From assembly GCF_000013205.1 (NCBI RefSeq), contig NC_007775.1, positions 806,001 through 870,000 on the forward strand: a DNA stretch of 64,000 bases. The letters run 5' to 3'. Shown here piece after piece: positions 1 through 64,000 of the stretch. The stretch comes from Synechococcus sp. JA-3-3Ab (GTDB lineage Bacteria > Cyanobacteriota > Cyanobacteriia > Thermostichales > Thermostichaceae). Positions within the stretch are counted from its first letter, which is position 1; each line of letters starts with the position of its first letter. A program made the position numbers and the translations under genes. The notes beneath the pieces were generated by a model. That model was not told the DNA's origin, did not search any database, and saw only the letters and a program-made list of their open reading frames with translations.

Positions 1-2
1 AC

Positions 3-377
3 CCGGAGGAGCTGGTGGCCATTGTCTCCAATCTCATCGAGCGCTCCCGCGCGGCCAGCCCCTCGGAGGTAGTGGCCCGCGAGCTGGCCTCGATTCGCGC
101 CCTGCTATCGGAGCGAACTCTCCCCCCGACCATTCCCTCTCAGCCCCCCACCCCAACTCCTTTACCCCCACCGATTAAGGTGGAGCTGACACCACGGGAA
201 CAGCAGGTGTTGGAGAAGGTAGCAGAGGGTCTGATGAACAAAGAAATTGCCAAACAACTGCAAACCAGCGTGCGCAACGTGGAAAAATACGTCACCCGCC
301 TCCTCAACAAGACGGGCACCAGCAGCCGCACCGAGCTGGTGCGCTACGCCCTCACCTACGGTCTGATCCGGTTGTAG
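3..377 (+). CDS. LuxR-type HTH transcriptional regulator, 3' part
   Basis: The frame is open to the left edge, so the gene starts outside the window and only about 124 C-terminal residues are seen. A proline-rich linker (TPTPLPPP) leads into a LuxR/NarL helix-turn-helix: LTPREQQVLEKVAEGL, then MNKEIAKQL and the recognition-helix region SVRNVEKYV. This layout fits a DNA-binding output domain behind a missing N-terminal sensory or receiver domain. The missing part cannot be judged from here. The gene ends about 20 bp before the convergent DUF3352 gene. The target genes are unknown. Confidence 0.85.
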   Translation, partial: PEELVAIVSNLIERSRAASPSEVVARELASIRALLSERTLPPTIPSQPPTPTPLPPPIKVELTPREQQVLEKVAEGLMNKEIAKQLQTSVRNVEKYVTRLLNKTGTSSRTELVRYALTYGLIRL

Positions 378-398
378 CCCTCACCGCCGGCCCCTCTC

Positions 399-2045
399 TT
401 ACGGCTGTGGCTTGGGCGGCACCGTGACCAGCAGCTCCAGTCCAAGGGCATGATCTCCGACGGGGTAGCTGGTGATCCCCAACCCATCGATACGGGTCAG
501 TAGCTCGCGGGCCTCCGGCTCCAAGCTTGCCAGCCCACCCGGCAAAGCGGCTTCTAGCACTGTGCGGATGCCGCGCCAGTTGAGCAAAAAGTAGCCGTAG
601 TTGGGCTTGGGCAACTGCTCGTAGAGGGTCTTCAGCGGCTCGGTTTGAGGGATCCAATTGCCCTGGCGTTGGGCGAGGGTTTGCAGCGCCGCCGTGCTGC
701 TGGTCACGATCAAATAGTTGCCTTCCCAGGCGCGGGTCAAAAGCGGGCGGTTAAACAAGGGATCCGCCCACGTCACCTGTCCACCCGCCTCCGTTACCCC
801 TACTCCCGATTCTTGGGCCAGCCGATCCAACTGAGTCAGGGCCGCGTTGGCCTTGTCTTTTTGGCTGGTCTCGACGAGCAAAGCCGCCCCCATGCCCTGC
901 AAGAAGGGGTGGGCCTGGGCATCGGGCGCCACCAGCAGGGCCATCTCCCCGTCCAGCCAAGCCATCAGGTCTTGATCCAAATCCAGGCGGGTATTGGCCC
1001 GGAACTCGGCCCGCAGCTCATCCAGCAACTCTTTGGCCTGGGGATCCTTTTCCAGTTCAGAGACAACCGCTTGCCAGCGCTGGGCCACCTGCTGGGTGGT
1101 GATCACCGCCAGGGCACTGCCGGGCAGCCGCCGGATCAGCTCGCCCCGGGCGGTTTGCCACTTGCCCAGCAGCGGGGTTTGGGGATCCAGTTGGGTGAGC
1201 ATGCGCATCTGCAGGCCCTGCTCCCGCCAGTGGGCGGCCATGGCCAGAGAGCGCAGCGGCTGCAGGGATCCCAGCTCTTCCGGATCTAGATCCGGCATCC
1301 AATCTTTAAAGGATGTGGGGTCGTCGTGGAGGGCCTGGAAATTGAAGTAGGCAAAAGCCAGGGTGCCCGGCTTCTGGTAGAGATCGCCCACGGCGGTGCG
1401 GAAACCTTCGGCGCGGCTGATGGGCTCCGCCTCGCCGCGATAGACAGCAATCGCCCGCTGCATCACCTTGGGATCGTTGGCCAGGGCCACGAAGCGGTTG
1501 CCAAACTCCGCCGTCACCCACCGTTCGCCCGGCTTGCCGTTGGTTTGCACGTAGAGAGTCACTCCTTGCTCCTGGCGCTGCTCAAAGTTGGCCCCTTCTG
1601 CCTCTGCCTGTTGCCGCACTTGGGCCAGAAATTGCCTGGACAGATCGGCGTTGCGGGTGCTGGCTCCCCACAGGATCCCAGGCACCGGCTCCGCCGCCCC
1701 TGGCACCAAATTGGGGATCACCACCGCCAGCGTAAAGTGATCCCCGGCCCAAGCTTGCATCTCTTCCCGAGAAAACTCCTGGCCAGTGCTGGCCCAAGCT
1801 TCTGCCGTCCAGCTTTCCCAACGGGCCAAAAGGTCAGGGTGGGTGCGGAGCGACTCTTCCGGTTTGGTAGAAAGGGCCAGCACCAGAGGTGCCGATTGGG
1901 GAACCAGCGCCGTCTCGGGCAGAACATCGCCAGGCAACTGCACCTGGGGTGCCCTGAGCTGACAGGATCCCAAAAGCCAAGAGCTCCCCACCGCCATCAA
2001 CGTCAGGGAGAGCGGACGAGAGCGACGATAAAGTTGGGCCTGCAT
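399..2045 (-). CDS. DUF3352 domain lipoprotein
   Basis: About 548 residues resembling the cyanobacterial DUF3352 family, of unknown function. The ATG at 2045 is preferred because it gives a short basic N-terminus, a hydrophobic stretch and a lipobox ending LLGSC (Cys near residue 28), so the product is probably an exported lipoprotein. The frame stays open to a GTG at 2120 and contains another ATG at 2078, but these would bury the signal sequence. The rest is soluble alpha/beta protein with repeated hydrophobic strand patterns. It is convergent with the LuxR gene and may be co-transcribed with rnhA upstream. The family call rests on recognition of its overall character, not on catalytic motifs. 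Confidence 0.7.
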   Translation of the reverse strand: MQAQLYRRSRPLSLTLMAVGSSWLLGSCQLRAPQVQLPGDVLPETALVPQSAPLVLALSTKPEESLRTHPDLLARWESWTAEAWASTGQEFSREEMQAWAGDHFTLAVVIPNLVPGAAEPVPGILWGASTRNADLSRQFLAQVRQQAEAEGANFEQRQEQGVTLYVQTNGKPGERWVTAEFGNRFVALANDPKVMQRAIAVYRGEAEPISRAEGFRTAVGDLYQKPGTLAFAYFNFQALHDDPTSFKDWMPDLDPEELGSLQPLRSLAMAAHWREQGLQMRMLTQLDPQTPLLGKWQTARGELIRRLPGSALAVITTQQVAQRWQAVVSELEKDPQAKELLDELRAEFRANTRLDLDQDLMAWLDGEMALLVAPDAQAHPFLQGMGAALLVETSQKDKANAALTQLDRLAQESGVGVTEAGGQVTWADPLFNRPLLTRAWEGNYLIVTSSTAALQTLAQRQGNWIPQTEPLKTLYEQLPKPNYGYFLLNWRGIRTVLEAALPGGLASLEPEARELLTRIDGLGITSYPVGDHALGLELLVTVPPKPQP

Positions 2046-2141
2046 ACCCCACCTGCAACGAGCCGTCCTCTTGAGCATAGGCGATGGACTTAGCCCCTGT
2101 CTGTGATCCCAGGCCTTCACCGAAGTATCGAAATAAATCAG

Positions 2142-2642
2142 CTACTTGGGTCGGGCGCGGGCGACCAGCTCATCCACATACTCGTTCCAGCGCAGACCCC
2201 GATGGGCCGGGATCCAGGCCACCCGCACCTGCGGGCACTGCTGCTTGAGTTGATACAGCTCCTGCACCAGATCCAAGTTTTCCACCGGCCCCGTGCGCCG
2301 CCGCCACCCCTGCGCTGCCCAGCGCTCCATCCAATCGTTGTAGGTCTGTACGCAAAGGTGGGAATCGCTGTAGATGGTGTCTATGCTGTTGCTCTGGGTG
2401 TCGCGACAATATTGCAAAGCCCGAATGAGGCCGGTCAATTCCATACGGTTGTTGGTGCTGGCGGGATCCCCTCCGTAAAACTCATCCACAATCTGGTCAT
2501 CCTCAACCACCACCACCGCCCATCCCCCTGGCCCTGGATTGGGGGAACAGCCCCCGTCGGTAAAAATGCCACTAGGAGGGCAATCGGCCAGCCGTGGGGG
2601 AGGTGCTACTTGGCGGTTGCCCGGACGTAAGCTCTTGGCCAT
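2142..2642 (-). CDS. rnhA: Ribonuclease HI
   Basis: RNase HI cleaves the RNA strand of RNA-DNA hybrids. The acidic metal-binding residues are all visible in order: Asp in TDGGCSPNPG, Glu in NRMELTG, Asp in YSDSHLC and Asp in NEYVDELV, plus the His of IPAHRG. From the ATG at 2642 the protein is 166 residues, close to the usual 155. The frame is open further to 2744 but that extension lacks family similarity. RNase HII lies at about 30.8 kb, so the genome carries both classes. Confidence 0.92.
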   Translation of the reverse strand: MAKSLRPGNRQVAPPPRLADCPPSGIFTDGGCSPNPGPGGWAVVVVEDDQIVDEFYGGDPASTNNRMELTGLIRALQYCRDTQSNSIDTIYSDSHLCVQTYNDWMERWAAQGWRRRTGPVENLDLVQELYQLKQQCPQVRVAWIPAHRGLRWNEYVDELVARARPK

Positions 2643-2744
2643 GATGGGATCCCTAGCCGACACCGGCAACTGCATTCTACCCCCTGGAGGGCCTGTCGGC
2701 GCCGTCGTGGCTGGAAAAGTATCTTTTCGCGCTACCGGCAGCAT

Positions 2745-3058
2745 AAGCCTGTAGAGGCATCAGAAGCCGAGTTATTTGGCCAAACAGCGCGAATAAAAAC
2801 CCCCAGAAAAGCTGGGGGAGGAGTGGTGTGTTGAGGTGATGAATACTTGCATGATATCTCTTGAAGCCGGTGGGTAGCCGCAAATGGCAAACGATCTCTG
2901 CGTTTTCTTGCAGAAATCATTGCAAACGGGAGCAAGCGCCAGACACTAGAAATCAGGACGGTAGAGAAAATCTGTTCCCCCTTGGTTACAGATAGTGTTT
3001 CTCATCTGAACATATGCCTTACTAAGGGCTAGATGTAGAGAAGCCCTAGATAACTTTT
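2745..3058. other. Intergenic stretch holding a terminator
   Basis: No gene is recognised between rnhA and the DRTGG-domain gene. The stretch contains the minus-strand terminator at 2792-2818. A weaker hairpin (AGGGCT/AGCCCT, about 3024-3048) lies directly after the stop of the DRTGG gene but has no T-tract in the useful direction. The rnhA promoter must lie between the terminator and 2642. Confidence 0.5.
2792..2818 (-). terminator. Rho-independent terminator
   Basis: On the minus strand a 7-bp stem CCCCCAG/CTGGGGG with a short A/T loop is followed by TTTTTATT. It lies about 240 bp beyond the stop of the DRTGG-domain gene and just before rnhA, so it probably ends the long minus-strand transcript and separates it from rnhA. 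Confidence 0.75.
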
Positions 3059-4159
3059 TTATGCACCTGCTGCCGACGCTAGGGATTGTGTCAGGCCCAG
3101 ATGGGCATAAAGGCGGGAAAAGTCAAAGTTTGCTGACATTAACTCCTGGATGCAGCGAACCTTAACCTCCTCGTGCAGGCGGATCTGGCCGAAAACCCGC
3201 TCGATGCGATTGATGGTGGTGAAGGTATCCAGATCCACGGAGAGGATCGGCACTTCCAGTTCTTCGGCCCGCGCCCGGATGCGGGGATCCAGAGGCAGCT
3301 TGCCGGTCAAGATTAGGCAGAGGGTGGAGGTTTCCAGGGCGGCCAGTTGAATATCAGTGCGGTCGCCGCCGGTGATCACCGCCTTGTGCTCCAGCTTGCG
3401 GAAGTACTTCAAGGCGGAGTTGACGTTCATCGCCCCCACCGCGATGTCTTCGACCATCAAGTCCATCCGATCCGGGCAGCAGAGCACCTCGGCCTCCAGT
3501 TGCCGCGCCAGCTCCCCAACGCTGATGCTGCGCAAAATGCGGTGGGAGGGCAAAATGCCCAAAACCGGGATCCCTTGCGCCTCCAGAAAGGGTCGAACGA
3601 TGGTCTTTGCCGGCTCCATCTGGTCGGGTGGCACATCGTTGAGCAGCACGCCGGCCAAATGGGATCCCAGTTGGCGGTGGGCAAAGAGAAGAGAATCGAC
3701 CGCCAAAGGGGAATGGTAGCGGCTGATCAGCAGTACCTGAGCATCCAGGGCTTGGGCCATTTTGGCCAGGGAGAGGCCGAACAACTCGCCCTCGTAGAGA
3801 TCGGCCGGGCCCTCTAGCAGGATCAAATCCGCAGCGGATCCCGTGGCAAACTTCAGCAGAGGGGCGACAGAGCGCGCGGGATCTGGCTCCCCCGGAGACT
3901 GCTGGATATGGGTCAGCAACGCCTCTTCGTCGAGCTGGAAAAGCATGGGTGGCATCTGGGTCAGCCGCAGCGTCTCCGCTACAAAGCGCATATCCGGGTC
4001 TATCCCTTCCGGGGATTCATCCTCCCGGGCGCAAGATCCGAGCGGCTTCCCATAAGTAATTTTCACTCCTTGTTGCTGCAGATGCTTGGCTAAACCCAAG
4101 ACAGCCGCCGACTTGCCGCTGAAAGGTTCGGTAGAACCGATTAGGAGGAACTTGGACAC
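3059..4159 (-). CDS. Phosphotransacetylase-family protein with DRTGG domain
   Basis: About 366 residues. The N-terminus has a BioD/CobQ-like P-loop (GSTEPFSGKS, near residues 7-16). The C-terminal half carries a DRTGG-type motif (TGGDRTDIQ). This is the layout of the cyanobacterial phosphotransacetylase family, which resembles the N-terminal part of some Pta enzymes but lacks the catalytic phosphoacetyltransferase domain. It is therefore probably a nucleotide-binding regulatory protein, not an enzyme of acetate metabolism. The start is placed at the GTG at 4159, which has GGGAG six bases upstream. An in-frame TTG at 4186 lacks a ribosome site. It stands alone between KtrB and rnhA. Confidence 0.75.
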   Translation of the reverse strand: MSKFLLIGSTEPFSGKSAAVLGLAKHLQQQGVKITYGKPLGSCAREDESPEGIDPDMRFVAETLRLTQMPPMLFQLDEEALLTHIQQSPGEPDPARSVAPLLKFATGSAADLILLEGPADLYEGELFGLSLAKMAQALDAQVLLISRYHSPLAVDSLLFAHRQLGSHLAGVLLNDVPPDQMEPAKTIVRPFLEAQGIPVLGILPSHRILRSISVGELARQLEAEVLCCPDRMDLMVEDIAVGAMNVNSALKYFRKLEHKAVITGGDRTDIQLAALETSTLCLILTGKLPLDPRIRARAEELEVPILSVDLDTFTTINRIERVFGQIRLHEEVKVRCIQELMSANFDFSRLYAHLGLTQSLASAAGA

Positions 4160-4357
4160 GGAAAGCTCCCAATACGCAAGGGACAACGAGGGTGTAGCTG
4201 AGGTTACCTGTTACTCAGTCTAGCGGAGGCCGCTTGGGGGAAACCTCGGGGCTGCCTCCGAGGGAAGCTGGAGATTTCCCGGCGGGGCTGTGAGCTGGGG
4301 AACCACCTCCAACCTCTACTCTCCCCCTTTGGATTTCCTTGTCCTCTGGTCAGGAGA

Positions 4358-5815
4358 TTACCCGATTAAAATTGGCTCTTCCGGGTAGATCACCAACTGA
4401 CGCGGTTGCTGCTGGGCCAAAGCCAGGACAATGGTTAACGCCCCCAGCCGGCCCCAGAACATCACCAAAACGATAATCAGTTGGCCGAACAAATTCAGCT
4501 CCCCCGTGAACCCCGTCGAGAGGCCACAGGTAGCAAAAGCGGAGATGACCTCGAAGAGCACCGGATCCAGCCTGCTGTGGTGGTGGGTAATTAAGATCAG
4601 CCAAGTTGCCAATAGCACCACGAACAGAGAGACGGTCAACACCGCTGCTGCCTTGCGCACCATCGAGGGATCCAAACTGCGCCCCGCAATCTGGGCGCTG
4701 GGCAAACCGCGGGCATAGCCCCACAAGGCCAACACCAACACTGCCAAGGTGCCGGTGGTGATGCCACCCCCCATGGAAGCCGGAGCTGCCCCGATAAACA
4801 TGAGAGCCATCAGCAACAACTGACTTGCCGGGGTCAAATCCTCAATGGGGATCCCGGCGAACCCGGCGGTACGGGCCGAAACCGATTGAAAAAATGTCAG
4901 GCCCAAGCGGCGGGGCCAGCTTACCTCCTGCAAGGATCCCTGGGGCAAGCTCTCGGCCAAGAACATCCCCAGTCCGCCCGTGCAGAGCAAGACCACCACC
5001 ACGACCAGGGTGATGCGGGTGTGCAGAGAGGGGCGGTGGCCCCGGGGCCAAGTTAGCAGATCCGACAAAACCGGGATGCCCAAGCCGCCGATAAAAATCA
5101 GAGCCGCCAAGATCGCCAGCGACAGTCCATCGGTGGGGATCCCCTCTTGCCCAAATAGATCAAACCCGGCATTGCAAAAAGCAGAGACGGCGTGAAAAAT
5201 TGCCAGAAAAACCGCCCGACCCGGGCCATAGAGATCCCGCCAGTGCACCCAGAGCAGCAAAGCTCCGCCCAGCTCAATCAGGGTGACCCCGATCAACACC
5301 CGCCGCGTCAATTCGAGAATAGCCCCCGGATCGATCAGGCCCAGCGAGTTGCACAGCGCCAAGCGGTTGAGCAGGGAAATGCGCCGCCCGAGCAGTTGAA
5401 AGACCACCACCGCCAGCACCATGAAGCCGACCCCGCCAATTTGGATCAACAGCAGCAACACGATCTGGCCGAACAAAGTGAGATCCTCCGCCGCCACAAT
5501 CGTCGAGAGACCCGTTACGCTCAGGGCGGACATGGCCGTAAACAGCGCCTCATTCCAGCTCAAGGGATCCCCGCGCCCAATTCCCGGCAGCATCAGTAGC
5601 AAAGTCCCCACCACCGCCAGCAGGCCCAACCCCGCGACCAGGCGCAGGGGCGGCGGCAGCGGGCGACGCCTGTCCCCAAAAAAGAGCCGGTGTAAGCGAC
5701 TGGCCGGGATCCAAGAGGACTGAGGCAGCGTCGGGCGAGGGGTTCCTGAAGATCGGGGAGACACCCATCCCTCAGCCCCCTCGGGTTGCGGCGGCGGGAC
5801 GCAGCCCTCTCTCAT
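4358..5815 (-). CDS. ktrB: Potassium uptake channel subunit KtrB/TrkH family
   Basis: Integral membrane protein of about 485 residues, the pore-forming subunit of a Na+-dependent K+ uptake system. Many hydrophobic segments are visible, with TrkH/KtrB selectivity-filter-like loops, for example TAMSALSVTGLS, FHAVSAFCNAGFD, FFQSVSARTAGF and FEVISAFATCGLS. Four such P-loops are expected and four are seen. The start is the ATG at 5815, eleven bases after the ktrA stop, with GGGGG upstream; the frame remains open upstream but runs through ktrA. It pairs with ktrA in one transcript. Confidence 0.92.
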   Translation of the reverse strand: MREGCVPPPQPEGAEGWVSPRSSGTPRPTLPQSSWIPASRLHRLFFGDRRRPLPPPLRLVAGLGLLAVVGTLLLMLPGIGRGDPLSWNEALFTAMSALSVTGLSTIVAAEDLTLFGQIVLLLLIQIGGVGFMVLAVVVFQLLGRRISLLNRLALCNSLGLIDPGAILELTRRVLIGVTLIELGGALLLWVHWRDLYGPGRAVFLAIFHAVSAFCNAGFDLFGQEGIPTDGLSLAILAALIFIGGLGIPVLSDLLTWPRGHRPSLHTRITLVVVVVLLCTGGLGMFLAESLPQGSLQEVSWPRRLGLTFFQSVSARTAGFAGIPIEDLTPASQLLLMALMFIGAAPASMGGGITTGTLAVLVLALWGYARGLPSAQIAGRSLDPSMVRKAAAVLTVSLFVVLLATWLILITHHHSRLDPVLFEVISAFATCGLSTGFTGELNLFGQLIIVLVMFWGRLGALTIVLALAQQQPRQLVIYPEEPILIG

Positions 5816-5826
5816 CGGATCCCCCG

Positions 5827-6486
5827 TTACATCTCGTTCAGCCGCGAGATGTTGGTATTGGCCCCCAGCACCACCAGCAGATCCCCCTTCTCCAGCAGGT
5901 AATCTGCCGGGGGAGAAACCACCAACGATTGTTTTCGCTTCACCACCAAAACTGTGATGCCGAAGCGGCGACGCAAGTCCGACTCCGCCAGCGTATGGCC
6001 CACCAGCGCCTCCGGCACCTCCAGCTCGGTGATGCTGTAACCCGGCTCCAGCTCCAATTGATCTAGGATCCCTGGTGCCGTCAGCACCTGAGCCAAACGT
6101 CGCCCCGCCTCCTGCTCCGGCAACACCACCCGATCCGCTCCCACCCGCAAGAGAATCGAGCGTTGCCGCTCTGTCGAAGCCTTGCAAACCACGTTGCGCA
6201 CCCCCAAACTCTTGAGGGCCACCGTCGTCAACAGATTGCTCTCGAAATCGCTGCCGATGGCCACCACCACGGTGTCGAAGGAGAGAATATCCACCGCCCG
6301 CAGGGCATCCTCATCGCTGGAATCCAGCGCCACCACCTGCGTTAGCTGATCCGCCAGACGCTGCACAATCTCCCGGCTGCGGTCGATCCCCAAAACATTG
6401 TGCCCTCGCTCCATCAGCGTGAGGGCCAAGCTCGTGCCGAAGCGTCCCAGACCGATCACCGCATACTCGCGATCCGCCCGCCCCAT
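5827..6486 (-). CDS. ktrA: Potassium uptake regulatory subunit KtrA (RCK domain)
   Basis: About 219 residues. The N-terminal Rossmann fold binds NAD or ATP (VIGLGRFGTSLA, with the acidic residue in VLGIDRS at the end of strand 2). It is followed by a C-terminal RCK_C/TrkA-C domain (residues about 135-219). KtrA sits as a ring on the cytosolic face of KtrB and gates it. The ATG at 6486 has a purine-rich AAGGGGG upstream and begins just before the nucleotide-binding fold; a TTG at 6516 is possible. It overlaps nothing and is directly followed by ktrB. Confidence 0.92.
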   Translation of the reverse strand: MGRADREYAVIGLGRFGTSLALTLMERGHNVLGIDRSREIVQRLADQLTQVVALDSSDEDALRAVDILSFDTVVVAIGSDFESNLLTTVALKSLGVRNVVCKASTERQRSILLRVGADRVVLPEQEAGRRLAQVLTAPGILDQLELEPGYSITELEVPEALVGHTLAESDLRRRFGITVLVVKRKQSLVVSPPADYLLEKGDLLVVLGANTNISRLNEM

Positions 6487-6562
6487 GCGCCCCCTTGCCC
6501 TTCCTTGCAAGACCAAACACTGATCATATGCCGACGCAGCGGGATCCAGCAGGGCTGTGACC

Positions 6563-7909
6563 CTAGGCAGACTCAGGTTTAGGCAGGGTGGAAGGGTGAG
6601 GGATCAGCTCGTGCGTGGAACGGCGCTCCACCATCTCGGCCGTGATGCGCACGTATTTGATATCCCGGCGAGAGGGAACCTCGTACATCACGTCCAGCAT
6701 TAGCTCTTCCACAATGGCCCGCAGCGCCCGCGCCCCCGTTTTGCGACGGTAGGCTTCCTTGGCAATGGCAGAAATGGCAGCCGGCTCGAACTCTAGCTCC
6801 ACCCCGTCCATGCGCAACAGCTTCTGGGCCTGCTTGAGGATGGCATTTTTAGGCTGCGTCAAGATGGCCTCGAGGGCCTTCTCGTCCAGGGGATCCAGGG
6901 TAGCCACCACCGGCAGCCGCCCTATGAATTCTGGGATCATGCCGTACTTGATCAAATCCTCCGGCTCCAGCGCCTTGAGGGCATCGGCCAGGCGTTGCTC
7001 ACGGGTAACTGCTAGCTGCTCCCCTGGCTTGATAAAGCCCATCGACTTTTTGCCAATGCGCTGCTCGATCACCTTCTCCAGGCCGACAAAAGCGCCCCCA
7101 CAGATGAAGAGAATGTTGGAAGTGTCGATTTGAATGCAGTCTTGGTAGGGGTGCTTGCGCCCTCCCTGCGGAGGCACGTTGGCAATAGTTCCCTCCAGCA
7201 TCTTCAACAAAGCCTGCTGCACCCCTTCGCCGGAAACGTCGCGGGTAATGGAAGGGTTTTCGCTCTTGCGGGCAATTTTGTCGATTTCGTCGATGTAGAT
7301 GATGCCGCGCTGGGCTTCTTCCACATCCATGTCCGCCACCTGCAGCAGGCGCAACAGGATGTTTTCCACATCTTCGCCGACGTAGCCGGCTTCGGTGAGG
7401 GTAGTGGCATCGGCAACGGCAAAGGGCACATCCAACATGCGGGCCAGGGTTTCGGCCAGCAGGGTTTTGCCGGAGCCGGTGGGGCCAATGACCAAAATGT
7501 TGGACTTTTGCAGTTCCACCTCATCCAGCTCCGCAGCTCCGAGGCTGTTGGGGTTGGCCTTAGCAGCCAGCCGCTTGTAGTGGTTGTAAACCGCCACCGA
7601 CAGAACCTTCTTGGCCTTCTCTTGGCCAATCACGTACTGGTCAAGGTAGCGCATGATCTCGCGCGGCTTAGGCAACTGTGCCAGAGAAGGCAAGCTGCGA
7701 GAGGATTTTCTAGGAGTTTCGCGACGGCTGGCAGCAGGGGCTGTGGCAGGTGGGGTATTGCCGTCGTAGAGTTCCTCCTCCAAAATCTCGTTGCACAGCT
7801 CCACACACTCGTCGCAGATGTAGACCCCCGGCCCCGCAATCAACTTACGCACTTGATCCTGGGACTTATTACAGAAGGAGCATCTCAGGTGGGAGTCATG
7901 CTTGGCCAT
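6563..7909 (-). CDS. clpX: ATP-dependent Clp protease ATP-binding subunit ClpX
   Basis: Hexameric AAA+ unfoldase that feeds substrates to ClpP. The 448 residues show the N-terminal C4 zinc-binding domain (Cys 10, 13, 32, 35), Walker A GPTGSGKT (142-149), the pore loop GYVGED, Walker B IIYIDEID (203-210), sensor motifs and the C-terminal AAA lid. The start ATG is at 7909. clpX often follows tig and clpP in bacteria, but here it stands apart from clpP, between ktrA and a 540-bp gene-free stretch leading to ligA. Its promoter should lie in that stretch. Confidence 0.97.
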
Positions 7910-8451
7910 GGGATCCTCGTTGCTGTTTGCTCTTGGCTATTGTGTTCGGCGAATTCCAGGAAAGACAGGACGCTCTGGTGCTGCTTAAACGTGGGGCGCG
8001 GCCGCAGAGGCGTAGGAATACTGAAGGGACAGAACTTACTGACCTACTAGTCTAGCACTTCCTTCCAGCTTGTGGGCTTCCTAAGCCGGCTGTAGAGGAT
8101 AGCTCTGCGGCGATTGGATAGAAAGTTGATAAGAAAACCGCCCGACTCGACGTCGAGCGGCGGATGGTGTGAGGAGTGAACGGAAACATGCGTCTCCGCT
8201 ACTCTCATGATAGTGGAATGTTCCTAACTCTGGCAGAGACGGTCGTCGGAAGCAAGTGGGCTTTTTGGTTCGGTTGGATACCCTCTGGAGCGGAACCAGG
8301 GTAGATCTTGAGCACCAAAAAGGGGAAGGGACTGTCCGTGTTTCGTCCTCTTCCCCCTCTGGCGTCCACTCCTCACAGAATCGCATGATAAACCATCGCC
8401 AGGGCGAGGACAAGCCGGCCTTCCCAAATTTTTTCTCGTCAAGGATGGAGA
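7910..8451. other. Intergenic stretch between ligA and clpX
   Basis: About 540 bp with no recognisable gene in any frame. It holds a perfect 12-bp palindrome CTCGACGTCGAG at 8146-8157 and should contain the clpX promoter and the ligA 3' end signals. No clear terminator hairpin with a T-tract was seen. The reason for the length is not apparent. Confidence 0.4.
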
Positions 8452-10503
<2,052 letters not shown>

Positions 10504-10710
10504 TTAGGTTCAACGCTCTCATCTCTCTCAGGCTGCCGCTGCTCTGCCCCCTTGTCAGCCTAACCCCCAAAAAGCTGGGCAATGCAGATCCCAGCTTGCA
10601 GCTGCAGGCGAGATGAGGCGAGAACTCCCCGTAGAAGCGGGCTGGCGGTGCCGGAAGCAGAGGCCGGCTACCACAGCGGTTGCCACCCATGGAGCGCCTC
10701 GTAGTGGCGC

Positions 10711-11436
10711 CTACCTTATTTCCTGCGACTGCAAGTGCCCGTAGGCTTGGGCCGCAGCGGCCATTTCTGCCGCCTTTTTGGAGCGCCCCTCGCCGCGGCC
10801 CCAACATTGGCCGTGGCCCCAAACTTCCATGGTGAAGTGCGGCGGGTGTTCCCGGGCAGCCACCAGACGATATTCCGGCAAGGTGCCCCATAGGCGTTGG
10901 GTCAGTTCCTGCAGCGCGGCTTTCGGGTTGCGCCGAGTGGGATCCTGGAACCACTGCTCCACCCGTTGGCGAAAGTAGGGATCCAGCCAAGGATGCAGCC
11001 GGGCCAGGGTGTGCATGCCCCAGCTCAGGTATAGGGATCCCAACACCGCCTCAAAAGCATCGGCTAAGCGCCGCTCCCGTCCGGCCAGGTCGTTTTGGGA
11101 GCTGGATCCCACCTCAAGGTAGCGCTCTAGGCCATGCAGATCCGCCAGTTCCGCCAGGTGGGCATCGCTGATCAGATCCGAGCGAACTGCGGTCAGCTCT
11201 CCCACCGACAAGTGGGGATAGGACTGGAACAAGAACTCAGTGGCCAAAATGCGCAGGACAGAATCCCCTAAGAACTCCAGCCGGTCGTTGTTGCGCTGGC
11301 CATCCAGAGAAGGGTGAATCAAAGCTTGATCCAACAGATCCCAGCGCAGTTGCTCCAGCCAGGCGGGATCCTTGAACCCCAACCGGTTCAGCAGGTGCTC
11401 TAAGGCGCGGCGACGAGGTGGGATCGGCTCAACCAT
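10711..11436 (-). CDS. rnc: Ribonuclease III
   Basis: Cleaves double-stranded RNA in rRNA maturation and sRNA control. The 241 residues show the signature RLEFLGDSV (52-60) with its catalytic acidic residues, the second acidic cluster DAFEA (126-130), and a C-terminal dsRNA-binding domain (about 172-238: NPKAALQEL then KKAAEMAAA). The length is normal. It lies upstream of ligA on the minus strand and starts about 90 bp from the divergent RHH gene. Confidence 0.95.
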   Translation of the reverse strand: MVEPIPPRRRALEHLLNRLGFKDPAWLEQLRWDLLDQALIHPSLDGQRNNDRLEFLGDSVLRILATEFLFQSYPHLSVGELTAVRSDLISDAHLAELADLHGLERYLEVGSSSQNDLAGRERRLADAFEAVLGSLYLSWGMHTLARLHPWLDPYFRQRVEQWFQDPTRRNPKAALQELTQRLWGTLPEYRLVAAREHPPHFTMEVWGHGQCWGRGEGRSKKAAEMAAAAQAYGHLQSQEIR

Positions 11437-11527
11437 AAAACCTGCGGCAAAATCTCTACACCTAGAATGCTCTCAGTGCTCACCTTGTGCTACAGGAGTA
11501 GTATAAGCCTTTGGAGAGGATCCCTGC

Positions 11528-11860
11528 ATGCATGCCCACGCCCACCCTCGCACTCCCACCACCGAGATGGAGGTGACCAGCATTCGTCTGGAGCGGGAAC
11601 TGAAGCAACGACTGAAGGCGTTGGCCGGCGGCCAGGGCTACCAGGCCTTGATCCGCGAAATTCTCTGGGGCTATGTCTTGCGCCACTCTCAAGAGGCTGC
11701 CACCCTCACCGCCGAGGATATTCAGGCCAGTTTCCCCGCCACGGCTCAGCGGCCCCAGCGTTGCGCCCTCACTGGCCAGGCCATCCAGCCACAGGAGCCG
11801 ATGCTGCTGGGGTTGACTACGGACGGGAAATTGGTTCCCCTCAGCCCTGCCAGCCTCTGA
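11528..11860 (+). CDS. Ribbon-helix-helix domain protein
   Basis: 110 residues. After a short His/Pro-rich leader (HAHAHPRTPT) the segment EVTSIRLERELKQRLKALAG and the following helix fit a CopG/Arc-type ribbon-helix-helix DNA-binding fold (about residues 14-52). The C-terminal half carries CALTGQAIQPQEPM. No toxin gene is adjacent, so an antitoxin role is not supported. It is divergent from rnc across about 90 bp, so it may autoregulate that region. The function is unknown. Confidence 0.65.
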   Translation: MHAHAHPRTPTTEMEVTSIRLERELKQRLKALAGGQGYQALIREILWGYVLRHSQEAATLTAEDIQASFPATAQRPQRCALTGQAIQPQEPMLLGLTTDGKLVPLSPASL

Positions 11861-11917
11861 TTCTGGAACTCGAGTTAGTCCAGAGAGCCCTGGAGCAACC
11901 GACTCGACCGGCTTCTG

Positions 11918-12193
11918 CTAAGTTCCGCGGATTTCTCGATATCTTCTGGCGCGTTCTTCGGCGGGATCAGGGGCTTGCGCCTTGGCAACGGCCTCTTGCA
12001 GTTGTGCCATCACTGCTTCTGGGGGGTCGGCAGAGCGGACGACGTAGAACATCAAGTTAATGGCTTCAGCGGCCGTCAGCTTAAGGTTCTCTTTTCCTTT
12101 TGGCACCAGCGCGATCTTGCCGTCTGTTGTCGTAATCGCCGTATGGGATCCTTTGGCAAGAATCTCCCCAGCTTTTTCCAGAGTGACAAGCAT
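11918..12193 (-). CDS. Small hypothetical protein next to IS607 right end
   Basis: From the ATG at 12193 the product has 91 residues, beginning MLVTLEKAGEIL. It has no family I recognise; the C-terminal third is charged and helical (AQAPDPAEERARRYREIRGT). The frame is also open from a GTG at 12223 inside the IS607 end, which would add ten residues of IS origin. The IS therefore separates this gene from its ancestral upstream DNA. Whether it is still expressed, or uses an IS-borne start, cannot be told from sequence. Confidence 0.5.
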   Translation of the reverse strand: MLVTLEKAGEILAKGSHTAITTTDGKIALVPKGKENLKLTAAEAINLMFYVVRSADPPEAVMAQLQEAVAKAQAPDPAEERARRYREIRGT

Positions 12194-12225
12194 ATCCGTG
12201 CCTGATACATTTACGCTGAACACTG

Positions 12226-13410
12226 CTAAGCATTATCGCTCAACGGTGCAGCGATAGCATCCTGCCCACTGCTGAACAGGATGGCGGTATCCTGCAAAGC
12301 TCTGAGCATAACACCCAGAGCGCCTTGCCAATCTCGTGGTAGCCTATGGTTGCACTTTGGGCATCTAAACACCTTTGCGCCACCCAACTTGGTGTGGATG
12401 TGCCCGCACTTGGTACAGGTTTTGCTGGTGTACGCTTCCGATACTTCCACGACAACCACGTTTTTCTTCTTGGCTTGAAACTTCAGGAACTGCTTGAACC
12501 GATAGTGCGCCCAGGTGAGCATCGCCCTTGCTGTCTTGCTACCAAACTTCCTCCCTGCCTTGGCAACCATCTGGGCTGACTCGAAAGTGGGGAGGAATAT
12601 CAATCGGTAGTTATCCGTTAGGAACGCCGCTACCTTGCGATGGCACTCGTCCACCAAGTTCCTGATTCTCTCCCGCAGACGAAACGCCGCTTGCCGCATT
12701 CGCCTACGCTTGGGTCTCGGTGCTTTACTCAGCCTAGATTGCAGATCGTCTAGGTGGTAGCACAGCCGAACGATCCTGCCAAAGTCTCCCTTGGCGATAT
12801 CTACAAAGCCCGCCCCATCAAACCCTGTAAGGAAGCTTCTTACTCCAGGATCAAGTGCGATCACCCCCTTTGCTAACGAACACTGCTCGTTCACGGGCTC
12901 AGGAAAGATGGCATACCATCTGTCTTTCACCCGCATTAGCTCAGTTCCACGTGCCCATTCTCTGGGCATCTCCTCGGATGCGCGGAACGCCAAACCTCGG
13001 GTGAGTTTCGGATACCACGTCCCATTGCGAAAGTTGCCGGCGTTGAATTGCAGCGTATGCGACCTGTCCCGCACACTGCGAAACCTCGCGTCTTTGCTTC
13101 GGCGAAACGCCAACCACGCCTCGACGACCGCGTTCTGCTTGATGTGGCAGGGGGCGTCCTTCACCCACCCGGGCAGGTCGGAGCGCAGGATGATGTCCCG
13201 CAGCTTTCTGGCCGTTTTTGGGGCACCATGCTGACGCTGATAGGCAATCGCTTGGTTGTAGCAGTACCGGCACGCCGCTTGCCACCGCTTCCAAACTTTA
13301 GCCAGCGCTGGCTCCGGATAAATCCGTATCTTTCTCGATTGCAGCCCGGTATTTTCTGAGTCCGTAGAGCCGACTGCTGAAGCAGTGCAGGATGGTGAGG
13401 ATATCCTCAA
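12226..13410 (-). CDS. tnpB: IS607-associated TnpB, RNA-guided nuclease family
   Basis: TnpB is the RuvC nuclease of IS200/IS605/IS607 elements and works with an omega RNA read from the 3' end of the gene and the IS right end. About 394 residues from the TTG at 13410, which has AGGA upstream; no ATG lies near the conserved N-terminus, so the start is uncertain. RuvC-like residues: Asp in IALDPG (near 187), Glu in LPTFES (near 277), Asp in LPRDWQG (near 360). A zinc ribbon has CTKC and CPKC (332-353). The 5' end overlaps tnpA in another frame, as usual for IS607. No disruption is seen. Confidence 0.85.
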   Translation of the reverse strand: MRISSPSCTASAVGSTDSENTGLQSRKIRIYPEPALAKVWKRWQAACRYCYNQAIAYQRQHGAPKTARKLRDIILRSDLPGWVKDAPCHIKQNAVVEAWLAFRRSKDARFRSVRDRSHTLQFNAGNFRNGTWYPKLTRGLAFRASEEMPREWARGTELMRVKDRWYAIFPEPVNEQCSLAKGVIALDPGVRSFLTGFDGAGFVDIAKGDFGRIVRLCYHLDDLQSRLSKAPRPKRRRMRQAAFRLRERIRNLVDECHRKVAAFLTDNYRLIFLPTFESAQMVAKAGRKFGSKTARAMLTWAHYRFKQFLKFQAKKKNVVVVEVSEAYTSKTCTKCGHIHTKLGGAKVFRCPKCNHRLPRDWQGALGVMLRALQDTAILFSSGQDAIAAPLSDNA

Positions 13411-13891
13411 CCAGTTCCTGTTGGGGAGAAAGGTGATCGTCATCGAGAACCAAGATTTCGCACCCGTATTGACAGCAGTACCACTCAACGAACTCAAATC
13501 CAAACCGGCAGAGTCGATCCCGGTGAGCGACCACAATTGTTCCGACATCTCCTGCACGGACTCGTTCCAATAAGGCAAGGAACTTTGGTCTTTTGAAGTC
13601 GAGACCGCCGCCAATCTCTCCGACCACCTCGGCTCCAGGATATAGGTTAACCAGTCTTGCAATCTGTCTCTCCAAGTCTGGTTTCTGCCCTCGACTGCTG
13701 ACTCGGGCGTACAAAACGACTCGTTTGGCTTTCTTTGGCGTTCTGATGTAGCTGTCGAGGTCATACCTTCTCGCCCTACCGGATGGTGTACGTACTGCAT
13801 GGATCCAGCCCTTCTGTTCCCATCGCCTCAAGGTGTGGAGACACACCCCAAAATAATCCGCCGCTTCTCTCGGTTTTACATACCTAGCCAT
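13298..13891 (-). CDS. tnpA: IS607 serine recombinase TnpA
   Basis: 197 residues. An N-terminal MerR-like helix-turn-helix (about 1-50, VKPREAADYFGV) is fused to a resolvase catalytic domain with YARVSSRGQ (catalytic Ser near 65). This order, DNA-binding domain first, is diagnostic of IS607 recombinases. It catalyses excision and insertion through a circular intermediate. The gene overlaps the start of tnpB by about 110 bp. The inverted repeat upstream (13901-13936) may be its binding site. Confidence 0.92.
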   Translation of the reverse strand: MARYVKPREAADYFGVCLHTLRRWEQKGWIHAVRTPSGRARRYDLDSYIRTPKKAKRVVLYARVSSRGQKPDLERQIARLVNLYPGAEVVGEIGGGLDFKRPKFLALLERVRAGDVGTIVVAHRDRLCRFGFEFVEWYCCQYGCEILVLDDDHLSPQQELVEDILTILHCFSSRLYGLRKYRAAIEKDTDLSGASAG

Positions 13892-13900
13892 ACCAAGCAG

Positions 13901-13936
13901 CTATACTGAACATACTGTACATTATTTTCAGTATAG
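13901..13936. promoter_or_regulatory. Inverted repeat at IS607 left end
   Basis: CTATACTGAA (13901-13910) and TTCAGTATAG (13927-13936) form a perfect 10-bp inverted repeat separated by 16 bp, directly upstream of tnpA. Further TATACTG-like copies lie beside it. This arrangement suits a recombinase binding site, a tnpA operator, or both. A single half (TATGTTCAGTA) recurs at 61514-61524 in the deletion derivative. Confidence 0.55.
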
Positions 13937-14042
13937 TCCAGTATATCATTGACTAGAGTCATGCTCACCTCAGCAGGAAACCTATCATCCTATCGGATGT
14001 CTTGTGCGAGCAAAGCCGGAGGGATTTAAGCAGTTTGGCGGA

Positions 14043-15236
14043 TTATAAGAGATGCCCTCGCGCTTCCAGCCAAGCGTACAGGTAGGGAAATAGCTTTTGG
14101 TTGGCTGCCGGAAAGGGAAATTGCGACAGCTCCGCCGGCTCGACCCAGCGCACTTCGCTGCATTGCAGGGCTTGAGCTTCTCCGCGCAAATAGCGGCAGA
14201 TAAAAGCAATAAGGGTGATGGTGAAATGGGTGTAGGCATGTTCGATGGTGGCCAGCGGAGCCACCACCTCAATGTCGATGCCGATTTCTTCTTTCACCTC
14301 CCGCACCACACACTCCGCAGGGGTTTCTCCCGGCTCGATTTTGCCGCCGGGGAACTCCCACAGGCCGCTGAGCATGGAGCTTTCCAGCCGCCGATCGATG
14401 AGGATCTCTTTCCCTCGCAAAACGATGGCCACCGCGATCTGTTTGTGAGGGCGCGAGGGACGGTGCTCAGACATAGGCAGGTGTTGCTGTTGACCTCGAT
14501 TGTAGGCAGCGCAATCGGCCTGCCAAGGACATTGGCCACAGCGAGGCTGCCGGGGCCGGCAGATGGTCGCGCCCAAGTCCATCAGGGCCTGGTTAAAGGT
14601 GCGCGGCTGCTCGGGATCCAGCAACTGCTGCGAAAGCCGCCACAACAGGGGCAGACAACGGGCCGGCGGCTGGGGCAAAGCCACCAGGCGGGCCAACACC
14701 CGCTTGACGTTGCCCTCCAAAATCGGCAGGGGCAGGTCAAAGGCGGCGCTGAGAATGCCGCCAGCGGTGGTGCGCCCGATCCCCGGCAGCGCCAGCACCT
14801 GCTCCAGATTCCTGGGAAACTGGCCCCCGTGTTCCTGCATCAGGATTTGAGCAGCTCTGTGCAGATTCAGCGCCCGCCGGTAGTAGCCCAGCCCTTCCCA
14901 CAGTTTCAGCACTTGTTGCTGCGGAGCCGTCGCCAACTCTGGGATCCCGGGCAGAGCCTCCATCCAGCGCTGAAAGTAGGGGATCACGGTTGCCACCTGG
15001 GTCTGTTGCAGCATCACCTCCGCCACCCAAATGGCATAGGGATCCCGCGTGCGTCGCCAGGGCAGATCTCGACCCTGCTGGCAGTACCAACGCTGCAAGG
15101 ACTGCCGCAGGCGCTGCAAAACTGCGCTGCTCCAACCTAGCGACTGCTCGCCAGCAACCGCAACCTCGGACTCTCTTCCAGTCCGTCGAGAAGGAACCTG
15201 GGATCTCAAGCCGCGTAAGCGAAGTGCAACGCCCAC
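14043..15236 (-). CDS. mutY: A/G-specific adenine glycosylase MutY
   Basis: Removes adenine mispaired with 8-oxoguanine. Domains in order: HhH-GPD glycosylase with catalytic Glu in EVMLQQTQV, the hairpin LPGIGRTTAG, catalytic Asp in ALMDLGA, a 4Fe-4S cluster with C-X6-C-X2-C-X5-C (CRPRQPRCGQCPWQADC), then a C-terminal MutT-like domain with a Nudix box (GKIEPGETPAEC... REVKEEIG). The GTG at 15236 overlaps the preceding small gene by 31 bp; alternative TTG starts near the first catalytic helix are plausible, for example one preceded by GGAG about 120 bp downstream. The function is not in doubt. Confidence 0.93.
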   Translation of the reverse strand: MGVALRLRGLRSQVPSRRTGRESEVAVAGEQSLGWSSAVLQRLRQSLQRWYCQQGRDLPWRRTRDPYAIWVAEVMLQQTQVATVIPYFQRWMEALPGIPELATAPQQQVLKLWEGLGYYRRALNLHRAAQILMQEHGGQFPRNLEQVLALPGIGRTTAGGILSAAFDLPLPILEGNVKRVLARLVALPQPPARCLPLLWRLSQQLLDPEQPRTFNQALMDLGATICRPRQPRCGQCPWQADCAAYNRGQQQHLPMSEHRPSRPHKQIAVAIVLRGKEILIDRRLESSMLSGLWEFPGGKIEPGETPAECVVREVKEEIGIDIEVVAPLATIEHAYTHFTITLIAFICRYLRGEAQALQCSEVRWVEPAELSQFPFPAANQKLFPYLYAWLEARGHLL

Positions 15237-15343
15237 CAGATCAGGGCCGAGACCACCCCCGCCACAATGCTGGCCGAGATCAGAACCACAATTGGGCTAT
15301 CCGCCCCCTTGAACCTCATAATGCCGCGGTTGTAGTCAGCCAT
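15206..15343 (-). CDS. 45-residue single-helix membrane protein
   Basis: A tiny gene with a strong ribosome site (GGGAGG, seven bases before ATG). The product starts MADYNRGIMRFKGADSP and ends in one membrane helix (residues about 18-41) that is rich in small residues. The polar conserved-looking N-terminus and single helix resemble cyanobacterial thylakoid mini-subunits, but I cannot match it to a named Psb, Psa, Pet or Ndh protein. It overlaps the annotated start of mutY by 31 bp and is likely its upstream operon partner. Confidence 0.6.
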   Translation of the reverse strand: MADYNRGIMRFKGADSPIVVLISASIVAGVVSALIWWALHFAYAA

Positions 15344-15704
15344 TGTTGCCTCCCACCAGCTTCGGCTTTGGGGTGTCGAGGATCTCACTTGGGATACGTG
15401 TCGCGATGGGGAAACTCCGTTATCGACCAACCCCCTCATCTCTAGGATAGCCAATTTGGCCCGGATCCGAGCCGCCCCCCAAAGAGGGATCCCCGTCGGG
15501 CAAGCCCTACCGCCTCCGCTGGTCGCAAAAGTTAGAGCACAGGAGCCGCCCAGGCAGAGGCTTGGGCAGCCAACTTCCCTGCTATTTAGACAACCTGCCG
15601 ACGGCGGGGCCCTGCAAGAGACAGTCCACCCGGCCCAGCAGGTATAAAAGGTGCCCTCCCAGGGCTCCGCGCCGCCTAGGCGGCTGAGAAGTCGCCTCTC
15701 AGGT
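15344..15704. other. Intergenic stretch
   Basis: About 360 bp with no supported gene. A perfect 14-bp palindrome GCCGCCTAGGCGGC lies at 15671-15684, shortly after the CHRD gene stop, and could form a hairpin in its transcript, but no T-tract follows. The promoter of the 45-residue protein gene should lie near 15350-15450. Confidence 0.4.
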
Positions 15705-16094
15705 TTAGCGAGGGAAAACCACCTGGGCTCGCAACTCGCCGGCAGGATTGGCTTGCGTATGGATGTTGAGGTAGTAGGCCCCGGCCAAGAAGCTGGAGAC
15801 CTGCTCAACAGATAGGGTACGGGCGGTTTGGTTTAAAGTGACCACAGCACTGCCGCTGGCGGAGCTGGGCACCGCTACCGGCGGTACTTCGGCAGCAGGA
15901 GATAGGGTCAAGGTAGCCGTAGAGACTACAGCTCCCGGCGCAGGGGTCGCCGAGTTGCTGCTCCCGCAGCCGCTGAGAAACAAGTCAGCAGCTAGGCAGA
16001 CGCCCCAAAAAGTTTTGAAGACAAAACGAGGCCGCAAGGCCGAATCCAGCAAAAGCGTCAACAATATGGAAAAAGCTCCTCGGTCGGAGAACAA
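15705..16094 (-). CDS. CHRD-domain lipoprotein
   Basis: 129 residues from a TTG with GAGG five bases upstream; a second TTG about ten codons in also has a good ribosome site. A hydrophobic segment ends in the lipobox LFLSGC, so the mature protein is probably lipid-anchored outside the cytoplasm. The mature part is a CHRD domain: ATLTLSPAAEVPPV at the start and the family's closing motif HTQANPAGELRAQV. CHRD domains were first noted in chordin; their role in bacteria is unknown. Confidence 0.8.
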   Translation of the reverse strand: MFSDRGAFSILLTLLLDSALRPRFVFKTFWGVCLAADLFLSGCGSSNSATPAPGAVVSTATLTLSPAAEVPPVAVPSSASGSAVVTLNQTARTLSVEQVSSFLAGAYYLNIHTQANPAGELRAQVVFPR

Positions 16095-16408
16095 GCCACC
16101 TCAAGTACGGAGCAGGCCGAGCTTCGGATTCACCCTCGGAGAACAAGGTCGCGATTGCCTGAGGAGTTGCCCCTGTTTCTCCGCGATCTTCTTCTCGAGG
16201 GGCTTCCCAAGAGGTCGAAGCAGCCCGACTGCCGACTCAGGAGGGGTGGAGGGCCGGAGATGGCCAAGCTCCAAAGCTCTCCCTCGCCAAACTTTCCCAG
16301 GCCAGGTTCGCCGATCTGTGGGTTTAATTGAACCGGGCTCGCCGGCGCAAGTTCAGTAAAATTGTCGCGATATCGGTCATCAAGACCTTCGTTGGGGCAG
16401 TCGTTCTT
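16095..16408. other. Intergenic stretch between divergent genes
   Basis: About 310 bp separating the CHRD lipoprotein gene and the beta-lactamase-like gene, which are transcribed away from each other. It should hold both promoters. An upstream TTG at 16328 keeps the beta-lactamase frame open but adds residues without family similarity. Nothing else is recognised. Confidence 0.35.
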
Positions 16409-17629
16409 ATGGCGAGGACAGGGGAGGGGAAAGGCAGCAGCTTAGCTCGAGAAAGGTCTCGGGATCCGGTGCGTCGTCAGCGCCGCTTCACTCAGGCTGC
16501 CTCCCCTTCTCGCCACTTGCTGCCTGCTCCGGCTGCCGAGGGATCCCTCTTGGCTTCCCGCCCCCAACCGCTGCGCCTCTCTCGCCAAAGAGCCATTGCC
16601 CGGATGCGCCAACGAGCTGCCCAGCCTCGCCGCCTGAGGCGGTCTCCGGCCCTGTTGGAGGTGTTGCTGCGAGGCCTGGGCCTCAGCCTGATGTTGGGCC
16701 TGACGATGGCTGGCCTATCGCAACTGCTGCAATCGACCACTCCTGCCCGGCCAGAACAGGATGCGATGCAGGAGCTCCCCTCCACCTTGCCCACAGACCT
16801 GTTAAGAGGACAGGAAATCCCCGCTTTGCAGGAGCGCTTGGCTGCTCTGGCCGATCAGCCGGGCCTGACAGCAGGAGCCCTGTTCTGGGAGGTGGAAAGC
16901 GGCGCCTTTGCCGGGGTGAGGCCGGATCAGGTTTTTCCTGCCGCCAGCGTCATCAAGATCCCGATTCTCCTGGCTTTTTTGCAGGCAGTGGAAACGGGTC
17001 AGGTGCGGCTGGACGAGAGGCTGACTTTGAGAGAAGACCTCAGGGGCGGGGGAGCTGGCGTATTGCAGACCCGTCCCCTCGGATCCCGGGTCTCTGCTCT
17101 GGAGGCAGCTACCCTCATGAGCACCATCAGCGACAACTTCGCCGCCAACCTCATCATCGATCGCCTCGGCGGTCGGGAAGCCCTCAACCAAAAGTTTCGC
17201 CAGTGGGGGCTGCAGCACACGCAAATTTCCTGGTGGCTGCCGGATTTGGAGGGCACCAACACCAGCAGCCCGCGCGACATGGTCTGGCTGCTCAGCCAGG
17301 TGGAGCAGGGGCGAATGCTCAGCCGCCGCAGCCGCGACCGCTTTTTGGACATCCTCTGGCGCACGCAGCGGCCCTCCTATTTTCGCCCCAACTTGGGCCA
17401 AGAGGTGCGCATTGCCCACAAGACAGGAACTCTCAGGTCGGTGGTGGGAGATGCCGGCATACTCGATTTGCCCAACGGGCGACGCTACGTGGCAGCAGTG
17501 TGGGTAAAGCGGGAAACTCCCAACGATCCCAAAGCCGAAGAGCTAATCGCCAAACTCTCCCAGGCTGCCTATGAGTTTTGGTCTGCCGAAGGCGAGCCCA
17601 CCGCTTCGGCTGCTGCCGATAGCCCGTAG
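16409..17629 (+). CDS. Class A beta-lactamase-like serine hydrolase
   Basis: About 406 residues. The basic N-terminal third (RRQRRF, RMRQRAAQPRRLRR) leads to one membrane helix (near residues 90-110), so the hydrolase domain is probably anchored and periplasmic. Active-site motifs are in order: SVIK (Ser 180, Lys 183), SDN (241-243), an omega-loop glutamate in DLEGTN, and HKTGTL (Lys 338). These are all the class A elements, but cyanobacterial homologues of this length may act on cell-wall peptides instead of drugs. A resistance role should not be assumed. Confidence 0.85.
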   Translation: MARTGEGKGSSLARERSRDPVRRQRRFTQAASPSRHLLPAPAAEGSLLASRPQPLRLSRQRAIARMRQRAAQPRRLRRSPALLEVLLRGLGLSLMLGLTMAGLSQLLQSTTPARPEQDAMQELPSTLPTDLLRGQEIPALQERLAALADQPGLTAGALFWEVESGAFAGVRPDQVFPAASVIKIPILLAFLQAVETGQVRLDERLTLREDLRGGGAGVLQTRPLGSRVSALEAATLMSTISDNFAANLIIDRLGGREALNQKFRQWGLQHTQISWWLPDLEGTNTSSPRDMVWLLSQVEQGRMLSRRSRDRFLDILWRTQRPSYFRPNLGQEVRIAHKTGTLRSVVGDAGILDLPNGRRYVAAVWVKRETPNDPKAEELIAKLSQAAYEFWSAEGEPTASAAADSP

Positions 17630-17731
17630 CCCTAGGGGATCGCCCATCCCGGCAGAGCAGCAGCGTCAAAATTAAAAAGTTGGATCTTAAAAAGTTGGAT
17701 CAGCCAACATCCAAGCCAGAACGGTGAGGTT

Positions 17732-18013
17732 ATGGCCGAGACTCTTCCCCCTTCCCAAGCTCCTCCAGCAGGGGATCCCCTTATCAAACTGGATCAATTT
17801 CTCAAGCTGACGGGAGTTGTGCCCACCGGCGGGCAGGCCAAGCAGCTCATCCAGGCGGGGCAGGTGCGGGTCAACGGCGAGGTGGAAACCCGGCGAGGGC
17901 GCAAGTTACGCCTGGGGGATGAGGTGGCAGTAGCGGGCCAAGTTTGGCAGGTGGGCTGGGATGGGAAGAGGATCCAGAGCTCTGCCACAGGGGGAGGTCG
18001 GGTCTGCCTCTAG
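17732..18013 (+). CDS. S4-domain RNA-binding protein
   Basis: 93 residues that are almost entirely one S4 domain: KLDQFLKLTGVVPTGGQAKQLIQAGQVRVNG, followed by ETRRGRKLRLGDEV. This is the small stand-alone YbcJ/YaaA type. S4 domains bind structured RNA, usually rRNA. It lies about 100 bp after the beta-lactamase-like gene on the same strand. The RNA target is unknown. Confidence 0.85.
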   Translation: MAETLPPSQAPPAGDPLIKLDQFLKLTGVVPTGGQAKQLIQAGQVRVNGEVETRRGRKLRLGDEVAVAGQVWQVGWDGKRIQSSATGGGRVCL

Positions 18014-18059
18014 TCAGTCAGGGTTTTGCTGAGAAAAACTGTTCGCGTCAGCGGGACGG

Positions 18060-18290
18060 CGTCCTTACGTTTCAGGGATGCTCAAGAACCACAAGTTGGT
18101 AGGCAGCATTGCTGACTGTGGGTTCTATGAGTTTCGGCGACAGCTAGAGTACAAGTGCAAGCTCTAGAGCTGTCAGTTGGTTGTGGTGAACAGGTTCTTC
18201 CCTTCCAGCCAACTGTGTTCAAGGCCTACGGCCCGCTGCCGCGAACGACGGGAAGTTACGCCTGTGAAGACTCCTCTGCCCCCCTACATC
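18060..18290 (+). pseudogene. tnpB relic (IS200/IS605 type)
   Basis: Reading from 18078 gives MLKNHKLVGSIADCGFYEF then RRQLEYKCKL, a clear match in style to the RuvC-II and following helix of IS200/IS605-type TnpB. A TAG at 18165-18167 breaks the frame, after which SCQLVVVNRFFPSSQLCS resumes the family pattern leading to the zinc ribbon, which is degraded. No start, no 5' two thirds and no recombinase remain. Confidence 0.7.
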
Positions 18291-18307
18291 CCCCCGTATA
18301 CGGGGGG
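18290..18307. repeat. 18-bp perfect palindrome CCCCCCGTATACGGGGGG
   Basis: The palindrome is flanked by further C-runs on the left and by GGGGGGG then TTGGG on the right, so larger hairpins or a G-rich quadruplex are possible. It sits at the end of the tnpB relic, in the roughly 500 bp between the S4 gene and the DUF2232 gene. The remaining 18310-18514 contains no recognised gene, only a pyrimidine-rich run before the DUF2232 start. Confidence 0.6.
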
Positions 18308-18514
18308 ACTAAGGGGGGGTTGGGCAACCAACGAGGTATGGGTCGTGGAAGTAGAAAGGAAGCAACGACGCTGGACAAAAGTTCGTTTTTGTTTAGCGTT
18401 GTGTAAGTCTTGCGGAGCGGCAAGGTCAAGTAGCCGAGCCCTTGCTCCCCAACTGCAACCAACTCCACAACCGCTGACCTAAGCTGGGAACAGTTTTCTT
18501 TTCTTTTTCTCGCT

Positions 18515-19198
18515 GTGCCTGCGTCCCCTCAGCCTCCTGTGCAGCAGGATTTTCCTCCCTTGCCCCCGCCACCTCCCCGCTCTCCGGCTCTAAGGGTGGT
18601 GGAGACAGCTTTCTTAGCCAGCACTGCTGCTTTGATCTGGATCTTGAGCTACACGCCGCTGGCCCCGTTTATGCGTCTGTTTTTCCCCATTCCGGTGGCG
18701 CTGGCGGTGATGCGCTGGGATCCCCGCACCGGGGCGATGGCGCTGGCGGTCTCTGCTCTGTTGCTGACGGTGCTGATGGGGCCCACGCGCAGCATTCTCT
18801 ACGTCATTCCCTACGGCCTGCTGGGCTACTGGTGTGCCCGCCTATGGCGGCGGCGCCTTTCCTGGTATGTCTCGGTGGCCAGCGGCGCTGCCCTCAGCGC
18901 TTTCGGCCTCGTTTTCCAGTTGCTGCTCTCCTCGCTGTTGGTGGGGGAAAACCTCTGGACTTACGTCACCATCCAACTCACCGGCTTGACCAACTGGCTG
19001 CTGGATGTGTCTCTGGCCAGGCTGGGCGTGTACTGGGTGGCAGAACCCTGGATGGTTCAGGTGGTGGTGGCAGGGTTTATCGCCTTTAACTCCCTGGTCT
19101 ACGTCTTCACGGTGCATTTGGTGGCAGCTCTGGTGATGGAGCATTTCCGCTGTCCGCTGCCGCCGCCGCCGAAGTGGGTGCAATTTTTGCTGGATTAG
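18515..19198 (+). CDS. DUF2232 family membrane protein
   Basis: 227 residues from a GTG. A proline-rich N-terminus (LPPPPPRSPALR) is followed by six or so hydrophobic segments (WILSYTPLAPF, ALAVSALLLTVLMGP, VIPYGLLGYW and others). The pattern fits DUF2232 proteins, which resemble S-components of ECF transporters, but no substrate can be named. The short hydrophilic tail PPPPKWVQFLLD is probably cytosolic. It is followed 80 bp later by a conserved hypothetical gene. Confidence 0.7.
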   Translation: MPASPQPPVQQDFPPLPPPPPRSPALRVVETAFLASTAALIWILSYTPLAPFMRLFFPIPVALAVMRWDPRTGAMALAVSALLLTVLMGPTRSILYVIPYGLLGYWCARLWRRRLSWYVSVASGAALSAFGLVFQLLLSSLLVGENLWTYVTIQLTGLTNWLLDVSLARLGVYWVAEPWMVQVVVAGFIAFNSLVYVFTVHLVAALVMEHFRCPLPPPPKWVQFLLD

Positions 19199-19280
19199 CA
19201 GCCGCCTATACCTCTAAGGTGACTACCGCTATGGGATAAACTTGTAGACCCTACCCCCATAGCTTCTACCCCTGTTCCTG

Positions 19281-19838
19281 ATGAACCCACTGCCCCCTCC
19301 TGCCTACCCCTACCAGTTCCGCGCCCTGGGCTTGATCAAGGGATCCCTAAAATCGATCCCGCAGACTTATGCTCAGGCGACGCTGGTTGCCGCCGATGGC
19401 GTAGAGTATCCGGCCACCCCTGGCCGCGCGGAGCTGCTGCGCCCTTTCACCTATTGCATCGAGAGCGGCCACACCTACTGGTACTACGTGCAGCCGCAGC
19501 CGCGGTCGGGCGGCACTTTGGGCCTGAGCGTTATCCGCATCCTGGCCTTGCCGGAGGAGGAGCAAGATCCAGATCTGGACGAGCCCTTTCTGCCTGCCCC
19601 CGAGGATGTAGAGGAGGGCTTTAACATTCGCGGCATCGTCGAGCCCCACGACGGCTTCATCTGGGTGACGGTGCGGCGCAAGCCCCAGGGGAACAAGCAA
19701 TTCCCCCCCCTGCAGCTGCGTCTGGAAGGGTTCTTGCCGGGGGCCGTCGCCGGCGAGTTTTGGGATCTGTTGGCGGAGCGGGAGGGTCATAAGCTGCTGC
19801 TGGTGGATGGCAGCCGCCTCTTGACAGCGGTGGCCTAA
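19281..19838 (+). CDS. Conserved hypothetical protein, cyanobacterial type
   Basis: 185 residues, no signal peptide or membrane helix. The fold looks beta-rich (FRALGLIKGSLKSIPQTYAQATLVAADG, alternating hydrophobics throughout) with an acidic central loop EEEQDPDLDEPF. The opening segment resembles a group of cyanobacterial proteins of unknown function. It is located between the DUF2232 gene and the aminotransferase gene on the same strand with short gaps, so co-transcription is likely. Confidence 0.6.
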   Translation: MNPLPPPAYPYQFRALGLIKGSLKSIPQTYAQATLVAADGVEYPATPGRAELLRPFTYCIESGHTYWYYVQPQPRSGGTLGLSVIRILALPEEEQDPDLDEPFLPAPEDVEEGFNIRGIVEPHDGFIWVTVRRKPQGNKQFPPLQLRLEGFLPGAVAGEFWDLLAEREGHKLLLVDGSRLLTAVA

Positions 19839-19881
19839 CTGCCTAAAACTAACCCAACCTGCTACCCCAGATCCCCAACTG

Positions 19882-21066
19882 ATGGTGTCTGCTGCCGGCT
19901 TGTCCCAACGGGTTGCTCGTCTCTCTCCTTCCGCAACGCTGTCGATTTCGGCTCTGGCCAAGGCCATGCGGGCAGAGGGTCTGGATGTCTGTATCCTGAG
20001 CGCTGGCGAGCCGGACTTCGACACCCCTGAGCACATTCGGGCTGCCGCCATCCGCGCCCTGGAAGAGGGCAAAACCCGCTACGGCCCCACTGCCGGGATC
20101 CCCACCCTGCGCCAGGCGGTGGCAGACAAATTGCGCCGAGAAAACGGCTTGGACTACAGCCCCGACCAGATCCTGATTAGCAACGGCGGCAAGCAAACCC
20201 TGTTTAACCTGGCCATGGTGCTCCTGGATCCCGGCGACGAGGTGATCCTGCCCGTCCCCTACTGGGTTAGCTATCCCGAGATGGTGGCTCTGGCCGGGGC
20301 CAAGGTGGTGCGGGTGGAGACGCAAGAGGGCCAGGGGTTCAAGCTCACCGCCGACCAACTGCGCCAGGCCCTCACCCCCCGCAGCAAGTTGCTCATCCTC
20401 AACTCGCCGGCCAACCCCACCGGCGCTGTCTATCACCGGCAGGAGCTGGCAGCTTTGGCAGAGGTGATCCTCTCGGTTCCCCATCTCTATGTGGTCTGCG
20501 ATGAGATCTACGAAAAGCTGGTTTACGGCCAAGCCCGCCACATCAGCCTGGGATCCCTTTGCCCTGACTTGATGCCGCGACTGATCCTCAGCAGCGGCTT
20601 CGCCAAAGCCTATGCCATGACCGGCTGGCGGATTGGCTACTTGGCGGGCCCTAAGCCCATCATCGAGGCGGCCATCAGCCTGCAAAGCCACAGCACCTCC
20701 AACGTCTGCACCTTTGCCCAGTACGGCGCCCTGGAGGCTCTCACCAGCCCCCTCTCGGCGGCAGCGGTGGAGAAGATGCGCCAAGAATTCTGGCAGCGAC
20801 GGGATCTGATGGTGCAAGGGATCCGCACCTTGCCGGGGGTGACTTTCCCGGAGCCGGAGGGCGCATTTTATGTGTTTGTCAACATCGGCCAAACCGGCTT
20901 GGGTTCGGTAGAGTTTTGCCAACGGCTGCTCAAAGAACATCACGTGGCCGCCGTGCCGGGGGTGGCCTTCGGGGCAGAGTCCTACATCCGCCTCTCCTAT
21001 GCCGCCGACCGCGCCACGCTTGAAAAAGGACTGGAACGGCTGCACCGCTTCCTGTCTTCCCTCTGA
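19882..21066 (+). CDS. aspC: Aspartate/aromatic aminotransferase, class I
   Basis: 394 residues, a PLP-dependent fold type I enzyme that moves amino groups between aspartate and 2-oxoglutarate or related acids. Seen: LSAGEPDFDTP near the N-terminus, the Asn of LNSPANPTGAVY, the Asp-X-X-Tyr of VCDEIYEKL, and the PLP lysine region FAKAYAMTGWRIGY (Lys 242). The last is the AspB-like subgroup I-gamma pattern. The exact substrate range cannot be read from sequence. The gene stands in a same-strand run 44 bp after the preceding hypothetical gene. Confidence 0.9.
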   Translation: MVSAAGLSQRVARLSPSATLSISALAKAMRAEGLDVCILSAGEPDFDTPEHIRAAAIRALEEGKTRYGPTAGIPTLRQAVADKLRRENGLDYSPDQILISNGGKQTLFNLAMVLLDPGDEVILPVPYWVSYPEMVALAGAKVVRVETQEGQGFKLTADQLRQALTPRSKLLILNSPANPTGAVYHRQELAALAEVILSVPHLYVVCDEIYEKLVYGQARHISLGSLCPDLMPRLILSSGFAKAYAMTGWRIGYLAGPKPIIEAAISLQSHSTSNVCTFAQYGALEALTSPLSAAAVEKMRQEFWQRRDLMVQGIRTLPGVTFPEPEGAFYVFVNIGQTGLGSVEFCQRLLKEHHVAAVPGVAFGAESYIRLSYAADRATLEKGLERLHRFLSSL

Positions 21067-21228
21067 GGGGGCAGGAGGAGGGCTGAAGACAAGGGCTGGC
21101 CGAGACTTCTCTACAAAACGGTGGCGCAGCAAACCAACAGCAGGGGCTGGTGCCTGGCAGAGGCAGGAGAAGACTCTTGGCTCAGGCCTACCGTGAAGTC
21201 CTCGAGGCGATGCTGAGGGAGCGCTAAG

Positions 21229-21486
21229 ATGGCTCCCACCCAAAAGTCTCCCAAAAAATTGCCCGCTGGCTTTACCCTCAAATGGTCTGCCGAGAGTGTG
21301 GAAAAGCTGGGATCCCTCTTGCCGGGCGAGATCTTGCTGGCAGTCCTGCTGGACCATTGGGAGCAACTGCCCAAAGCATTGCAACAAGAGTGCCTGCTGC
21401 AGGCCCACCGCATTCGCGTGGAACGGCTGGTGGTCAGCCAAAACTTCACCATCGCCACCATTGAGCAACTGCTAAGCAACTGTTGA
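21229..21486 (+). CDS. Small hypothetical protein
   Basis: 85 residues with a good ribosome site (GGGAG eight bases before ATG). The N-terminus is lysine-rich (TQKSPKKLPAGF), the rest looks helical and leucine-rich (GEILLAVLLDHWEQLPKALQQECLLQAHRIRVERL), with no membrane segment. No family is recognised. The strong ribosome site and protein-like composition support a real gene. Confidence 0.5.
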   Translation: MAPTQKSPKKLPAGFTLKWSAESVEKLGSLLPGEILLAVLLDHWEQLPKALQQECLLQAHRIRVERLVVSQNFTIATIEQLLSNC

Positions 21487-21809
21487 ACGAGACCCGTTGA
21501 TCCCGATCCGCTCGGTGGGAATTCCGCTCCAAAGGATCTCTGTCCTAGAGTGCCAGGCAACGGCAGAACCACGTCCTGTGCTACGGTCAGAGTAGGTTAG
21601 TGCTCTTCCCCGGCTTTTCAACCTGTGCTCCCTCCCCCGCTAGCGGACGGCCATCCCAGCCTCTCTCTTTTCTACTCCTCGCTAAAGCTCTCCATCGTCT
21701 GCGAAGCAGCAGCAGGGCAGCAAGGGGAGTGCCATCGCTATTTTTTAAGGGTCGCATAGCGTCAGCGCGCTGTGAGACGAGCGGGTTTTGATTGGAGCAC
21801 TTACTTCTT
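21487..21809. other. Intergenic stretch upstream of prfC
   Basis: About 320 bp without a recognised gene. It contains a T6 run near 21741-21746 but no convincing hairpin in front of it. It should contain the promoter of the broken prfC gene, if one is still active. Confidence 0.35.
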
Positions 21810-23435
21810 ATGAAAGCAGTGGATTTGGCCAAAGCTATCCAGCAACGGCGCACCTTCGCCATTATTTCCCACCCCGATGCCGGGAAGACCACCCTTACGG
21901 AAAAGCTGCTGTTGTAAGGGGGGGCGATTCAAGAAGCAGGGGCGGTGAAGGCCCGTCGCGCCCAAAAGCGGGTTACCTCCGACTGGATGGAGCTGGAAAG
22001 ACAACGGGGCATTTCCATTACCTCGACTGTGTTGCAGTTTGACTACCGCAACATTCGCCTCAACTTGCTCGATACTCCCGGCCACCAAGACTTCAGCGAA
22101 GACACCTACCGCACCCTGGCGGCGGCTGATAACGCTGTGATGCTAGAAGACGCCGGCAAAGGGCTAGAACCCCAGACCCGCAAGCTGTTTGAAGTCTGTC
22201 AACTGCGGAAGTTGCCGATCTTTACCTTCATCAACAAGATGGATCGCCCCAGCCGGGATCCCCTCGAGCTGATGGACGAAATCGAGACGGAGCTGGGCCT
22301 CAAGCCCTATCCTGTAACCTGGCCGATTGGCTCAGGGGAGCGCTTTACAGCTTTGTTTGACCGGCGGACTCAGGAGTTTCACTTCTTTGAGCGAGTCTCG
22401 GGGGGGCGGCTGCGGGTCAAAGATACCGTCGTTAAACTCGGGGATCCGCAAATTGAAGAACTGATTGAAAAGGATCTCTATTACCAATTTAAAGAAGAGC
22501 TGGAGTTATTGGATGGCCTCATGCCCAGCTTGGATCTCAAACAGGTTCATGCTGGCCAGCAAACCCCCGTCTTTTTCGGCAGCGCCATGACCAACTTTGG
22601 GGTGGAGCTGTTTCTCAATGCGTTTATCGAGTACTCCCTGCCGCCAATGCCCCACGAGAGCACGGCAGGGCTGATCCCACCCGAACATCCTGAGTTCACC
22701 GGCTTTGTCTTTAAGCTGCAGGCCAATATGGATCCCCGCCACCGGGATCGCATTGCTTTTGTACGCATCTGCTCCGGTAAGTTCGAGAAGGACATGGTGG
22801 TCAACCATGCCCGCCTCAATCGCCCCATCCGTCTCTCCTATCCCCAAAAATTGTTCGCCCAAGAGCGCATCTCCATCGATGAAGCCTATCCTGGCGATGT
22901 CATCGGCCTCAACAACCCCGGCATCTTCAGGATTGGGGATACCATCTACACCGGCCCGAGGTTGCGCTACGCCGGGATCCCCAGCTTTTCGCCGGAGCTA
23001 TTTGCCTATCTGAAAAATCCCAACCCCTCCAAGTTTAAACAGTTCCAGAAGGGGGTGGCGGAGCTGCGGGAAGAAGGGGCGGTGCAGATTATGTATTCCC
23101 TCGACGAGTCGAAACGGGATCCGATCGTGGCGGCAGTGGGCCAGTTGCAGTTTGAGGTGCTGCAGTACCGCCTGGAACACGAATACAATGTTGAAACCCG
23201 ACTGGAGATGCTGCCCTACACCCTAGCCCGCTGGGTAGAAAACGGCTGGGAAGTCCTCCAGAATTTCCCCAGCCTGTTTAACACCCTCATTGTCAAAGAC
23301 ATTCAAGATAGGCCGGTTCTCCTCTTTAAAAACGAGTGGACCTTGCAGCAATTTATCAGCAGCAACCCCAAAATTAAGCTGAGCAAAATTGCTCCCATCG
23401 CGGATCTTGGCCCCGAATCCAAGGACGGCTCCTAA
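21810..23435 (+). pseudogene. prfC: Peptide chain release factor 3, in-frame stop at codon 36
   Basis: RF3 is the GTPase that recycles RF1/RF2 after termination. From the ATG at 21810 the first 35 codons encode the expected N-terminus, including the P-loop [16 protein letters not shown] at 21915-21917 then falls where the family has an aromatic residue before GGAIQ. The same frame continues cleanly to 23435 with [10 protein letters not shown] (switch I), DTPGHQDF (G3), NKMDR (G4), and the full C-terminal domains. No other defect is visible, so the mutation is recent, a sequencing error, or tolerated by readthrough. Internal GTG starts (21945) would lack the P-loop and could not bind GTP. Confidence 0.85.
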
Positions 23436-23620
23436 GGCCACTCAGAGCAACCTTCTCCGGGAACCTGCAAGTTCCGCTACCTGACCAAAGCTTTGCTGCT
23501 GTCTGGGATCGGGGTTGACATCTTCTCGCTGCCTGGCAATCTCGTTTTTGTAGATCCCAGCAATTTCTTTTTCTTCTTTTTTGGGTCATGCTTGCCAGGT
23601 CTTATTTCCAAGGCAAACCC

Positions 23621-24793
23621 ATGGCAGTCGATAAACCGCTTTGCGACCGCTCGTTGTGGGGGCTGGATCCGCAGGCTATTTTTTTGAATCACGGCTCCTA
23701 CGGCGCGACCCCGAAAACGGTGCTGCAGGCCCAGCGAGCCTGGCAAGAGCGCCTAGAGGCCCAGCCGGTACAGTTTATGGGGGAAGAGCTGCCGCGGGCT
23801 TTGCGGGCGGCGGCGGCAGAGCTGGCCCAGTTTGTTGGGGCTGAGCCTGAAAACCTTGTGTTTGTGGAAAATGCCACCGGCGGCGTCAATGCCGTGCTGC
23901 GCTCGCTGTCGTTTCGGCCAGGGGATCAGATCGCCTACACCAGCCACAGCTATGGGGCCGTCCGCCAGGCGTTGCGCTATGTCTGTGAACGCTGGGGGGC
24001 GGTGCTGGCGGAAGCCCAGGTTCCCTTTCCGATTGCGGGGCCGGAGCAGGTTTTGGCGGCGTTTGCGGCCATTCTCACCCCCCAGACTCGGCTGGCGGTG
24101 CTGGATCACCTCACCTCGCCCACGGCTCTGGTCTACCCCTTGGCGGAGCTGATTGGCCTCTGTCGAGAGCGCGGGATCCCAGTCTTGGTGGACGGGGCCC
24201 ATGCGCCGGGGGTTCTCCCGTTGGAGTTGGAAAGCTTAGGAGCCGATTGGTACACCGGCAACGCCCACAAGTGGCTGTTTGCCCCCAAGGGCTGTGCCTT
24301 CCTGTGGGTGGCCCCCCACCGCCAGGCCCAAACCCATCCCCTGGCCATCTCCCACGGCTACGGGCAAGGGTTCACAGCCGAGTTCGACTGGGTGGGCACC
24401 CGCGATCCCAGCGCCTGGCTGGCCATCTCGGCAGCCCTGGCCTTTATCCAGGAGCTGGGGGTGGAGAGGCTGCGCCAGCACAACCACACGCTGCTGCTGC
24501 AGGCGCGGCAGGTGCTCTTGGAACAATTGGAAGGGATCCCACCTGCCCCGGAGCGGATGCTGGGCTTTATGGCCACCCTGCCCCTGCCACCCTTCTGGCA
24601 ACAGTGGATCCCGGAGCTGCCTTTGGCGGAGCGGGCCCGCCGCCTGCACGACTACCTCTGGCAGGTGCACCGCATCGAGGTTCCCATCCTTCCCTTTGCC
24701 GGGCAGCTTTGGGTGCGCATCTCGGCCCAGGTCTACAACCACCTGGCTGAGTACGAACAGTTGGCGCTAGCCTTGCAGCGGCTGCCGGAGTGA
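23621..24793 (+). CDS. Class V aminotransferase, isopenicillin N epimerase-like
   Basis: About 390 residues, PLP-dependent. Features: FLNHGSYGATPK at the start, FVENATGGVNAVLRS, VDGAHAPG (Asp and His that hold the PLP ring), and the PLP lysine in GNAHKWLFAPKG. This is the CsdA-like subgroup often labelled isopenicillin N epimerase, but the same fold covers cysteine desulfurases and other lyases, so the reaction is not assigned. The ATG at 23621 has AAGG seven bases upstream; an ATG at 23588 is possible. A long pyrimidine run precedes the gene. Confidence 0.85.
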   Translation: MAVDKPLCDRSLWGLDPQAIFLNHGSYGATPKTVLQAQRAWQERLEAQPVQFMGEELPRALRAAAAELAQFVGAEPENLVFVENATGGVNAVLRSLSFRPGDQIAYTSHSYGAVRQALRYVCERWGAVLAEAQVPFPIAGPEQVLAAFAAILTPQTRLAVLDHLTSPTALVYPLAELIGLCRERGIPVLVDGAHAPGVLPLELESLGADWYTGNAHKWLFAPKGCAFLWVAPHRQAQTHPLAISHGYGQGFTAEFDWVGTRDPSAWLAISAALAFIQELGVERLRQHNHTLLLQARQVLLEQLEGIPPAPERMLGFMATLPLPPFWQQWIPELPLAERARRLHDYLWQVHRIEVPILPFAGQLWVRISAQVYNHLAEYEQLALALQRLPE

Positions 24794-24812
24794 TGTGCGC
24801 CCTCACCCCCAA

Positions 24813-24835
24813 CCCCTCTCCCTCCGGGAGAGGGG
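24813..24835. repeat. REP-like hairpin CCCCTCTCCC/GGGAGAGGGG
   Basis: A perfect 10-bp stem with a three-base loop, preceded by CCCTCACCCCCAA, lies 20 bp after the class V aminotransferase stop. This is the sort of short palindromic repeat widely scattered between genes in many bacteria. It may protect the mRNA 3' end. There is no T-tract, so it is not a classical terminator. Confidence 0.6.
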
Positions 24836-24935
24836 AGATGGAACGGTCTCGCCACCCCCGTCTTGGGTTTGGGTTGCCGGGAAAGTTCGGCTAGAGTCAG
24901 ATCAGTAGCTGCGTTCACTTCTTGCTCGGATCCTC

Positions 24936-27575
24936 ATGCTCTCTCTGGCTGCCACGCAAGCCCATCTAGGCCCGATCGATCTGGATCGCCTGCTCACGCC
25001 TGAGATCCAGCGGCCAGCCCGCTACCTGGGGAAAGAGTTCGGCGCCGCCCACCGCCCCTGGGAGTCGGGGCGGGTGCGGTGGGTGCTGAGCTACCCGGAG
25101 CTGTACGAGGTGGGGGCCTCCAACCTGGGCCACCTCATCCTCTACAACATCCTCAACGCCCAGCCAGACCAGTTGTGCGACCGCACCTACCTGCCGGGAC
25201 CGGATCTGGCGGCCCGGATGCGGCAGTTGCAGATCCCGCTGTTTGCCGTAGAATCGCGCCGCCCCTTGCGCGCTTTCCACATCATCGGCTTCAGCCTGGC
25301 CTACGAGCTGGGGGGCACCAACATCTTAGAGATGCTGGATCTGGCCGGGATCCCCCTCAAATGGTGGGAGCGCCAGCCCTTTACCCCGCAAGAGTGTCCC
25401 CTGATCTTTGCCGGCGGGCCCACCGCCACCTCCAACCCAGAGCCCTTTGCCGACTTTTTCGATTTCTTTGTCTTCGGGGATGGGGAAGAGGTGCTGCCGG
25501 AGATCGGCCAGGTGCTGGCTCAATCTCTAGCCAAGCCCCGCCGCGAGGTGCTCTTGGAGCTGGCCCAGGTGCCGGGGGTGTATGTGCCCCAGTTTTACGA
25601 GGGGATCCCGCCCCGCCCCATCGTGCCCGGCGTGCCGGAGCGCATCCGCCGCCGCGTGGCCCTGCCCCAACCGCAGTACTCCATTGGCCTAGTACCGCTG
25701 GTGGCAACCGTCCACGACCGCCTGGTCATGGAAGTGCGGCGCGGCTGTACCCGCGGCTGTCGCTTTTGCCAACCCGGCATGCTCACCCGCCCGGCTCGCG
25801 ATGTGGATCCGCAAGCGGTGGTGGAGGCGGTGGTGCAGGGCCTGCGCAAAACCGGCTACAGCGAATTTTCCCTTTCTTCCCTCAGTTGCTCCGACTACCT
25901 CTCCCTGCCGGCGGTGGGGGCCGAGCTGCACAACCGCCTGCTGGGGGAGCACGTCGCCCTCTCGCTGCCCAGCCAGCGGGTGGATCGCTTCGATGAGCAA
26001 ATTGCCGCCATCATGAAGGGATCCCGCCGCTCGGGGCTGACCTTTGCCCCAGAAGCCGGCACGCAACGGCTGCGGGACATCATCAACAAGGGTCTTAGCG
26101 ATGTTGACCTCATTCGCGGCATTCGCACCGCCGTCCAGGAGGGCTGGGACAAGATCAAGCTCTATTTCATGATCGGCCTGCCCGGAGAGACTGACGCCGA
26201 TGTCATTGGGATTGCCCGCACGGTTGAGATGCTGCAGCGAGAATGTGCGGCCTTGGGTCACAAGAAGGTGGAGTTTACCCTCACGGTCTCCAACTTTGTC
26301 CCCAAGCCCCACACCCCCTTCCAGTGGCACCGGGTGGACTACGCCGACGTGCAGCGCAAGCAGGCCTTGCTGCAAAAGGAGCTGCGGCGGCTGCGGGGGG
26401 TCAAAGCCCACTTCACCGACATCCGCTTCAGCATCCTGGAAGACTTTATTGGCAAGGGGGATCGCTCCCTGGGCCGCATGATCGAGCAGGCCTGGCGGGC
26501 CGGCGCCGGCCTGGACGCCTGGTGGGAAAACATCGACGCCGCCTATGCCGCCTGGGTCAAGGCCTACTGCGGCGAAGCGGTGGATCCCAGCGCCGATCCA
26601 GTGGCCCTCTGCGCCCATCTCCCCATGCGCGAATTGGGCCTGGAGGATCCCTTGCCCTGGGATCACATCGATACCGGCATCGACAAAAAATGGCTGCAGA
26701 AAGACTACCGCCGCGCCCTGGAAGCCATCACGGTGGAAGACTGCTCCTTTGAGAAGTGCTCCGCCTGCGGCATCTGCGGCCCCGGCTTTGGCCACAACAT
26801 CGTCATCCCGCCCCCGCCCGTCCCACCCCTGCAAAGCCGGCCCACCCCCACCCCAGATCCCCTGGAGCCGCAGCCGCCCGCCCAGCGCTTCCGCATCACC
26901 TACGGCAAAACTAGGGATCTGCGCTGGCTGGGCCACCTGGATCTGATGCGGCTGTGGGAACGGGCCTGTCGGCGAGCGGGGCTGCCTCTGGCCTTTAGCG
27001 GCGGTTACCACCCCATGCCCCGCCTGGCTAACGCCAACGCCCTGCCCATCGGCCAGGAAGGCTATGGGGAGATCCTCGATCTGGAACTCCTGGCCCGCCC
27101 CGGGGCTCCCTTTACCCCGGAGGAGCTGCGCGCCCTGCTGGCCGAGCAACTGCCCCCCGAAATTCCCATCCAGGCCATTCAAGAGATCGGCCTGCGGGAT
27201 CCCTCGGCTACCGAAGCGGTTTACGCCGCCGAATATCAACTCAGCGTGAGCTGCGAGTTGCCCGAAGCCGACTGGCCGACCTGGGTTACCCAGATCCTGG
27301 ATGCGCGGGAAATTTGGATTGAAAAATCCACCAAATCCGGCAAACCCTGTCGCTTCAACGCTCGCCCCCTGCTCTACTACCTGGAGTTTCAGGGCCTGGC
27401 CCCCGACGGCAGCGCCCGCCTCCTCTACCGCGGCAGTTGCCGCAACGACGGCGCTTACCTGCGGCCCAATCAACTCGTGCAAATGGCCGAGTCCTTGGGC
27501 TTGCCCCGCTGGACGCTACAGATGGCCAGGCGGCTGCGTCTGCTGTGGCAAGACGGCACCTCCGATCCCGACTGA
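24936..27575 (+). CDS. B12-binding radical SAM protein fused to DUF2344 domain
   Basis: 879 residues. The N-terminal part is of the TIGR03960 type: a B12-binding-like domain, then a radical SAM domain with CTRGCRFC (Cys 271, 275, 278) for the 4Fe-4S cluster. After a proline-rich linker (around residues 625-650) comes a DUF2344/TIGR03936 domain (RITYGKTRDLRWLGHLDLMR...), which in many bacteria is a separate downstream gene. The fusion of the two is known in cyanobacteria. The reaction is undetermined; in some bacteria the genes lie by rne/rng and rplU, and here rne follows within 1.1 kb. Confidence 0.88.
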   Translation: MLSLAATQAHLGPIDLDRLLTPEIQRPARYLGKEFGAAHRPWESGRVRWVLSYPELYEVGASNLGHLILYNILNAQPDQLCDRTYLPGPDLAARMRQLQIPLFAVESRRPLRAFHIIGFSLAYELGGTNILEMLDLAGIPLKWWERQPFTPQECPLIFAGGPTATSNPEPFADFFDFFVFGDGEEVLPEIGQVLAQSLAKPRREVLLELAQVPGVYVPQFYEGIPPRPIVPGVPERIRRRVALPQPQYSIGLVPLVATVHDRLVMEVRRGCTRGCRFCQPGMLTRPARDVDPQAVVEAVVQGLRKTGYSEFSLSSLSCSDYLSLPAVGAELHNRLLGEHVALSLPSQRVDRFDEQIAAIMKGSRRSGLTFAPEAGTQRLRDIINKGLSDVDLIRGIRTAVQEGWDKIKLYFMIGLPGETDADVIGIARTVEMLQRECAALGHKKVEFTLTVSNFVPKPHTPFQWHRVDYADVQRKQALLQKELRRLRGVKAHFTDIRFSILEDFIGKGDRSLGRMIEQAWRAGAGLDAWWENIDAAYAAWVKAYCGEAVDPSADPVALCAHLPMRELGLEDPLPWDHIDTGIDKKWLQKDYRRALEAITVEDCSFEKCSACGICGPGFGHNIVIPPPPVPPLQSRPTPTPDPLEPQPPAQRFRITYGKTRDLRWLGHLDLMRLWERACRRAGLPLAFSGGYHPMPRLANANALPIGQEGYGEILDLELLARPGAPFTPEELRALLAEQLPPEIPIQAIQEIGLRDPSATEAVYAAEYQLSVSCELPEADWPTWVTQILDAREIWIEKSTKSGKPCRFNARPLLYYLEFQGLAPDGSARLLYRGSCRNDGAYLRPNQLVQMAESLGLPRWTLQMARRLRLLWQDGTSDPD

Positions 27576-27861
27576 GGAGCGGCCTCAGGATCGACCGGAC
27601 AAAAAGGAGACCAAGGCTGGGCTCTGCCCCTGTCTGGAGGGGGGGATCCGACAGGCGCTATGTTGTCTATTGCTGGCTTCTGCCGCTGCGGAGCTTGCCG
27701 GGATCAACTTGGCCAAAGGCAGGGCAGGCAGCAGGCAACAGTTTGATCGGATTCTGAAATGGAGACCCAGAAGGATAGCTTGGCGGCCCTGTACTTTAGT
27801 TAGTACGGTGCGGAAAAGCCCGCAAGCAACTTCGGTTGCTCGCCAATGGTGCTCAGGGAGT

Positions 27862-28099
27862 TAGTATACTTGTTGATGAGGCGTACCGTTTCCAGGCGAG
27901 CACCTAATCACGGTGAAAAACCCGACCGGTGGCAAGCGCCGAGGAGATGTCAACGTCTCAACCAACCTGATCAGAAAAGGTAAGCAGAACCTTGGAACTT
28001 TGCCCCAAGGAACTGTCCAGAGGCGGCTTGACAACGCCTTTACGAGTTCGTCTGTGGACTGCGTAAGAATCCCCCGCTTTCAGGCGGAGGGAGTGTCAA
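27862..28099 (+). pseudogene. Decayed tnpB 3' end with intact right end
   Basis: This stretch aligns by eye with the tnpB relic at 34514-34845 on the other strand. Shared blocks are GAGGCGTAC, GGTGAAAAACCCGAC, AGCAGAACCTTGG, AAGGAACTGTC and GTGGACTGCGTAAGAATC, then a hairpin CCCCCGC...GGCGG and GGGAGTGTCAA (ending 28099). Internal deletions and frameshifts destroy the coding frame, yet the last 90 bp are nearly identical in both copies. A UUCG-type hairpin (AGCAAC/GTTGCT, 27825-27840) lies just upstream. Confidence 0.7.
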
Positions 28100-28361
28100 C
28101 CCTAACTCAGTACCCAGGGCAGGTAACGGGCGCAACAGGGCCCAGTCGATAGGCGGTACAGAGAGGTGTGCCCCTGTGGCCTGGCTCTAGCACTATATTT
28201 TTTCTCCTGAGAAGGTGTTTCTTTCCGCGTGCAAACCCTGTCTTTCTGTGGATCTAGGCTGGCACGATTGGGGTTCTGCCACGAACCATCGTCTAATCTC
28301 TTCTGGGATGTCTGAGGCGGAGGGGTGTCATCTTGCCTCCTGAGCCTATCCATCAATCCCC
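28100..28361. other. Intergenic stretch upstream of rne
   Basis: Between the tnpB relic and the possible leader frame of rne. No gene is recognised. The region to 28600 probably carries a long 5' untranslated leader of rne, which is a common site of autoregulation in this gene family. The region 27576-27861 before the relic holds hairpins only, including GTACT/AGTAC near 27791-27806. Confidence 0.35.
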
Positions 28362-28601
28362 ATGCAAATCCCACCCAATCCTAAGGATCCGATGAGCTTG
28401 GACTCACCTCATCAATGGTGGAGTGGAAGCCCAGCAAATCGGTCATCCTCCGTCAAAGCAGAGCTTAGGGTAATGGACAGCCTCATGATGAATCGATTCT
28501 GGCTAAAAAAACTTGAGCGGATCCCGCCAAAAGGACAGCGCCTCGCCGCAAGGAGGGTTCAATCCACAACCGCAGGCCCTGGGGGCGGGGAGGAACGTTA
28601 A
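28362..28601 (+). CDS. Possible leader ORF upstream of rne
   Basis: 79 codons whose TAA overlaps the first base of the rne ATG. The peptide is basic (WLKKLERIPPKGQRLAARR). There is no clear ribosome site at the ATG and no family match, so it may simply be open reading frame within the rne leader. The precise stop-start overlap is the only argument in favour. Confidence 0.25.
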   Translation: MQIPPNPKDPMSLDSPHQWWSGSPANRSSSVKAELRVMDSLMMNRFWLKKLERIPPKGQRLAARRVQSTTAGPGGGEER

Positions 28602-30736
28602 TGCCCAGGCAGATTGTAATTGATGAGCAACACCGCGTCGCTGCTGTTTTTGCCGAAGACCAAGTCCAAGAGCTGATCGTTGCCAGTGGCACCTACCAGG
28701 TGGGAGACGTCTACGTCGGGATCGTCGAGAACGTCCTGCCCAGCATCGACGCTGCCTTTGTCAACATTGGCTCCGGCGAACGCAACGGGTTTATTCACGT
28801 CAGCGACCTAGGCCCGCTACGCCTCAAGCGCAACCATGCCTCCATCTCGGAGCTGGTTCTGCCACAGCAAAAGGTGCTGGTGCAGGTTATGAAGGAGCCC
28901 ACCGGCAACAAAGGGCCACGCCTCACCGGCGATCTGGCCTTTCCAGGGCGGTACTTGGTGCTGCGACCCTACGGCAAAGGGGTTCATCTGTCCCGCCGCA
29001 TCGAGGATCGGGAAGAACGCAATCGCCTCAAGTCGCTGGCTATTTTGATCAAACCCCCCCAGATGGGCCTGTTGGTGCGCACCGAGGCCGAGGGGGTGTC
29101 TGAAGAGGCGATGATCGAAGACCTGGAGCAATTGAAAAAGCTCTGGGAGGATATTCAACAGCAGTATCAGGCGGCACGGGGTCCGGGGCTGCTCAGCCGA
29201 GATGACGATTTTATCCAGCGAGTGCTGCGGGATGTCTACTCGGAGGACGTCAACCGCATCGTTACCGACTCGCCGGCAGGGGCGAAGCGGGTGCGTAGCT
29301 ATTTGCAAGGTTGGAACAAGGGCCAGATGCCGCCCGGTGTTGTGGTCGATGCCCACCGCGAACCCACCCCCATCCTGGAGTATTTCCGGGTCAATGCAGT
29401 CATCCGGCAGGCGCTGCGACCCCGGGTGGATCTCCCCTCCGGCGGCTACATCGTCATTGAGCCCACCGAAGCCCTGACGGTGATCGATGTCAACTCTGGC
29501 TCTTTCACCCAATCGGCCACCTCTCGCGAGACAGTGCTGTGGACCAACTGTGAGGCGGCTACCGAGATTGCCCGTCAACTGAGGCTGCGCAACATTGCCG
29601 GCGTGATCGTGGTGGATTTCATCGACATGGATTCCCGCCGCGACCAGTTGCTGGTTTTGGAGCACTTCAACAAGGCCCTCTCCAGCGACAAAGCTCGCCC
29701 CCAGGTGGTTCAGTTGTCGGAATTGGGGCTGGTGGAGCTCACCCGCAAGCGGCAGGGGCAAAGCCTTTACGAGATCTTCGGCCACTCTTGTCCTACTTGT
29801 GAGGGGCTAGGGATCCTGGCCCGCCTGCCAGGAGCTGAGCCAGGACGGCTGTTGACGGTCGAAAGTGGCCTGCCGGTAACGTTGCCCACTGAGGGGGAGG
29901 ACGGTTCCAGCCCAAGCCTGCTCCAGGAGGGCGACTCGCAGCGGGCGGGCCTGCGGCTGGGGAGCAATGGGGTGTCGCGAACCGAAGGCCGTGTCTCCCT
30001 GAGCCGCTCCCGTACTGCCCCAGAACAGCGACCGGATCTGGAGGAATCGCGAATTGAGGTGGGGCGCAAACGCTCCCGCGACGAGTGGGTGGATCCCCGC
30101 GTAGGCCAGCGCCCGGTTTCCCGGAGCGGAGAGGCAGAAGGGGGCAGTCTGGAGGTGCCTGGGGAAGATCTCTTGCAGCCGGCAGGGGGCGGGGCGGAGC
30201 AGAAGCGCAAAGAATCCCGGCGTCCCAGCCGGGGAGAAGATGGGGAAGAGCAGGGCTCCCACAGAGACCAGCCTACCGCGGGGCGATCCGCTCGCGCCGG
30301 TGGGGTGGAGTCCTCAGAAAGCCGTCCAGCCCGGCAAGCCATTACTGTGGAGATGACCCCCTTGCAACAGCGGGTCTACTCAGAGTTAGGGCTGTCGCCG
30401 CTGTTGCTTCTGGATCAGCCACCGCCCTCGGGCCGCGACACGGTGGTTATGGTGGCCCTGCCGGGCACTGTAAAGATGGCCAGCCCGGAAGAGGCGGAGG
30501 CCGGTGCAACTTCTGCCAACGGCACGGCGGAGACGGTTGCCCCTGAAGCCGCAGCTTTGCCGGAGCAGGAGCCGGTAAATACTCTTCCCCCGCCAGCACC
30601 CTCCGAGCCGCAAACTCCTCCGCCTGTATCATCGATGGCGGAGCCGCTGGCAACGGTGACGCCCCAGGAGGTAGTCATCGACCCGTCTCAGCAATCTCCG
30701 GCGGCCTCCAGACGACGGCGCTCCCGCAGCAGCTAG
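28601..30736 (+). CDS. rne: Ribonuclease E/G
   Basis: The main single-strand endoribonuclease of mRNA decay. 711 residues: S1 domain (about 30-115), 5'-sensor and RNase H-like parts, catalytic pair Asp 296 (VIDVNSGS) and Asp 339 (VVDFIDMD), and the zinc-link CPTC (397-400). From about residue 410 the chain becomes a low-complexity, charged tail and ends in an arginine-rich nonapeptide-like stretch (RRRRSRSS). Cyanobacterial RNase E is known to bind PNPase through such a basic C-terminal tail. rnhB follows within 60 bp, the usual cyanobacterial order. Confidence 0.96.
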
Positions 30737-30794
30737 CCGGCCCGCTGAGCCCGGGAGCAAACCTCGCCGTTGGTCGGTTGGCTCGGTCAAGAGG

Positions 30795-31460
30795 ATGGTT
30801 GGCTCCGGAGTTGGGGGTGTGGACAAGGTGGTGCAGCCCAGCCTGAAGTGGGAGGGATCCCTGTGGCAACAGGGGATGCGGCGGGTGGCAGGCGTGGATG
30901 AGGTGGGGCGGGGGGCCCTGGCGGGGCCGGTGGTGGCGGCGGCGGTGATTTTGCCGGCCCATCTGGATCCGGAGGCGCTGTCAGGGGTGAGAGACTGCAA
31001 ACAACTGCGCCCGCCGCAGCGCGCCCACTGGGCGGAGCGGATTGCCCAAGTAGCCCTGGCCGTAGGCATTGGCAGCGCCTCTGCCGCCGAGATCGACCAG
31101 CTCAACATTCGCCAGGCCACGCTGCTGGCCATGCAACGAGCTCTGGCGCAGGTGGGGGAAGTGGAGCACATCCTGCTGGATGGGTTGCCGTTGGCAGAGC
31201 TGGGATCCCGGCAGACGGCCCTGGTCAAAGGGGATCAGCTTAGCCTCTCCATCGCCGCCGCTTCCATCGTGGCCAAAGTCTGGCGGGATACCCTGATGCA
31301 GAGCTGGGATCACCAGTACCCCGGCTACGGCTGGCGCACCAACGTCGGCTATGGCACGCAGGAGCACCGACTGGCGCTGCAGCGCTTGGGGCCAAGCCCC
31401 CAGCACCGCCGTAGCTTTGCCCCCCTGCGAGACTTGCAGGCAGGCGAAATTGGAGGGTAG
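30795..31460 (+). CDS. rnhB: Ribonuclease HII
   Basis: Removes ribonucleotides from DNA-RNA hybrids, including single embedded ones. 221 residues from ATG 30795; homology begins near [22 protein letters not shown], which carries the Asp-Glu pair. Further catalytic Asp in LLDGLPL and the region [21 protein letters not shown] with its Asp. The start may lie further in, because the first 20 residues are unconserved in character. It follows rne directly and precedes tRNA-Arg. Confidence 0.94.
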
Positions 31461-31477
31461 GATAGAGTCCACGTACT

Positions 31478-31551
31478 GCCCACGTAGCTCAGCGGACTAG
31501 AGCACTGGGTTCCGGTCCCAGGGGTCGGAGGTTCGAATCCTTTCGTGGGCG
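31478..31551 (+). tRNA. trnR-CCG: tRNA-Arg (anticodon CCG)
   Basis: 74 nt folding as a full cloverleaf: acceptor stem GCCCACG/CGTGGGC, D arm GCTC...GAGC, anticodon stem CTGGG/CCCAG with loop TTCCGGT (anticodon CCG, reads CGG), T arm GGAGG TTCGAAT CCTTT with two G-T pairs, discriminator G. The CCA end is not encoded. It starts 17 bp after the rnhB stop. Confidence 0.96.
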
Positions 31552-31614
31552 TTTCTTCCAGAAGCAGACAGCGAAGGAGCACTTCTCTCAGCAGGATCTG
31601 GATCTAGGCCTTAG

Positions 31615-32046
31615 CTAGGGGCTCGCAGTGGGTTCTGGTAGCACATAAACGGACTCCACCTGGCCTCCTGCTGCTGGCACGGCCTGGATGGTGCCTTTTT
31701 CGATGTGATAGATGACTTTTTCTGCTTGCAACTGATTTTCCCCTTGGCGGATGGTGACCTGGCCCTCCAGCTCGATCCGCTGCTCCCGGCTGTAGTACAC
31801 CGCTCTCTGGGCGCGGGCCGTGAGGCGCTCGGCGGGAAAGCTGAGGGTGACATTGCCGGTGGCTACAAACACCCCCGTGTTGGCATTGGCCTCCTGGACA
31901 TCGGCGCTGATGCTGAGGGCACGCGGGTTTTGCCCCCAAGCCAGGCTGGGGATCGCCAGCAGCAGCGCCACCCCCACCGCCCAGGCTACCCCCCTTAGCT
32001 GGCACCTGTTTTTCTGCTCAAGGTCGATCCCGACCGCCATGCGCAT
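31615..32046 (-). CDS. LptA/OstA-like periplasmic protein
   Basis: About 143 residues from ATG 32046, with a signal peptide (WAVGVALLLAIPSLAWGQ, cleavage near AWG-QN). The mature part is one OstA_N/LptA jelly-roll repeat unit: ISADVQEANANTGVFVATGNVTLSFP ... LTARAQRAVYYSREQRIELEGQVTI. LptA bridges the periplasm in lipopolysaccharide transport. It lies downstream of gvpJ on the same strand but has no functional link to gas vesicles. Confidence 0.8.
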   Translation of the reverse strand: MRMAVGIDLEQKNRCQLRGVAWAVGVALLLAIPSLAWGQNPRALSISADVQEANANTGVFVATGNVTLSFPAERLTARAQRAVYYSREQRIELEGQVTIRQGENQLQAEKVIYHIEKGTIQAVPAAGGQVESVYVLPEPTASP

Positions 32047-32115
32047 CACCCCAATCAAACCACCCCACCTGCCAGTCTAGCCCGGGATCCCTGGCCCCGC
32101 TGGCGGGGCAGCGCG

Positions 32116-32448
32116 TTAGTCCTTACCATTTCCTCCCTTGGGCAGGCCTTGGGCCAGTTGCTTTTCCAGCTCGCTGACCCGCTGCAGTAACTGGCGGTTG
32201 GTTTCCAGCAGCTCGCGGGCTTGGCTGCTGAGATAGGGATCCGATTCCCACCAGTTGATCCCAATCTCCTTGGCCTTGTCCACCGAAGCGATCAGCAGCC
32301 GAATGCGCACATTGAGCAGCTCCACATTGCCCACCGAAACGGTGATATCCCCGGCGATGACAATCCCCTTGTCCAAAACCCGCTCCAAGACATCGGCCAG
32401 AGAGGAGCCATGCGTTGCCGTGGCCAGGGGTTGAGAGGTAATAGGCAC
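32116..32448 (-). CDS. gvpJ: Gas vesicle protein GvpJ
   Basis: 110 residues; minor gas-vesicle protein of the GvpA/J/M family. The GvpA-like core is SSLADVLERVLDKGIVIAGDITVSVGNVELLNVRIRLLIASVDKA, followed by a J-type WW motif (GINWWESDPYL) and a coiled C-terminus. The start is the GTG at 32448, which has GGAGGG eight bases upstream; the frame opens further to a TTG but that region lacks similarity. It follows gvpN with 39 bp between. Confidence 0.92.
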   Translation of the reverse strand: MPITSQPLATATHGSSLADVLERVLDKGIVIAGDITVSVGNVELLNVRIRLLIASVDKAKEIGINWWESDPYLSSQARELLETNRQLLQRVSELEKQLAQGLPKGGNGKD

Positions 32449-32487
32449 AGAGAATTTCCCTCCAAAGTGTGCGAAAGCATACAAATA

Positions 32488-33372
32488 TCAGCCGGGCAGT
32501 TGATCCAGCAAATAGTTGAGCACCTGGGCTCCTTCCTCGTAGCGCTTGCCGGCCCTGGGCAACAGCACGTCGGCGCACAGAGCGCGAAAATCGGCATTGT
32601 CCTTGCTCACCGCCAGCTCGTGCTCCTTGACAATGCGTCCGATCATCAGACAACTGCGCAGGCTGGGGTGGCGGGTCAGATCCAATTTGCGGCGAAAAGC
32701 GCGGACGATGTGGACGATCTTGAGCGCATCAGGGGCAGAGAGACCGATGCGCGCGGTGAGGATCTCCTTTTCGGTCTCGATATCCGGCTCGCCGATATCG
32801 ATGGTGATCATCCGATCCAGCAGCGCATCCTGGGCCTTGTGAACTCCGGTGTATTCCTCTGGGTTGGAGGTGAAGATGGCCCGGAACTGGGGATGCACCC
32901 GCAGATACTCCGAGCGGTTGCTGTCCGGCGGCAACACCAGCAGCCTCTCTTCCAAAGCGCTCAGGAGGGCGTTGTTGGCCTCCGGGCGGGAGCGGTTGAA
33001 CTCGTCGTAGATGAGGGTGAACCCCTCGCGGCAGGCCAAGGTGAGGCGGGCATCCACCCAGCGCTGCTGCACATCCTCCTCCGTCTTCACCACCGAGTGG
33101 ATAAAGTTGTCCACCACCCGCCGATGGGTAAAGCCGGTGCGCCCCCCGATCAGGTCGGAAGAATCGAAGCGATCGTCGCCGTAGATCAGCATGATGGGAC
33201 GGCCCAGCAGGCTAGCCAGATGCATCGCCAGGGTAGTCTTGCCCGTGCCCGAAGGGCCCCGCAGATGCACCGCAAAACCCGATTGCAGATAGCGCAAAGC
33301 GCGGCGGGTAATCCGCTCGATGTAAGGAGTGTTTACGAACTGGCGGGGACGCGCCTGCAGAACCGTGGCCAT
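32488..33372 (-). CDS. gvpN: Gas vesicle protein GvpN, AAA ATPase
   Basis: 294 residues, a MoxR-like AAA+ ATPase required for gas-vesicle growth. Walker A GPSGTGKT near residues 39-46, Walker B LIYDEFNRS, sensor 1 FTSNPEEYTG. The start is the ATG at 33372 (MATVLQARP), typical of the family, though a TTG at 33384 is in frame. It lies between gvpC and gvpJ on the minus strand. Confidence 0.95.
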   Translation of the reverse strand: MATVLQARPRQFVNTPYIERITRRALRYLQSGFAVHLRGPSGTGKTTLAMHLASLLGRPIMLIYGDDRFDSSDLIGGRTGFTHRRVVDNFIHSVVKTEEDVQQRWVDARLTLACREGFTLIYDEFNRSRPEANNALLSALEERLLVLPPDSNRSEYLRVHPQFRAIFTSNPEEYTGVHKAQDALLDRMITIDIGEPDIETEKEILTARIGLSAPDALKIVHIVRAFRRKLDLTRHPSLRSCLMIGRIVKEHELAVSKDNADFRALCADVLLPRAGKRYEEGAQVLNYLLDQLPG

Positions 33373-33460
33373 AGCAATACCCAACTCTCAATTGCCTTGA
33401 CGCTCTTGCCTCGACTATAGCGGCAACGGTCTTCTTGCGCTCACAGGTGTTAGGCCGGGA

Positions 33461-34483
33461 TCAGATGGCAACCGTCGCTGACACCATACGCCGCAAGGTG
33501 GCCAGGATCTCGGAGGGATCCACCCCCAGATCCACCGCACCGCGGGCCAGCAGATCCCGCACCCGCTCCCGATCCCCGATCACCTGCAGCAAAGTTAGAT
33601 CGGGAGCCTGCGCTTGCAGGTTGGTTACATAGTTGTTGACGTAGGCCATGATGCGATCCGAACTTGCCTCCTGCGGGGGCGCGGGCCGAACTGGAGCAGG
33701 TTCAGGTGGTGGCGGAGTCACCACAGGCTGAGGGGGAGGAGGAGCCGCCTCTTCTGAGACCGCAACCACAGGCTTTGGCAGGGAAACCTCAGCCGAAACC
33801 GTTTTCGAGGCATTGGCCGAGCTCTCAGACTTTTCACCTTCCAAGCCCTCAGAAGGGATGATGGGTTGGGCCTCTGGGATCCCATTCCCCCAGACCTGCT
33901 CGTGCAACGCCCTGCGGAAAGCCGCCAAAGCTTGCCGCAGAGCCTGGGCCTCTGCCCGCTGATCCTGAGCGACCTGAGCCAGCTCCTGCCGCGCGAGCTG
34001 CTGCAAAGCCTGTACCCGCTGCCGCAACTCAGCATAAAAAGACTGGCGAGCTTGTCGAGTTTGGCCGGCCATGGTCTGCCGGGCCTGTGCACAGGTGCTC
34101 AGCAATCTCCCCACCGTCGCTGTCAAGTTGGCTTGAAAAGTCTGCAGCTCCTGCTGCTGGGCCTGCGATTGGGCGGCTCGCTCTTGAGCCATGCGGGAGA
34201 GAAGCTCCGCCACCGCTTTGACCCGCTGGGCCACAGCCTCCATGCGAGAATGCTCGTCCAAGGCCCGCTGCGCCGCCCGGCTCTGGTTGAAGCTCTTCAG
34301 TTGCCTACGGGTTTGCTCCCTCTGTTGCCGGATTGCCTCTTGTCGTTCCCGGCGGCGTTGCTCCAGCTCGGCTATCAGAGCTCGGTGCTGCTCCAGACGC
34401 TGCTGCCGGGATTGACTGAACAAACTTTGATTCTGGGCCACCCGTTGGTTGTGGGCCATGGCCCACTGTTCCCGCAAACTCAT
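33461..34483 (-). CDS. gvpC: Gas vesicle protein GvpC
   Basis: 340 residues; the outer strengthening protein of the vesicle. The N-terminus MSLREQWAMAHNQRV is GvpC-like, followed to about residue 205 by glutamine-, arginine- and alanine-rich helical repeats of roughly 33 residues. Then come HEQVWGNGIPEAQP, a proline-rich linker (PPPPQPVVTPPPPEPAPVRPAPP, about 245-270) and a C-terminal domain (DRIMAYVNNYVTNL... VDPSEILATL). The linker and added C-terminal domain make it longer than typical cyanobacterial GvpC. A tnpB relic separates it from gvpA. Confidence 0.85.
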   Translation of the reverse strand: MSLREQWAMAHNQRVAQNQSLFSQSRQQRLEQHRALIAELEQRRRERQEAIRQQREQTRRQLKSFNQSRAAQRALDEHSRMEAVAQRVKAVAELLSRMAQERAAQSQAQQQELQTFQANLTATVGRLLSTCAQARQTMAGQTRQARQSFYAELRQRVQALQQLARQELAQVAQDQRAEAQALRQALAAFRRALHEQVWGNGIPEAQPIIPSEGLEGEKSESSANASKTVSAEVSLPKPVVAVSEEAAPPPPQPVVTPPPPEPAPVRPAPPQEASSDRIMAYVNNYVTNLQAQAPDLTLLQVIGDRERVRDLLARGAVDLGVDPSEILATLRRMVSATVAI

Positions 34484-34513
34484 GGCGCTCCCTCTCTCCT
34501 GTTGGTTTTTACT

Positions 34514-34845
34514 TTGACACTCCCACCGCCTAAAGGCGGGGGATTCTTACGCAGTCCACAAAAGAACCCGTAATGGCGTTGTCAAAGCGCCTCTAGACAG
34601 TTCCTTCACGCAAAGCCCCAAGGTTCTGCTGACTTTCTTAAGCAGGTTGGCGGCAGCATTTGCCTCAGCGTTGACCAACCACCCCTTTGCCGTTTGGTAC
34701 AGGCCCCGCTTGACACGCTTTCCAGAGGGTCTCCACCCGTCGGGTTTTTCACCATAACTAGGTAGCCCGTCTCCATCTAGGAAGCTTGCCTGCGAGCTGT
34801 ACGCCTCCTCTACCTCAATAAATTCAATGCCATAATGCTGACTAC
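34514..34845 (-). pseudogene. tnpB C-terminal relic inserted in the gas-vesicle cluster
   Basis: About 94 uninterrupted codons ending at the TAA of 34547-34549 encode an IS200/IS605-type TnpB C-terminus: IEFIEVEEAYSSQASF, SYGEKPDGWRPSGKRVKRGL, WLVNAEANAAANLLKKVS. The zinc-ribbon cysteines are absent, as in many cyanobacterial copies, and the third RuvC acidic position reads Glu (NAEAN) where Asp is usual. There is no start codon and no 5' part. The right end has the hairpin CCCCCGCC/GGCGGTGGG and ends GTGTCAA (34514-34520 on this strand). Confidence 0.85.
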
Positions 34846-34867
34846 CCTTTTGTGTGGGTCAGGGGCA

Positions 34868-35131
34868 CTACAGCCTTTTTCCCTTCTCCCAGATAGCTGG
34901 CTTCGGCACTTGCGTGGCAATGCAAACCGGCAGGCCGCACAAGTCCTCCACCTGGGAGCGGGAATAGCCGGGCTGTTGGTCGGTCAAAGTTGGCCAGAAC
35001 TGAGCAAAGCGAGGCAGAGACTCTACCCTGGTCCCTGCCTCACTAGCCACCTGCTTCGACAGGACTGCCAAGCCATAGCGGCTGCGGGAGGCAGCTGCCG
35101 CCTCTTTACAAGTGGCTGAAGACGGCCAGAC
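34868..35131 (-). other. Unexplained open frame between gvpA and the tnpB relic
   Basis: Directly after the gvpA stop the same frame stays open for about 85 codons to 34868. A possible TTG start gives 67 residues (LSKQVASEAGTRVESL ... GLPVCIATQVPKPAIWEKGKRL). It has no GvpA or GvpC similarity and no ribosome site was found. It may be a remnant of a gene cut by the IS relic that follows it. Confidence 0.3.
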
Positions 35132-35350
35132 TTAGACGGCAGGGGCAGCAGCAGTAGCCGTCAGGCCCACCGCCTCGGCGTATTTCAGGTAGGTTTCCAC
35201 CGAAGCCACGACAACGCGAGCTTCAATGGCCAACAGCTCGATCCCCACCAGAGAAACCCGCACCCAGGCATCGACCACGATCCCTTTGTCCAAAATGCGG
35301 TCGATCACTTCGGCCAGGCTGGAAGAAGAGTTCACTTTCTCAACTGCCAT
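35132..35350 (-). CDS. gvpA: Gas vesicle structural protein GvpA
   Basis: 72 residues, the main wall protein of gas vesicles. Nearly canonical: [38 protein letters not shown] and [24 protein letters not shown]. The C-terminus ends TATAAAPAV. The ATG at 35350 has GGAGAG upstream. It is the first gene of the minus-strand cluster A-C-N-J. The ~240 bp upstream to the divergent hfq should hold the gvp promoter. Confidence 0.97.
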
Positions 35351-35732
35351 GACGATCTCTCCTGCACTGATGATGGTTGGATGGTTGAAGACGAATCGGC
35401 GGCAAAATTGCAGGTTGGAAGGGATCCTAACCTTGGATCGGCCCCCTGGGGTAACACCCGCCCCTTGTATCACCCCAGCCCCATTGTGCTGGCTTTTTTC
35501 GGGGAGAACACCCGTAGATTCGCTTAAAAAACGTGACGGGCTGACAAGAGTCGCCGTCTCCTCCGAGCGCCACCCTGCCTTCATAGTACCCGCTGGTAGA
35601 GAAAATGGGTCAAAGGGTGAGAGCGTCCCGGGGAGAGGCCCTCAAGTCAGGGTGCGGGCCGGCAGGGATCCCCTATACTGAGAGCAGTGCGCTTGCCGAC
35701 ATGCCGTCCTTCCGCTGGCCAAGAGGGCTGCT

Positions 35733-35951
35733 GTGACCGAGTTCAACACCGGGATCCCAAGCGTGCGTCGCCTGCAGCGGGTGATCCGGGATCGGGAAAT
35801 CGTTGAGGTTAAGCTCAATACCGGCGATGTCTTCGTCGGCCAGTTGCGCTGGCAGGATCCCGACTGCCTTTGTTTGGCCGACGCTGAGGGACAAGAATCG
35901 CTGCTGTGGCGCTCCGCCATCGCCTTCGTCAAAGTCAGACCTCCCTCCTAA
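35733..35951 (+). CDS. hfq: Cyanobacterial Hfq-like RNA chaperone
   Basis: 72 residues from a GTG with GAGGG upstream. The cyanobacterial Hfq form is recognisable: TEFNTGIPSVRRLQRVI, then the Sm1 strands VEVKLNTGDVFVGQLRWQDPDCLCLADAEG and Sm2 LLWRSAIAFVKV. These proteins are shorter and diverge at the RNA-binding faces compared with enterobacterial Hfq, and in Synechocystis are linked to motility and the type IV pilus. It is divergent from gvpA and stands alone. Confidence 0.88.
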   Translation: MTEFNTGIPSVRRLQRVIRDREIVEVKLNTGDVFVGQLRWQDPDCLCLADAEGQESLLWRSAIAFVKVRPPS

Positions 35952-36102
35952 ACCCAAACCCCTGCAGCCCTTGGCCGTCGCTGGCTTCCCGGCGGCAAGG
36001 GTTTCTTTGGCGCACCTATCGACAGCTCTGGCCAAAGCCCCCGGCGAAAAGGCTATGATTCAGCAAGAAGTGTGAAAAAATTTACCCTCCTCCCCTCTAG
36101 CC

Positions 36103-36786
36103 ATGTCAACCGGCCCCATCGAGCTTGCCCTGCAACCTGTCGCCCAGCGGCATAACCACTACAGCCGCGAGGATTTTTTTCGCTTCGACCGCTCCCAGGG
36201 ATCCCTAGTAGACTGGACGGGCGCGCGCAACGTCTTGGTAAGCGAGGATTTTATCCTAGGTTTGCAACAGGGCCTGGAAGAAGAAGTGGGGGATGCCTCG
36301 GCCTCCTTGATGTACACCATTGGCCGCGAGTGGGGCCGCAACGATGCAATCCACTTCTCCCACTGGTTTGAGGAAGAGTATCGGCGCAAACCCAAGCAGA
36401 GCCACCTGATGTTCCTCTTGGAAACCTGGTGGTGGCCCTTGACCTCGCAAGGCTGGGGGCGCTGGGAGGTGGAGACCGAGAGCCGGCGGCAGGGGTTTAT
36501 TTTTATCAACCTCTTTGACTCCGCCGTGGCCCGCACCCTGGGGGATGTGGGCAAGCCGGTTTGCCATCTCTACGCTGGCTTATTTGCCGGGTTTTTCAGC
36601 GCCATGGTGGAACGGCAGCTCAACTGCATCGAGATCCAGTGCTACTCCATGGGAGAAAGCTACTGTAAGTTTTTGCTCGGCAGCAAAGATCGCATCGATG
36701 CGGCTGCCTTTTGGCTCAACGAAGGGGCCAGCGCCAGCGAAATTGCCCAAAAGTTGCGCTCCGGTCAAGGAGTGACCAAGCCATGA
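36103..36786 (+). CDS. V4R domain protein (Slr0144-like)
   Basis: 227 residues. The C-terminal half is a V4R (4-vinyl reductase) domain: FINLFDSAVARTLG, CHLYAGLFAGFFSAMVERQLNCIEIQCYSMGESYCKFLLGS. It resembles Slr0144 of Synechocystis, first gene of the slr0144-slr0152 photosystem II assembly operon. V4R domains bind small hydrophobic molecules. The TGA overlaps the ATG of the next gene, showing an operon. A second V4R paralogue lies at 37616. Confidence 0.82.
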   Translation: MSTGPIELALQPVAQRHNHYSREDFFRFDRSQGSLVDWTGARNVLVSEDFILGLQQGLEEEVGDASASLMYTIGREWGRNDAIHFSHWFEEEYRRKPKQSHLMFLLETWWWPLTSQGWGRWEVETESRRQGFIFINLFDSAVARTLGDVGKPVCHLYAGLFAGFFSAMVERQLNCIEIQCYSMGESYCKFLLGSKDRIDAAAFWLNEGASASEIAQKLRSGQGVTKP

Positions 36787-37034
36787 CAGCAGAGGTTTTT
36801 CTGGAAGAATCGGTGCAGAGCTTTTTTGCTCGCCTGAATTGGGATAACCGCCCTCTGCAAGACCCCTCGCTGCCCATGCCTTTTGTACGGGTGCGAGAGC
36901 ATTTTGCCTCCATCCCCTGGACGGGGGATCCCCTGGCTTTGGCGGCCCGTTCCTTGGGATCCCTCTCGGCAGCGCTGCCGCCCCAGCCTGAAGAGGAACC
37001 GATTACTTTGGCCGATTTATTCAGCCTGTTTTGA
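36783..37034 (+). CDS. Small hypothetical protein (Slr0145-like)
   Basis: 83 residues, starting MTAEVFLEESVQSFF at an ATG that overlaps the previous stop (ATGA). The C-terminus is acidic and leucine-rich (EEEPITLADLFSLF). Its position between a V4R gene and the next small gene matches slr0145 in the Synechocystis photosystem II assembly operon. No catalytic motif is visible. Confidence 0.7.
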   Translation: MTAEVFLEESVQSFFARLNWDNRPLQDPSLPMPFVRVREHFASIPWTGDPLALAARSLGSLSAALPPQPEEEPITLADLFSLF

Positions 37035-37079
37035 ACGCCGACACCCGCTGAGCACCCACCAACACTTTGGAGAAGTGAG

Positions 37080-37559
37080 ATGGTGAGCCCACTGGAGCAG
37101 ATGCTAATTGAGGCCGAGGCCCGCTACCTCACGCCGGAGCAACTGGAGCAGCTCAAAGCCTATGTGCTCGGCTGGCCAAAGCGGCTGCACGTGTACCGGG
37201 TCGTACGGGAAGGGGAGAGCCAGATGGTGAGCCGCACCCTAGACACCCTTCAAAAGGAGATGCCCAATCTTTCTCCGCAAACGGTAAACCTGTGCCGGCG
37301 GCACCTGCTCCTGTTGCTGCGTCAGAGCGCCCTGGCCATGTTGCTGCAGGACGAAAACCTCTTGAAGGAGCGGCTGATCGAGTGGATGGAAGAGGAGGTG
37401 CGCCTGTACGAGCTGCAGAGCGTTTATGAGGTAGTCCATCGGACTTTTCAGCAAGAGCTTAGGGATCACCTAACTCCCGGCGAACTGGAGTTCATCCGCC
37501 CCTGGATCACCCAGGTGCAGGCAGCTTTGCTCTCTTTAAACGGCCTCAAATCCGCCTAG
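37080..37559 (+). CDS. Helical hypothetical protein (Slr0146-like)
   Basis: 159 residues, almost wholly predicted helical, with no membrane segment or signal. It begins MVSPLEQMLIEAEARYLTPEQLEQLKAYV and later has repeated charged helices (LIEWMEEEVRLYELQSVYE). An AGAAGTGAG ribosome site precedes the ATG. Order and size match slr0146 of the photosystem II assembly operon, so a role as an assembly helper in the thylakoid is plausible but inferred. Confidence 0.7.
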   Translation: MVSPLEQMLIEAEARYLTPEQLEQLKAYVLGWPKRLHVYRVVREGESQMVSRTLDTLQKEMPNLSPQTVNLCRRHLLLLLRQSALAMLLQDENLLKERLIEWMEEEVRLYELQSVYEVVHRTFQQELRDHLTPGELEFIRPWITQVQAALLSLNGLKSA

Positions 37560-37615
37560 AACCTTCCCCACCGCCTTTTGGTAACTTACCGATACTGATA
37601 ACCCAGGGATCCCCT

Positions 37616-38305
37616 ATGGCCAGCACCCCCCCCATCCCCAGCAGCCTCGCCGACTTTGACCCCTACACGCCTGTTTTGGCCAACTATTACGCGCCCAGCG
37701 CCTATCTGCAAGGCGATCTGGAGTCCGGTTTGCTGGAAAGTCGCCACGGCGACCGGCTCTTGGCCCTTCCAGAAGCATTGCTACGAGGCATCTACACCGG
37801 CTTGGAATACGAGACAGGGCAGGCCGCCCGCCTGGTATTGCGCAACTGTGGCCGTATGTGGGGCAAAGAGTTTTTCCGCCGCTTTGCCCAGGAGCTCTCC
37901 GACTACTACCAGAAGCCTTTGTCCGAGCTGGAGATGGGGCTCTTTTTACAAAATCTCAAACAAGCCTGGAAGACCCACGGCTGGGGGCTGATCGACATCG
38001 ACTGGACCTACAAAAATCAGGGGGTGCTGGTGGTGTCGATCCGCAACTCTCCCTTTGCCGCTGCCACACCCCCCCACTTCAAGCGCCCGATGGGCTTTTT
38101 GGAGGCAGGGCTGTTGGCCACCTGGTTTAGCCAGCTGACCGGCCAGGATCTGGGCTGTGTGCAAACCACCAGCGAGGCTTTGGGAGCGAAGAGCAACTTG
38201 TTTATCTTGACCGCTGCCGCCCGCCTCAAGGAAGGAGAGGCCTGGGTGGACTCCGGCCTCAGCCACGACCAGATCCTGGAGAAGTTGTTACAGCCCGCCC
38301 CGTAA
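37616..38305 (+). CDS. V4R domain protein (Slr0147-like)
   Basis: 229 residues, paralogue of the gene at 36103: SPFAAATPPHFKRPMGFLEAGLLATWFSQLTGQDLGCVQTTSEALG is the V4R core. In the Synechocystis operon slr0147 follows slr0146, as here. The ferredoxin-like genes slr0148 and slr0150 that follow in Synechocystis are absent; aroH comes next instead. The N-terminal part (YAPSAYLQGDLESGLLESRHGDRLLALPE) has no known motif. Confidence 0.82.
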   Translation: MASTPPIPSSLADFDPYTPVLANYYAPSAYLQGDLESGLLESRHGDRLLALPEALLRGIYTGLEYETGQAARLVLRNCGRMWGKEFFRRFAQELSDYYQKPLSELEMGLFLQNLKQAWKTHGWGLIDIDWTYKNQGVLVVSIRNSPFAAATPPHFKRPMGFLEAGLLATWFSQLTGQDLGCVQTTSEALGAKSNLFILTAAARLKEGEAWVDSGLSHDQILEKLLQPAP

Positions 38306-38396
38306 CCAGATCCAGCAGCGGGATGGGATCCCGTCGGGACGAGTCTGTATAATTCTCTGGAAGCAGGACGAGCTCAAGCGCTTGAGGGTGTAGCCA

Positions 38397-38771
38397 TTGG
38401 GGTGGCGGGTCAGAGCAATCCGAGGGGCCATCACCGTTCCGGCAAACACTGCCGAGGCCATTGGCGCTGCGGTGAACGAGCTACTGGACGCCCTGGAACA
38501 TCGCAACGCCATCAATCCGGCGGAGTTGGTGAGCGTCATTTTCTCCGTTACCCCCGATCTCAACGCGGCCTTTCCTGCCCAATTTGCCCGCCGCCGCCCC
38601 GGCTGGGAGTTGGTGCCTCTGTTGGACGTGCAACAAATGGACGTCAACGGCGCTCTGCCCCGTTGTATCCGCGTTTTGATCCAACTGAACACCCCGCTGG
38701 CCCAGGCTGAGATGCACCACGTCTATCTGCGAGGTGCCCGCGAGCTACGGCCTGATCTCAGCCCAGTTTAG
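38397..38771 (+). CDS. aroH: Chorismate mutase, AroH type
   Basis: 124 residues. Converts chorismate to prephenate for phenylalanine and tyrosine synthesis. The AroH fold is clear: VRAIRGAITVPANTAEAI (Arg binds substrate), NPAELVSVIFSVTPDLNAAFPA (Glu), PLLDVQQMDVNGALPRCIRVLI (Arg and Cys of the trimer active site). The start is a TTG with GAGGG upstream; no other in-frame start preserves the N-terminus. It convergently overlaps the next gene by 4 bp. Confidence 0.93.
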   Translation: MGWRVRAIRGAITVPANTAEAIGAAVNELLDALEHRNAINPAELVSVIFSVTPDLNAAFPAQFARRRPGWELVPLLDVQQMDVNGALPRCIRVLIQLNTPLAQAEMHHVYLRGARELRPDLSPV

Positions 38772-39169
38772 GAGGATAGCTTCTCGCGCAGCCGAGCCTC
38801 CCACTGTTGCAGTTGCTCCTGGAGAGCGGCCATCTCCGCTTCGCGACGGCTCAGCTCTTGACTTTGCCGGGTCAAAGATTGACGCCAGCTTTCGATCTCC
38901 GCCAGGTCGGCCAGGCTGCGGGCCTGCGAGAGGCTGTGCAACATCTCCACCAACTTCATCGCCGCCTCTTCCACCCGCTGCACCTGCCGATTTTCCGCAA
39001 GCTCAACCAGCAGCAATACCCCCACGTTGTAGGAGGCTGCCTCCTTAGAGGTAACCCGTTCTGGCTGGCGAAGCGGCGCCCAAACCCCACCCTCGGCTTG
39101 CTGGGCCAAGAGCTGCAGCTCCGCCTGGCCAAAAAGACTTTTCTTGTCTACCCGCGCCAGATACAGCAT
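38768..39169 (-). CDS. HmpF-like N-terminal domain with coiled coil
   Basis: 133 residues. The opening MLYLARVDKKSLFGQAELQLLAQQ and the following EEAASYNVGVLLLVELAENRQVQRVEEA resemble the N-terminal domain of HmpF, the pilus motility protein of filamentous cyanobacteria. Here only about 35 residues of coiled coil follow (QELSRREAEMAALQEQLQQWEARL), where HmpF has several hundred. So this is a short relative, and motility function is inference. It stands alone, convergent with aroH. Confidence 0.6.
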   Translation of the reverse strand: MLYLARVDKKSLFGQAELQLLAQQAEGGVWAPLRQPERVTSKEAASYNVGVLLLVELAENRQVQRVEEAAMKLVEMLHSLSQARSLADLAEIESWRQSLTRQSQELSRREAEMAALQEQLQQWEARLREKLSS

Positions 39170-39335
39170 GAAGCCTACTGGAATGTACAGGCCATCCTAG
39201 CACCGATCCCCTTCCTTTGAGGGATCCTGCCCTAAAACCGGGATGGTTGTCCCTGGGAGGATCGATGTTAAGATCGGCTGCGAAATGGGTAAGGCCTGAC
39301 GCCTTCCTGTTTTCAGCAGTTTAGGGATCCCTGGC

Positions 39336-40118
39336 ATGTTTCTCACCCAAAGCCCCTACTTTTTGATGGCAGCGCTGGTGGCAATTGCCAGTGGAGCCAT
39401 CTTTGCCGTCCGATTTGTCAAGCCCGAAGCCTCGGAAGAGTCAGATGTAATCTTCGCTACGATGGGCCTGATCTATTCCATCTCTCTGCTCTTGGAAGGT
39501 CAGCGCCTAATCCCCTTGCTGTTTTTTGCCCAGGTGCTGTTGGCAGTGATGGCGGGCTGGTTTGCCATCCAGACCTTCCGCCTGCGCATTCTCCTAAACG
39601 AGAAGGTGCGCCAGATAACTGGAGTTCGTCCAGCTATGCGGCGCCAAGGCTTTAGCCGCACCTATCCACCCGATGGCTATGCCCAGACGCGCAGCGTTTC
39701 CACGCGGCCTAGCGGATCCCGCATTCGCGACACCTCCTCCGCCAGCCGCTCCATTCCTGAACGCAGCGAGGAGCCAGCTCGTCGCCCGCGGCCCCAACTG
39801 ACCAGCGATACCCGTGTGCGCCCCCGCCCTCGCCCGGCAGCGGAGGAGTATTACGAGGAGCAAGAGACCCGCTTCCGTCGGGACACCGAGGACGATGAGC
39901 CGGATCCCTCTCGCCGCTCGGCTGTCGAGGACTATCCCGAGGATGTGCAGGAAGAACGAGGCACAGTCACCCGCCGTCGTCCCCCCCGTCTGCCTCAAGA
40001 CCAGGGTGAGAGCTACGTTGAGGAAAAACCTCGTCGTCCTTCCCGCCGTGTTGTCGAGGTGGAATCGGTGGAAGTGCAAGAGGCGGAGCCAGACGAGTAC
40101 GAAGATGATTTGTTCTGA
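39336..40118 (+). CDS. ycf66: Ycf66 family protein
   Basis: 260 residues. Three hydrophobic segments in the first 95 residues (FLMAALVAIASGAIFAVRFV, MGLIYSISLLLEG, LLFFAQVLLAVMAGWFAIQTF) match Ycf66, a thylakoid membrane protein encoded in plastids of algae and mosses. The C-terminal 150 residues are a highly charged, disordered tail with runs of Arg, Asp and Glu (RRDTEDDEPDPSRR). The family function is unknown. Confidence 0.88.
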   Translation: MFLTQSPYFLMAALVAIASGAIFAVRFVKPEASEESDVIFATMGLIYSISLLLEGQRLIPLLFFAQVLLAVMAGWFAIQTFRLRILLNEKVRQITGVRPAMRRQGFSRTYPPDGYAQTRSVSTRPSGSRIRDTSSASRSIPERSEEPARRPRPQLTSDTRVRPRPRPAAEEYYEEQETRFRRDTEDDEPDPSRRSAVEDYPEDVQEERGTVTRRRPPRLPQDQGESYVEEKPRRPSRRVVEVESVEVQEAEPDEYEDDLF

Positions 40119-40123
40119 CCTCA

Positions 40124-40148
40124 CCCTCAAGCCGTCCTGGCCTGAGGG
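40124..40148. terminator. Hairpin between convergent ycf66 and ppc
   Basis: CCCTCA-A-GCC/GGC-C-TGAGGG forms a nine-pair stem with one mismatch and a five-base loop, just after the ycf66 stop. No long T-tract follows, but the position between converging genes suggests a bidirectional end signal. Confidence 0.4.
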
Positions 40149-40250
40149 CTGCTCCTGCTGAGGCAACTCCCAACCGCCTTGCTCCCGGAGATATCCTAGG
40201 CCGGTTGGAGAGGGCCGTAGCTATCCTTGATCCCCAGGAAGAGTCGGTGC

Positions 40251-43187
40251 TCAGCCTGTGTTGCGCATACCGGCGGCGATGCCGTTGATGGTGAGCAGAG
40301 CTCCCCGCAGCAGCTCGGCGCGGTTGTACTGGGTGTTGTGGAAATGGGATTTTTGCTTGCCACGCAGGCGCTTGAGGAGCGAGACCTGGATAAACCCGAG
40401 GGGCACGATTGAACGGTTGCGCAGTTGCACCGAGCGCTTCAGATAGGGGTCGTTCTCCAACAGCTCCTTGTGTCCTGTAATTTTCAAAACCATCTCCCGG
40501 GTGCGGTACATCTCCTGGGCAATGAGCTCGAATAGCTCCATCGCCCGCTCCAGGCGCTCGGGGGAGCTCATCTCTCGCACGTAGTGGCGGGCAATTTGCA
40601 GATCCGCCTTGGCCAGGGTCATCTCCACTTTGGAGATCACCATGCGGAAGAAGGGCCACTCGCGGTAGAGATGCTGCAGGTGGTTGAGGTTGTGTTCGCC
40701 TTTAGCCGCGTATTCCTCTAGAGCGGTGCCCACTCCATACCATGCGGGCAAGAGAAAACGGCTCTGTGTCCAACTGAATACCCAGGGAATGGCCCGCAGG
40801 GATCCGATATCTTTCGAGTTGCCGCTGCGGCGAGCTGGGCGGGAGCTAATCTGCAGTTGGCTGATCTCTTCGATGGGGGTGACCTCGTGGAAAAACTCGA
40901 CAAAGCCTTCCTGCTCGTAGACCAGGTTGCGGTACACCTGGCGAGAGCGCTCTGCCAGCGATTCCATCAGGCGCGACCACTCGTGCAGGTCGTTGGGGTA
41001 GGTGCGCAGCAGGCTCGCCTGGATGACGGCGCTGGTAACAGTTTCCAGGTTAAAAATGGCCAGATCCTGGAGAGAGTACTTAGAGGCCAACACCTCTCCC
41101 TGCTCAGTAATCTTGATGCGGCCCCCCACGCTGCGCCCCGGCTGGGCCAAGATCGCCTCGTAGGCCGGCCCTCCCCCGCGCCCCACCGAGCCACCCCGGC
41201 CATGGAAGATCTGCAACTTCACCCCATAGGACTCGGCCACCGCCTGCAGCCGCTGCTGGGCTTTGTAGATCTCCCAGTTGCTGCTTAGAAAGCCAGCGTC
41301 CTTGTTGCTATCCGAGTAGCCCAGCATCACCTCCTGTAGGTTTTCCTGCTGGGCCAGGTACTGGCGATAGAAGGGGATCTCCAACAACTGCCGCAGCACC
41401 TCTGGCGCCCCCTTTAGGTCTTCAACGGTCTCGAACAACGGCACCACCGCCAGGGATCCGCGCCCGCTGATGGGATCGTAAAGGCCCACCTCCTTAGCCA
41501 GCAGCAGCACCTCTAACAGATCGCTCAACTGGCGGCTCATGCTGATCACGTAGGTTTGGCACATGGCCATGCCAAATTCCTGCTGCAGCCGGCGCAGGGT
41601 GCGAAAGGTGGCAATCAGCTCCGCCGCTTTATCGGAAAAGGGAGCTTCTAGAGGGATGAGGGGCCGGCGGGTTTGCAGCTCCCGCAGGAGAAAAGCTGTT
41701 TTTTCCTCCTCCGTCATCTCGCTGTAGGGCCGCGGCAAGATCCGCAAGTACTCGAAGATCTCGGTGAGAGCGGCCTCGTGGTAGCTGCTGTCTTGGCGGA
41801 TATCCAGGTGGGCCAGATGGAAGCCAAAGACCTGCACCTGGCAAATGAGGTGATCCAACTGGCGGCAGGAGAGGCCACTGTTTTTCAAGCTGCTCTGAAT
41901 AAGCTGCAAGTCGGCCAGAAATTCTTCTGCATTGGCGTAGGCGTTGTCCAGAGGGGGCGGGACAGGCAGGCAAGCGGAGTCGGCCAAATTGCGGTTGCGC
42001 TCCCGCGTCAACTCCAGCCGCCGCTGGATGTAGCTGAGCTTGAGCCGGTAGGGCTCTTGGCGATATTGCAGCGAAAAGGACTCGTAAACCTCGGGCATGC
42101 GGCGGCGATCCTGCTCAAGGACATCCAGCAACTGGCTGTCCACATCCCCCCAGTGCAAAGAGACGCTCAGGGTTTTGGTGAGGGCCTTCACGGACTCGAT
42201 GTACTTGCCCAAAATCAGGTTGCGCTGGTAGCGGGCCGTTTGCCAGGTAACGTTGGCAGTGACGGAAGGGTTGCCGTCCCGATCCCCGCCCACCCACGAG
42301 CCGAAGTTGCAAAAGCCTGCCGGCGGTGGCTCGACGCTGGGAAAGGACTTTTTCAAGCTGCGGCTGAGGTACTCATGCAGCAGAGGTATAGCCTGAAACA
42401 AAACCTCTTCAAAATAGTGCAAGGTGTAATCGACTTCGTTCAGAACGGTCGGTTTGGACTGATGCAACTCGTCGGTGCGCCACCAGAGCAGAACCTCCTC
42501 CGCCAGTTGTTCTCTCAACATCTGGGCCTGCAGAGGGTGAGACTGCTCTGCCCAGTCCAGTTGGCTGAGCAAGTGGGAGAAGGCCCGTTGCTTTTCGCGG
42601 ATGGTGTGGCGGACGATCTCGGTGGGGTGGGCGGTGAACACCAGGCGGATGTGCAGCCGCTCCAGCAGCCGGCGCAGCAGTCCCGGCGGCACCCCCTGAA
42701 GCCGCAGGTAAGGGAACAGACGTTCAAATTTTTCGTTTTCCCGCACGGTGCGCTGCTGGCTGTCCACCATGCGCATATCTGAGTCTTCTGCCCGTTCGTA
42801 GTGCTGTTCAACGATGTTGATCAACTGAAAGAACAAAGCGAAGGCGCGGGCCGTTTGAATGGCTGCATCAAGGCTGAGATGCTCGACAATTTGTAGTACT
42901 TCCGGGATGGGGTACTCCAAGGCCTGCCCTTCAGGGGAACACATGGAGCGCAGCCGCTGCAACAGATCTACCAAAGGCTGCCCGCACTCCTGCAGGATTA
43001 CGGCTTCCCAAAGTTCTTCCACCATTTGCAGGCGGCGATTCAACAGGTTGTTCCTGCCGTCGAGCGCTTCATCCACGGCGAGGGCACGGGCCAAGGGATC
43101 CCGTTCCGCCAGTGGAGGGGCCTCCTTCAGGCCGTTGGCAGAACCCACTGCCCGCTCTGCAGTCGTCAGGTGGGAGGAAGAGGTCAT
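40251..43187 (-). CDS. ppc: Phosphoenolpyruvate carboxylase
   Basis: Carboxylates PEP to oxaloacetate, the main anaplerotic step of cyanobacteria. 978 residues from ATG 43187, which has GGAGC seven bases upstream; the frame extends to 43283 without family similarity. Catalytic regions: [13 protein letters not shown] (active His), [19 protein letters not shown] (Lys), and [15 protein letters not shown] glycine-rich loop. The C-terminus ends [11 protein letters not shown], the conserved tail. The length is normal for cyanobacteria. It stands alone. Confidence 0.97.
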
Positions 43188-43309
43188 GAAGGCAGCTCCT
43201 AGAACAACCATCCCAATATTAGAGCCTGTTCGCTGGAAGCGCAGATTACTCTTGGAGGAGAGCTGTCTCGGCAGCATGGCCAACTCTCCCCCTGTTTGCC
43301 CAGGGATCC

Positions 43310-43567
43310 CTAGAGGCGGCTACGAATAACAAATGAGTAGTTGCTGCCGGGCTCTAGTAAGTAATCCGATTTCTCCAAAAAACGGCTCAAGGGATCGCAA
43401 ATCAAGGCCCGCCCTACAGAGGGTTCCACCTTCAGCTCCCCGGATCGAAAGCGCCAGCAAAAGCGCCAAACCCAACCGTTGGCGTTGACTTCCCCTTCAA
43501 TGGCGCCCTCCTGCCAGGAGCGGCGGGTAATTTGTACATGGGCGGTGGTCTGCGGCAGTCGGCTCAT
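43310..43567 (-). CDS. DUF3146 family small protein
   Basis: 85 residues, [18 protein letters not shown] at the start and [12 protein letters not shown] at the end, a pattern I associate with the cyanobacterial DUF3146 family. It is beta-rich and soluble, with a tryptophan cluster (WVWRFCWRF). It lies upstream of ppc on the same strand. Function unknown. Confidence 0.7.
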
Positions 43568-43710
43568 CCAGAACCTCCCGACGGGATCCCCTGTAAGGTA
43601 GCGCGCAAACCCCTCTCCGAGAAGTCGAAGATGGGCGATGAGGGGCTAGATAGATGCTAGGTGGAAAGGGATCCCGTTAATTGGATGGTTCTCTTGCCGA
43701 GGATAAAAGC

Positions 43711-43730
43711 AAGCCCCCCGTGGGGGGGCT
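43711..43730 (-). terminator. Terminator hairpin AGCCCCCC/GGGGGGCT
   Basis: An 8-bp perfect GC stem with a GTG loop. On the minus strand it is followed by TGCTTTTATCC. It lies 40 bp after the stop of the minus-strand gene at 43768, so it most likely ends that transcript. On the plus strand GTTTCTT follows, so weak bidirectional action is possible. Confidence 0.65.
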
Positions 43731-43767
43731 GTTTCTTCAGCTCCTGAGGCCGGTATTGATATAGAAA

Positions 43768-44109
43768 CTATTGAGCAGCAGTTGCCAGAGCCTTGGAAGA
43801 TTTTTTCTCCGGCTTCTCAGCCGCAACCTGCGCTAGCAAAGCCCGTAAGCTGGGAAAGAGAAAGTGATTTTCTTCGACATATTGCGCGCCGAATAGTCCC
43901 TTCTCCGCCCAGAAAAATCGGTCTATCGTGTGCTCGTTTCGCCGAACCAGAATCAGCGCAGGCGGCTGAATAGAGTTTTCCTGTATGTATCTCCGGGCGG
44001 CGGTTACAGACTTTTCTTCGCCGCTATCTAATTTAAATTGAGGAATATAATCTAAAATTTTGCGTCCCTCCAAACGACGGCGGCTCTTACGCTTTCTTCT
44101 CCTGACCAA
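43768..44109 (-). CDS. Conserved basic hypothetical protein
   Basis: 113 residues. The N-terminus is strongly basic (RRRKRKSRRRLEGRK), the core is an alpha/beta stretch (SVTAARRYIQENSIQPPALILVRRNEHTIDRFFWAEKGLFGAQYVEENHFLFPSL), and the C-terminus is Ala/Lys-rich. The style is that of small cyanobacterial proteins of unknown function. It has its own terminator. Base composition upstream is AT-rich, unlike most of the window. Confidence 0.6.
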   Translation of the reverse strand: MVRRRKRKSRRRLEGRKILDYIPQFKLDSGEEKSVTAARRYIQENSIQPPALILVRRNEHTIDRFFWAEKGLFGAQYVEENHFLFPSLRALLAQVAAEKPEKKSSKALATAAQ

Positions 44110-44887
44110 TGTCAGCCTCCTGTAGAAGGATTACAAGACAGCCTTAAAAAATATATCAGCAATACCTAAGAACTAAGAAAATCAATAACTTCTACCGGCT
44201 TTTGTTATCATCCTTTACAGAAATAACAAAGGACAACGAACGTCCTCCTCCACGAGCGGAAAAGGAAGGCAACTTACCTCTGTCTCCCCTCCAAGAACTT
44301 TGCCGGGAAACTGCTTATTCAGTTGAACAATAAACCCTTTCTCCCCAGAAGGGAGCAAAGAGAAATAGGGTATCGATTAGCTCTGATGCCTGCGAAGAAA
44401 GTCAACTGCCAGCGCAGGAGACTCCCTTCCGATCTGGCCTCTGAGCTAGCATCGACAATAAGGAACGCTCAACAGAACACATACCTAAACCTAGGTACGG
44501 GCAACTCCCCTTAGTGGGGATTAGGGTTGGCCAATTGCAACTGCGCAAACCTAGAGCAGCTTCACCAAAAGGAATACTCGCGGGGCGAGCAGCCTTTGGA
44601 GAGGGTACTACAACTGTACAACCAATTTTCCGTTTCTACAATATGTCCAGGATAGGTTTCCCGTACTGCGTTAAACCCTTAGACGGCAGACAGACCTCTT
44701 GCTACTCTGGCTTCAGGGATGACCTGAGCCATAAGGGTTCCGGTCGGTCTCAGGTAGAAGCTGCAGGAGCCCCGCTTCGTACTCCCTTCCATCCCCCCGC
44801 CTCCCTGCCCCTGGTATGCGGGGGGTTGGGGGGGAAGGGAGGCGGTCGGAGCCGGGTAGCTTACTCTAGGTCGAGGGAGTTTTGGGC
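44110..44887. other. Long gene-free stretch with hairpins
   Basis: About 780 bp. The left part is AT-rich and has an 8-bp inverted repeat TTTGTTAT/ATAACAAA (44201-44208, 44223-44230), which may be an operator or promoter element of the gene at 44109. The middle contains no frame I can defend; a stretch around 44640-44790 has a composition reminiscent of an old transposase tail, but no motif. The right end carries the two competing GC hairpins listed separately. Confidence 0.4.
44793..44845 (+). repeat. Two mutually exclusive GC hairpins upstream of a DUF4168 gene
   Basis: CCCCCCGC (44793-44800) pairs with GCGGGGGG (44818-44825), while CCGCCTCCCT (44797-44806) pairs with AGGGAGGCGG (44836-44845). 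The two stems share bases and cannot both form. The right side (GGGGGG-TT-GGGGGGG-AA-GGG) could also fold as a G-quadruplex. It lies 43 bp before the next start codon. Confidence 0.5.
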
Positions 44888-45364
44888 ATGAGGAAATTCG
44901 CGTTGCTGGTGAGTCTGGGATTGATTCTGGGATCCCCGCCGCTTTGGGCGCAGGAGGCAACCCCGCTCCCCAGTCCTGCTGCAACTCCTTCTGCGGCTAC
45001 AGGGGGGGCTCCCAGCCCGCAAGCTTCCCCAACTCTAACCCCAGAGCAAGTTACCGATGCTCAGGTGGAGCAGTTGGTGCAGATTCTGTTGGAATTGGAT
45101 CCTTTGATCCGGGAAGCCAGCGCTCAGTTGCGAGAGACCCAGAACGAAGAAGAGTACGAGCAGATCATGCAGCGCACGGAAACCCAAGCCAGCCGCATTG
45201 TCGAGAAGCAGGGGCTGACGGTGGCCGAATATCGCGAGCTGATGACCTTGGCCAACGAAGATCCCGTTTTGAACCAGCGAGTGCGGGCCCGCTTGCAAAA
45301 AGTGATCGAAGAAAGGGAATCCTCTGCTTCTCCCCAGCCAGCCACCCCGACGCCTAGGCCCTAG
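44888..45364 (+). CDS. DUF4168-like exported protein
   Basis: About 158 residues with a signal peptide (MRKFALLVSLGLILGSPPLWAQ, cleavage after WAQ or before EAT). A Pro/Ser/Ala-rich spacer precedes a helical domain (DAQVEQLVQILLELDPLIREA ... YRELMTLANEDPVLNQRVRARLQKV) that fits DUF4168. The ATG at 44888 is preceded by GGGAG. Periplasmic, function unknown. It converges on the kinase relic with an 11-bp overlap. Confidence 0.7.
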   Translation: MRKFALLVSLGLILGSPPLWAQEATPLPSPAATPSAATGGAPSPQASPTLTPEQVTDAQVEQLVQILLELDPLIREASAQLRETQNEEEYEQIMQRTETQASRIVEKQGLTVAEYRELMTLANEDPVLNQRVRARLQKVIEERESSASPQPATPTPRP

Positions 45365-45677
45365 GCTGAGCTGACTGCTGTTGGCCGGAGACAGAAAGAA
45401 GCCGGGGCAACCGCAAGGTAAAACAAGTGTGGTCGGCCTCGCTGTTAAGGTAGATTTTCCCTTGCAACAAGTTTACCCGTTGTTGCACAAGGGCCAAGCC
45501 CAACCCTGTCCCTCCCCGCCGCCGGGGATCCGAGCTGGGCACGCGGTAAAACTTCTCAAATACCCGCTTTTGTTCTGCAGGGGGGATGATGATGCCGGTG
45601 TTGCCAATTTGGATTTCCAGGTGAGGAGGAGCGCTGGTGACCTGTAGGTTAATCCGGTGCTGGGCAGGAGTAAATTT
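45354..45677 (-). pseudogene. Histidine kinase 3' fragment
   Basis: Only the end of a HATPase_c domain is present: KFTPAQHRI (end of N box), the G1 region LEIQIGNTGIIIPP, F box FEKFYRVPSSDP, and G2 GGTGLGLALVQQ. The dimerisation/phosphoacceptor domain and most of the N box are missing; sequence upstream of about 45677 does not continue the family. The frame is open to 45761 but that extension is unrelated. A truncated relic without catalytic capacity. Confidence 0.75.
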
Positions 45678-45870
45678 CCCGGAAAGCGCCGTAAAGTCCC
45701 TATCTTTGGGCAGGGGATATAAGGCGCTTTCTGGTAACCCCGTTAGCGGGTCGGGGGCCAAACTCTACACTTGGGGTACTGAGCAACTTTTTGGCAATCT
45801 TCCCGCTCCCGTCTCTCCAGGATGAGATCCTAGAATTGGAGTCTTCTAGGATCTTTTCTGGGACTTGAGG

Positions 45871-46020
45871 ATGAAAACTCCGCCTGAAAGGCCCGCCCCC
45901 AAAGTCCAGGCGGGATCTCTGCGAGCTGCGCTGAGCATTGCGCTGTTTCTGTTCTTACTGGCGCTGGTTTCCTACTTGAGCCTCAACTTCGTGCTGGCCT
46001 TGGTGGACAAGCTCAGCTAG
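45871..46020 (+). CDS. 49-residue single-helix membrane protein
   Basis: A short frame, starting MKTPPERPAPKVQAGSLR and continuing as one long hydrophobic helix (about residues 19-44, IALFLFLLALVSYLSLNFVLALVDKL). The positive N-terminus predicts a cytosolic or stromal N-terminal side. No match to a known photosystem, cytochrome or NDH mini-subunit. GAGG lies immediately before the ATG, too close for a normal ribosome site, so GGA further up may serve. The amphipathic proline-rich head plus single helix is protein-like. Confidence 0.5.
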   Translation: MKTPPERPAPKVQAGSLRAALSIALFLFLLALVSYLSLNFVLALVDKLS

Positions 46021-46140
46021 CCACTCCCTGAGGCGATTCCTCGGCGCGGATCTGCCGATAGCCCTTTGTCTTCGGCAGCAGGAAAGATACAATGGATTTA
46101 CAGGGCTTAACACCTTTTCTCAGTTTCTACGCTCCCCATC

Positions 46141-46719
46141 ATGAGCCCCCTCTCATGGCTGAGACCATTTTCTTGGTTCGCAGGTTCGCCGGGATCCGCT
46201 GGGCCTTATCTTGAGTCTCAACCTGCGCTGACTTGGCCCCGCCGGGATCTGGGCTGGAGGCGCTGGCTGCGGTACCTGTATCTGCGCCTGTTGCGAATGC
46301 AATCCTCCCCCAAAGAAATTGCCCGCGGCCTGGCGGCGGGAGTTTTTGCGGGTTGTTTTCCCATCTTCGGCTTTCAAACCCTGGTGGCCCTGCTGTTGGC
46401 CGTTCCTTTGCGGGGAAACAAGCTGGTGGCGGCGGCAGGAACTTGGGTGAGCAACCCCCTCACCTATGTGCCGATCTATGCCTTTAACTACCGGGTGGGG
46501 GAATGGCTGCTGGGATCCCGAACAGCCTTTGCCACTTCGGAACTGGTGGTAGCTCAGAACTGGATGCAGTGGGGCCTGGAGGTGTCGGCCACACTCTTGG
46601 TGGGCTGTGCGTTTGTCGGGTTTTGGGGCGCCCTCGTTAGCTACTTTCTGGGGCTGTGGCTGGTGGAGTGGATCCGCCGGCGGCGGAGAAGGGGCCGGGT
46701 CTCCTGTGAAGGGATGTAG
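46141..46719 (+). CDS. DUF2062 membrane protein
   Basis: 192 residues. The core ARGLAAGVFAGCFPIFGFQTLVALLLAVPLRGNKLVAAAGTWVSNPLTYVPIY is the DUF2062 signature (FAGCFPIFGFQT and NPLTYVP). Two to three membrane segments follow, with a basic C-terminal tail (RRRRRRGR). The function is unknown. It precedes map by about 100 bp on the same strand. Confidence 0.85.
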   Translation: MSPLSWLRPFSWFAGSPGSAGPYLESQPALTWPRRDLGWRRWLRYLYLRLLRMQSSPKEIARGLAAGVFAGCFPIFGFQTLVALLLAVPLRGNKLVAAAGTWVSNPLTYVPIYAFNYRVGEWLLGSRTAFATSELVVAQNWMQWGLEVSATLLVGCAFVGFWGALVSYFLGLWLVEWIRRRRRRGRVSCEGM

Positions 46720-46820
46720 GGCGGCTCAAAAGGCCCAACCCAAAGCTGAGCTAGGCCGGGATCCCTGCCGCCTCAGACTTCGGAGATGGATCCAACTTCA
46801 GAGAACAGAAGGGTTTGACG

Positions 46821-47696
46821 ATGGAAGATATGCGATCGCTATTAACCGATCTCAGCCGCCGCTCTCAGCGATGGGGGGAACAGTTGGGATCCGCCTTGCA
46901 GACGGGCATGAGCCAGCTTACCCAAGCTCCTCAGCCGATTGTGTTGCTCTCGTCGCGGGAGCTGGAGAAGATGCGACGGGCCTGCCGCCTGGCTGCGGAT
47001 CTGCTCAAGCACCTGGAGCCGATGGTGCAGCCGGGGGTCACCACCCAAGAGCTTAACGACGAGGCGGAGCGCTGGACGCGGGCCCACGGGGCCAGGAGCG
47101 CCCCTCTGGGCTACCACGGCTTTCCCAGGTCCATCTGCACCAGCGTCAACCACGTTGTCTGCCACGGCATTCCCAGCCCCAAGCAGGTCCTGCGGGAAGG
47201 GGACATTATCAATATCGATGTCACCCCCGTTTTGGATGGCTACCACGGCGACACTTCCAAAACGTTCTTTGTCGGGCAGCCTTCCGAGCGGGCGCGGCGT
47301 CTGGTGGAGGTGGCGGAAGAGTGCCTGCGGCGGGGCATTGCCGCCGTGAGGCCAGGCGGCAGAGTTGGGGATATTGGGGCTGCTATTCAAGAGTACGCCG
47401 AGTCCCAGGGCTACAGTGTGGTGCGGGACTTTGTCGGCCACGGGGTAGGACGGCAGTTCCACACGGCGCCCCAGATCCCCCACTACGGCGAACGGGGGAA
47501 GGGGGAAAAACTCCGCCCCGGCATGGTGTTTACCATCGAGCCGATGATCAACGAAGGCACGTGGGAGGTGAAGGTGCTTGCAGACGGATGGACTGCTGTG
47601 ACGGCAGACGGCAAGCTCTCCGCCCAGTTTGAACATACGGTTGCCGTTACCGAAACCGGCGTGGAGATCCTGACCCTACCCTCCTCCGGCCCTTGA
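46821..47696 (+). CDS. map: Methionine aminopeptidase, type I
   Basis: Removes the initiator methionine. About 291 residues from ATG 46821 (AAGGG upstream), longer than minimal MAPs by a 40-residue N-terminal extension. The two-metal site residues are all visible: His in CHGIPS, Asp in NIDVTP and GDTSKTF, His in GHGVGRQFH, Glu in IEPMI, Glu in FEHTVAV. Several map paralogues are common in cyanobacteria, so this may not be the only copy. It is followed 6 bp later by the ClC gene. Confidence 0.95.
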   Translation: MEDMRSLLTDLSRRSQRWGEQLGSALQTGMSQLTQAPQPIVLLSSRELEKMRRACRLAADLLKHLEPMVQPGVTTQELNDEAERWTRAHGARSAPLGYHGFPRSICTSVNHVVCHGIPSPKQVLREGDIINIDVTPVLDGYHGDTSKTFFVGQPSERARRLVEVAEECLRRGIAAVRPGGRVGDIGAAIQEYAESQGYSVVRDFVGHGVGRQFHTAPQIPHYGERGKGEKLRPGMVFTIEPMINEGTWEVKVLADGWTAVTADGKLSAQFEHTVAVTETGVEILTLPSSGP

Positions 47697-47702
47697 GCAG
47701 GT

Positions 47703-49547
47703 ATGAATAGCGCTAGCGTTGCCGATCCCCGCCTGCGTCTTTCCTCTGAGAATCTGCTGCTGCTGCTGGCGGCAGCGGCGGGGCTGGGCACAGGTTTGTT
47801 GGTGATCGGGTTTCGCTATCTCATCGGCTGGTGTCGCTATCTTTTGCAGGATACTCTCGTCGACAGCATTGTCAGGGCTGCGCAACAACACGGCCTGTTG
47901 CTGCTGGGATCCTGGGCAACCATTTTGGCGCCGCTGCTGGGGGGTCTGTTGATCGGCACCCTGGGGGTGGTTCTGCCTTTCCCCAACCTCAGCCTCTCCA
48001 GTTTGGTGAGTGCCAACCGGCCTCTCGCCCCTCGCCCAGAATGGATCCCACTTAAGCTGGTGGCTGCCGCCGTCTCGTTGGGGGCGGGAGCTGCGCTTGG
48101 GCCGGAGGCCCCCAGCGTGGAAAGCGGGGCCCTACTGGGATGCCTGCTGGGGCAAAACCTGCGCCTTGCGCGGGAGCGGGTGCAACTGTTGATGGCCGCC
48201 GGGGCGGCGGCGGGGCTGGCGGCGGGGTTTAACGCGCCGATTGCCGGGGTGTTTTTGGCGCTGGAGCTGGCTTTGGCCCGCACGTTCACCACTTCTGCCG
48301 TCAGTGTGGTGGTGTTGGCAGCGGTGGTGTCGGCCCTGATTGCCCAGGTGGGGCTGGGGGCGCAGCCGGCCTTTTTGCTGCCGACCATTACGCAGCCGGC
48401 TTTTGTCTTGCCCGCCTACGAGCTGCACAGTCTGCTGGAGGTGCCCCTCTATTTGGGTTTGGGCCTTTTGGCCAGCTTGGTCTCCATCGCCTTCGGCTAT
48501 GCACTGGAATGGGTCAAGCACCTGTTCGGCAGTGGCCCCCTGGCGGCCTGGCCAGCCTGGAGCAAGCCGATTCTGGGCGGTGGGATCCTGGGCTGTGTCG
48601 GCCTGGGGATCCCGTTGGCCCTGGGGGTGGGCTACGAGACCATTGAGTCGATCTTGCAGGGGGTGCCCTTTTCCCTCGGCCAGCTTAGCTTGCTGTTGCT
48701 GGGCAAGGTATTCCTCAGCGCGGTGAGCGTGGGCAGCGGCTTTGTCGGGGGAACCTTTGCCCCGGCTTTGTTCTTGGGAGCGGTGCTGGGGGCAGGCTAC
48801 GGCCAGGTGGTGGGAAAGGCTTTGCCTGCTATTGCCCTCTCTCCCCCTGCCGCCTACGCCATGGTGGGTATGGGGGCGGTATTGGCGGCCAGCGTGCGGG
48901 CTCCCCTGACGGCCATTCTGCTGCTGTTTGAGATGACGCGGGACTACCACATCGCCTTGCCGGTGATGGCGGCGGTGGGCCTGAGTATCTGGCTGACGGA
49001 GCAGTTGCACCCGCCGGCCATCTACCCCTCCGCCCGTCGCAGGCAGGAGCCGAAGGGCCTGACGGTGCAAGAGGTGATGGTGCCCCCTTCTCTGCTGCTA
49101 CCCCAGGATACGCCCCTGCGGGAGGCGCTGGAGCGCTTGCTGCAGCAAAAGTGCCACAGCGCTTTGGTGGTGGACAGGCAAGAGCGGCTGCGGGGCATTC
49201 TCACCCTGGAAGACCTCGAGCGGGCCTTAGCCCATAGGGGAGCCGGGGAAGTGGCCGAGCTGACGGTGGAGCAGGTCAGCCAGTCGCCTGTGCTCACCAC
49301 TTTCCCCGACGAAGCCGTGGCGGTGGCCGCCGAGCCGCTGTACGAATACGATTTGCGCCAGTTGCCGGTGGTCTCGCGGGAGGATCCGGAGCATGTGGTT
49401 GGCCTCTTGGATCGGGAGCGGGTGTTGCTCTCCCAAGAGATCGAATCTGTGCGGCAAGTCCTCGAGCCGGAAGTTCCTGCCCCAGGTGGGGTCGAAAACG
49501 GGATCCCTGCCCAGCCCACTCCCTCTTCCCCTGCGCCGGCAGAGTAG
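47703..49547 (+). CDS. ClC chloride channel/transporter with CBS domains
   Basis: 614 residues. Ten or more membrane segments with ClC motifs: LGPEAPSVESGALLG (gating glutamate kept), GFNAPIAGVFLALEL, and GSGFVGGTFAPALFLGAVLGAGYG. The C-terminal 130 residues are two CBS domains (VQEVMVPPSLLLPQDTPLREALERLLQ and VEQVSQSPVLTTFPDEAVAVAAEPLYEYDLRQLPVV), which bind nucleotides and regulate the channel. Chloride-proton exchange versus passive channel cannot be told, though the gating Glu suits exchange. Confidence 0.92.
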   Translation: MNSASVADPRLRLSSENLLLLLAAAAGLGTGLLVIGFRYLIGWCRYLLQDTLVDSIVRAAQQHGLLLLGSWATILAPLLGGLLIGTLGVVLPFPNLSLSSLVSANRPLAPRPEWIPLKLVAAAVSLGAGAALGPEAPSVESGALLGCLLGQNLRLARERVQLLMAAGAAAGLAAGFNAPIAGVFLALELALARTFTTSAVSVVVLAAVVSALIAQVGLGAQPAFLLPTITQPAFVLPAYELHSLLEVPLYLGLGLLASLVSIAFGYALEWVKHLFGSGPLAAWPAWSKPILGGGILGCVGLGIPLALGVGYETIESILQGVPFSLGQLSLLLLGKVFLSAVSVGSGFVGGTFAPALFLGAVLGAGYGQVVGKALPAIALSPPAAYAMVGMGAVLAASVRAPLTAILLLFEMTRDYHIALPVMAAVGLSIWLTEQLHPPAIYPSARRRQEPKGLTVQEVMVPPSLLLPQDTPLREALERLLQQKCHSALVVDRQERLRGILTLEDLERALAHRGAGEVAELTVEQVSQSPVLTTFPDEAVAVAAEPLYEYDLRQLPVVSREDPEHVVGLLDRERVLLSQEIESVRQVLEPEVPAPGGVENGIPAQPTPSSPAPAE

Positions 49548-49550
49548 GGA

Positions 49551-50339
49551 TCAGCGCTGCCGCAGCAGGGCGGAGGGGCATTCGTGTCGCAGAGGGCAGC
49601 GGCCACATTCGGGCATGCGCGCCTTACAGATGCGTTTGCCCAGCCGGATCAAGTTGACGTGCAGGGAATAGGCCTTGCCCGCCGGGATCCGCGGCGACAG
49701 TTGGGCAAAGGTGTCGTCGGGGTGTCTGGCCCGCACCAAGCCAAGACGGTTGGCCACCCGATGCACATGGGTATCCACCGGGCAGAGATCCCGGCCCAGG
49801 CCAAACAACAGCACGCAGGCGGCTGTCTTCAGTCCTACCCCCTTCAGGGAAAGGAGATAGGCCAGAGCGTCCGCGTCGTCCAGATCCCGCAAAAAGTCCA
49901 GGCTCAGGGATCCCTGTCGCTTGACAATGGCAGCCAGAATCTCCTGAATGCGGGCTGCTTTGAGTTGGGCCAGGCCCCCGGGACGGATCACCTGGGCCAG
50001 CTTGGTTGGATCAGCAGCTAAGACAGCTTCCCAGGAGGGGAAAGCGGCTTTGAGGGCGCGAAAGGCGCGGCTGCTATTGTGGTCGGTGGTGTTCTGGGAG
50101 AGGATCGTGCCCACCAATTCGTCCAAGAGGTCGGGATAGAGGGGCAGACCATCAGGGCTGCGAGGACGTTGGGGGATGCCAAAGCACTGTTCCAGGCGCG
50201 CCAACAGTGATTCCAGCACGACGGCGTTGGGGCTCGCCTCACCAGGACGAGGTTCCAGCCAGGCTGAAGTCTCCATGGCTGCGGCAGGCTCAGGCAGGCG
50301 GCGGGCAAGAGGATCCCGATCCAATCTCGGCTGTACCAC
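49551..50339 (-). CDS. nth: Endonuclease III, HhH-GPD glycosylase
   Basis: Base-excision enzyme for oxidised pyrimidines. Core: ILSQNTTDHNSS, helix-hairpin-helix LKGVGLKTAACVLL (catalytic Lys), catalytic Asp in PVDTHVHRVANRLGL, and the 4Fe-4S motif C-X6-C-X2-C-X5-C (CKARMPECGRCPLRHEC). The GTG at 50339 is favoured because AAGGGG lies seven bases upstream and it leaves a 19-bp gap from murG; the ATG at 50276 would also keep the core, and a start at 50402 overlaps murG. 262 residues, with an unconserved N-terminal third. Confidence 0.93.
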   Translation of the reverse strand: MVQPRLDRDPLARRLPEPAAAMETSAWLEPRPGEASPNAVVLESLLARLEQCFGIPQRPRSPDGLPLYPDLLDELVGTILSQNTTDHNSSRAFRALKAAFPSWEAVLAADPTKLAQVIRPGGLAQLKAARIQEILAAIVKRQGSLSLDFLRDLDDADALAYLLSLKGVGLKTAACVLLFGLGRDLCPVDTHVHRVANRLGLVRARHPDDTFAQLSPRIPAGKAYSLHVNLIRLGKRICKARMPECGRCPLRHECPSALLRQR

Positions 50340-50358
50340 GGCTGGCCCCTTGGGGGAG

Positions 50359-51447
50359 TTAACGGGCGGAATCTCGGCAGATCTCCTGGAGCAGGCGGGC
50401 AACTGCCTTGCTGGCAGCAGGAGGAGCTGTCGCCTTCAAGTTGGCGGCCATTTGGGCAACCACCTGGGGCTGAGCCAACCAGGCCAGGGCCGTCTGCCGC
50501 AGCAAGTCCAGATTCGCTTCCGATTCTCGCATGACCACTCCCCCGCCGCGACCCACAAAAGCCAGGGCGTTGTGGTACTGATGATCCTCGGCGGCAAAGG
50601 GGTAGGGGATCAAAATGGCCGGGGTGGCGGTGGCCCACAACTCCGCCAAGCTGAGAGCGCCAGCCCGGCTGATGGCAAAAGTTGCCCGCTGCAGCAAGGC
50701 GGCCACATCGGCGCGGAAAGGAAAAGCGCGGTAGCGGGGGTGGGAAGGGATCCCGACCTCACTGCCGCCGGTCAAATGCACAATCCACGCCCCTGCCTCC
50801 AACCAGGCGGGGGCACAGGCGGCAACCAGGCGGTTCAGGCCCCGCGCCCCCTGGCTCCCCCCCATCACCACAATCAAAGGATCCCCCTCTGGAATCGGCA
50901 GATCCGCGGGCAAGGGCTGGGGCTGATAGAACTCCGCCCGCACTGGCGTGCCCACCACCCGGGTAACTGCCCCTGGCAAATGCTCTGCCGTTTCCGCCAT
51001 GCCCAGGGCCACCAGCCGGCAAAATCTTCCCAGCCAGCGGGTCACCTTGCCCGGAAGGCAGTTGGACTCGTGCAGCAACACCGGCACCCCCAGCGAGCGA
51101 GCTGCCAAGATGGTCGGGGCGGCGATGTAGCCGCCGGTGGTCAACACCACGTCAAACTGGCCTGAAGCCAGGATCTGCCGCACCTGCAGCGTTGCCCGCG
51201 CCAACTGAACCAGGGATCCCAGCTTCTGCCAGGGGGATCCCTGCCAGCCGGACATGGCCACTCGGTGCAGCGGGTAGCGGTCCGGCACCAGCTTCGCCTC
51301 CAGCCGCTGCGGCACCCCCAGCCACTCAATCTGCCAGGTGGGCAACTGCTCGACAACGGCCAGCGCCGGAAAGATATGCCCCCCCGTCCCGCTGGCCGCC
51401 ACCAGCAGCCGTGGTGGTGAGGTGGGATCCCTCCTGTCTCCATTCAC
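50359..51447 (-). CDS. murG: UDP-GlcNAc:lipid I transferase MurG
   Basis: Makes lipid II for peptidoglycan on the inner face of the membrane. About 362 residues. GTGGHIFPALAVVEQL at the N-terminus (donor-binding glycine loop), LLHESNCLPGKVTRW, and VVMGGSQGARGLN in the C-terminal half. The GTG at 51447 fits the normal length and lies just after the ycf48 stop (51455), so the two are probably co-transcribed. An upstream in-frame start at 51534 would run into ycf48. Confidence 0.95.
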   Translation of the reverse strand: MNGDRRDPTSPPRLLVAASGTGGHIFPALAVVEQLPTWQIEWLGVPQRLEAKLVPDRYPLHRVAMSGWQGSPWQKLGSLVQLARATLQVRQILASGQFDVVLTTGGYIAAPTILAARSLGVPVLLHESNCLPGKVTRWLGRFCRLVALGMAETAEHLPGAVTRVVGTPVRAEFYQPQPLPADLPIPEGDPLIVVMGGSQGARGLNRLVAACAPAWLEAGAWIVHLTGGSEVGIPSHPRYRAFPFRADVAALLQRATFAISRAGALSLAELWATATPAILIPYPFAAEDHQYHNALAFVGRGGGVVMRESEANLDLLRQTALAWLAQPQVVAQMAANLKATAPPAASKAVARLLQEICRDSAR

Positions 51448-51454
51448 CCTAGGA

Positions 51455-52459
51455 CTAGGACGGGGAATTGCTGTAGCCAACGTAGCGCAAAAGCGTGCCC
51501 CGCTGCCCCAAGATAAATCCTCGGTCGGGGCCAAAGAACTCGATGCTGTAGAAATTGGCGGGAATGTTGCTCAATTTCTTGGCCTCCTCCCAGGTCTTGC
51601 CGCCATCGGGGCTGTGGATCAGAGTGCCGCCGCCGCCCACCACCCAGAGGTCGTGGTCGTTCTGGTAGGCCGCATTTAGATAGCCAAAGCTGAGGGCACG
51701 CCCGGGTCGCAACGGCTTGGACCACTCGCCGGAGGTGAAGTCACTCGTGAAGGCGATCTCCGCGCCTTGGTTCAATTTCCAGGCGCTGCCGTTGGGGCCA
51801 AAGCCCATGTTCTGAATGCGGCGAGAGCTTTCCCGCGGATACGGCTTCCAGGATCGGCTTTCTGGAGTGTAGAGAAAGTAGAAGCTGCCCCGCGACGACA
51901 CGGCCAGATACTCTCCTCCTGGGCCGCGGGCAATGTTTTTAATCGCCCCAATCGGCTCTTCCACCTGGGCATGCCAGGTCTGTCCTCCATCTTCCGTGCG
52001 GTAGATGGCCCCCACATTGGTTACCATCTCAGCCGCTCCAGGACCCAGGGCTTGGATTAGGATCGGCTCCCCCGGCAGTTGCTTGCTGAGACGAATGGAT
52101 GTCCAGTCGGATCCCTCGTTGAGCGTGTGGAGGAGGATCCTCGGCTGCCCCACCACCCAGCCTTCTGCTCCGGCAAAGCTAATCGAGCTCAGATAGGCTT
52201 CCGGCTCCAGTGCCGTCAGCTTGCGCACCTGCCAGTGGAGGCCGCCATCCTGAGACTCCAACAGCGTCGCTTTATCGCCCACCAGCCAGCCATGAGAAGG
52301 GTTGGTGCCGGTGAAAGCAATGTCCAGCAGAATGTTCTGGGTGGGCACCTCGACTTGTTGCCAGGGCACCACCTTCATGTCCGGCATCCGCGCCGCCATC
52401 AGCAAGAGAGAGAAGGCAGCTAGCAGCACCAGTCTCCAGAGCTTAAGCATTTTGGCCAT
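51455..52459 (-). CDS. ycf48: Photosystem II assembly factor Ycf48/HCF136
   Basis: About 334 residues. Starts at an ATG sharing bases with the rubA stop (TGATG). A signal/membrane segment (LKLWRLVLLAAFSLLLMAARM) is followed by beta-propeller repeats with Asp-box-like turns: SQDGGLHWQV, TEDGGQTWHAQ, SPDGGKTWEEA. Ycf48 binds precursor D1 and cytochrome b559 early in PSII assembly, in the lumen. Usually rubA-ycf48-psbEFLJ form a unit; here murG and nth follow instead. Confidence 0.95.
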   Translation of the reverse strand: MAKMLKLWRLVLLAAFSLLLMAARMPDMKVVPWQQVEVPTQNILLDIAFTGTNPSHGWLVGDKATLLESQDGGLHWQVRKLTALEPEAYLSSISFAGAEGWVVGQPRILLHTLNEGSDWTSIRLSKQLPGEPILIQALGPGAAEMVTNVGAIYRTEDGGQTWHAQVEEPIGAIKNIARGPGGEYLAVSSRGSFYFLYTPESRSWKPYPRESSRRIQNMGFGPNGSAWKLNQGAEIAFTSDFTSGEWSKPLRPGRALSFGYLNAAYQNDHDLWVVGGGGTLIHSPDGGKTWEEAKKLSNIPANFYSIEFFGPDRGFILGQRGTLLRYVGYSNSPS

Positions 52460-52875
52460 CACTCGACGAAATAGAAACTCATCAAAAACAAAAATCCCAG
52501 CGCCAACCCCAAGAAGATGAGCAGGTTTTTCTGGGCAGGGGTCATCACATTGACCCCCAGGCCATAGCGCAAGTTCTCTTGAAAACCGGAAGGCTTGCCC
52601 TTGGCGCCCACCGCTTGAAACAGGCGCTTGCCGGCGCGGCACACCGGACATCTCCAGTCGGCGGGCAGCTCCTCAAAGGGCACACCTGCCGGGATCCGAT
52701 TGAGCTGATCCCCCTTGGCCGGCTCGTAAACATAGCCACAAGAGCGACATTCATAGCGCTGCATGCGCAGGGGATCGCCAACCTGTGCATCGGTTTCATC
52801 TTCCGGCAACTCGATCAGCTTCGGTACCCTAGAGGGCTTGGGCTGGTTGACGGGATCCGGTTGCGAGCCATTCAT
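52459..52875 (-). CDS. rubA: Membrane-anchored rubredoxin RubA
   Basis: 138 residues. A rubredoxin domain with iron-binding CRSCGY and CPVCRA, and the family's GVPFEELPADW. A C-terminal membrane helix (NLLIFLGLALGFLFLMSFYFVE) anchors it. RubA is needed for photosystem assembly (PSI in early work, PSII also). It is translationally coupled to ycf48 by the TGATG overlap. The N-terminal 35 residues are polar and proline-rich. Confidence 0.95.
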   Translation of the reverse strand: MNGSQPDPVNQPKPSRVPKLIELPEDETDAQVGDPLRMQRYECRSCGYVYEPAKGDQLNRIPAGVPFEELPADWRCPVCRAGKRLFQAVGAKGKPSGFQENLRYGLGVNVMTPAQKNLLIFLGLALGFLFLMSFYFVE

Positions 52876-53233
52876 GGTCTGGGAGGCATTTGCATCATCA
52901 AATCTTATTATGAGAGGAATTGTTACAAAAATCTACTCGGCCTTCTGCTCCTTTCCTTTCTCAGACCTTTCCTCAAAGCATCGATTGCCAACTCAGGGGG
53001 CAGGGAGATTTTGCGGAGTTAAAAACAGCCACGAGATGGGATCCCCTGGGACTCGGTCTTGAACAGGGGCATACCTGGCCTCTCTTGACACCTCTCTGGC
53101 AGCGTCAAGGAACGTCGTCTCACTCGCCAGCAGGGCAAGGGCTCTGGCAGACAAACCGGCCAGGGTTCACGCCTCGGATCCCATGCTATGTTTTGACTAT
53201 CCTATTCGCGTGTTGTGCCAGTGGGTGTCCGCT
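52876..53233. other. Divergent promoter region rubA / FHA gene
   Basis: About 360 bp between the two divergent genes. It holds an inverted repeat CTTGAC/GTCAAG near 53094-53117 but no supported gene. Both promoters should lie here. No conserved regulatory box was recognised. Confidence 0.35.
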
Positions 53234-53644
53234 ATGACCACGCCCCCTCGCCGACCTACCCTTAACCACGTGTTGATCGTCAAGGATCGCCACGGGCCAA
53301 AGGCCTACTGGCTGACAGCCGAGCTCTATTCCTTGGGGCGGGATCCGAGCAACAGCATCCGCATCGACTCCCAATACGTCTCCCGCCACCACGCCATTTT
53401 AGTGAAGACCGAATCTCCCTCCTCTCCCGATGGGTTTACTTACCAAATCATCGATGGAGACATCCATGGCACGCCCAGCACCAACGGCCTTTACATCCGG
53501 GGGGAGCGGGTGGAGTTTCGCGATCTTGAGGACGGAGACGAGATCCAGTTTGGCAACGACGCTACTGCCACCTACTCCCTGCAAGCTCAGGATTTGGACA
53601 GGATTCTCTCCTCCTTTGAAAATACCCAGATCGTTGGCCTGTGA
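53234..53644 (+). CDS. FHA domain protein
   Basis: 136 residues that form essentially one FHA domain: LYSLGRDPSNSIRIDSQYVSRHHAIL with the Gly-Arg and Ser-Arg-His phosphothreonine-binding residues, then HGTPSTNGLYIRGERV. A stand-alone FHA protein is probably an adaptor that binds a phosphorylated partner of a Ser/Thr kinase, which must be encoded elsewhere. The C-terminus ends ENTQIVGL. No kinase or phosphatase lies nearby. Confidence 0.88.
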   Translation: MTTPPRRPTLNHVLIVKDRHGPKAYWLTAELYSLGRDPSNSIRIDSQYVSRHHAILVKTESPSSPDGFTYQIIDGDIHGTPSTNGLYIRGERVEFRDLEDGDEIQFGNDATATYSLQAQDLDRILSSFENTQIVGL

Positions 53645-54338
53645 GAGCCGACTCATCAGTCAGGGGGAAGGTTTTGGCGAGGTAGGATGGTTGCCGGCGG
53701 GGGATGCTCAACTCCTTGCAGCGCGGCAGCTCCCTGATTTAGAGGCCTGCAGCTTGCCGTCGCCAGTGGTGGGGAGGAGCGCTGCCCGCCACTGTGGAAC
53801 GGGTAGGCTGCTACTGGGCAGCAAGCGCTGACCGCAGTCTGCAAGCCGGCTCCAACTCCAGAGCCGGCGACCAAGAAAGGCCTACAGCTCGCTGGCGCGA
53901 GCCGAGGGAGTAACCGGCAGCCACGCTCCAGAAGGGAGCGGCGTCGCGCTAGTAGTTGGGCGTCCTACCAGTTGCGGCAAATTGATTACCTACGAAGTGC
54001 TGTGGGCAGGGGTAGCGATGGTGTGGGTGCCACCTGCCTACAGGTCTCAGACCTGCCACCAGTACTTGTAGATTGGCCAACGGGAAGGGAAGCGATTCCG
54101 TTGTAGTCTGGGTTTGCCTTTACCTCTGGGTGGTGATGCGGATTTTGTTTCCCCGCTGGCGCTTTCGCGGCGGAGAGTGGCTGGGGCGATGGCCTCGCTC
54201 CGACAACTAGAGAGAGATGGAGGGATCCATTGCCGTCAGAATCGGGCTGGGAGAGCTTCCCGGAGAAGCCTGGGTTTTGAACAGGTCTGTACAGGCTGAG
54301 GGGAGCTGAGAGTTATTGCTGATCCAGAGTTTCGCCCC
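53645..54338. other. Hairpin-rich gene-poor stretch, possible structured RNA
   Basis: No frame here is convincing. Strong potential stems follow one another: CAGTGG-T-GGG/CCC-G-CCACTG (53764-53794), AGCGC-TGCCC/GGGCA-GCGCT with a bulge (about 53778-53829), GCCGGCTC/GAGCCGGC (53845-53868), CGCTCC/GGAGCG (53924-53940), and CAGGTCT/AGACCTG (54041-54055). Within it, CCCGCCACTGTGGAACGGG (53785-53803) resembles the core of cobalamin riboswitches, but the other conserved boxes were not found. It could be an uncharacterised RNA or decayed coding DNA. Confidence 0.4.
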
Positions 54339-54412
54339 ATGCAAGTGCTGGCGCCAAGATCAACCTCTACCTGAAAATCCTCGGATCCCGTCCGGATGGG
54401 TATCCGGAGATG
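54339..54412 (+). pseudogene. ispE: ispE 5' relic
   Basis: ATGCAAGTGCTGGCGCC reads MQVLAP, then after a frameshift AAGATCAACCTC onward reads KINLYLKILGSRPDGYPEM before a TAG. This is the ATP-binding start of IspE (CDP-ME kinase of the MEP isoprenoid pathway), whose family pattern is APAKINLYL...RPDGYHE. About 24 codons remain, and the sequence then loses all similarity. The pathway is essential in cyanobacteria, so an intact copy must lie elsewhere. Confidence 0.7.
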
Positions 54413-54605
54413 TAGAGTTTGACCCACCGGGATTCTGCTGGATCCCTGCAGCCTCAGCTAGGGTGTCAACTGGATTGATCGGATACGGGATCCCCATCTG
54501 GATCCTTCCGTCTGCTTGCCATAGTAGGATCAGCACCTACGTACCCTACCTTGCACGGGCCGCCGGCTTAAGCGGTCAGGGTTCTTCTGACTTGGAACGC
54601 TCTCC
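54413..54605. other. Gene-free stretch before accC
   Basis: About 190 bp after the ispE relic. It contains several GGATCC copies and no frame that I can assign; it presumably includes the accC promoter. Confidence 0.3.
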
Positions 54606-55961
54606 ATGCCGCCCATTACCAAGATCCTGATTGCCAACCGAGGCGAGATCGCCCTGCGCATCATCCGCACCTGTCAGGAAATGGGGATCCGCACCGTGGC
54701 TGTCTACTCCACTGCGGATCAGAACTCTCTACATGTCCAACTGGCGGACGAAGCAGTCTGTGTGGGGGAAGCCCCAGTGGCCAAAAGTTATCTCAACATC
54801 CCCAACATCATCTCGGCAGCCCTCACCCGCGGGGCCACTGCCATTCATCCGGGCTATGGGTTCTTGGCGGAAAATGCCAAATTTGCCGAGATGTGTGCCG
54901 ACCACAACTTGATCTTCATCGGCCCCTCGCCAGAGGCGATGCGCAAAATGGCCGACAAAGCCACGGCCCGCGAGACCATGCAGGCGGTGGGCGTGCCGAC
55001 CGTGCCCGGCAGCCGCGGGCTGATCACCTCTGACGAGGAAGCGGTGAGGCTGGCGGAGAAAATCGGCTATCCCGTGATCATCAAAGCCACCGCCGGCGGC
55101 GGGGGGCGGGGCATGCGGGTGGCCAGAGATGCCCAAGAATTGCTGAAGATGATGCGCACCGCCCAGGGGGAAGCCCAGGCGGCCTTTGGCGATGGGGGCA
55201 TCTATCTGGAGAAATACATCGAGCGCCCCCGCCATGTGGAGTTTCAGATTTTGGCCGACAGCCACGGCAATGTGGTGCACCTCTACGAGCGGGATTGCTC
55301 GATTCAGCGGCGCCACCAAAAGCTGCTGGAAGAGGCCCCCAGCCCGGCTCTGACCACGAGCTTGCGCGCCCGCATGGGGGCAGCGGCGGTGAAGGCAGCC
55401 AAAGCGGTGAACTACGTGGGGGCGGGCACGGTGGAGTTTCTGCTGGATAAAAACGGCCAGTTCTACTTCATCGAGATGAACACCCGCATCCAGGTGGAGC
55501 ACCCGGTTACCGAGATGGTGACGGGGCTGGATTTGATTGCCGAGCAAATTCGCATCGCTCAAGGTCAACCCCTGACCTTTCGCCAGAAGGATGTGGAACT
55601 GCGGGGCCATGCCATCGAATGCCGCATCAACGCCGAGGATCCCAAGCAGCAGTTCCGCCCTTGCGCTGGCACCATCAGCGCCTATTTGCCTCCTGGAGGG
55701 CCGGGGGTGCGCATGGACTCCCACATCTACACCGACTACACCATTCCCCCCTATTACGATTCGCTGTTGGGCAAGCTGATCGTCTGGGGGCCCAACCGGG
55801 CAGCCGCCATCCGCCGCATGCAGCGGGCGCTGGGGGAATGCGCCATCACCGGGGTGCCCACCACGATCCCTTTCCACCAGCAGATCCTGCGCCACGAGGC
55901 TTTTTTGCGGGGCGAGGTGTACACGGATTTCATCGCCCAACACCTGCTGACTGGCCAGTAG
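54606..55961 (+). CDS. accC: Biotin carboxylase subunit of acetyl-CoA carboxylase
   Basis: 451 residues. Carboxylates biotin on AccB with ATP and bicarbonate, the first step of fatty acid synthesis. Biotin carboxylase N-domain ([23 protein letters not shown]), ATP-grasp glycine loop [26 protein letters not shown], catalytic [20 protein letters not shown], and RHYDSLL-like YYDSLLGKL at the C-domain. The start and length are canonical. It stands alone, without accB, as is usual in cyanobacteria. Confidence 0.97.
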
Positions 55962-56052
55962 CAATCCCTTCGGAGATTGCCAGAGAGCGTCTTTGAACGG
56001 CGCTGGCCAAAAGTTGAGGCTAAAGTTAAAGGTGAGTGGAGGGTTGCTGGTC

Positions 56053-57051
56053 GTGCCGATGAGGGATCCCCGGCCCGGCTTGGTTCAACAGGCCCATCTC
56101 CAGCGTCAGGCGAGCTGCCCCGTGCCCAGCCTGAGCCAGTTGGTGGGGCAATTTTTGCAGGAGCGGCAGCGGGATCTGGCCCCGGCCAGCCGCCGCACCT
56201 ACCGCATTGCCCTGGAACAGTTTGCCAAAACTTGCCCGGTGCCGCTGCCTCAGGTGCAGCCGTCCCACGTTCAGTCTTTTTTAAACAGCTTGAAGGGGCG
56301 TCCATTTCGCAACCGCTCCGGCCAGTGGGTTCATCCGCCCGCCTCTCCCGCCACCTACAACCTCAAGCGGCTGGCGCTGCAGCAGTTTTTTGAGTGGGCC
56401 AGCCAACGGGGCTACTTTCCAGATCCCTTGCCCACCCAGGCGATTCGGCCCGCCCGCCTGCCCGCCCGTCTGCCTCGCGACCTGGATCGGCTGTTGTTGC
56501 AGCGGGTTCTGCAGCGGGCCCAGAGCCATTCTCTGCGCTATGCGGCCTTGATCCGCCTGCTGCTGGAGTGCGGGCTGCGGGCACAGGAGCTGTTGGACTT
56601 GACGGTGCAGGATTTTCAGATCAGCCCTGAGGGATCCCTGTTGGAGGTGCGCTGTGGCAAGGGCAGCAAACCCCGCGCTGTGGCGGTCGGGGATCCCCTC
56701 TCCGAGCTGCTGCAACAATATCTGAGCCGAGAACGGGGCCCGTGCGCGCCGACGGATCCCTTGTTTGTCTCCCAATCCCGCTGCCCGGCCTACCGGGGCC
56801 GTCCCCTCACCTACGATGGCCTACGTCATATTGTGCTCAAGCTTACCGAGCCCGAGCCGGGCCACCAAACCCCCCACCAGTTTCGCCACAGCTTTGCCAC
56901 CTTGCTGCTGGATCGCGGCGTTGCCCCCGAACACATCCAACACCTGCTGGGCCATACGACTGCCGCCATGACGATGCGCTACACCCAGCGGGCCAACTTG
57001 AGAGCAGCTATTGCCCATTCCCGCGCGATCTTGGATCAGGGCTTGATCTAG
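56053..57051 (+). CDS. Tyrosine recombinase, XerC/D-like
   Basis: About 332 residues. N-terminal core-binding domain (SLSQLVGQFLQERQRDLAPASRRTYRIAL) and catalytic domain with the RHRHY set: Arg in GLRAQEL, HQFRHSF, LLGHTTAAM and the Tyr in MRYTQ. XerC/D-like proteins resolve chromosome dimers; related integrases mobilise islands. The GTG at 56053 has GGAGGG nine bases upstream; ATG 56059 is also in frame. Its neighbour is an AT-rich two-gene module, so an integrase role is possible, but no att sites were found. Confidence 0.85.
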   Translation: MPMRDPRPGLVQQAHLQRQASCPVPSLSQLVGQFLQERQRDLAPASRRTYRIALEQFAKTCPVPLPQVQPSHVQSFLNSLKGRPFRNRSGQWVHPPASPATYNLKRLALQQFFEWASQRGYFPDPLPTQAIRPARLPARLPRDLDRLLLQRVLQRAQSHSLRYAALIRLLLECGLRAQELLDLTVQDFQISPEGSLLEVRCGKGSKPRAVAVGDPLSELLQQYLSRERGPCAPTDPLFVSQSRCPAYRGRPLTYDGLRHIVLKLTEPEPGHQTPHQFRHSFATLLLDRGVAPEHIQHLLGHTTAAMTMRYTQRANLRAAIAHSRAILDQGLI

Positions 57052-57214
57052 GGATCCCCTGTTGCGCCGTGGCCTCTATTACTAGTAGGGAGAGGTTCAG
57101 ATTGCTAACAGAAAGGGAAGCCGGACATCCAAAGGGCAGCCCCGAAAAAGAAATCAATCAGGTACACCTGGCTAAGGTGCTTGGAATGACCTGAAAACAA
57201 TCGAATGGGTTATT

Positions 57215-58228
57215 TCAAGTTACACGCTGGAGAGGAAGGTAGAGCACATGTTCTCTCTCCTTTCCCATAGGCACCTGCGAGCCAAGGCTGGCCTTCTGCT
57301 GCTCCAACCAGATGATCAGATGTCTGTTCTCAGGGTAGTATTCCAGAACATACTTAATGAAGTCATCAATTGTACATGGCTTGCTGAAACCTCCCATCCA
57401 CTGATGAAAGTGGCAATGCACTTCGTCGGCTATGGTAATCAGGTTGGAGAGATTCGCTGCAAGCTTTGGATAGTGCGCTTCAGAGTAGAGATGATGAACC
57501 GTTAGGCTACTGGCTGCTTTTCGAGTAACTCTACAAAGATTTTTATCCCTTTTTCTTGCAAGATCTTTTGCCCTTTCTATCTCTCTTTGTCGATCCTGGA
57601 TTTTCTTGACGATTACCTGAATTTGAGGTTCAATGCGTTCGCTAACATATTGACACCAGTCTTTTCTGTGGTTTTGCTTGAGAACCTCTCCCATAACCTT
57701 GGCAAGCTCATAGATACCTCGCAAAGAGAGGTAAACAGTGTCATCATTACCAAAACGTGTGTAATGAACGTCTTTGATTAACTTACTTTGCTTCGATGCA
57801 AGCTCAAGCGCCTTCTTAAGGTAGTCAGTTCGAGTTCTAAAGATCATCACAACATCTCGACGAGATAGCCAAAACTGATCTTGTCTTTTGACCAGAGAGG
57901 AGCTGTTTTGAAGGATCCTGTAATCTACCAGAGCTTTCTGCTTCTTGCGATGCTCTTCCTTGAACCAATTCCTAATGCTTGTACCTGTAGAGGATTTGCA
58001 ACCTTGCTCTGATCGAGACCTTAAAAAGGATAAAATGGCATAAGCGCCGGACCGCGTGTATTCCCTTAGCCCAGAACTTTTGTTGATAACACGATAGTCT
58101 TTACCTTCCACCAGTTTCCATGCATCATCGGGGATACTGTCAAAGTGAGCTTCAATCTCTCTGAGTTCCTCAAGGCTGATACCCAAGAAGTTGGCGAGCT
58201 TGTTTGAGGAAACATAGACTATAGCCAT
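57215..58228 (-). CDS. HNH-like nuclease-type protein, function unknown
   Basis: 337 residues, AT-rich and clearly different in codon use from neighbours. The N-terminal 170 residues hold two apparent helix-turn-helix-like parts (VSSNKLANFLGISLEELREI; LSLRGIYELAKVMGEVL). The C-terminal part resembles an HNH endonuclease: CRVTRKAASSLTVHHLY (His 245, His 246), NLSNLITIADEVHCHFHQW (Asn 259/262, His 271, 273, 275). Only one Cys of the usual zinc pairs is near, so metal binding may differ. The start overlaps the upstream J-domain gene by 10 bp, so they are one operon. I do not recognise a named system. Confidence 0.65.
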   Translation of the reverse strand: MAIVYVSSNKLANFLGISLEELREIEAHFDSIPDDAWKLVEGKDYRVINKSSGLREYTRSGAYAILSFLRSRSEQGCKSSTGTSIRNWFKEEHRKKQKALVDYRILQNSSSLVKRQDQFWLSRRDVVMIFRTRTDYLKKALELASKQSKLIKDVHYTRFGNDDTVYLSLRGIYELAKVMGEVLKQNHRKDWCQYVSERIEPQIQVIVKKIQDRQREIERAKDLARKRDKNLCRVTRKAASSLTVHHLYSEAHYPKLAANLSNLITIADEVHCHFHQWMGGFSKPCTIDDFIKYVLEYYPENRHLIIWLEQQKASLGSQVPMGKEREHVLYLPLQRVT

Positions 58229-58821
58229 TGCTCAAACTTCTCCGTAAGGCTTTTGTAGAAAAGAGTCAATCGCTGGAAAATTTTGTCATCTCCCGTCGGA
58301 GAATCGGGATGGTAAATCTTGCTCAGGCGATAAAAAGCAGCTTTGATGTCTTCATCGGTAGCTCGATCAGGGTCAAGCCCAAAAACCCGCCAAGGCAAGT
58401 CGTACTTGAAGATGTTGATCCCATTGATGCAGCCATACCCCTCTTCTCCCTCTTCGTTGGGAAGGATCCCGATGTGCTGACGATAAATGCGCTCCAAATC
58501 ATCTATGTTGGATAAGTTCAGCTTGCCCATACCACTGGTTGCCAGTCTGAAGCTGGCTGATTTTCTCAGCTCGGCTGCGTTTTTAACGCCAAAGTGGTTG
58601 TAAATGGCTTTCTGCAGCTCTTTGACAGACAGCCGGGGCGGTGGCTGTAGCTGCCTGACTACAAACCGGGCAAAATTCTCTAGGAGCTCCTTAGAAATGC
58701 CATAAGTATCCGAAAGACGCTGGATTTCTGCGGCAATCGCCACCTGCGGGTCGGGCCCAGCTCCTTCTTTTGAGGTTGTCCTGGTTGTTTTGGTTTTTGT
58801 GCTGGTGGCTTTTCTGGGCAC
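58219..58821 (-). CDS. J-domain protein paired with HNH-like gene
   Basis: 200 residues from a GTG with AGGAGA six bases upstream. The N-terminus is a Thr/Lys-rich tail (RKATSTKTKTTRTTSKEG). The C-terminus is J-domain-like: PWRVFGLDPDRATDEDIKAAFYRLSKIYHPDSPTGDDKIFQRL, with the HPD tripeptide at 171-173 that stimulates Hsp70. The middle (LSVKELQKAIYNHFGV ... GKLNLSNIDDLERIY) is unassigned. No DnaK is nearby. The J domain is at the end of the chain, unlike DnaJ. The operon promoter lies at 58887-58916. Confidence 0.75.
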   Translation of the reverse strand: MPRKATSTKTKTTRTTSKEGAGPDPQVAIAAEIQRLSDTYGISKELLENFARFVVRQLQPPPRLSVKELQKAIYNHFGVKNAAELRKSASFRLATSGMGKLNLSNIDDLERIYRQHIGILPNEEGEEGYGCINGINIFKYDLPWRVFGLDPDRATDEDIKAAFYRLSKIYHPDSPTGDDKIFQRLTLFYKSLTEKFEQWL

Positions 58822-58868
58822 GGTTTCTCCTCAAATCACCAATGCCAAGTGCAAACCTGCACAAAACT

Positions 58869-58916
58869 CACAGGCTGCCTGTGAACTTATCTGCACGATG
58901 AAGCAGAGAATTTCAA
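58869..58916 (-). promoter_or_regulatory. Promoter and dyad operator of the J-domain/HNH operon
   Basis: On the minus strand TTGAAA (58916-58911) and AGATAA (58892-58887) are 18 bp apart, a sigma-70-like promoter. The predicted transcription start falls beside or within the dyad CACAGGC-T-GCCTGTG (58869-58883). This layout suits an autorepressed promoter. The dyad lies about 50 bp before the GTG start. Confidence 0.4.
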
Positions 58917-59146
58917 ATTAGTGAAACAATGTTGTCGGTAACCGTAAAACCCTGCATCACATAGGATGCACCCTGGCGATGCCCAGTTGGATAGATTGGT
59001 GTGGGGAGCGAATCCGCACGGGGGATCCCCTGGGCAAATTGCGCCCACATCCGGCCGTTAGAGCACCCTTCCTCTGGAGCGCGCTTACTCTAGCTTGTTT
59101 TTCGGATACTTGTCAACCCAAGGTCTGGGGCAGCCTTTGTTTTCCT
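58917..59146. other. Intergenic stretch
   Basis: No supported gene. TGCATC/GATGCA (58953-58958, 58965-58970) forms a short inverted repeat with a six-base loop. Upstream of the J-domain promoter the base composition changes back to GC-rich near 58975. Confidence 0.3.
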
Positions 59147-59485
59147 TCAGCTTTTGGGGATCAGCCGCTTGGGACAGGCAGCACGGATGTGGGATTCGCT
59201 CAGGTCGGGCATGAGGGCCAGGGCCCGTTGAGCATCGATTTGCGCTTCGCACACCGCCTCCAGCACCTGTTCGGCCAGAAGGGAAAGGGGCATATCGGCG
59301 GTTTGCTCAGGATCGGTATCCTCTCTAATTTGTCGAACTCCCACCGGCGGGGGAGGCAACACCAGCGGTGCCGCCTGCGGCGGCAAGGTGGTGGAGGTAC
59401 CCACCTCCAACTGCGCTTCGGCCAGAGCCACACCGCGCCCTGCCACCCCACCGGGAAAAGGACTCTCCCATCCAATGTCAAACAA
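59147..59485 (-). CDS. Hypothetical protein downstream of ycf23
   Basis: 112 residues from a TTG that overlaps the ycf23 stop by a few bases. The N-terminal half is Pro/Val-rich, the C-terminal half helical and acidic (LSLLAEQVLEAVCEAQIDAQRALALMPDLSESHIRAACPK). No family is recognised. The overlap with ycf23 and protein-like end support it, but the start is weak. Confidence 0.4.
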   Translation of the reverse strand: MFDIGWESPFPGGVAGRGVALAEAQLEVGTSTTLPPQAAPLVLPPPPVGVRQIREDTDPEQTADMPLSLLAEQVLEAVCEAQIDAQRALALMPDLSESHIRAACPKRLIPKS

Positions 59486-60230
59486 GCGCCGACACCCGTG
59501 ATTCAGACAAAGCTTCCCTCAGCGCCCGCACCTGGGCCACCATGGCCACTTCATCCTGGAGGCGACTGACAGCTCTGCCCACCCCCACTCCTGAAGCACC
59601 GGCAGCGATGGCCAAGGGCACCGTCACCGCTGAGAGGCCAGAGGCGCAGATGACCGGCAGCGAGACCACCCGGCTAATCTCATAGGCGGCAGCCAGGGTG
59701 GGGGCAGCCTTCTCGATTAGGCCCAGGGATCCGCCGTGACGGGGCTCAGCGCTGGTGCCGCCCTCGGTTTGGATGAGATCGGCCCCCAGATCCTCCAGTT
59801 TCTCTGCCAATTCCGCCTGCTGATCCAAAGGCAGCGTATGGGGAACGGTAACCGACAGGAGAGTGCGCGGCAGCAGGGAGCGGGTTTGGCGAGTGAGATC
59901 TAGAACTTCCGCAGCGGAGAAGATGCGGCCCGAAGGGTAGAAGCTGTCGTAATTGCCGATCTCGGCCATGTCGGCCCCCGCCTGCACGGCAGCAGCCAAT
60001 TGCTGCGGGTCCACCGCCGACACGCAGATGGGCAGCTCGATCTGGGCTCGCACCTGCTGCACCAATTCGGGACTGGCGGCGATATCCACCCAAGTGGCTC
60101 CTCCCTCCTGGGCGGCGCGGGTGACTTTCAGCACCGACTGCAGGTCGAAGTTTTGCAGGCCGCTGATGATCTTGAGGGCACGGCGCCGGGCAAGGGCGTC
60201 GAAAAGGGCAGCTTGAGAGGCTGTGGTCAT
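59478..60230 (-). CDS. ycf23: Ycf23/DUF561 family protein
   Basis: About 250 residues. A TIM-barrel-like protein related to Ycf23 of red-algal plastids: ALKIISGLQNFDLQSVLKVTRAAQEGGATWVDIAASPELV, AAVQAGADMAEIGNYDSFYPSGRIFSAAEVL, and the late glycine loop GASGVGVGRAVSRL. Function unknown. The ATG at 60230 gives the usual N-terminus; the frame opens to 60272 without similarity. It may be co-transcribed with the following hypothetical gene. Confidence 0.8.
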   Translation of the reverse strand: MTTASQAALFDALARRRALKIISGLQNFDLQSVLKVTRAAQEGGATWVDIAASPELVQQVRAQIELPICVSAVDPQQLAAAVQAGADMAEIGNYDSFYPSGRIFSAAEVLDLTRQTRSLLPRTLLSVTVPHTLPLDQQAELAEKLEDLGADLIQTEGGTSAEPRHGGSLGLIEKAAPTLAAAYEISRVVSLPVICASGLSAVTVPLAIAAGASGVGVGRAVSRLQDEVAMVAQVRALREALSESRVSALV

Positions 60231-60402
60231 AGGCTTGTCAGCTTGTGGAAACGGGACACAGGAGGAGTGCAAGCAAATCGGCTGTGGAAACCTTTGCTCA
60301 GTCTAGAGGGTTTGCTGCCATCCTACAAGGGATCCATCCCAATCCTTTCGGACTATCGCAAGATTTTTCAATAAAATAGGGATCCCTTCTTGTGCTCTTG
60401 CC

Positions 60403-61308
60403 ATGTACCGCTCTCCTTTCCCCTTCCTGGGCCTGCCTGAGCCGGATCCGGAGATGGCCCAAGCCATTCTGTTGCCCATCCCCTACGAGGCCACCACCTC
60501 CTACGGCAAAGGCACCGCCAAAGGCCCCCAAGCACTCCTGGAGGCTTCGGCGTACGTGGAGATCTACGACGAGGTGAGAGACTGCCAGCCGGCTTTCCAC
60601 CCCAACTTTGCCGCAGAGATCTCCCGCTACTGGACGGCGCCGCCAGTGGAGTTCGAGGGGCTGGACACTCATGAGCTGGCCATGGCCGCAATCCAGCGCC
60701 GCGCCGCCGAGTGGGTGAGGCCGGGGCGGTTTTTGCTCTCCATCGGCGGGGAGCACTCCATCACTGGCCCCTTGGTTGCCGCCCACCTGCCCCACTACCC
60801 AGAGCTGCACGTGCTGCAGATCGATGCCCACTGCGACCTGAGAGACAGCTACGAGGGATCCCGCTATTCCCACGCTTCCGCCATGGCCCGTGTGGTGGAG
60901 CAAGTGGGCGGTCGCCTCACCCAGGTGGGGATCCGCTCCATCTGCGCCGAAGACCGCCAGGCCATTCGCAAGCACCGCTTGCACACCTTCTTCGCCCACA
61001 GCCTGCACCACAAGCCCGCCCAGGAGTGGATCCCCGAGGTGATCGCCACGCTGGGATCCCAGGTGTACCTGACGGTGGATGTGGACGGGCTGGATCCTGC
61101 TGTTGTGCCGGCCACCGGCACCCCCGAACCGGGTGGACTGGGCTGGTGGGAGACGGTGGAACTGATCCGGGCACTGGGGCAGCAGCGGCAAATCATCGGC
61201 GCCGATGTGGTGGAGCTGGCGGTCACCGGGGAACGGGAAACCGATCGCCGCAGCGCCTTCACCGTCGCCAAGCTGGCCTATCAGATCCTGGCGGCGGCCT
61301 TGGGCTAA
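60403..61308 (+). CDS. speB: Agmatinase/arginase family ureohydrolase
   Basis: 301 residues. Hydrolyses agmatine (or a related guanidino compound) to putrescine and urea with two Mn2+ ions. Metal motifs: GGEHSITGPL, DAHCDLRDSY and DVDGLDPAVVPATGTPEPGGL. The length and the N-terminus (IPYEATTSYGKGTAKGP) fit the SpeB group found in cyanobacteria. The exact substrate is not determined by these motifs. A six-pair hairpin TGGAGC/GCTCCA at 61361-61376 follows. Confidence 0.92.
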   Translation: MYRSPFPFLGLPEPDPEMAQAILLPIPYEATTSYGKGTAKGPQALLEASAYVEIYDEVRDCQPAFHPNFAAEISRYWTAPPVEFEGLDTHELAMAAIQRRAAEWVRPGRFLLSIGGEHSITGPLVAAHLPHYPELHVLQIDAHCDLRDSYEGSRYSHASAMARVVEQVGGRLTQVGIRSICAEDRQAIRKHRLHTFFAHSLHHKPAQEWIPEVIATLGSQVYLTVDVDGLDPAVVPATGTPEPGGLGWWETVELIRALGQQRQIIGADVVELAVTGERETDRRSAFTVAKLAYQILAAALG

Positions 61309-61513
61309 GCTCCAGAAGAACTGGGCTATGGCCGGGTTCCCCCTGTTTCCACCTGGCCGCTGGAGCACCGGCTCCAATCTCGAAGCATCCAGACAAAATG
61401 AGGACTGGACTCTCTCTGCCGAGATCTTCTGCTAGCTTCCCAGGTGGCCCCAGCCATGTCTCCGCCTTCTTCCAGCTCCCTTGAACCGTCGCCGCCCCCC
61501 GTCGACTATATAA

Positions 61514-61743
61514 TATGTTCAGTACGGATTACTACCAGTTGATCTTTCTGTTTACTTTCGAGTCTGCCAACATGGTAGCCAAAGCAAGGCAGAAAATTGG
61601 TAGTAAGACGACACGGAAACTGCGCTTTGGGTATTCTACTCAAAGCTTTGCGGGATACCGCCATTCTGTTTGGAAACAAGCAGAATGCTATCGCTGCATA
61701 GTTGAACAGTGATGTTCAGCAGTGTTCAGCGTAAATGTATCAG
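61514..61743 (+). mobile_element. IS607 deletion derivative (relic)
   Basis: Starts with TATGTTCAGTA (61514-61524), also found at the left end of the complete IS607 copy, then jumps straight into tnpB coding sequence: TDYYQLIFLFTFESANMVAKARQKIGSKTTR matches TnpB around its RuvC-II site. A further internal deletion leads to the tnpB 3' end (GGGTATTCTACTCAAAGCTTTG...), and the element ends with the 24-bp right end (61720-61743) identical to that at 12202-12225. Both ends are thus kept while tnpA and most of tnpB are lost, so it may be mobilised in trans. Confidence 0.8.
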
Positions 61744-62409
61744 CTCATCCACAGCCGCATTCAGGCCATCCGCGCCCAGATCCCAGAGCATGTGGAAATC
61801 ATGGCGGTGAGCAAGGGTTACAGCGTCAACCACATCCGCGCCGCCTATCGGGCCGGGATCCGCCATTTTGGGGAGAGTCGAGTGCAAGAGGCAGCCGCCA
61901 AACAGGCGCAACTGCAGGATCTGACCGATATTGTCTGGCACTTGATCGGGCACCTGCAGACCAACAAAGTCAAACCGGCCCTCAGACAATTTGCCTGGAT
62001 TGACAGCGTCGATAGCCTGCGCCTGGCCAAGCTGATCAACCAAAAAGCCTGGGAGCTGCACCTCACCCCCAAGCTCTGTCTGCAGGTGAAATTGGCCCCG
62101 GATCCCCATAAATTTGGCTGGCTCATCCCCGATCTGTTGCAAAGCCTGCCGCAACTGAATCAACTGCTGCAGGTGCAAATTGTGGGCCTGATGACCATTT
62201 TGCCTTTGGGCTTGAGCTCAGAGGCAGCCCTGGAGCTGTTTCGCAAGCTGGCCGAGCTGGCCGATCACATCCAGCGCAGCGGCTACGAGCATCTGCAGTT
62301 GCACACCCTCTCCATGGGCATGTCCGACGATTACCCCCTGGCGGTGGCAGCAGGCTCTAACTTGATCCGGCTGGGGCGCGCTTTGTTTGCCGATGCCGAA
62401 CGGAAATAG
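61735..62409 (+). CDS. YggS-family PLP homeostasis protein
   Basis: 224 residues. Single-domain alanine-racemase-like barrel that binds PLP and buffers vitamin B6; the lysine is in IMAVSKGYS (Lys 27), then IRHFGESRVQEA, WHLIGHLQTNKVK, and the phosphate loop LHTLSMGMSDDYPLAVAAGSNLIRLGRALF. The only plausible ATG (61735) lies inside the IS607 right end, with no ribosome site; the protein would start MYQLIHSRI. yggS-sepF-proC is the normal cyanobacterial order. Confidence 0.9.
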   Translation: MYQLIHSRIQAIRAQIPEHVEIMAVSKGYSVNHIRAAYRAGIRHFGESRVQEAAAKQAQLQDLTDIVWHLIGHLQTNKVKPALRQFAWIDSVDSLRLAKLINQKAWELHLTPKLCLQVKLAPDPHKFGWLIPDLLQSLPQLNQLLQVQIVGLMTILPLGLSSEAALELFRKLAELADHIQRSGYEHLQLHTLSMGMSDDYPLAVAAGSNLIRLGRALFADAERK

Positions 62410-62898
62410 ATAGATGGAGTCTCTATGAAGCCGTTAAATTGTGATTAAATTTTGTGTAAAGCCGTCCAACTCCGGAGCTGCCCTGCAAGGCACGCTCAGG
62501 GCTGGAGTTCGGCCTGGATCGGGCAAAAACAGGGGAATCCTGCCTAAAATTTCCCTCGCAGGGCAAATTTTAGGTAAGTTTGTAATCATTGGCGTCACCT
62601 CTGTTAACACGTGTTCAAGCCGGACGAGGAGCAGAGTTGACTCTGGCCAGAGCAATGGCCGGACAAGTGGGATGACATCTTTACTTCTTCTGGGTAAACT
62701 CGACTCGTCGAGTCCATGGGTTTTGTTAACCTGCGTTGGCAGCTTCTTGAGCAAACCCTGTCTCGGCCTTTTGAAAAACTTTAACTAAAAATATGAGGCT
62801 GGAGATGCCCTTTGGCTGGAGTGGGCTACTCAAGATCCCATCAGGAGCCTGAATCCTGCGCTTGCCGCAAACCATGACCTGTAGTGAGGATGTGGACG
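62410..62898. other. Intergenic stretch between yggS and sepF
   Basis: About 490 bp with no supported gene. It holds a long hairpin: CCTAAAATTT-CCCT (62543-62556), loop CGC, AGGG-C-AAATTTTAGG (62560-62574), 14 pairs with one bulged base. Its location suggests a structured 5' leader of sepF or a terminator after yggS, but no T-tract follows. Confidence 0.5.
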
Positions 62899-63552
62899 AT
62901 GAACGTCAATGGAATCTGGAGCAGGGTAAGAGATTTTGTGGGCCTAAATGATCCCGTGGACAGCCTGGAGGAGTACCCTGAGATGGAAGGGCAGGAGGAT
63001 TACCAACTGCTCTACGAGGGACGCCGTTCTCAACCGGCTCCCGAAGAGCAGGAAGCCAGTGCCCTTCCACGCGGACGCCGACAGCGGGGAGTGGAAGCCG
63101 GGGAAGGGTCTGTCGGTCGAGAAGAGGCGCGGGGCCATCGGCGCAGTCAACATCGGGATCGCCTAGGGGGGGGCAGTATGGGGAGCAACGTGATTGGATT
63201 ACCGGGCGTCAACCCACCCACTAGCGAAGTGGTGGTGCTGGAGCCGCGCAGCTTTGACGAGATGGCACAAGTCATCCAGTACCTGCGGGAGCGCAAGACG
63301 GTGATCATGAACTTGACCCTGATGGATCCCGCCGAGGCGCAGCGATCTGTGGATTTTGTTGCCGGCGGCACCTACGCCATCGATGGCCACCAAGAGCGCA
63401 TTGGCGAAAACATTTTTTTGTTCACCCCCAGCACGGTGACGGTCTCTACTCCAAGCAGCCAAGGGATGCCGCCGCTGCAGCGCCCTCTGCAAAGCCCCAC
63501 CCCTCTCTGGCCCAGCGGCTATGAACATTTGCAGGCGGTGGGGCAGCACTAG
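62899..63552 (+). CDS. sepF: Cell division protein SepF
   Basis: About 217 residues from ATG 62899, which has GAGG nine bases upstream; an in-frame GTG/ATG at 62884/62890 adds a few residues. SepF (Cdv2) tethers FtsZ to the membrane. The N-terminal amphipathic start is [13 protein letters not shown]; a long disordered linker rich in Arg/Glu/Gln follows; the SepF domain is [67 protein letters not shown]. The C-terminal tail is Pro-rich. Confidence 0.93.
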
Positions 63553-63557
63553 CCGGC

Positions 63558-64000
63558 ATGGAGCGACCGCTGCTGAGTGTAATCGGGGGTGGAGCCATGG
63601 GATCCGCCCTGCTGCGGCGTTGGGTGGCCGCGGGAGTTTATCCTGCAGCTCAGGTGGCTTTGCGGGAGCCCGACCCGGACAAGGCCAATACCCTACAGCA
63701 GGAGCTGGGCATTCGGCTGTTGGCGGATCTTGCCCAAGCAGGAGAGTCTGAGATTTTATTTTTGGCCGTCAAGCCCCAGGTTTTCCCGCAGGTGGTGGCA
63801 GAGATGGGCCAGCCGTCCGCCACGCAGTTGGTGATCTCGATTATGGCCGGGATCCCATTGCAGCAGTTGCAGCAGGCTTTTCCTCAGCAAAAGGTGGTAC
63901 GCACCATGCCCAACACGCCGGCGCTGGTGGGGGCGGGCATAACGGCCATCAGCTACGGGCCGGGGGTGACGCCCGCCCAGGTAGAGCAGGTGGAGAAGCT
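63558..64000 (+). CDS. proC: Pyrroline-5-carboxylate reductase, 5' part
   Basis: Last step of proline synthesis. The gene runs off the right edge after about 147 codons. Rossmann fold start LLSVIGGGAMGSALLRRW, then EILFLAVKPQVFPQVV and the family signature region VVRTMPNTPALVGAGITAI. The ATG at 63558 lies five bases after the sepF stop, so sepF and proC are coupled. Confidence 0.93.
   Translation, partial: MERPLLSVIGGGAMGSALLRRWVAAGVYPAAQVALREPDPDKANTLQQELGIRLLADLAQAGESEILFLAVKPQVFPQVVAEMGQPSATQLVISIMAGIPLQQLQQAFPQQKVVRTMPNTPALVGAGITAISYGPGVTPAQVEQVEK

What the first reader, a model, noticed from the sequence alone, without database searches (positions are those of the whole stretch)
57215..58916. 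AT-rich operon: J-domain protein plus HNH-like protein, with its own promoter and dyad operator
Two overlapping genes differ in base composition from everything around them. One carries a terminal J domain with HPD; the other joins two helix-turn-helix-like parts to an HNH-like C-terminus. A promoter with a 15-bp dyad at the expected transcription start precedes them, and a tyrosine recombinase is next door. A nuclease paired with a chaperone adaptor under tight repression resembles a defence or addiction module. That role is inference; the motifs, overlap and dyad are seen.
Basis: partly seen in the sequence, partly recalled or inferred. Interest (0 to 1): 0.72.

Follow-up and report, generated by a model that had tools for sequence, protein, structure and literature searches.

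The report
Mobile J-protein plus HNH-nuclease gene pair
A cyanobacterial chromosome carries a compact pair of genes, a helper-chaperone (J-domain) protein and a DNA-cutting (HNH-type) protein, that recurs together in about one in six cyanobacterial genomes sampled, sits in unrelated places, and swaps the front part of the cutter between strains; it looks like an undescribed defence- or conflict-type module, but its function has not been tested.

Summary
Two genes overlapping by 10 bp encode a J-domain protein (HPD invariant in 33 homologues) and an HNH protein (H245, H246, N262 and H275 invariant in 31). They are AT-rich (46% GC against 60%). The "promoter plus dyad operator" does not hold up, and the neighbouring tyrosine recombinase is not part of the module.

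In 388 cyanobacterial genomes, 73 of 74 full-length HNH proteins have the J gene directly upstream; the 74th starts 76 bp from a contig end. The pair occurs in 67 genomes, in unrelated contexts, as a compact unit of about 1.8 kb under purifying selection. J often survives when HNH is broken; the reverse was not seen.

New findings: (i) the HNH protein starts with two homologous, winged-helix-like repeats; (ii) in one genus the first repeat exists as two discrete alleles inside an otherwise 95-100% identical locus, a swap resembling that of restriction recognition domains; (iii) the J protein's middle domain is shared with phage proteins, some with LPD1 or zeta-toxin domains and one encoded next to a portal gene.

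Best reading: an undescribed nuclease/co-chaperone conflict module. Defence function is inference: no PADLOC match, no neighbourhood enrichment.

The parts
58219..58821 (-). J-domain protein (200 aa, GTG start), first gene of the operon
   Evidence: ORF and GTG start conserved as ATG in orthologues; Pfam DnaJ 3.4e-7; 33-member family with invariant HPD; AF2 pLDDT 74 overall, about 85-90 in the J domain
58402..58632 (-). middle domain of the J protein (residues about 64-140, signature CINGINIF)
   Evidence: conserved in the family (mean pairwise identity 51%) and shared with phage proteins in IMG/VR contigs, profile E down to 2e-23 without the J domain
58237..58401 (-). J domain (residues 141-195, HPD at 171-173)
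57215..58228 (-). HNH protein (337 aa), second gene, overlaps the J gene by 10 bp
58004..58228 (-). repeat D1 of the HNH protein (residues 1-75), winged-helix-like; exchanged between alleles in a Microcystis-like genus
   Evidence: homologous to D2; allele swap in g29
57644..57919 (-). repeat D2 of the HNH protein (residues 104-195)
   Evidence: weak Bro-N and phage antirepressor matches
57323..57556 (-). HNH nuclease domain (residues 225-302), invariant C232, H245, H246, N262, H275, C285
57059..58923 (.). whole module: segment lacking a counterpart at the flanks in the genus members without the pair; beyond its ends the sequence is genus-conserved
55993..57051 (+). XerC-like tyrosine recombinase, neighbour, NOT part of the module
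   Evidence: Pfam 5e-30; adjacent to the pair only in the three pair-bearing genomes of this genus, and present elsewhere in the three genomes that lack the pair

Best explanation
This is a two-gene, horizontally exchanged cyanobacterial module made of an HNH nuclease effector with its own dedicated Hsp70 co-chaperone. Shown by sequence: near-obligate pairing, intact J and HNH signatures, purifying selection, compact module boundaries, presence/absence differences within genera, and recombinational replacement of the nuclease's N-terminal repeat or of the whole nuclease gene inside an otherwise conserved locus. Inferred mechanism: the N-terminal tandem winged-helix-like repeats recognise a target (most likely DNA), the HNH domain cuts DNA, and the J protein binds the nuclease through its middle domain and uses the host DnaK to keep it folded and inactive, or to activate it on a trigger. 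The most likely biological role is a defence- or conflict-type module whose specificity drifts by domain swapping, as in restriction systems, but without a methyltransferase in the operon.
For: 73 of 74 full-length HNH proteins have J directly upstream on the same strand, in 67 of 388 genomes; the 74th begins 76 bp from a contig end. Contexts share no neighbour across genera. J and HNH trees agree (Mantel r 0.75, 0 of 2000 permutations). dN/dS 0.08-0.40. J intact with HNH broken, cut short or not found in G478, G490, G587, G566, G527:C26, G022, G121; the reverse was not seen. Within-genus presence/absence with compact boundaries in two genera. Allele swap of D1 in g29: 56 of 235 differences in D1 against 19 of 701 in the rest of the gene, Fisher 4e-21, both types in at least 4 genomes and not following genomic location. 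Second case, L071 against L080: the HNH gene is 62-90% identical between flanks mostly 90-100% identical. J middle domain shared with phage proteins, among them one with LPD1, one with a zeta-toxin domain and one next to a portal gene. Precedent for a host J protein acting in phage sensing by a bacterial immune protein: bNACHT25 (PMC12169576).
Against: No PADLOC match; PADLOC hits among neighbours are similar in kind and number to random regions of cyanobacterial genomes, mostly the same ones. No relatives of the pair in phage or plasmid records. No nuclease activity, DNA binding or DnaK interaction has been tested. The HNH model is unusable (pLDDT 44, two sequences). D1 swapping could also reflect protein rather than DNA recognition.
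Confidence: 0.5

Rival explanations
1. Toxin-antitoxin (addiction) module: the HNH protein is a DNase toxin, the J protein is its antitoxin or antitoxin chaperone, keeping it inactive with DnaK; the pair maintains itself rather than defending the host.
For: Upstream small gene, overlapping or nearly touching downstream nuclease; the nuclease is never intact without J while J persists after nuclease loss; patchy, mobile.
Against: Not on any plasmid in the collection. In L071/L080 the nuclease gene was replaced by a divergent allele while most of J was kept, which is awkward for a tight cognate pair, although the J middle domain is also more divergent there. No operator-like dyad conserved. The counts of broken copies are small.
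Confidence: 0.22
2. Selfish homing-type HNH endonuclease that spreads by cutting target sites, with J as accessory folding factor.
For: Compact unit without a transposase, free-standing HNH with HTH-like repeats, inserted at many places.
Against: Homing needs a conserved target site, but flanks differ completely between genera; no intron or conserved host gene is interrupted; a J partner would be unusual for homing enzymes (own knowledge).
Confidence: 0.1
3. Ordinary chromosomal DNA-metabolism or regulatory pair (repair, competence or transcription control) that has been lost repeatedly.
For: Chromosomal only, purifying selection, weak similarity of the repeats to Bro-N/antirepressor domains.
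Against: Only 17% of genomes, half of this genus, family-discordant tree and two divergent copies in some genomes, allele replacement at fixed loci.
Confidence: 0.13
4. Degenerate phage remnant without function.
For: J middle domain shared with phage proteins.
Against: Purifying selection, invariant catalytic residues, no phage genes recurring around it, HNH protein absent from the viral collections searched.
Confidence: 0.03

Closest known systems
Toxin-antitoxin and toxin-antitoxin-chaperone modules
   Same: two overlapping genes, putative regulator first and putative toxic nuclease second; effector not seen without partner; patchy distribution
   Different: the partner is a J-domain co-chaperone rather than a DNA-binding antitoxin or SecB-like chaperone; no conserved operator dyad; not on plasmids; no toxicity shown
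Restriction systems with exchangeable recognition domains (type I HsdS, type IIG, type IV)
   Same: nuclease with recognition parts that are swapped by recombination between strains; patchy and horizontally transferred
   Different: no methyltransferase or ATPase in the operon; carries a J protein; DNA specificity not shown
bNACHT25 with host DnaJ (PMC12169576)
   Same: a J protein is needed for a bacterial antiphage response
   Different: there the J protein is the host's general DnaJ and the effector is a NACHT protein; here the J protein is dedicated and encoded with the nuclease
Phage polyvalent proteins (PMC5512222) carrying LPD1 or zeta-toxin domains
   Same: share the J protein's middle domain plus J domain
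   Different: large phage proteins, in the inspected cases without an HNH partner; that paper does not mention DnaJ
HNH homing endonucleases with HTH/NUMOD modules (own knowledge)
   Same: HNH domain plus DNA-binding-like repeats
   Different: conserved J partner, no conserved insertion site

Membership tests
J-domain (DnaJ/Hsp40) proteins | J domain with intact HPD | tested here: met
   PF00226 above its gathering score; HPD in 33 of 33; fold match to J domains, probability 1.0 though E only 0.07
J-domain (DnaJ/Hsp40) proteins | stimulates DnaK ATPase | not testable with these tools
   needs biochemistry
HNH endonuclease superfamily | conserved H-N-H catalytic motif | tested here: met
   H245, H246, N262, H275 invariant in 31 of 31; 17 of 30 members match phrog_144 HNH endonuclease
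HNH endonuclease superfamily | beta-beta-alpha metal fold | tested here: inconclusive
   AF2 model of the region below pLDDT 50, only two sequences allowed
HNH endonuclease superfamily | DNA cleavage | not testable with these tools
   needs assay
Known antiphage systems (PADLOC) | match to a defence-protein model | tested here: not met
   0 families for either protein
Known antiphage systems (PADLOC) | location in defence islands | tested here: not met
   143 neighbours against 143 random genes, no clear excess
Type II toxin-antitoxin | near-obligate two-gene operon, effector not found alone | tested here: met
Type II toxin-antitoxin | autoregulatory operator upstream | tested here: not met
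   dyad not conserved, family-wide count at chance
Type II toxin-antitoxin | toxicity neutralised by partner | not testable with these tools
   needs expression assay
Homing endonuclease | insertion at a conserved target site | tested here: not met
   unrelated flanks between genera
Restriction-modification | methyltransferase in the system | tested here: not met
   none recurs next to the pair

The most novel reading that the evidence does not exclude
A new kind of bacterial immune module in which a dedicated J protein acts as sensor or guard through the host Hsp70 machinery. Because its middle domain is shared with phage J proteins, some of them encoded in or near virion genes, it could respond to phage assembly proteins or to the phage J protein itself. 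It would then release an HNH DNase whose recognition repeat is diversified by domain swapping between strains.
Probability: 0.2. Interest if true: 0.9.

Novelty: new variant of a known kind. Interest (0 to 1): 0.7.

Why it matters
No paper found in the library searched describes a near-obligate J-protein/HNH-nuclease operon, and no family library used here names either gene beyond the generic domains. If it is a defence or addiction module, it would make the Hsp70 system a built-in part of one, occurring in roughly a sixth of sampled cyanobacteria, including bloom-forming Microcystis-like genomes. The natural D1 allele swap gives a ready experiment on what the nuclease recognises, and the shared domain in phage proteins gives a testable link to the phage side.

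Tried and rejected
Dyad/promoter operator: the dyad is broken in both orthologues and dyads are at chance across the family; no sigma-70-like hit before the pair. Tyrosine recombinase as part of the element: adjacent only in this genus. Defence-island test: no clear enrichment. Phage or plasmid carriage of the pair: none found. Sequence matches of the HNH protein to solved structures were spurious (ESCRT, interferon, dynein). Structure of the HNH protein: only two sequences were permitted, model unusable. Homing at a conserved site: flanks unrelated. A second J+HNH pair with an unrelated N-terminus (L090) was found, but a search with its nuclease returned no other full-length relative among 388 genomes. 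Phage contigs as cyanophages: a neighbouring TyrS was only 47-51% identical to cyanobacterial ones, so host not established. The genome-contig scan used patterns from the window protein alone, so distant relatives outside Cyanobacteria were not tested.

Full report
What is there. On the minus strand of a cyanobacterial chromosome (G000, 2.93 Mb; the nearest named relative is a MAG of 'Synechococcus sp. M44_DOE_062'), two genes lie at 58219-58821 (200 aa, GTG start) and 57215-58228 (337 aa), overlapping by 10 bp. They are AT-rich: 46.2% GC against 60.4 +/- 3.1% elsewhere in the window, and no other stretch of that length in the window is as low. The first protein ends in a J domain (Pfam PF00226, E 3.4e-7, above its gathering score). 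The second matches HNH endonuclease families of PHROGs at residues about 200-280 (E 1.4e-4). PADLOC and NCBIfam have no model for the HNH protein, and PADLOC none for the J protein.

Both proteins are real and look active. Across cyanobacteria I collected 31 HNH homologues with both repeats and 33 J homologues. HPD is invariant in 33 of 33; in the HNH protein C232, H245, H246, N262, H275 and C285 are invariant in 31 of 31, and H271 in 30. Member by member, 17 of 30 match phrog_144 'HNH endonuclease', best 5e-9, and 8 match Pfam HNH_2. dN/dS within genera or families is 0.08-0.40 for both genes.

The HNH protein begins with a tandem repeat. Profiles of residues 3-76 (D1) and 104-190 (D2) align over 63 columns with probability 92% and E about 7e-7, while neither aligns with the HNH part. 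The low-confidence model gives both the order strand-helix-helix-strand-strand-helix, and D2 has weak Bro-N/antirepressor matches. I read D1 and D2 as winged-helix-like recognition repeats (inference).

The pair is near-obligate. With family profiles, 388 genomes of the class gave 74 full-length HNH proteins; 73 have the J gene immediately upstream on the same strand, and the last starts 76 bp from a contig end. Coding spacing in the first set is mostly -10 to +38 bp. 67 genomes (17%) carry a full pair. The J and HNH trees agree (Mantel r 0.75; 0 of 2000 permutations). When a copy is damaged it is the nuclease that goes: the J profile is full-length while HNH is interrupted, frameshifted, truncated or not found in G478, G490, G587, G566, G527:C26, G022 and G121, with no case of the reverse. 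The numbers are small, the nuclease is the longer gene, and some of these truncations may be contig ends.

It is a mobile, compact module. No neighbouring gene recurs across genera; some genomes hold two divergent copies, and members of one taxonomic family do not always cluster. In this genus 3 of 6 genomes have the pair. Comparing flanks, genus-conserved sequence stops at window 57058 on one side and resumes at about 58924 on the other, so the pair-specific segment is about 1.87 kb; in the pair-less genomes the two flanking segments are not adjacent, so the module sits at a rearrangement breakpoint.

The recognition part is swapped. In g29 the D1 coding region comes in two types, 76-77% identical in DNA between types and at least 97% within, while J (96-99%), the rest of HNH (94-99%) and the flanks (mostly 95-100%) are nearly uniform. 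L075 (type B) and L076/L077 (type A) are at the same chromosomal site; L074 (B) and L078 (A) are elsewhere. For L076 against L075 there are 56 differences in 235 D1 positions and 19 in 701 for the rest of the gene (Fisher 4e-21). A second case is L071 against L080: flanks mostly 90-100% identical and J about 95% outside its middle domain, but the HNH gene 62-90% (J dS 0.30, HNH dS 1.6). Such local replacement inside a conserved locus is typical of parts that decide specificity, such as restriction target-recognition domains (own knowledge).

A phage connection on the J side. A scan of IMG/VR with the J profile found about 36 contigs whose proteins share the middle domain (signature CINGINIF) as well as the J domain; the middle domain alone gives E down to 2e-23. 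These are longer phage proteins (324-932 aa). Of five tested with Pfam, one carries LPD1 (large polyvalent protein-associated domain) and one a zeta-toxin domain, and on one contig the J gene directly follows a portal gene. No HNH partner was found near them. Polyvalent proteins are described as phage-delivered conflict proteins (PMC5512222), a paper that does not mention DnaJ. The hosts of these contigs are not established.

What failed. The promoter/dyad claim: the 17-bp dyad is present here but broken in both orthologues, dyads upstream of J genes are at chance (14 seen, 10.2 expected), and no sigma-70-like site precedes the pair. The recombinase next door is a genus-level neighbour. The defence-island test was negative: among 143 neighbours PADLOC mainly found two cytosine methyltransferases and a few others, no more than in 143 random genes (type IIG enzymes, Mads-like kinases).

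How it most likely works. Shown: the pair, intact signatures, selection, mobility and allele swapping. Inferred: D1/D2 recognise a target, the HNH domain cuts DNA, and the J protein contacts the nuclease and recruits DnaK to fold, silence or trigger it. The evolutionary behaviour is that of a conflict or defence module, with addiction the next best reading. A bacterial immune protein, bNACHT25, is known to need host DnaJ for phage sensing (PMC12169576), so a J protein in a sensing role is plausible, but no function has been tested here.

Limits. The survey covers Cyanobacteria only; distant relatives elsewhere were not searched. The paper searches covered open-licence full text only and found no description of the pair.

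Noticed in passing
IMG/VR loci L137-L172 (e.g. L139:1452-4223, L157:5518-7635, L141:3817-6588): Phage proteins of 324-932 aa carrying the same middle domain plus J domain; L139 has an LPD1 domain, L157 a zeta-toxin domain, and in L141 the gene directly follows a portal gene; no HNH partner found.
   Followed up: partly
L090:8359-10084 (G080): A second adjacent J (222 aa) + HNH (348 aa) pair with an unrelated nuclease N-terminus and a very divergent J protein; no other full-length relative of the nuclease in 388 genomes.
   Followed up: partly
window 59156-59447: 292 bp next to the pair are 96% identical to a second copy in the same genome (G000:C1:1241205-1241496), where more of the ancestral locus remains: a duplicated fragment at a rearrangement breakpoint.
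   Followed up: partly
L071 and L080, J gene residues about 62-128: Where the HNH gene was replaced by a divergent allele, the J middle domain is also more divergent than the rest of J, hinting that this domain contacts the nuclease.
   Followed up: no
L076:8382-8525: A repeat of about 144 bp present in many near-identical copies in g29 genomes (MITE-like) lies immediately upstream of the module in G095.
   Followed up: no
L130, L131, L133 upstream of the g29 site: In g29 genomes without the pair at this site, a different shared segment of about 3 kb occupies the place next to the conserved 352-aa gene; its genes were not identified.
   Followed up: no
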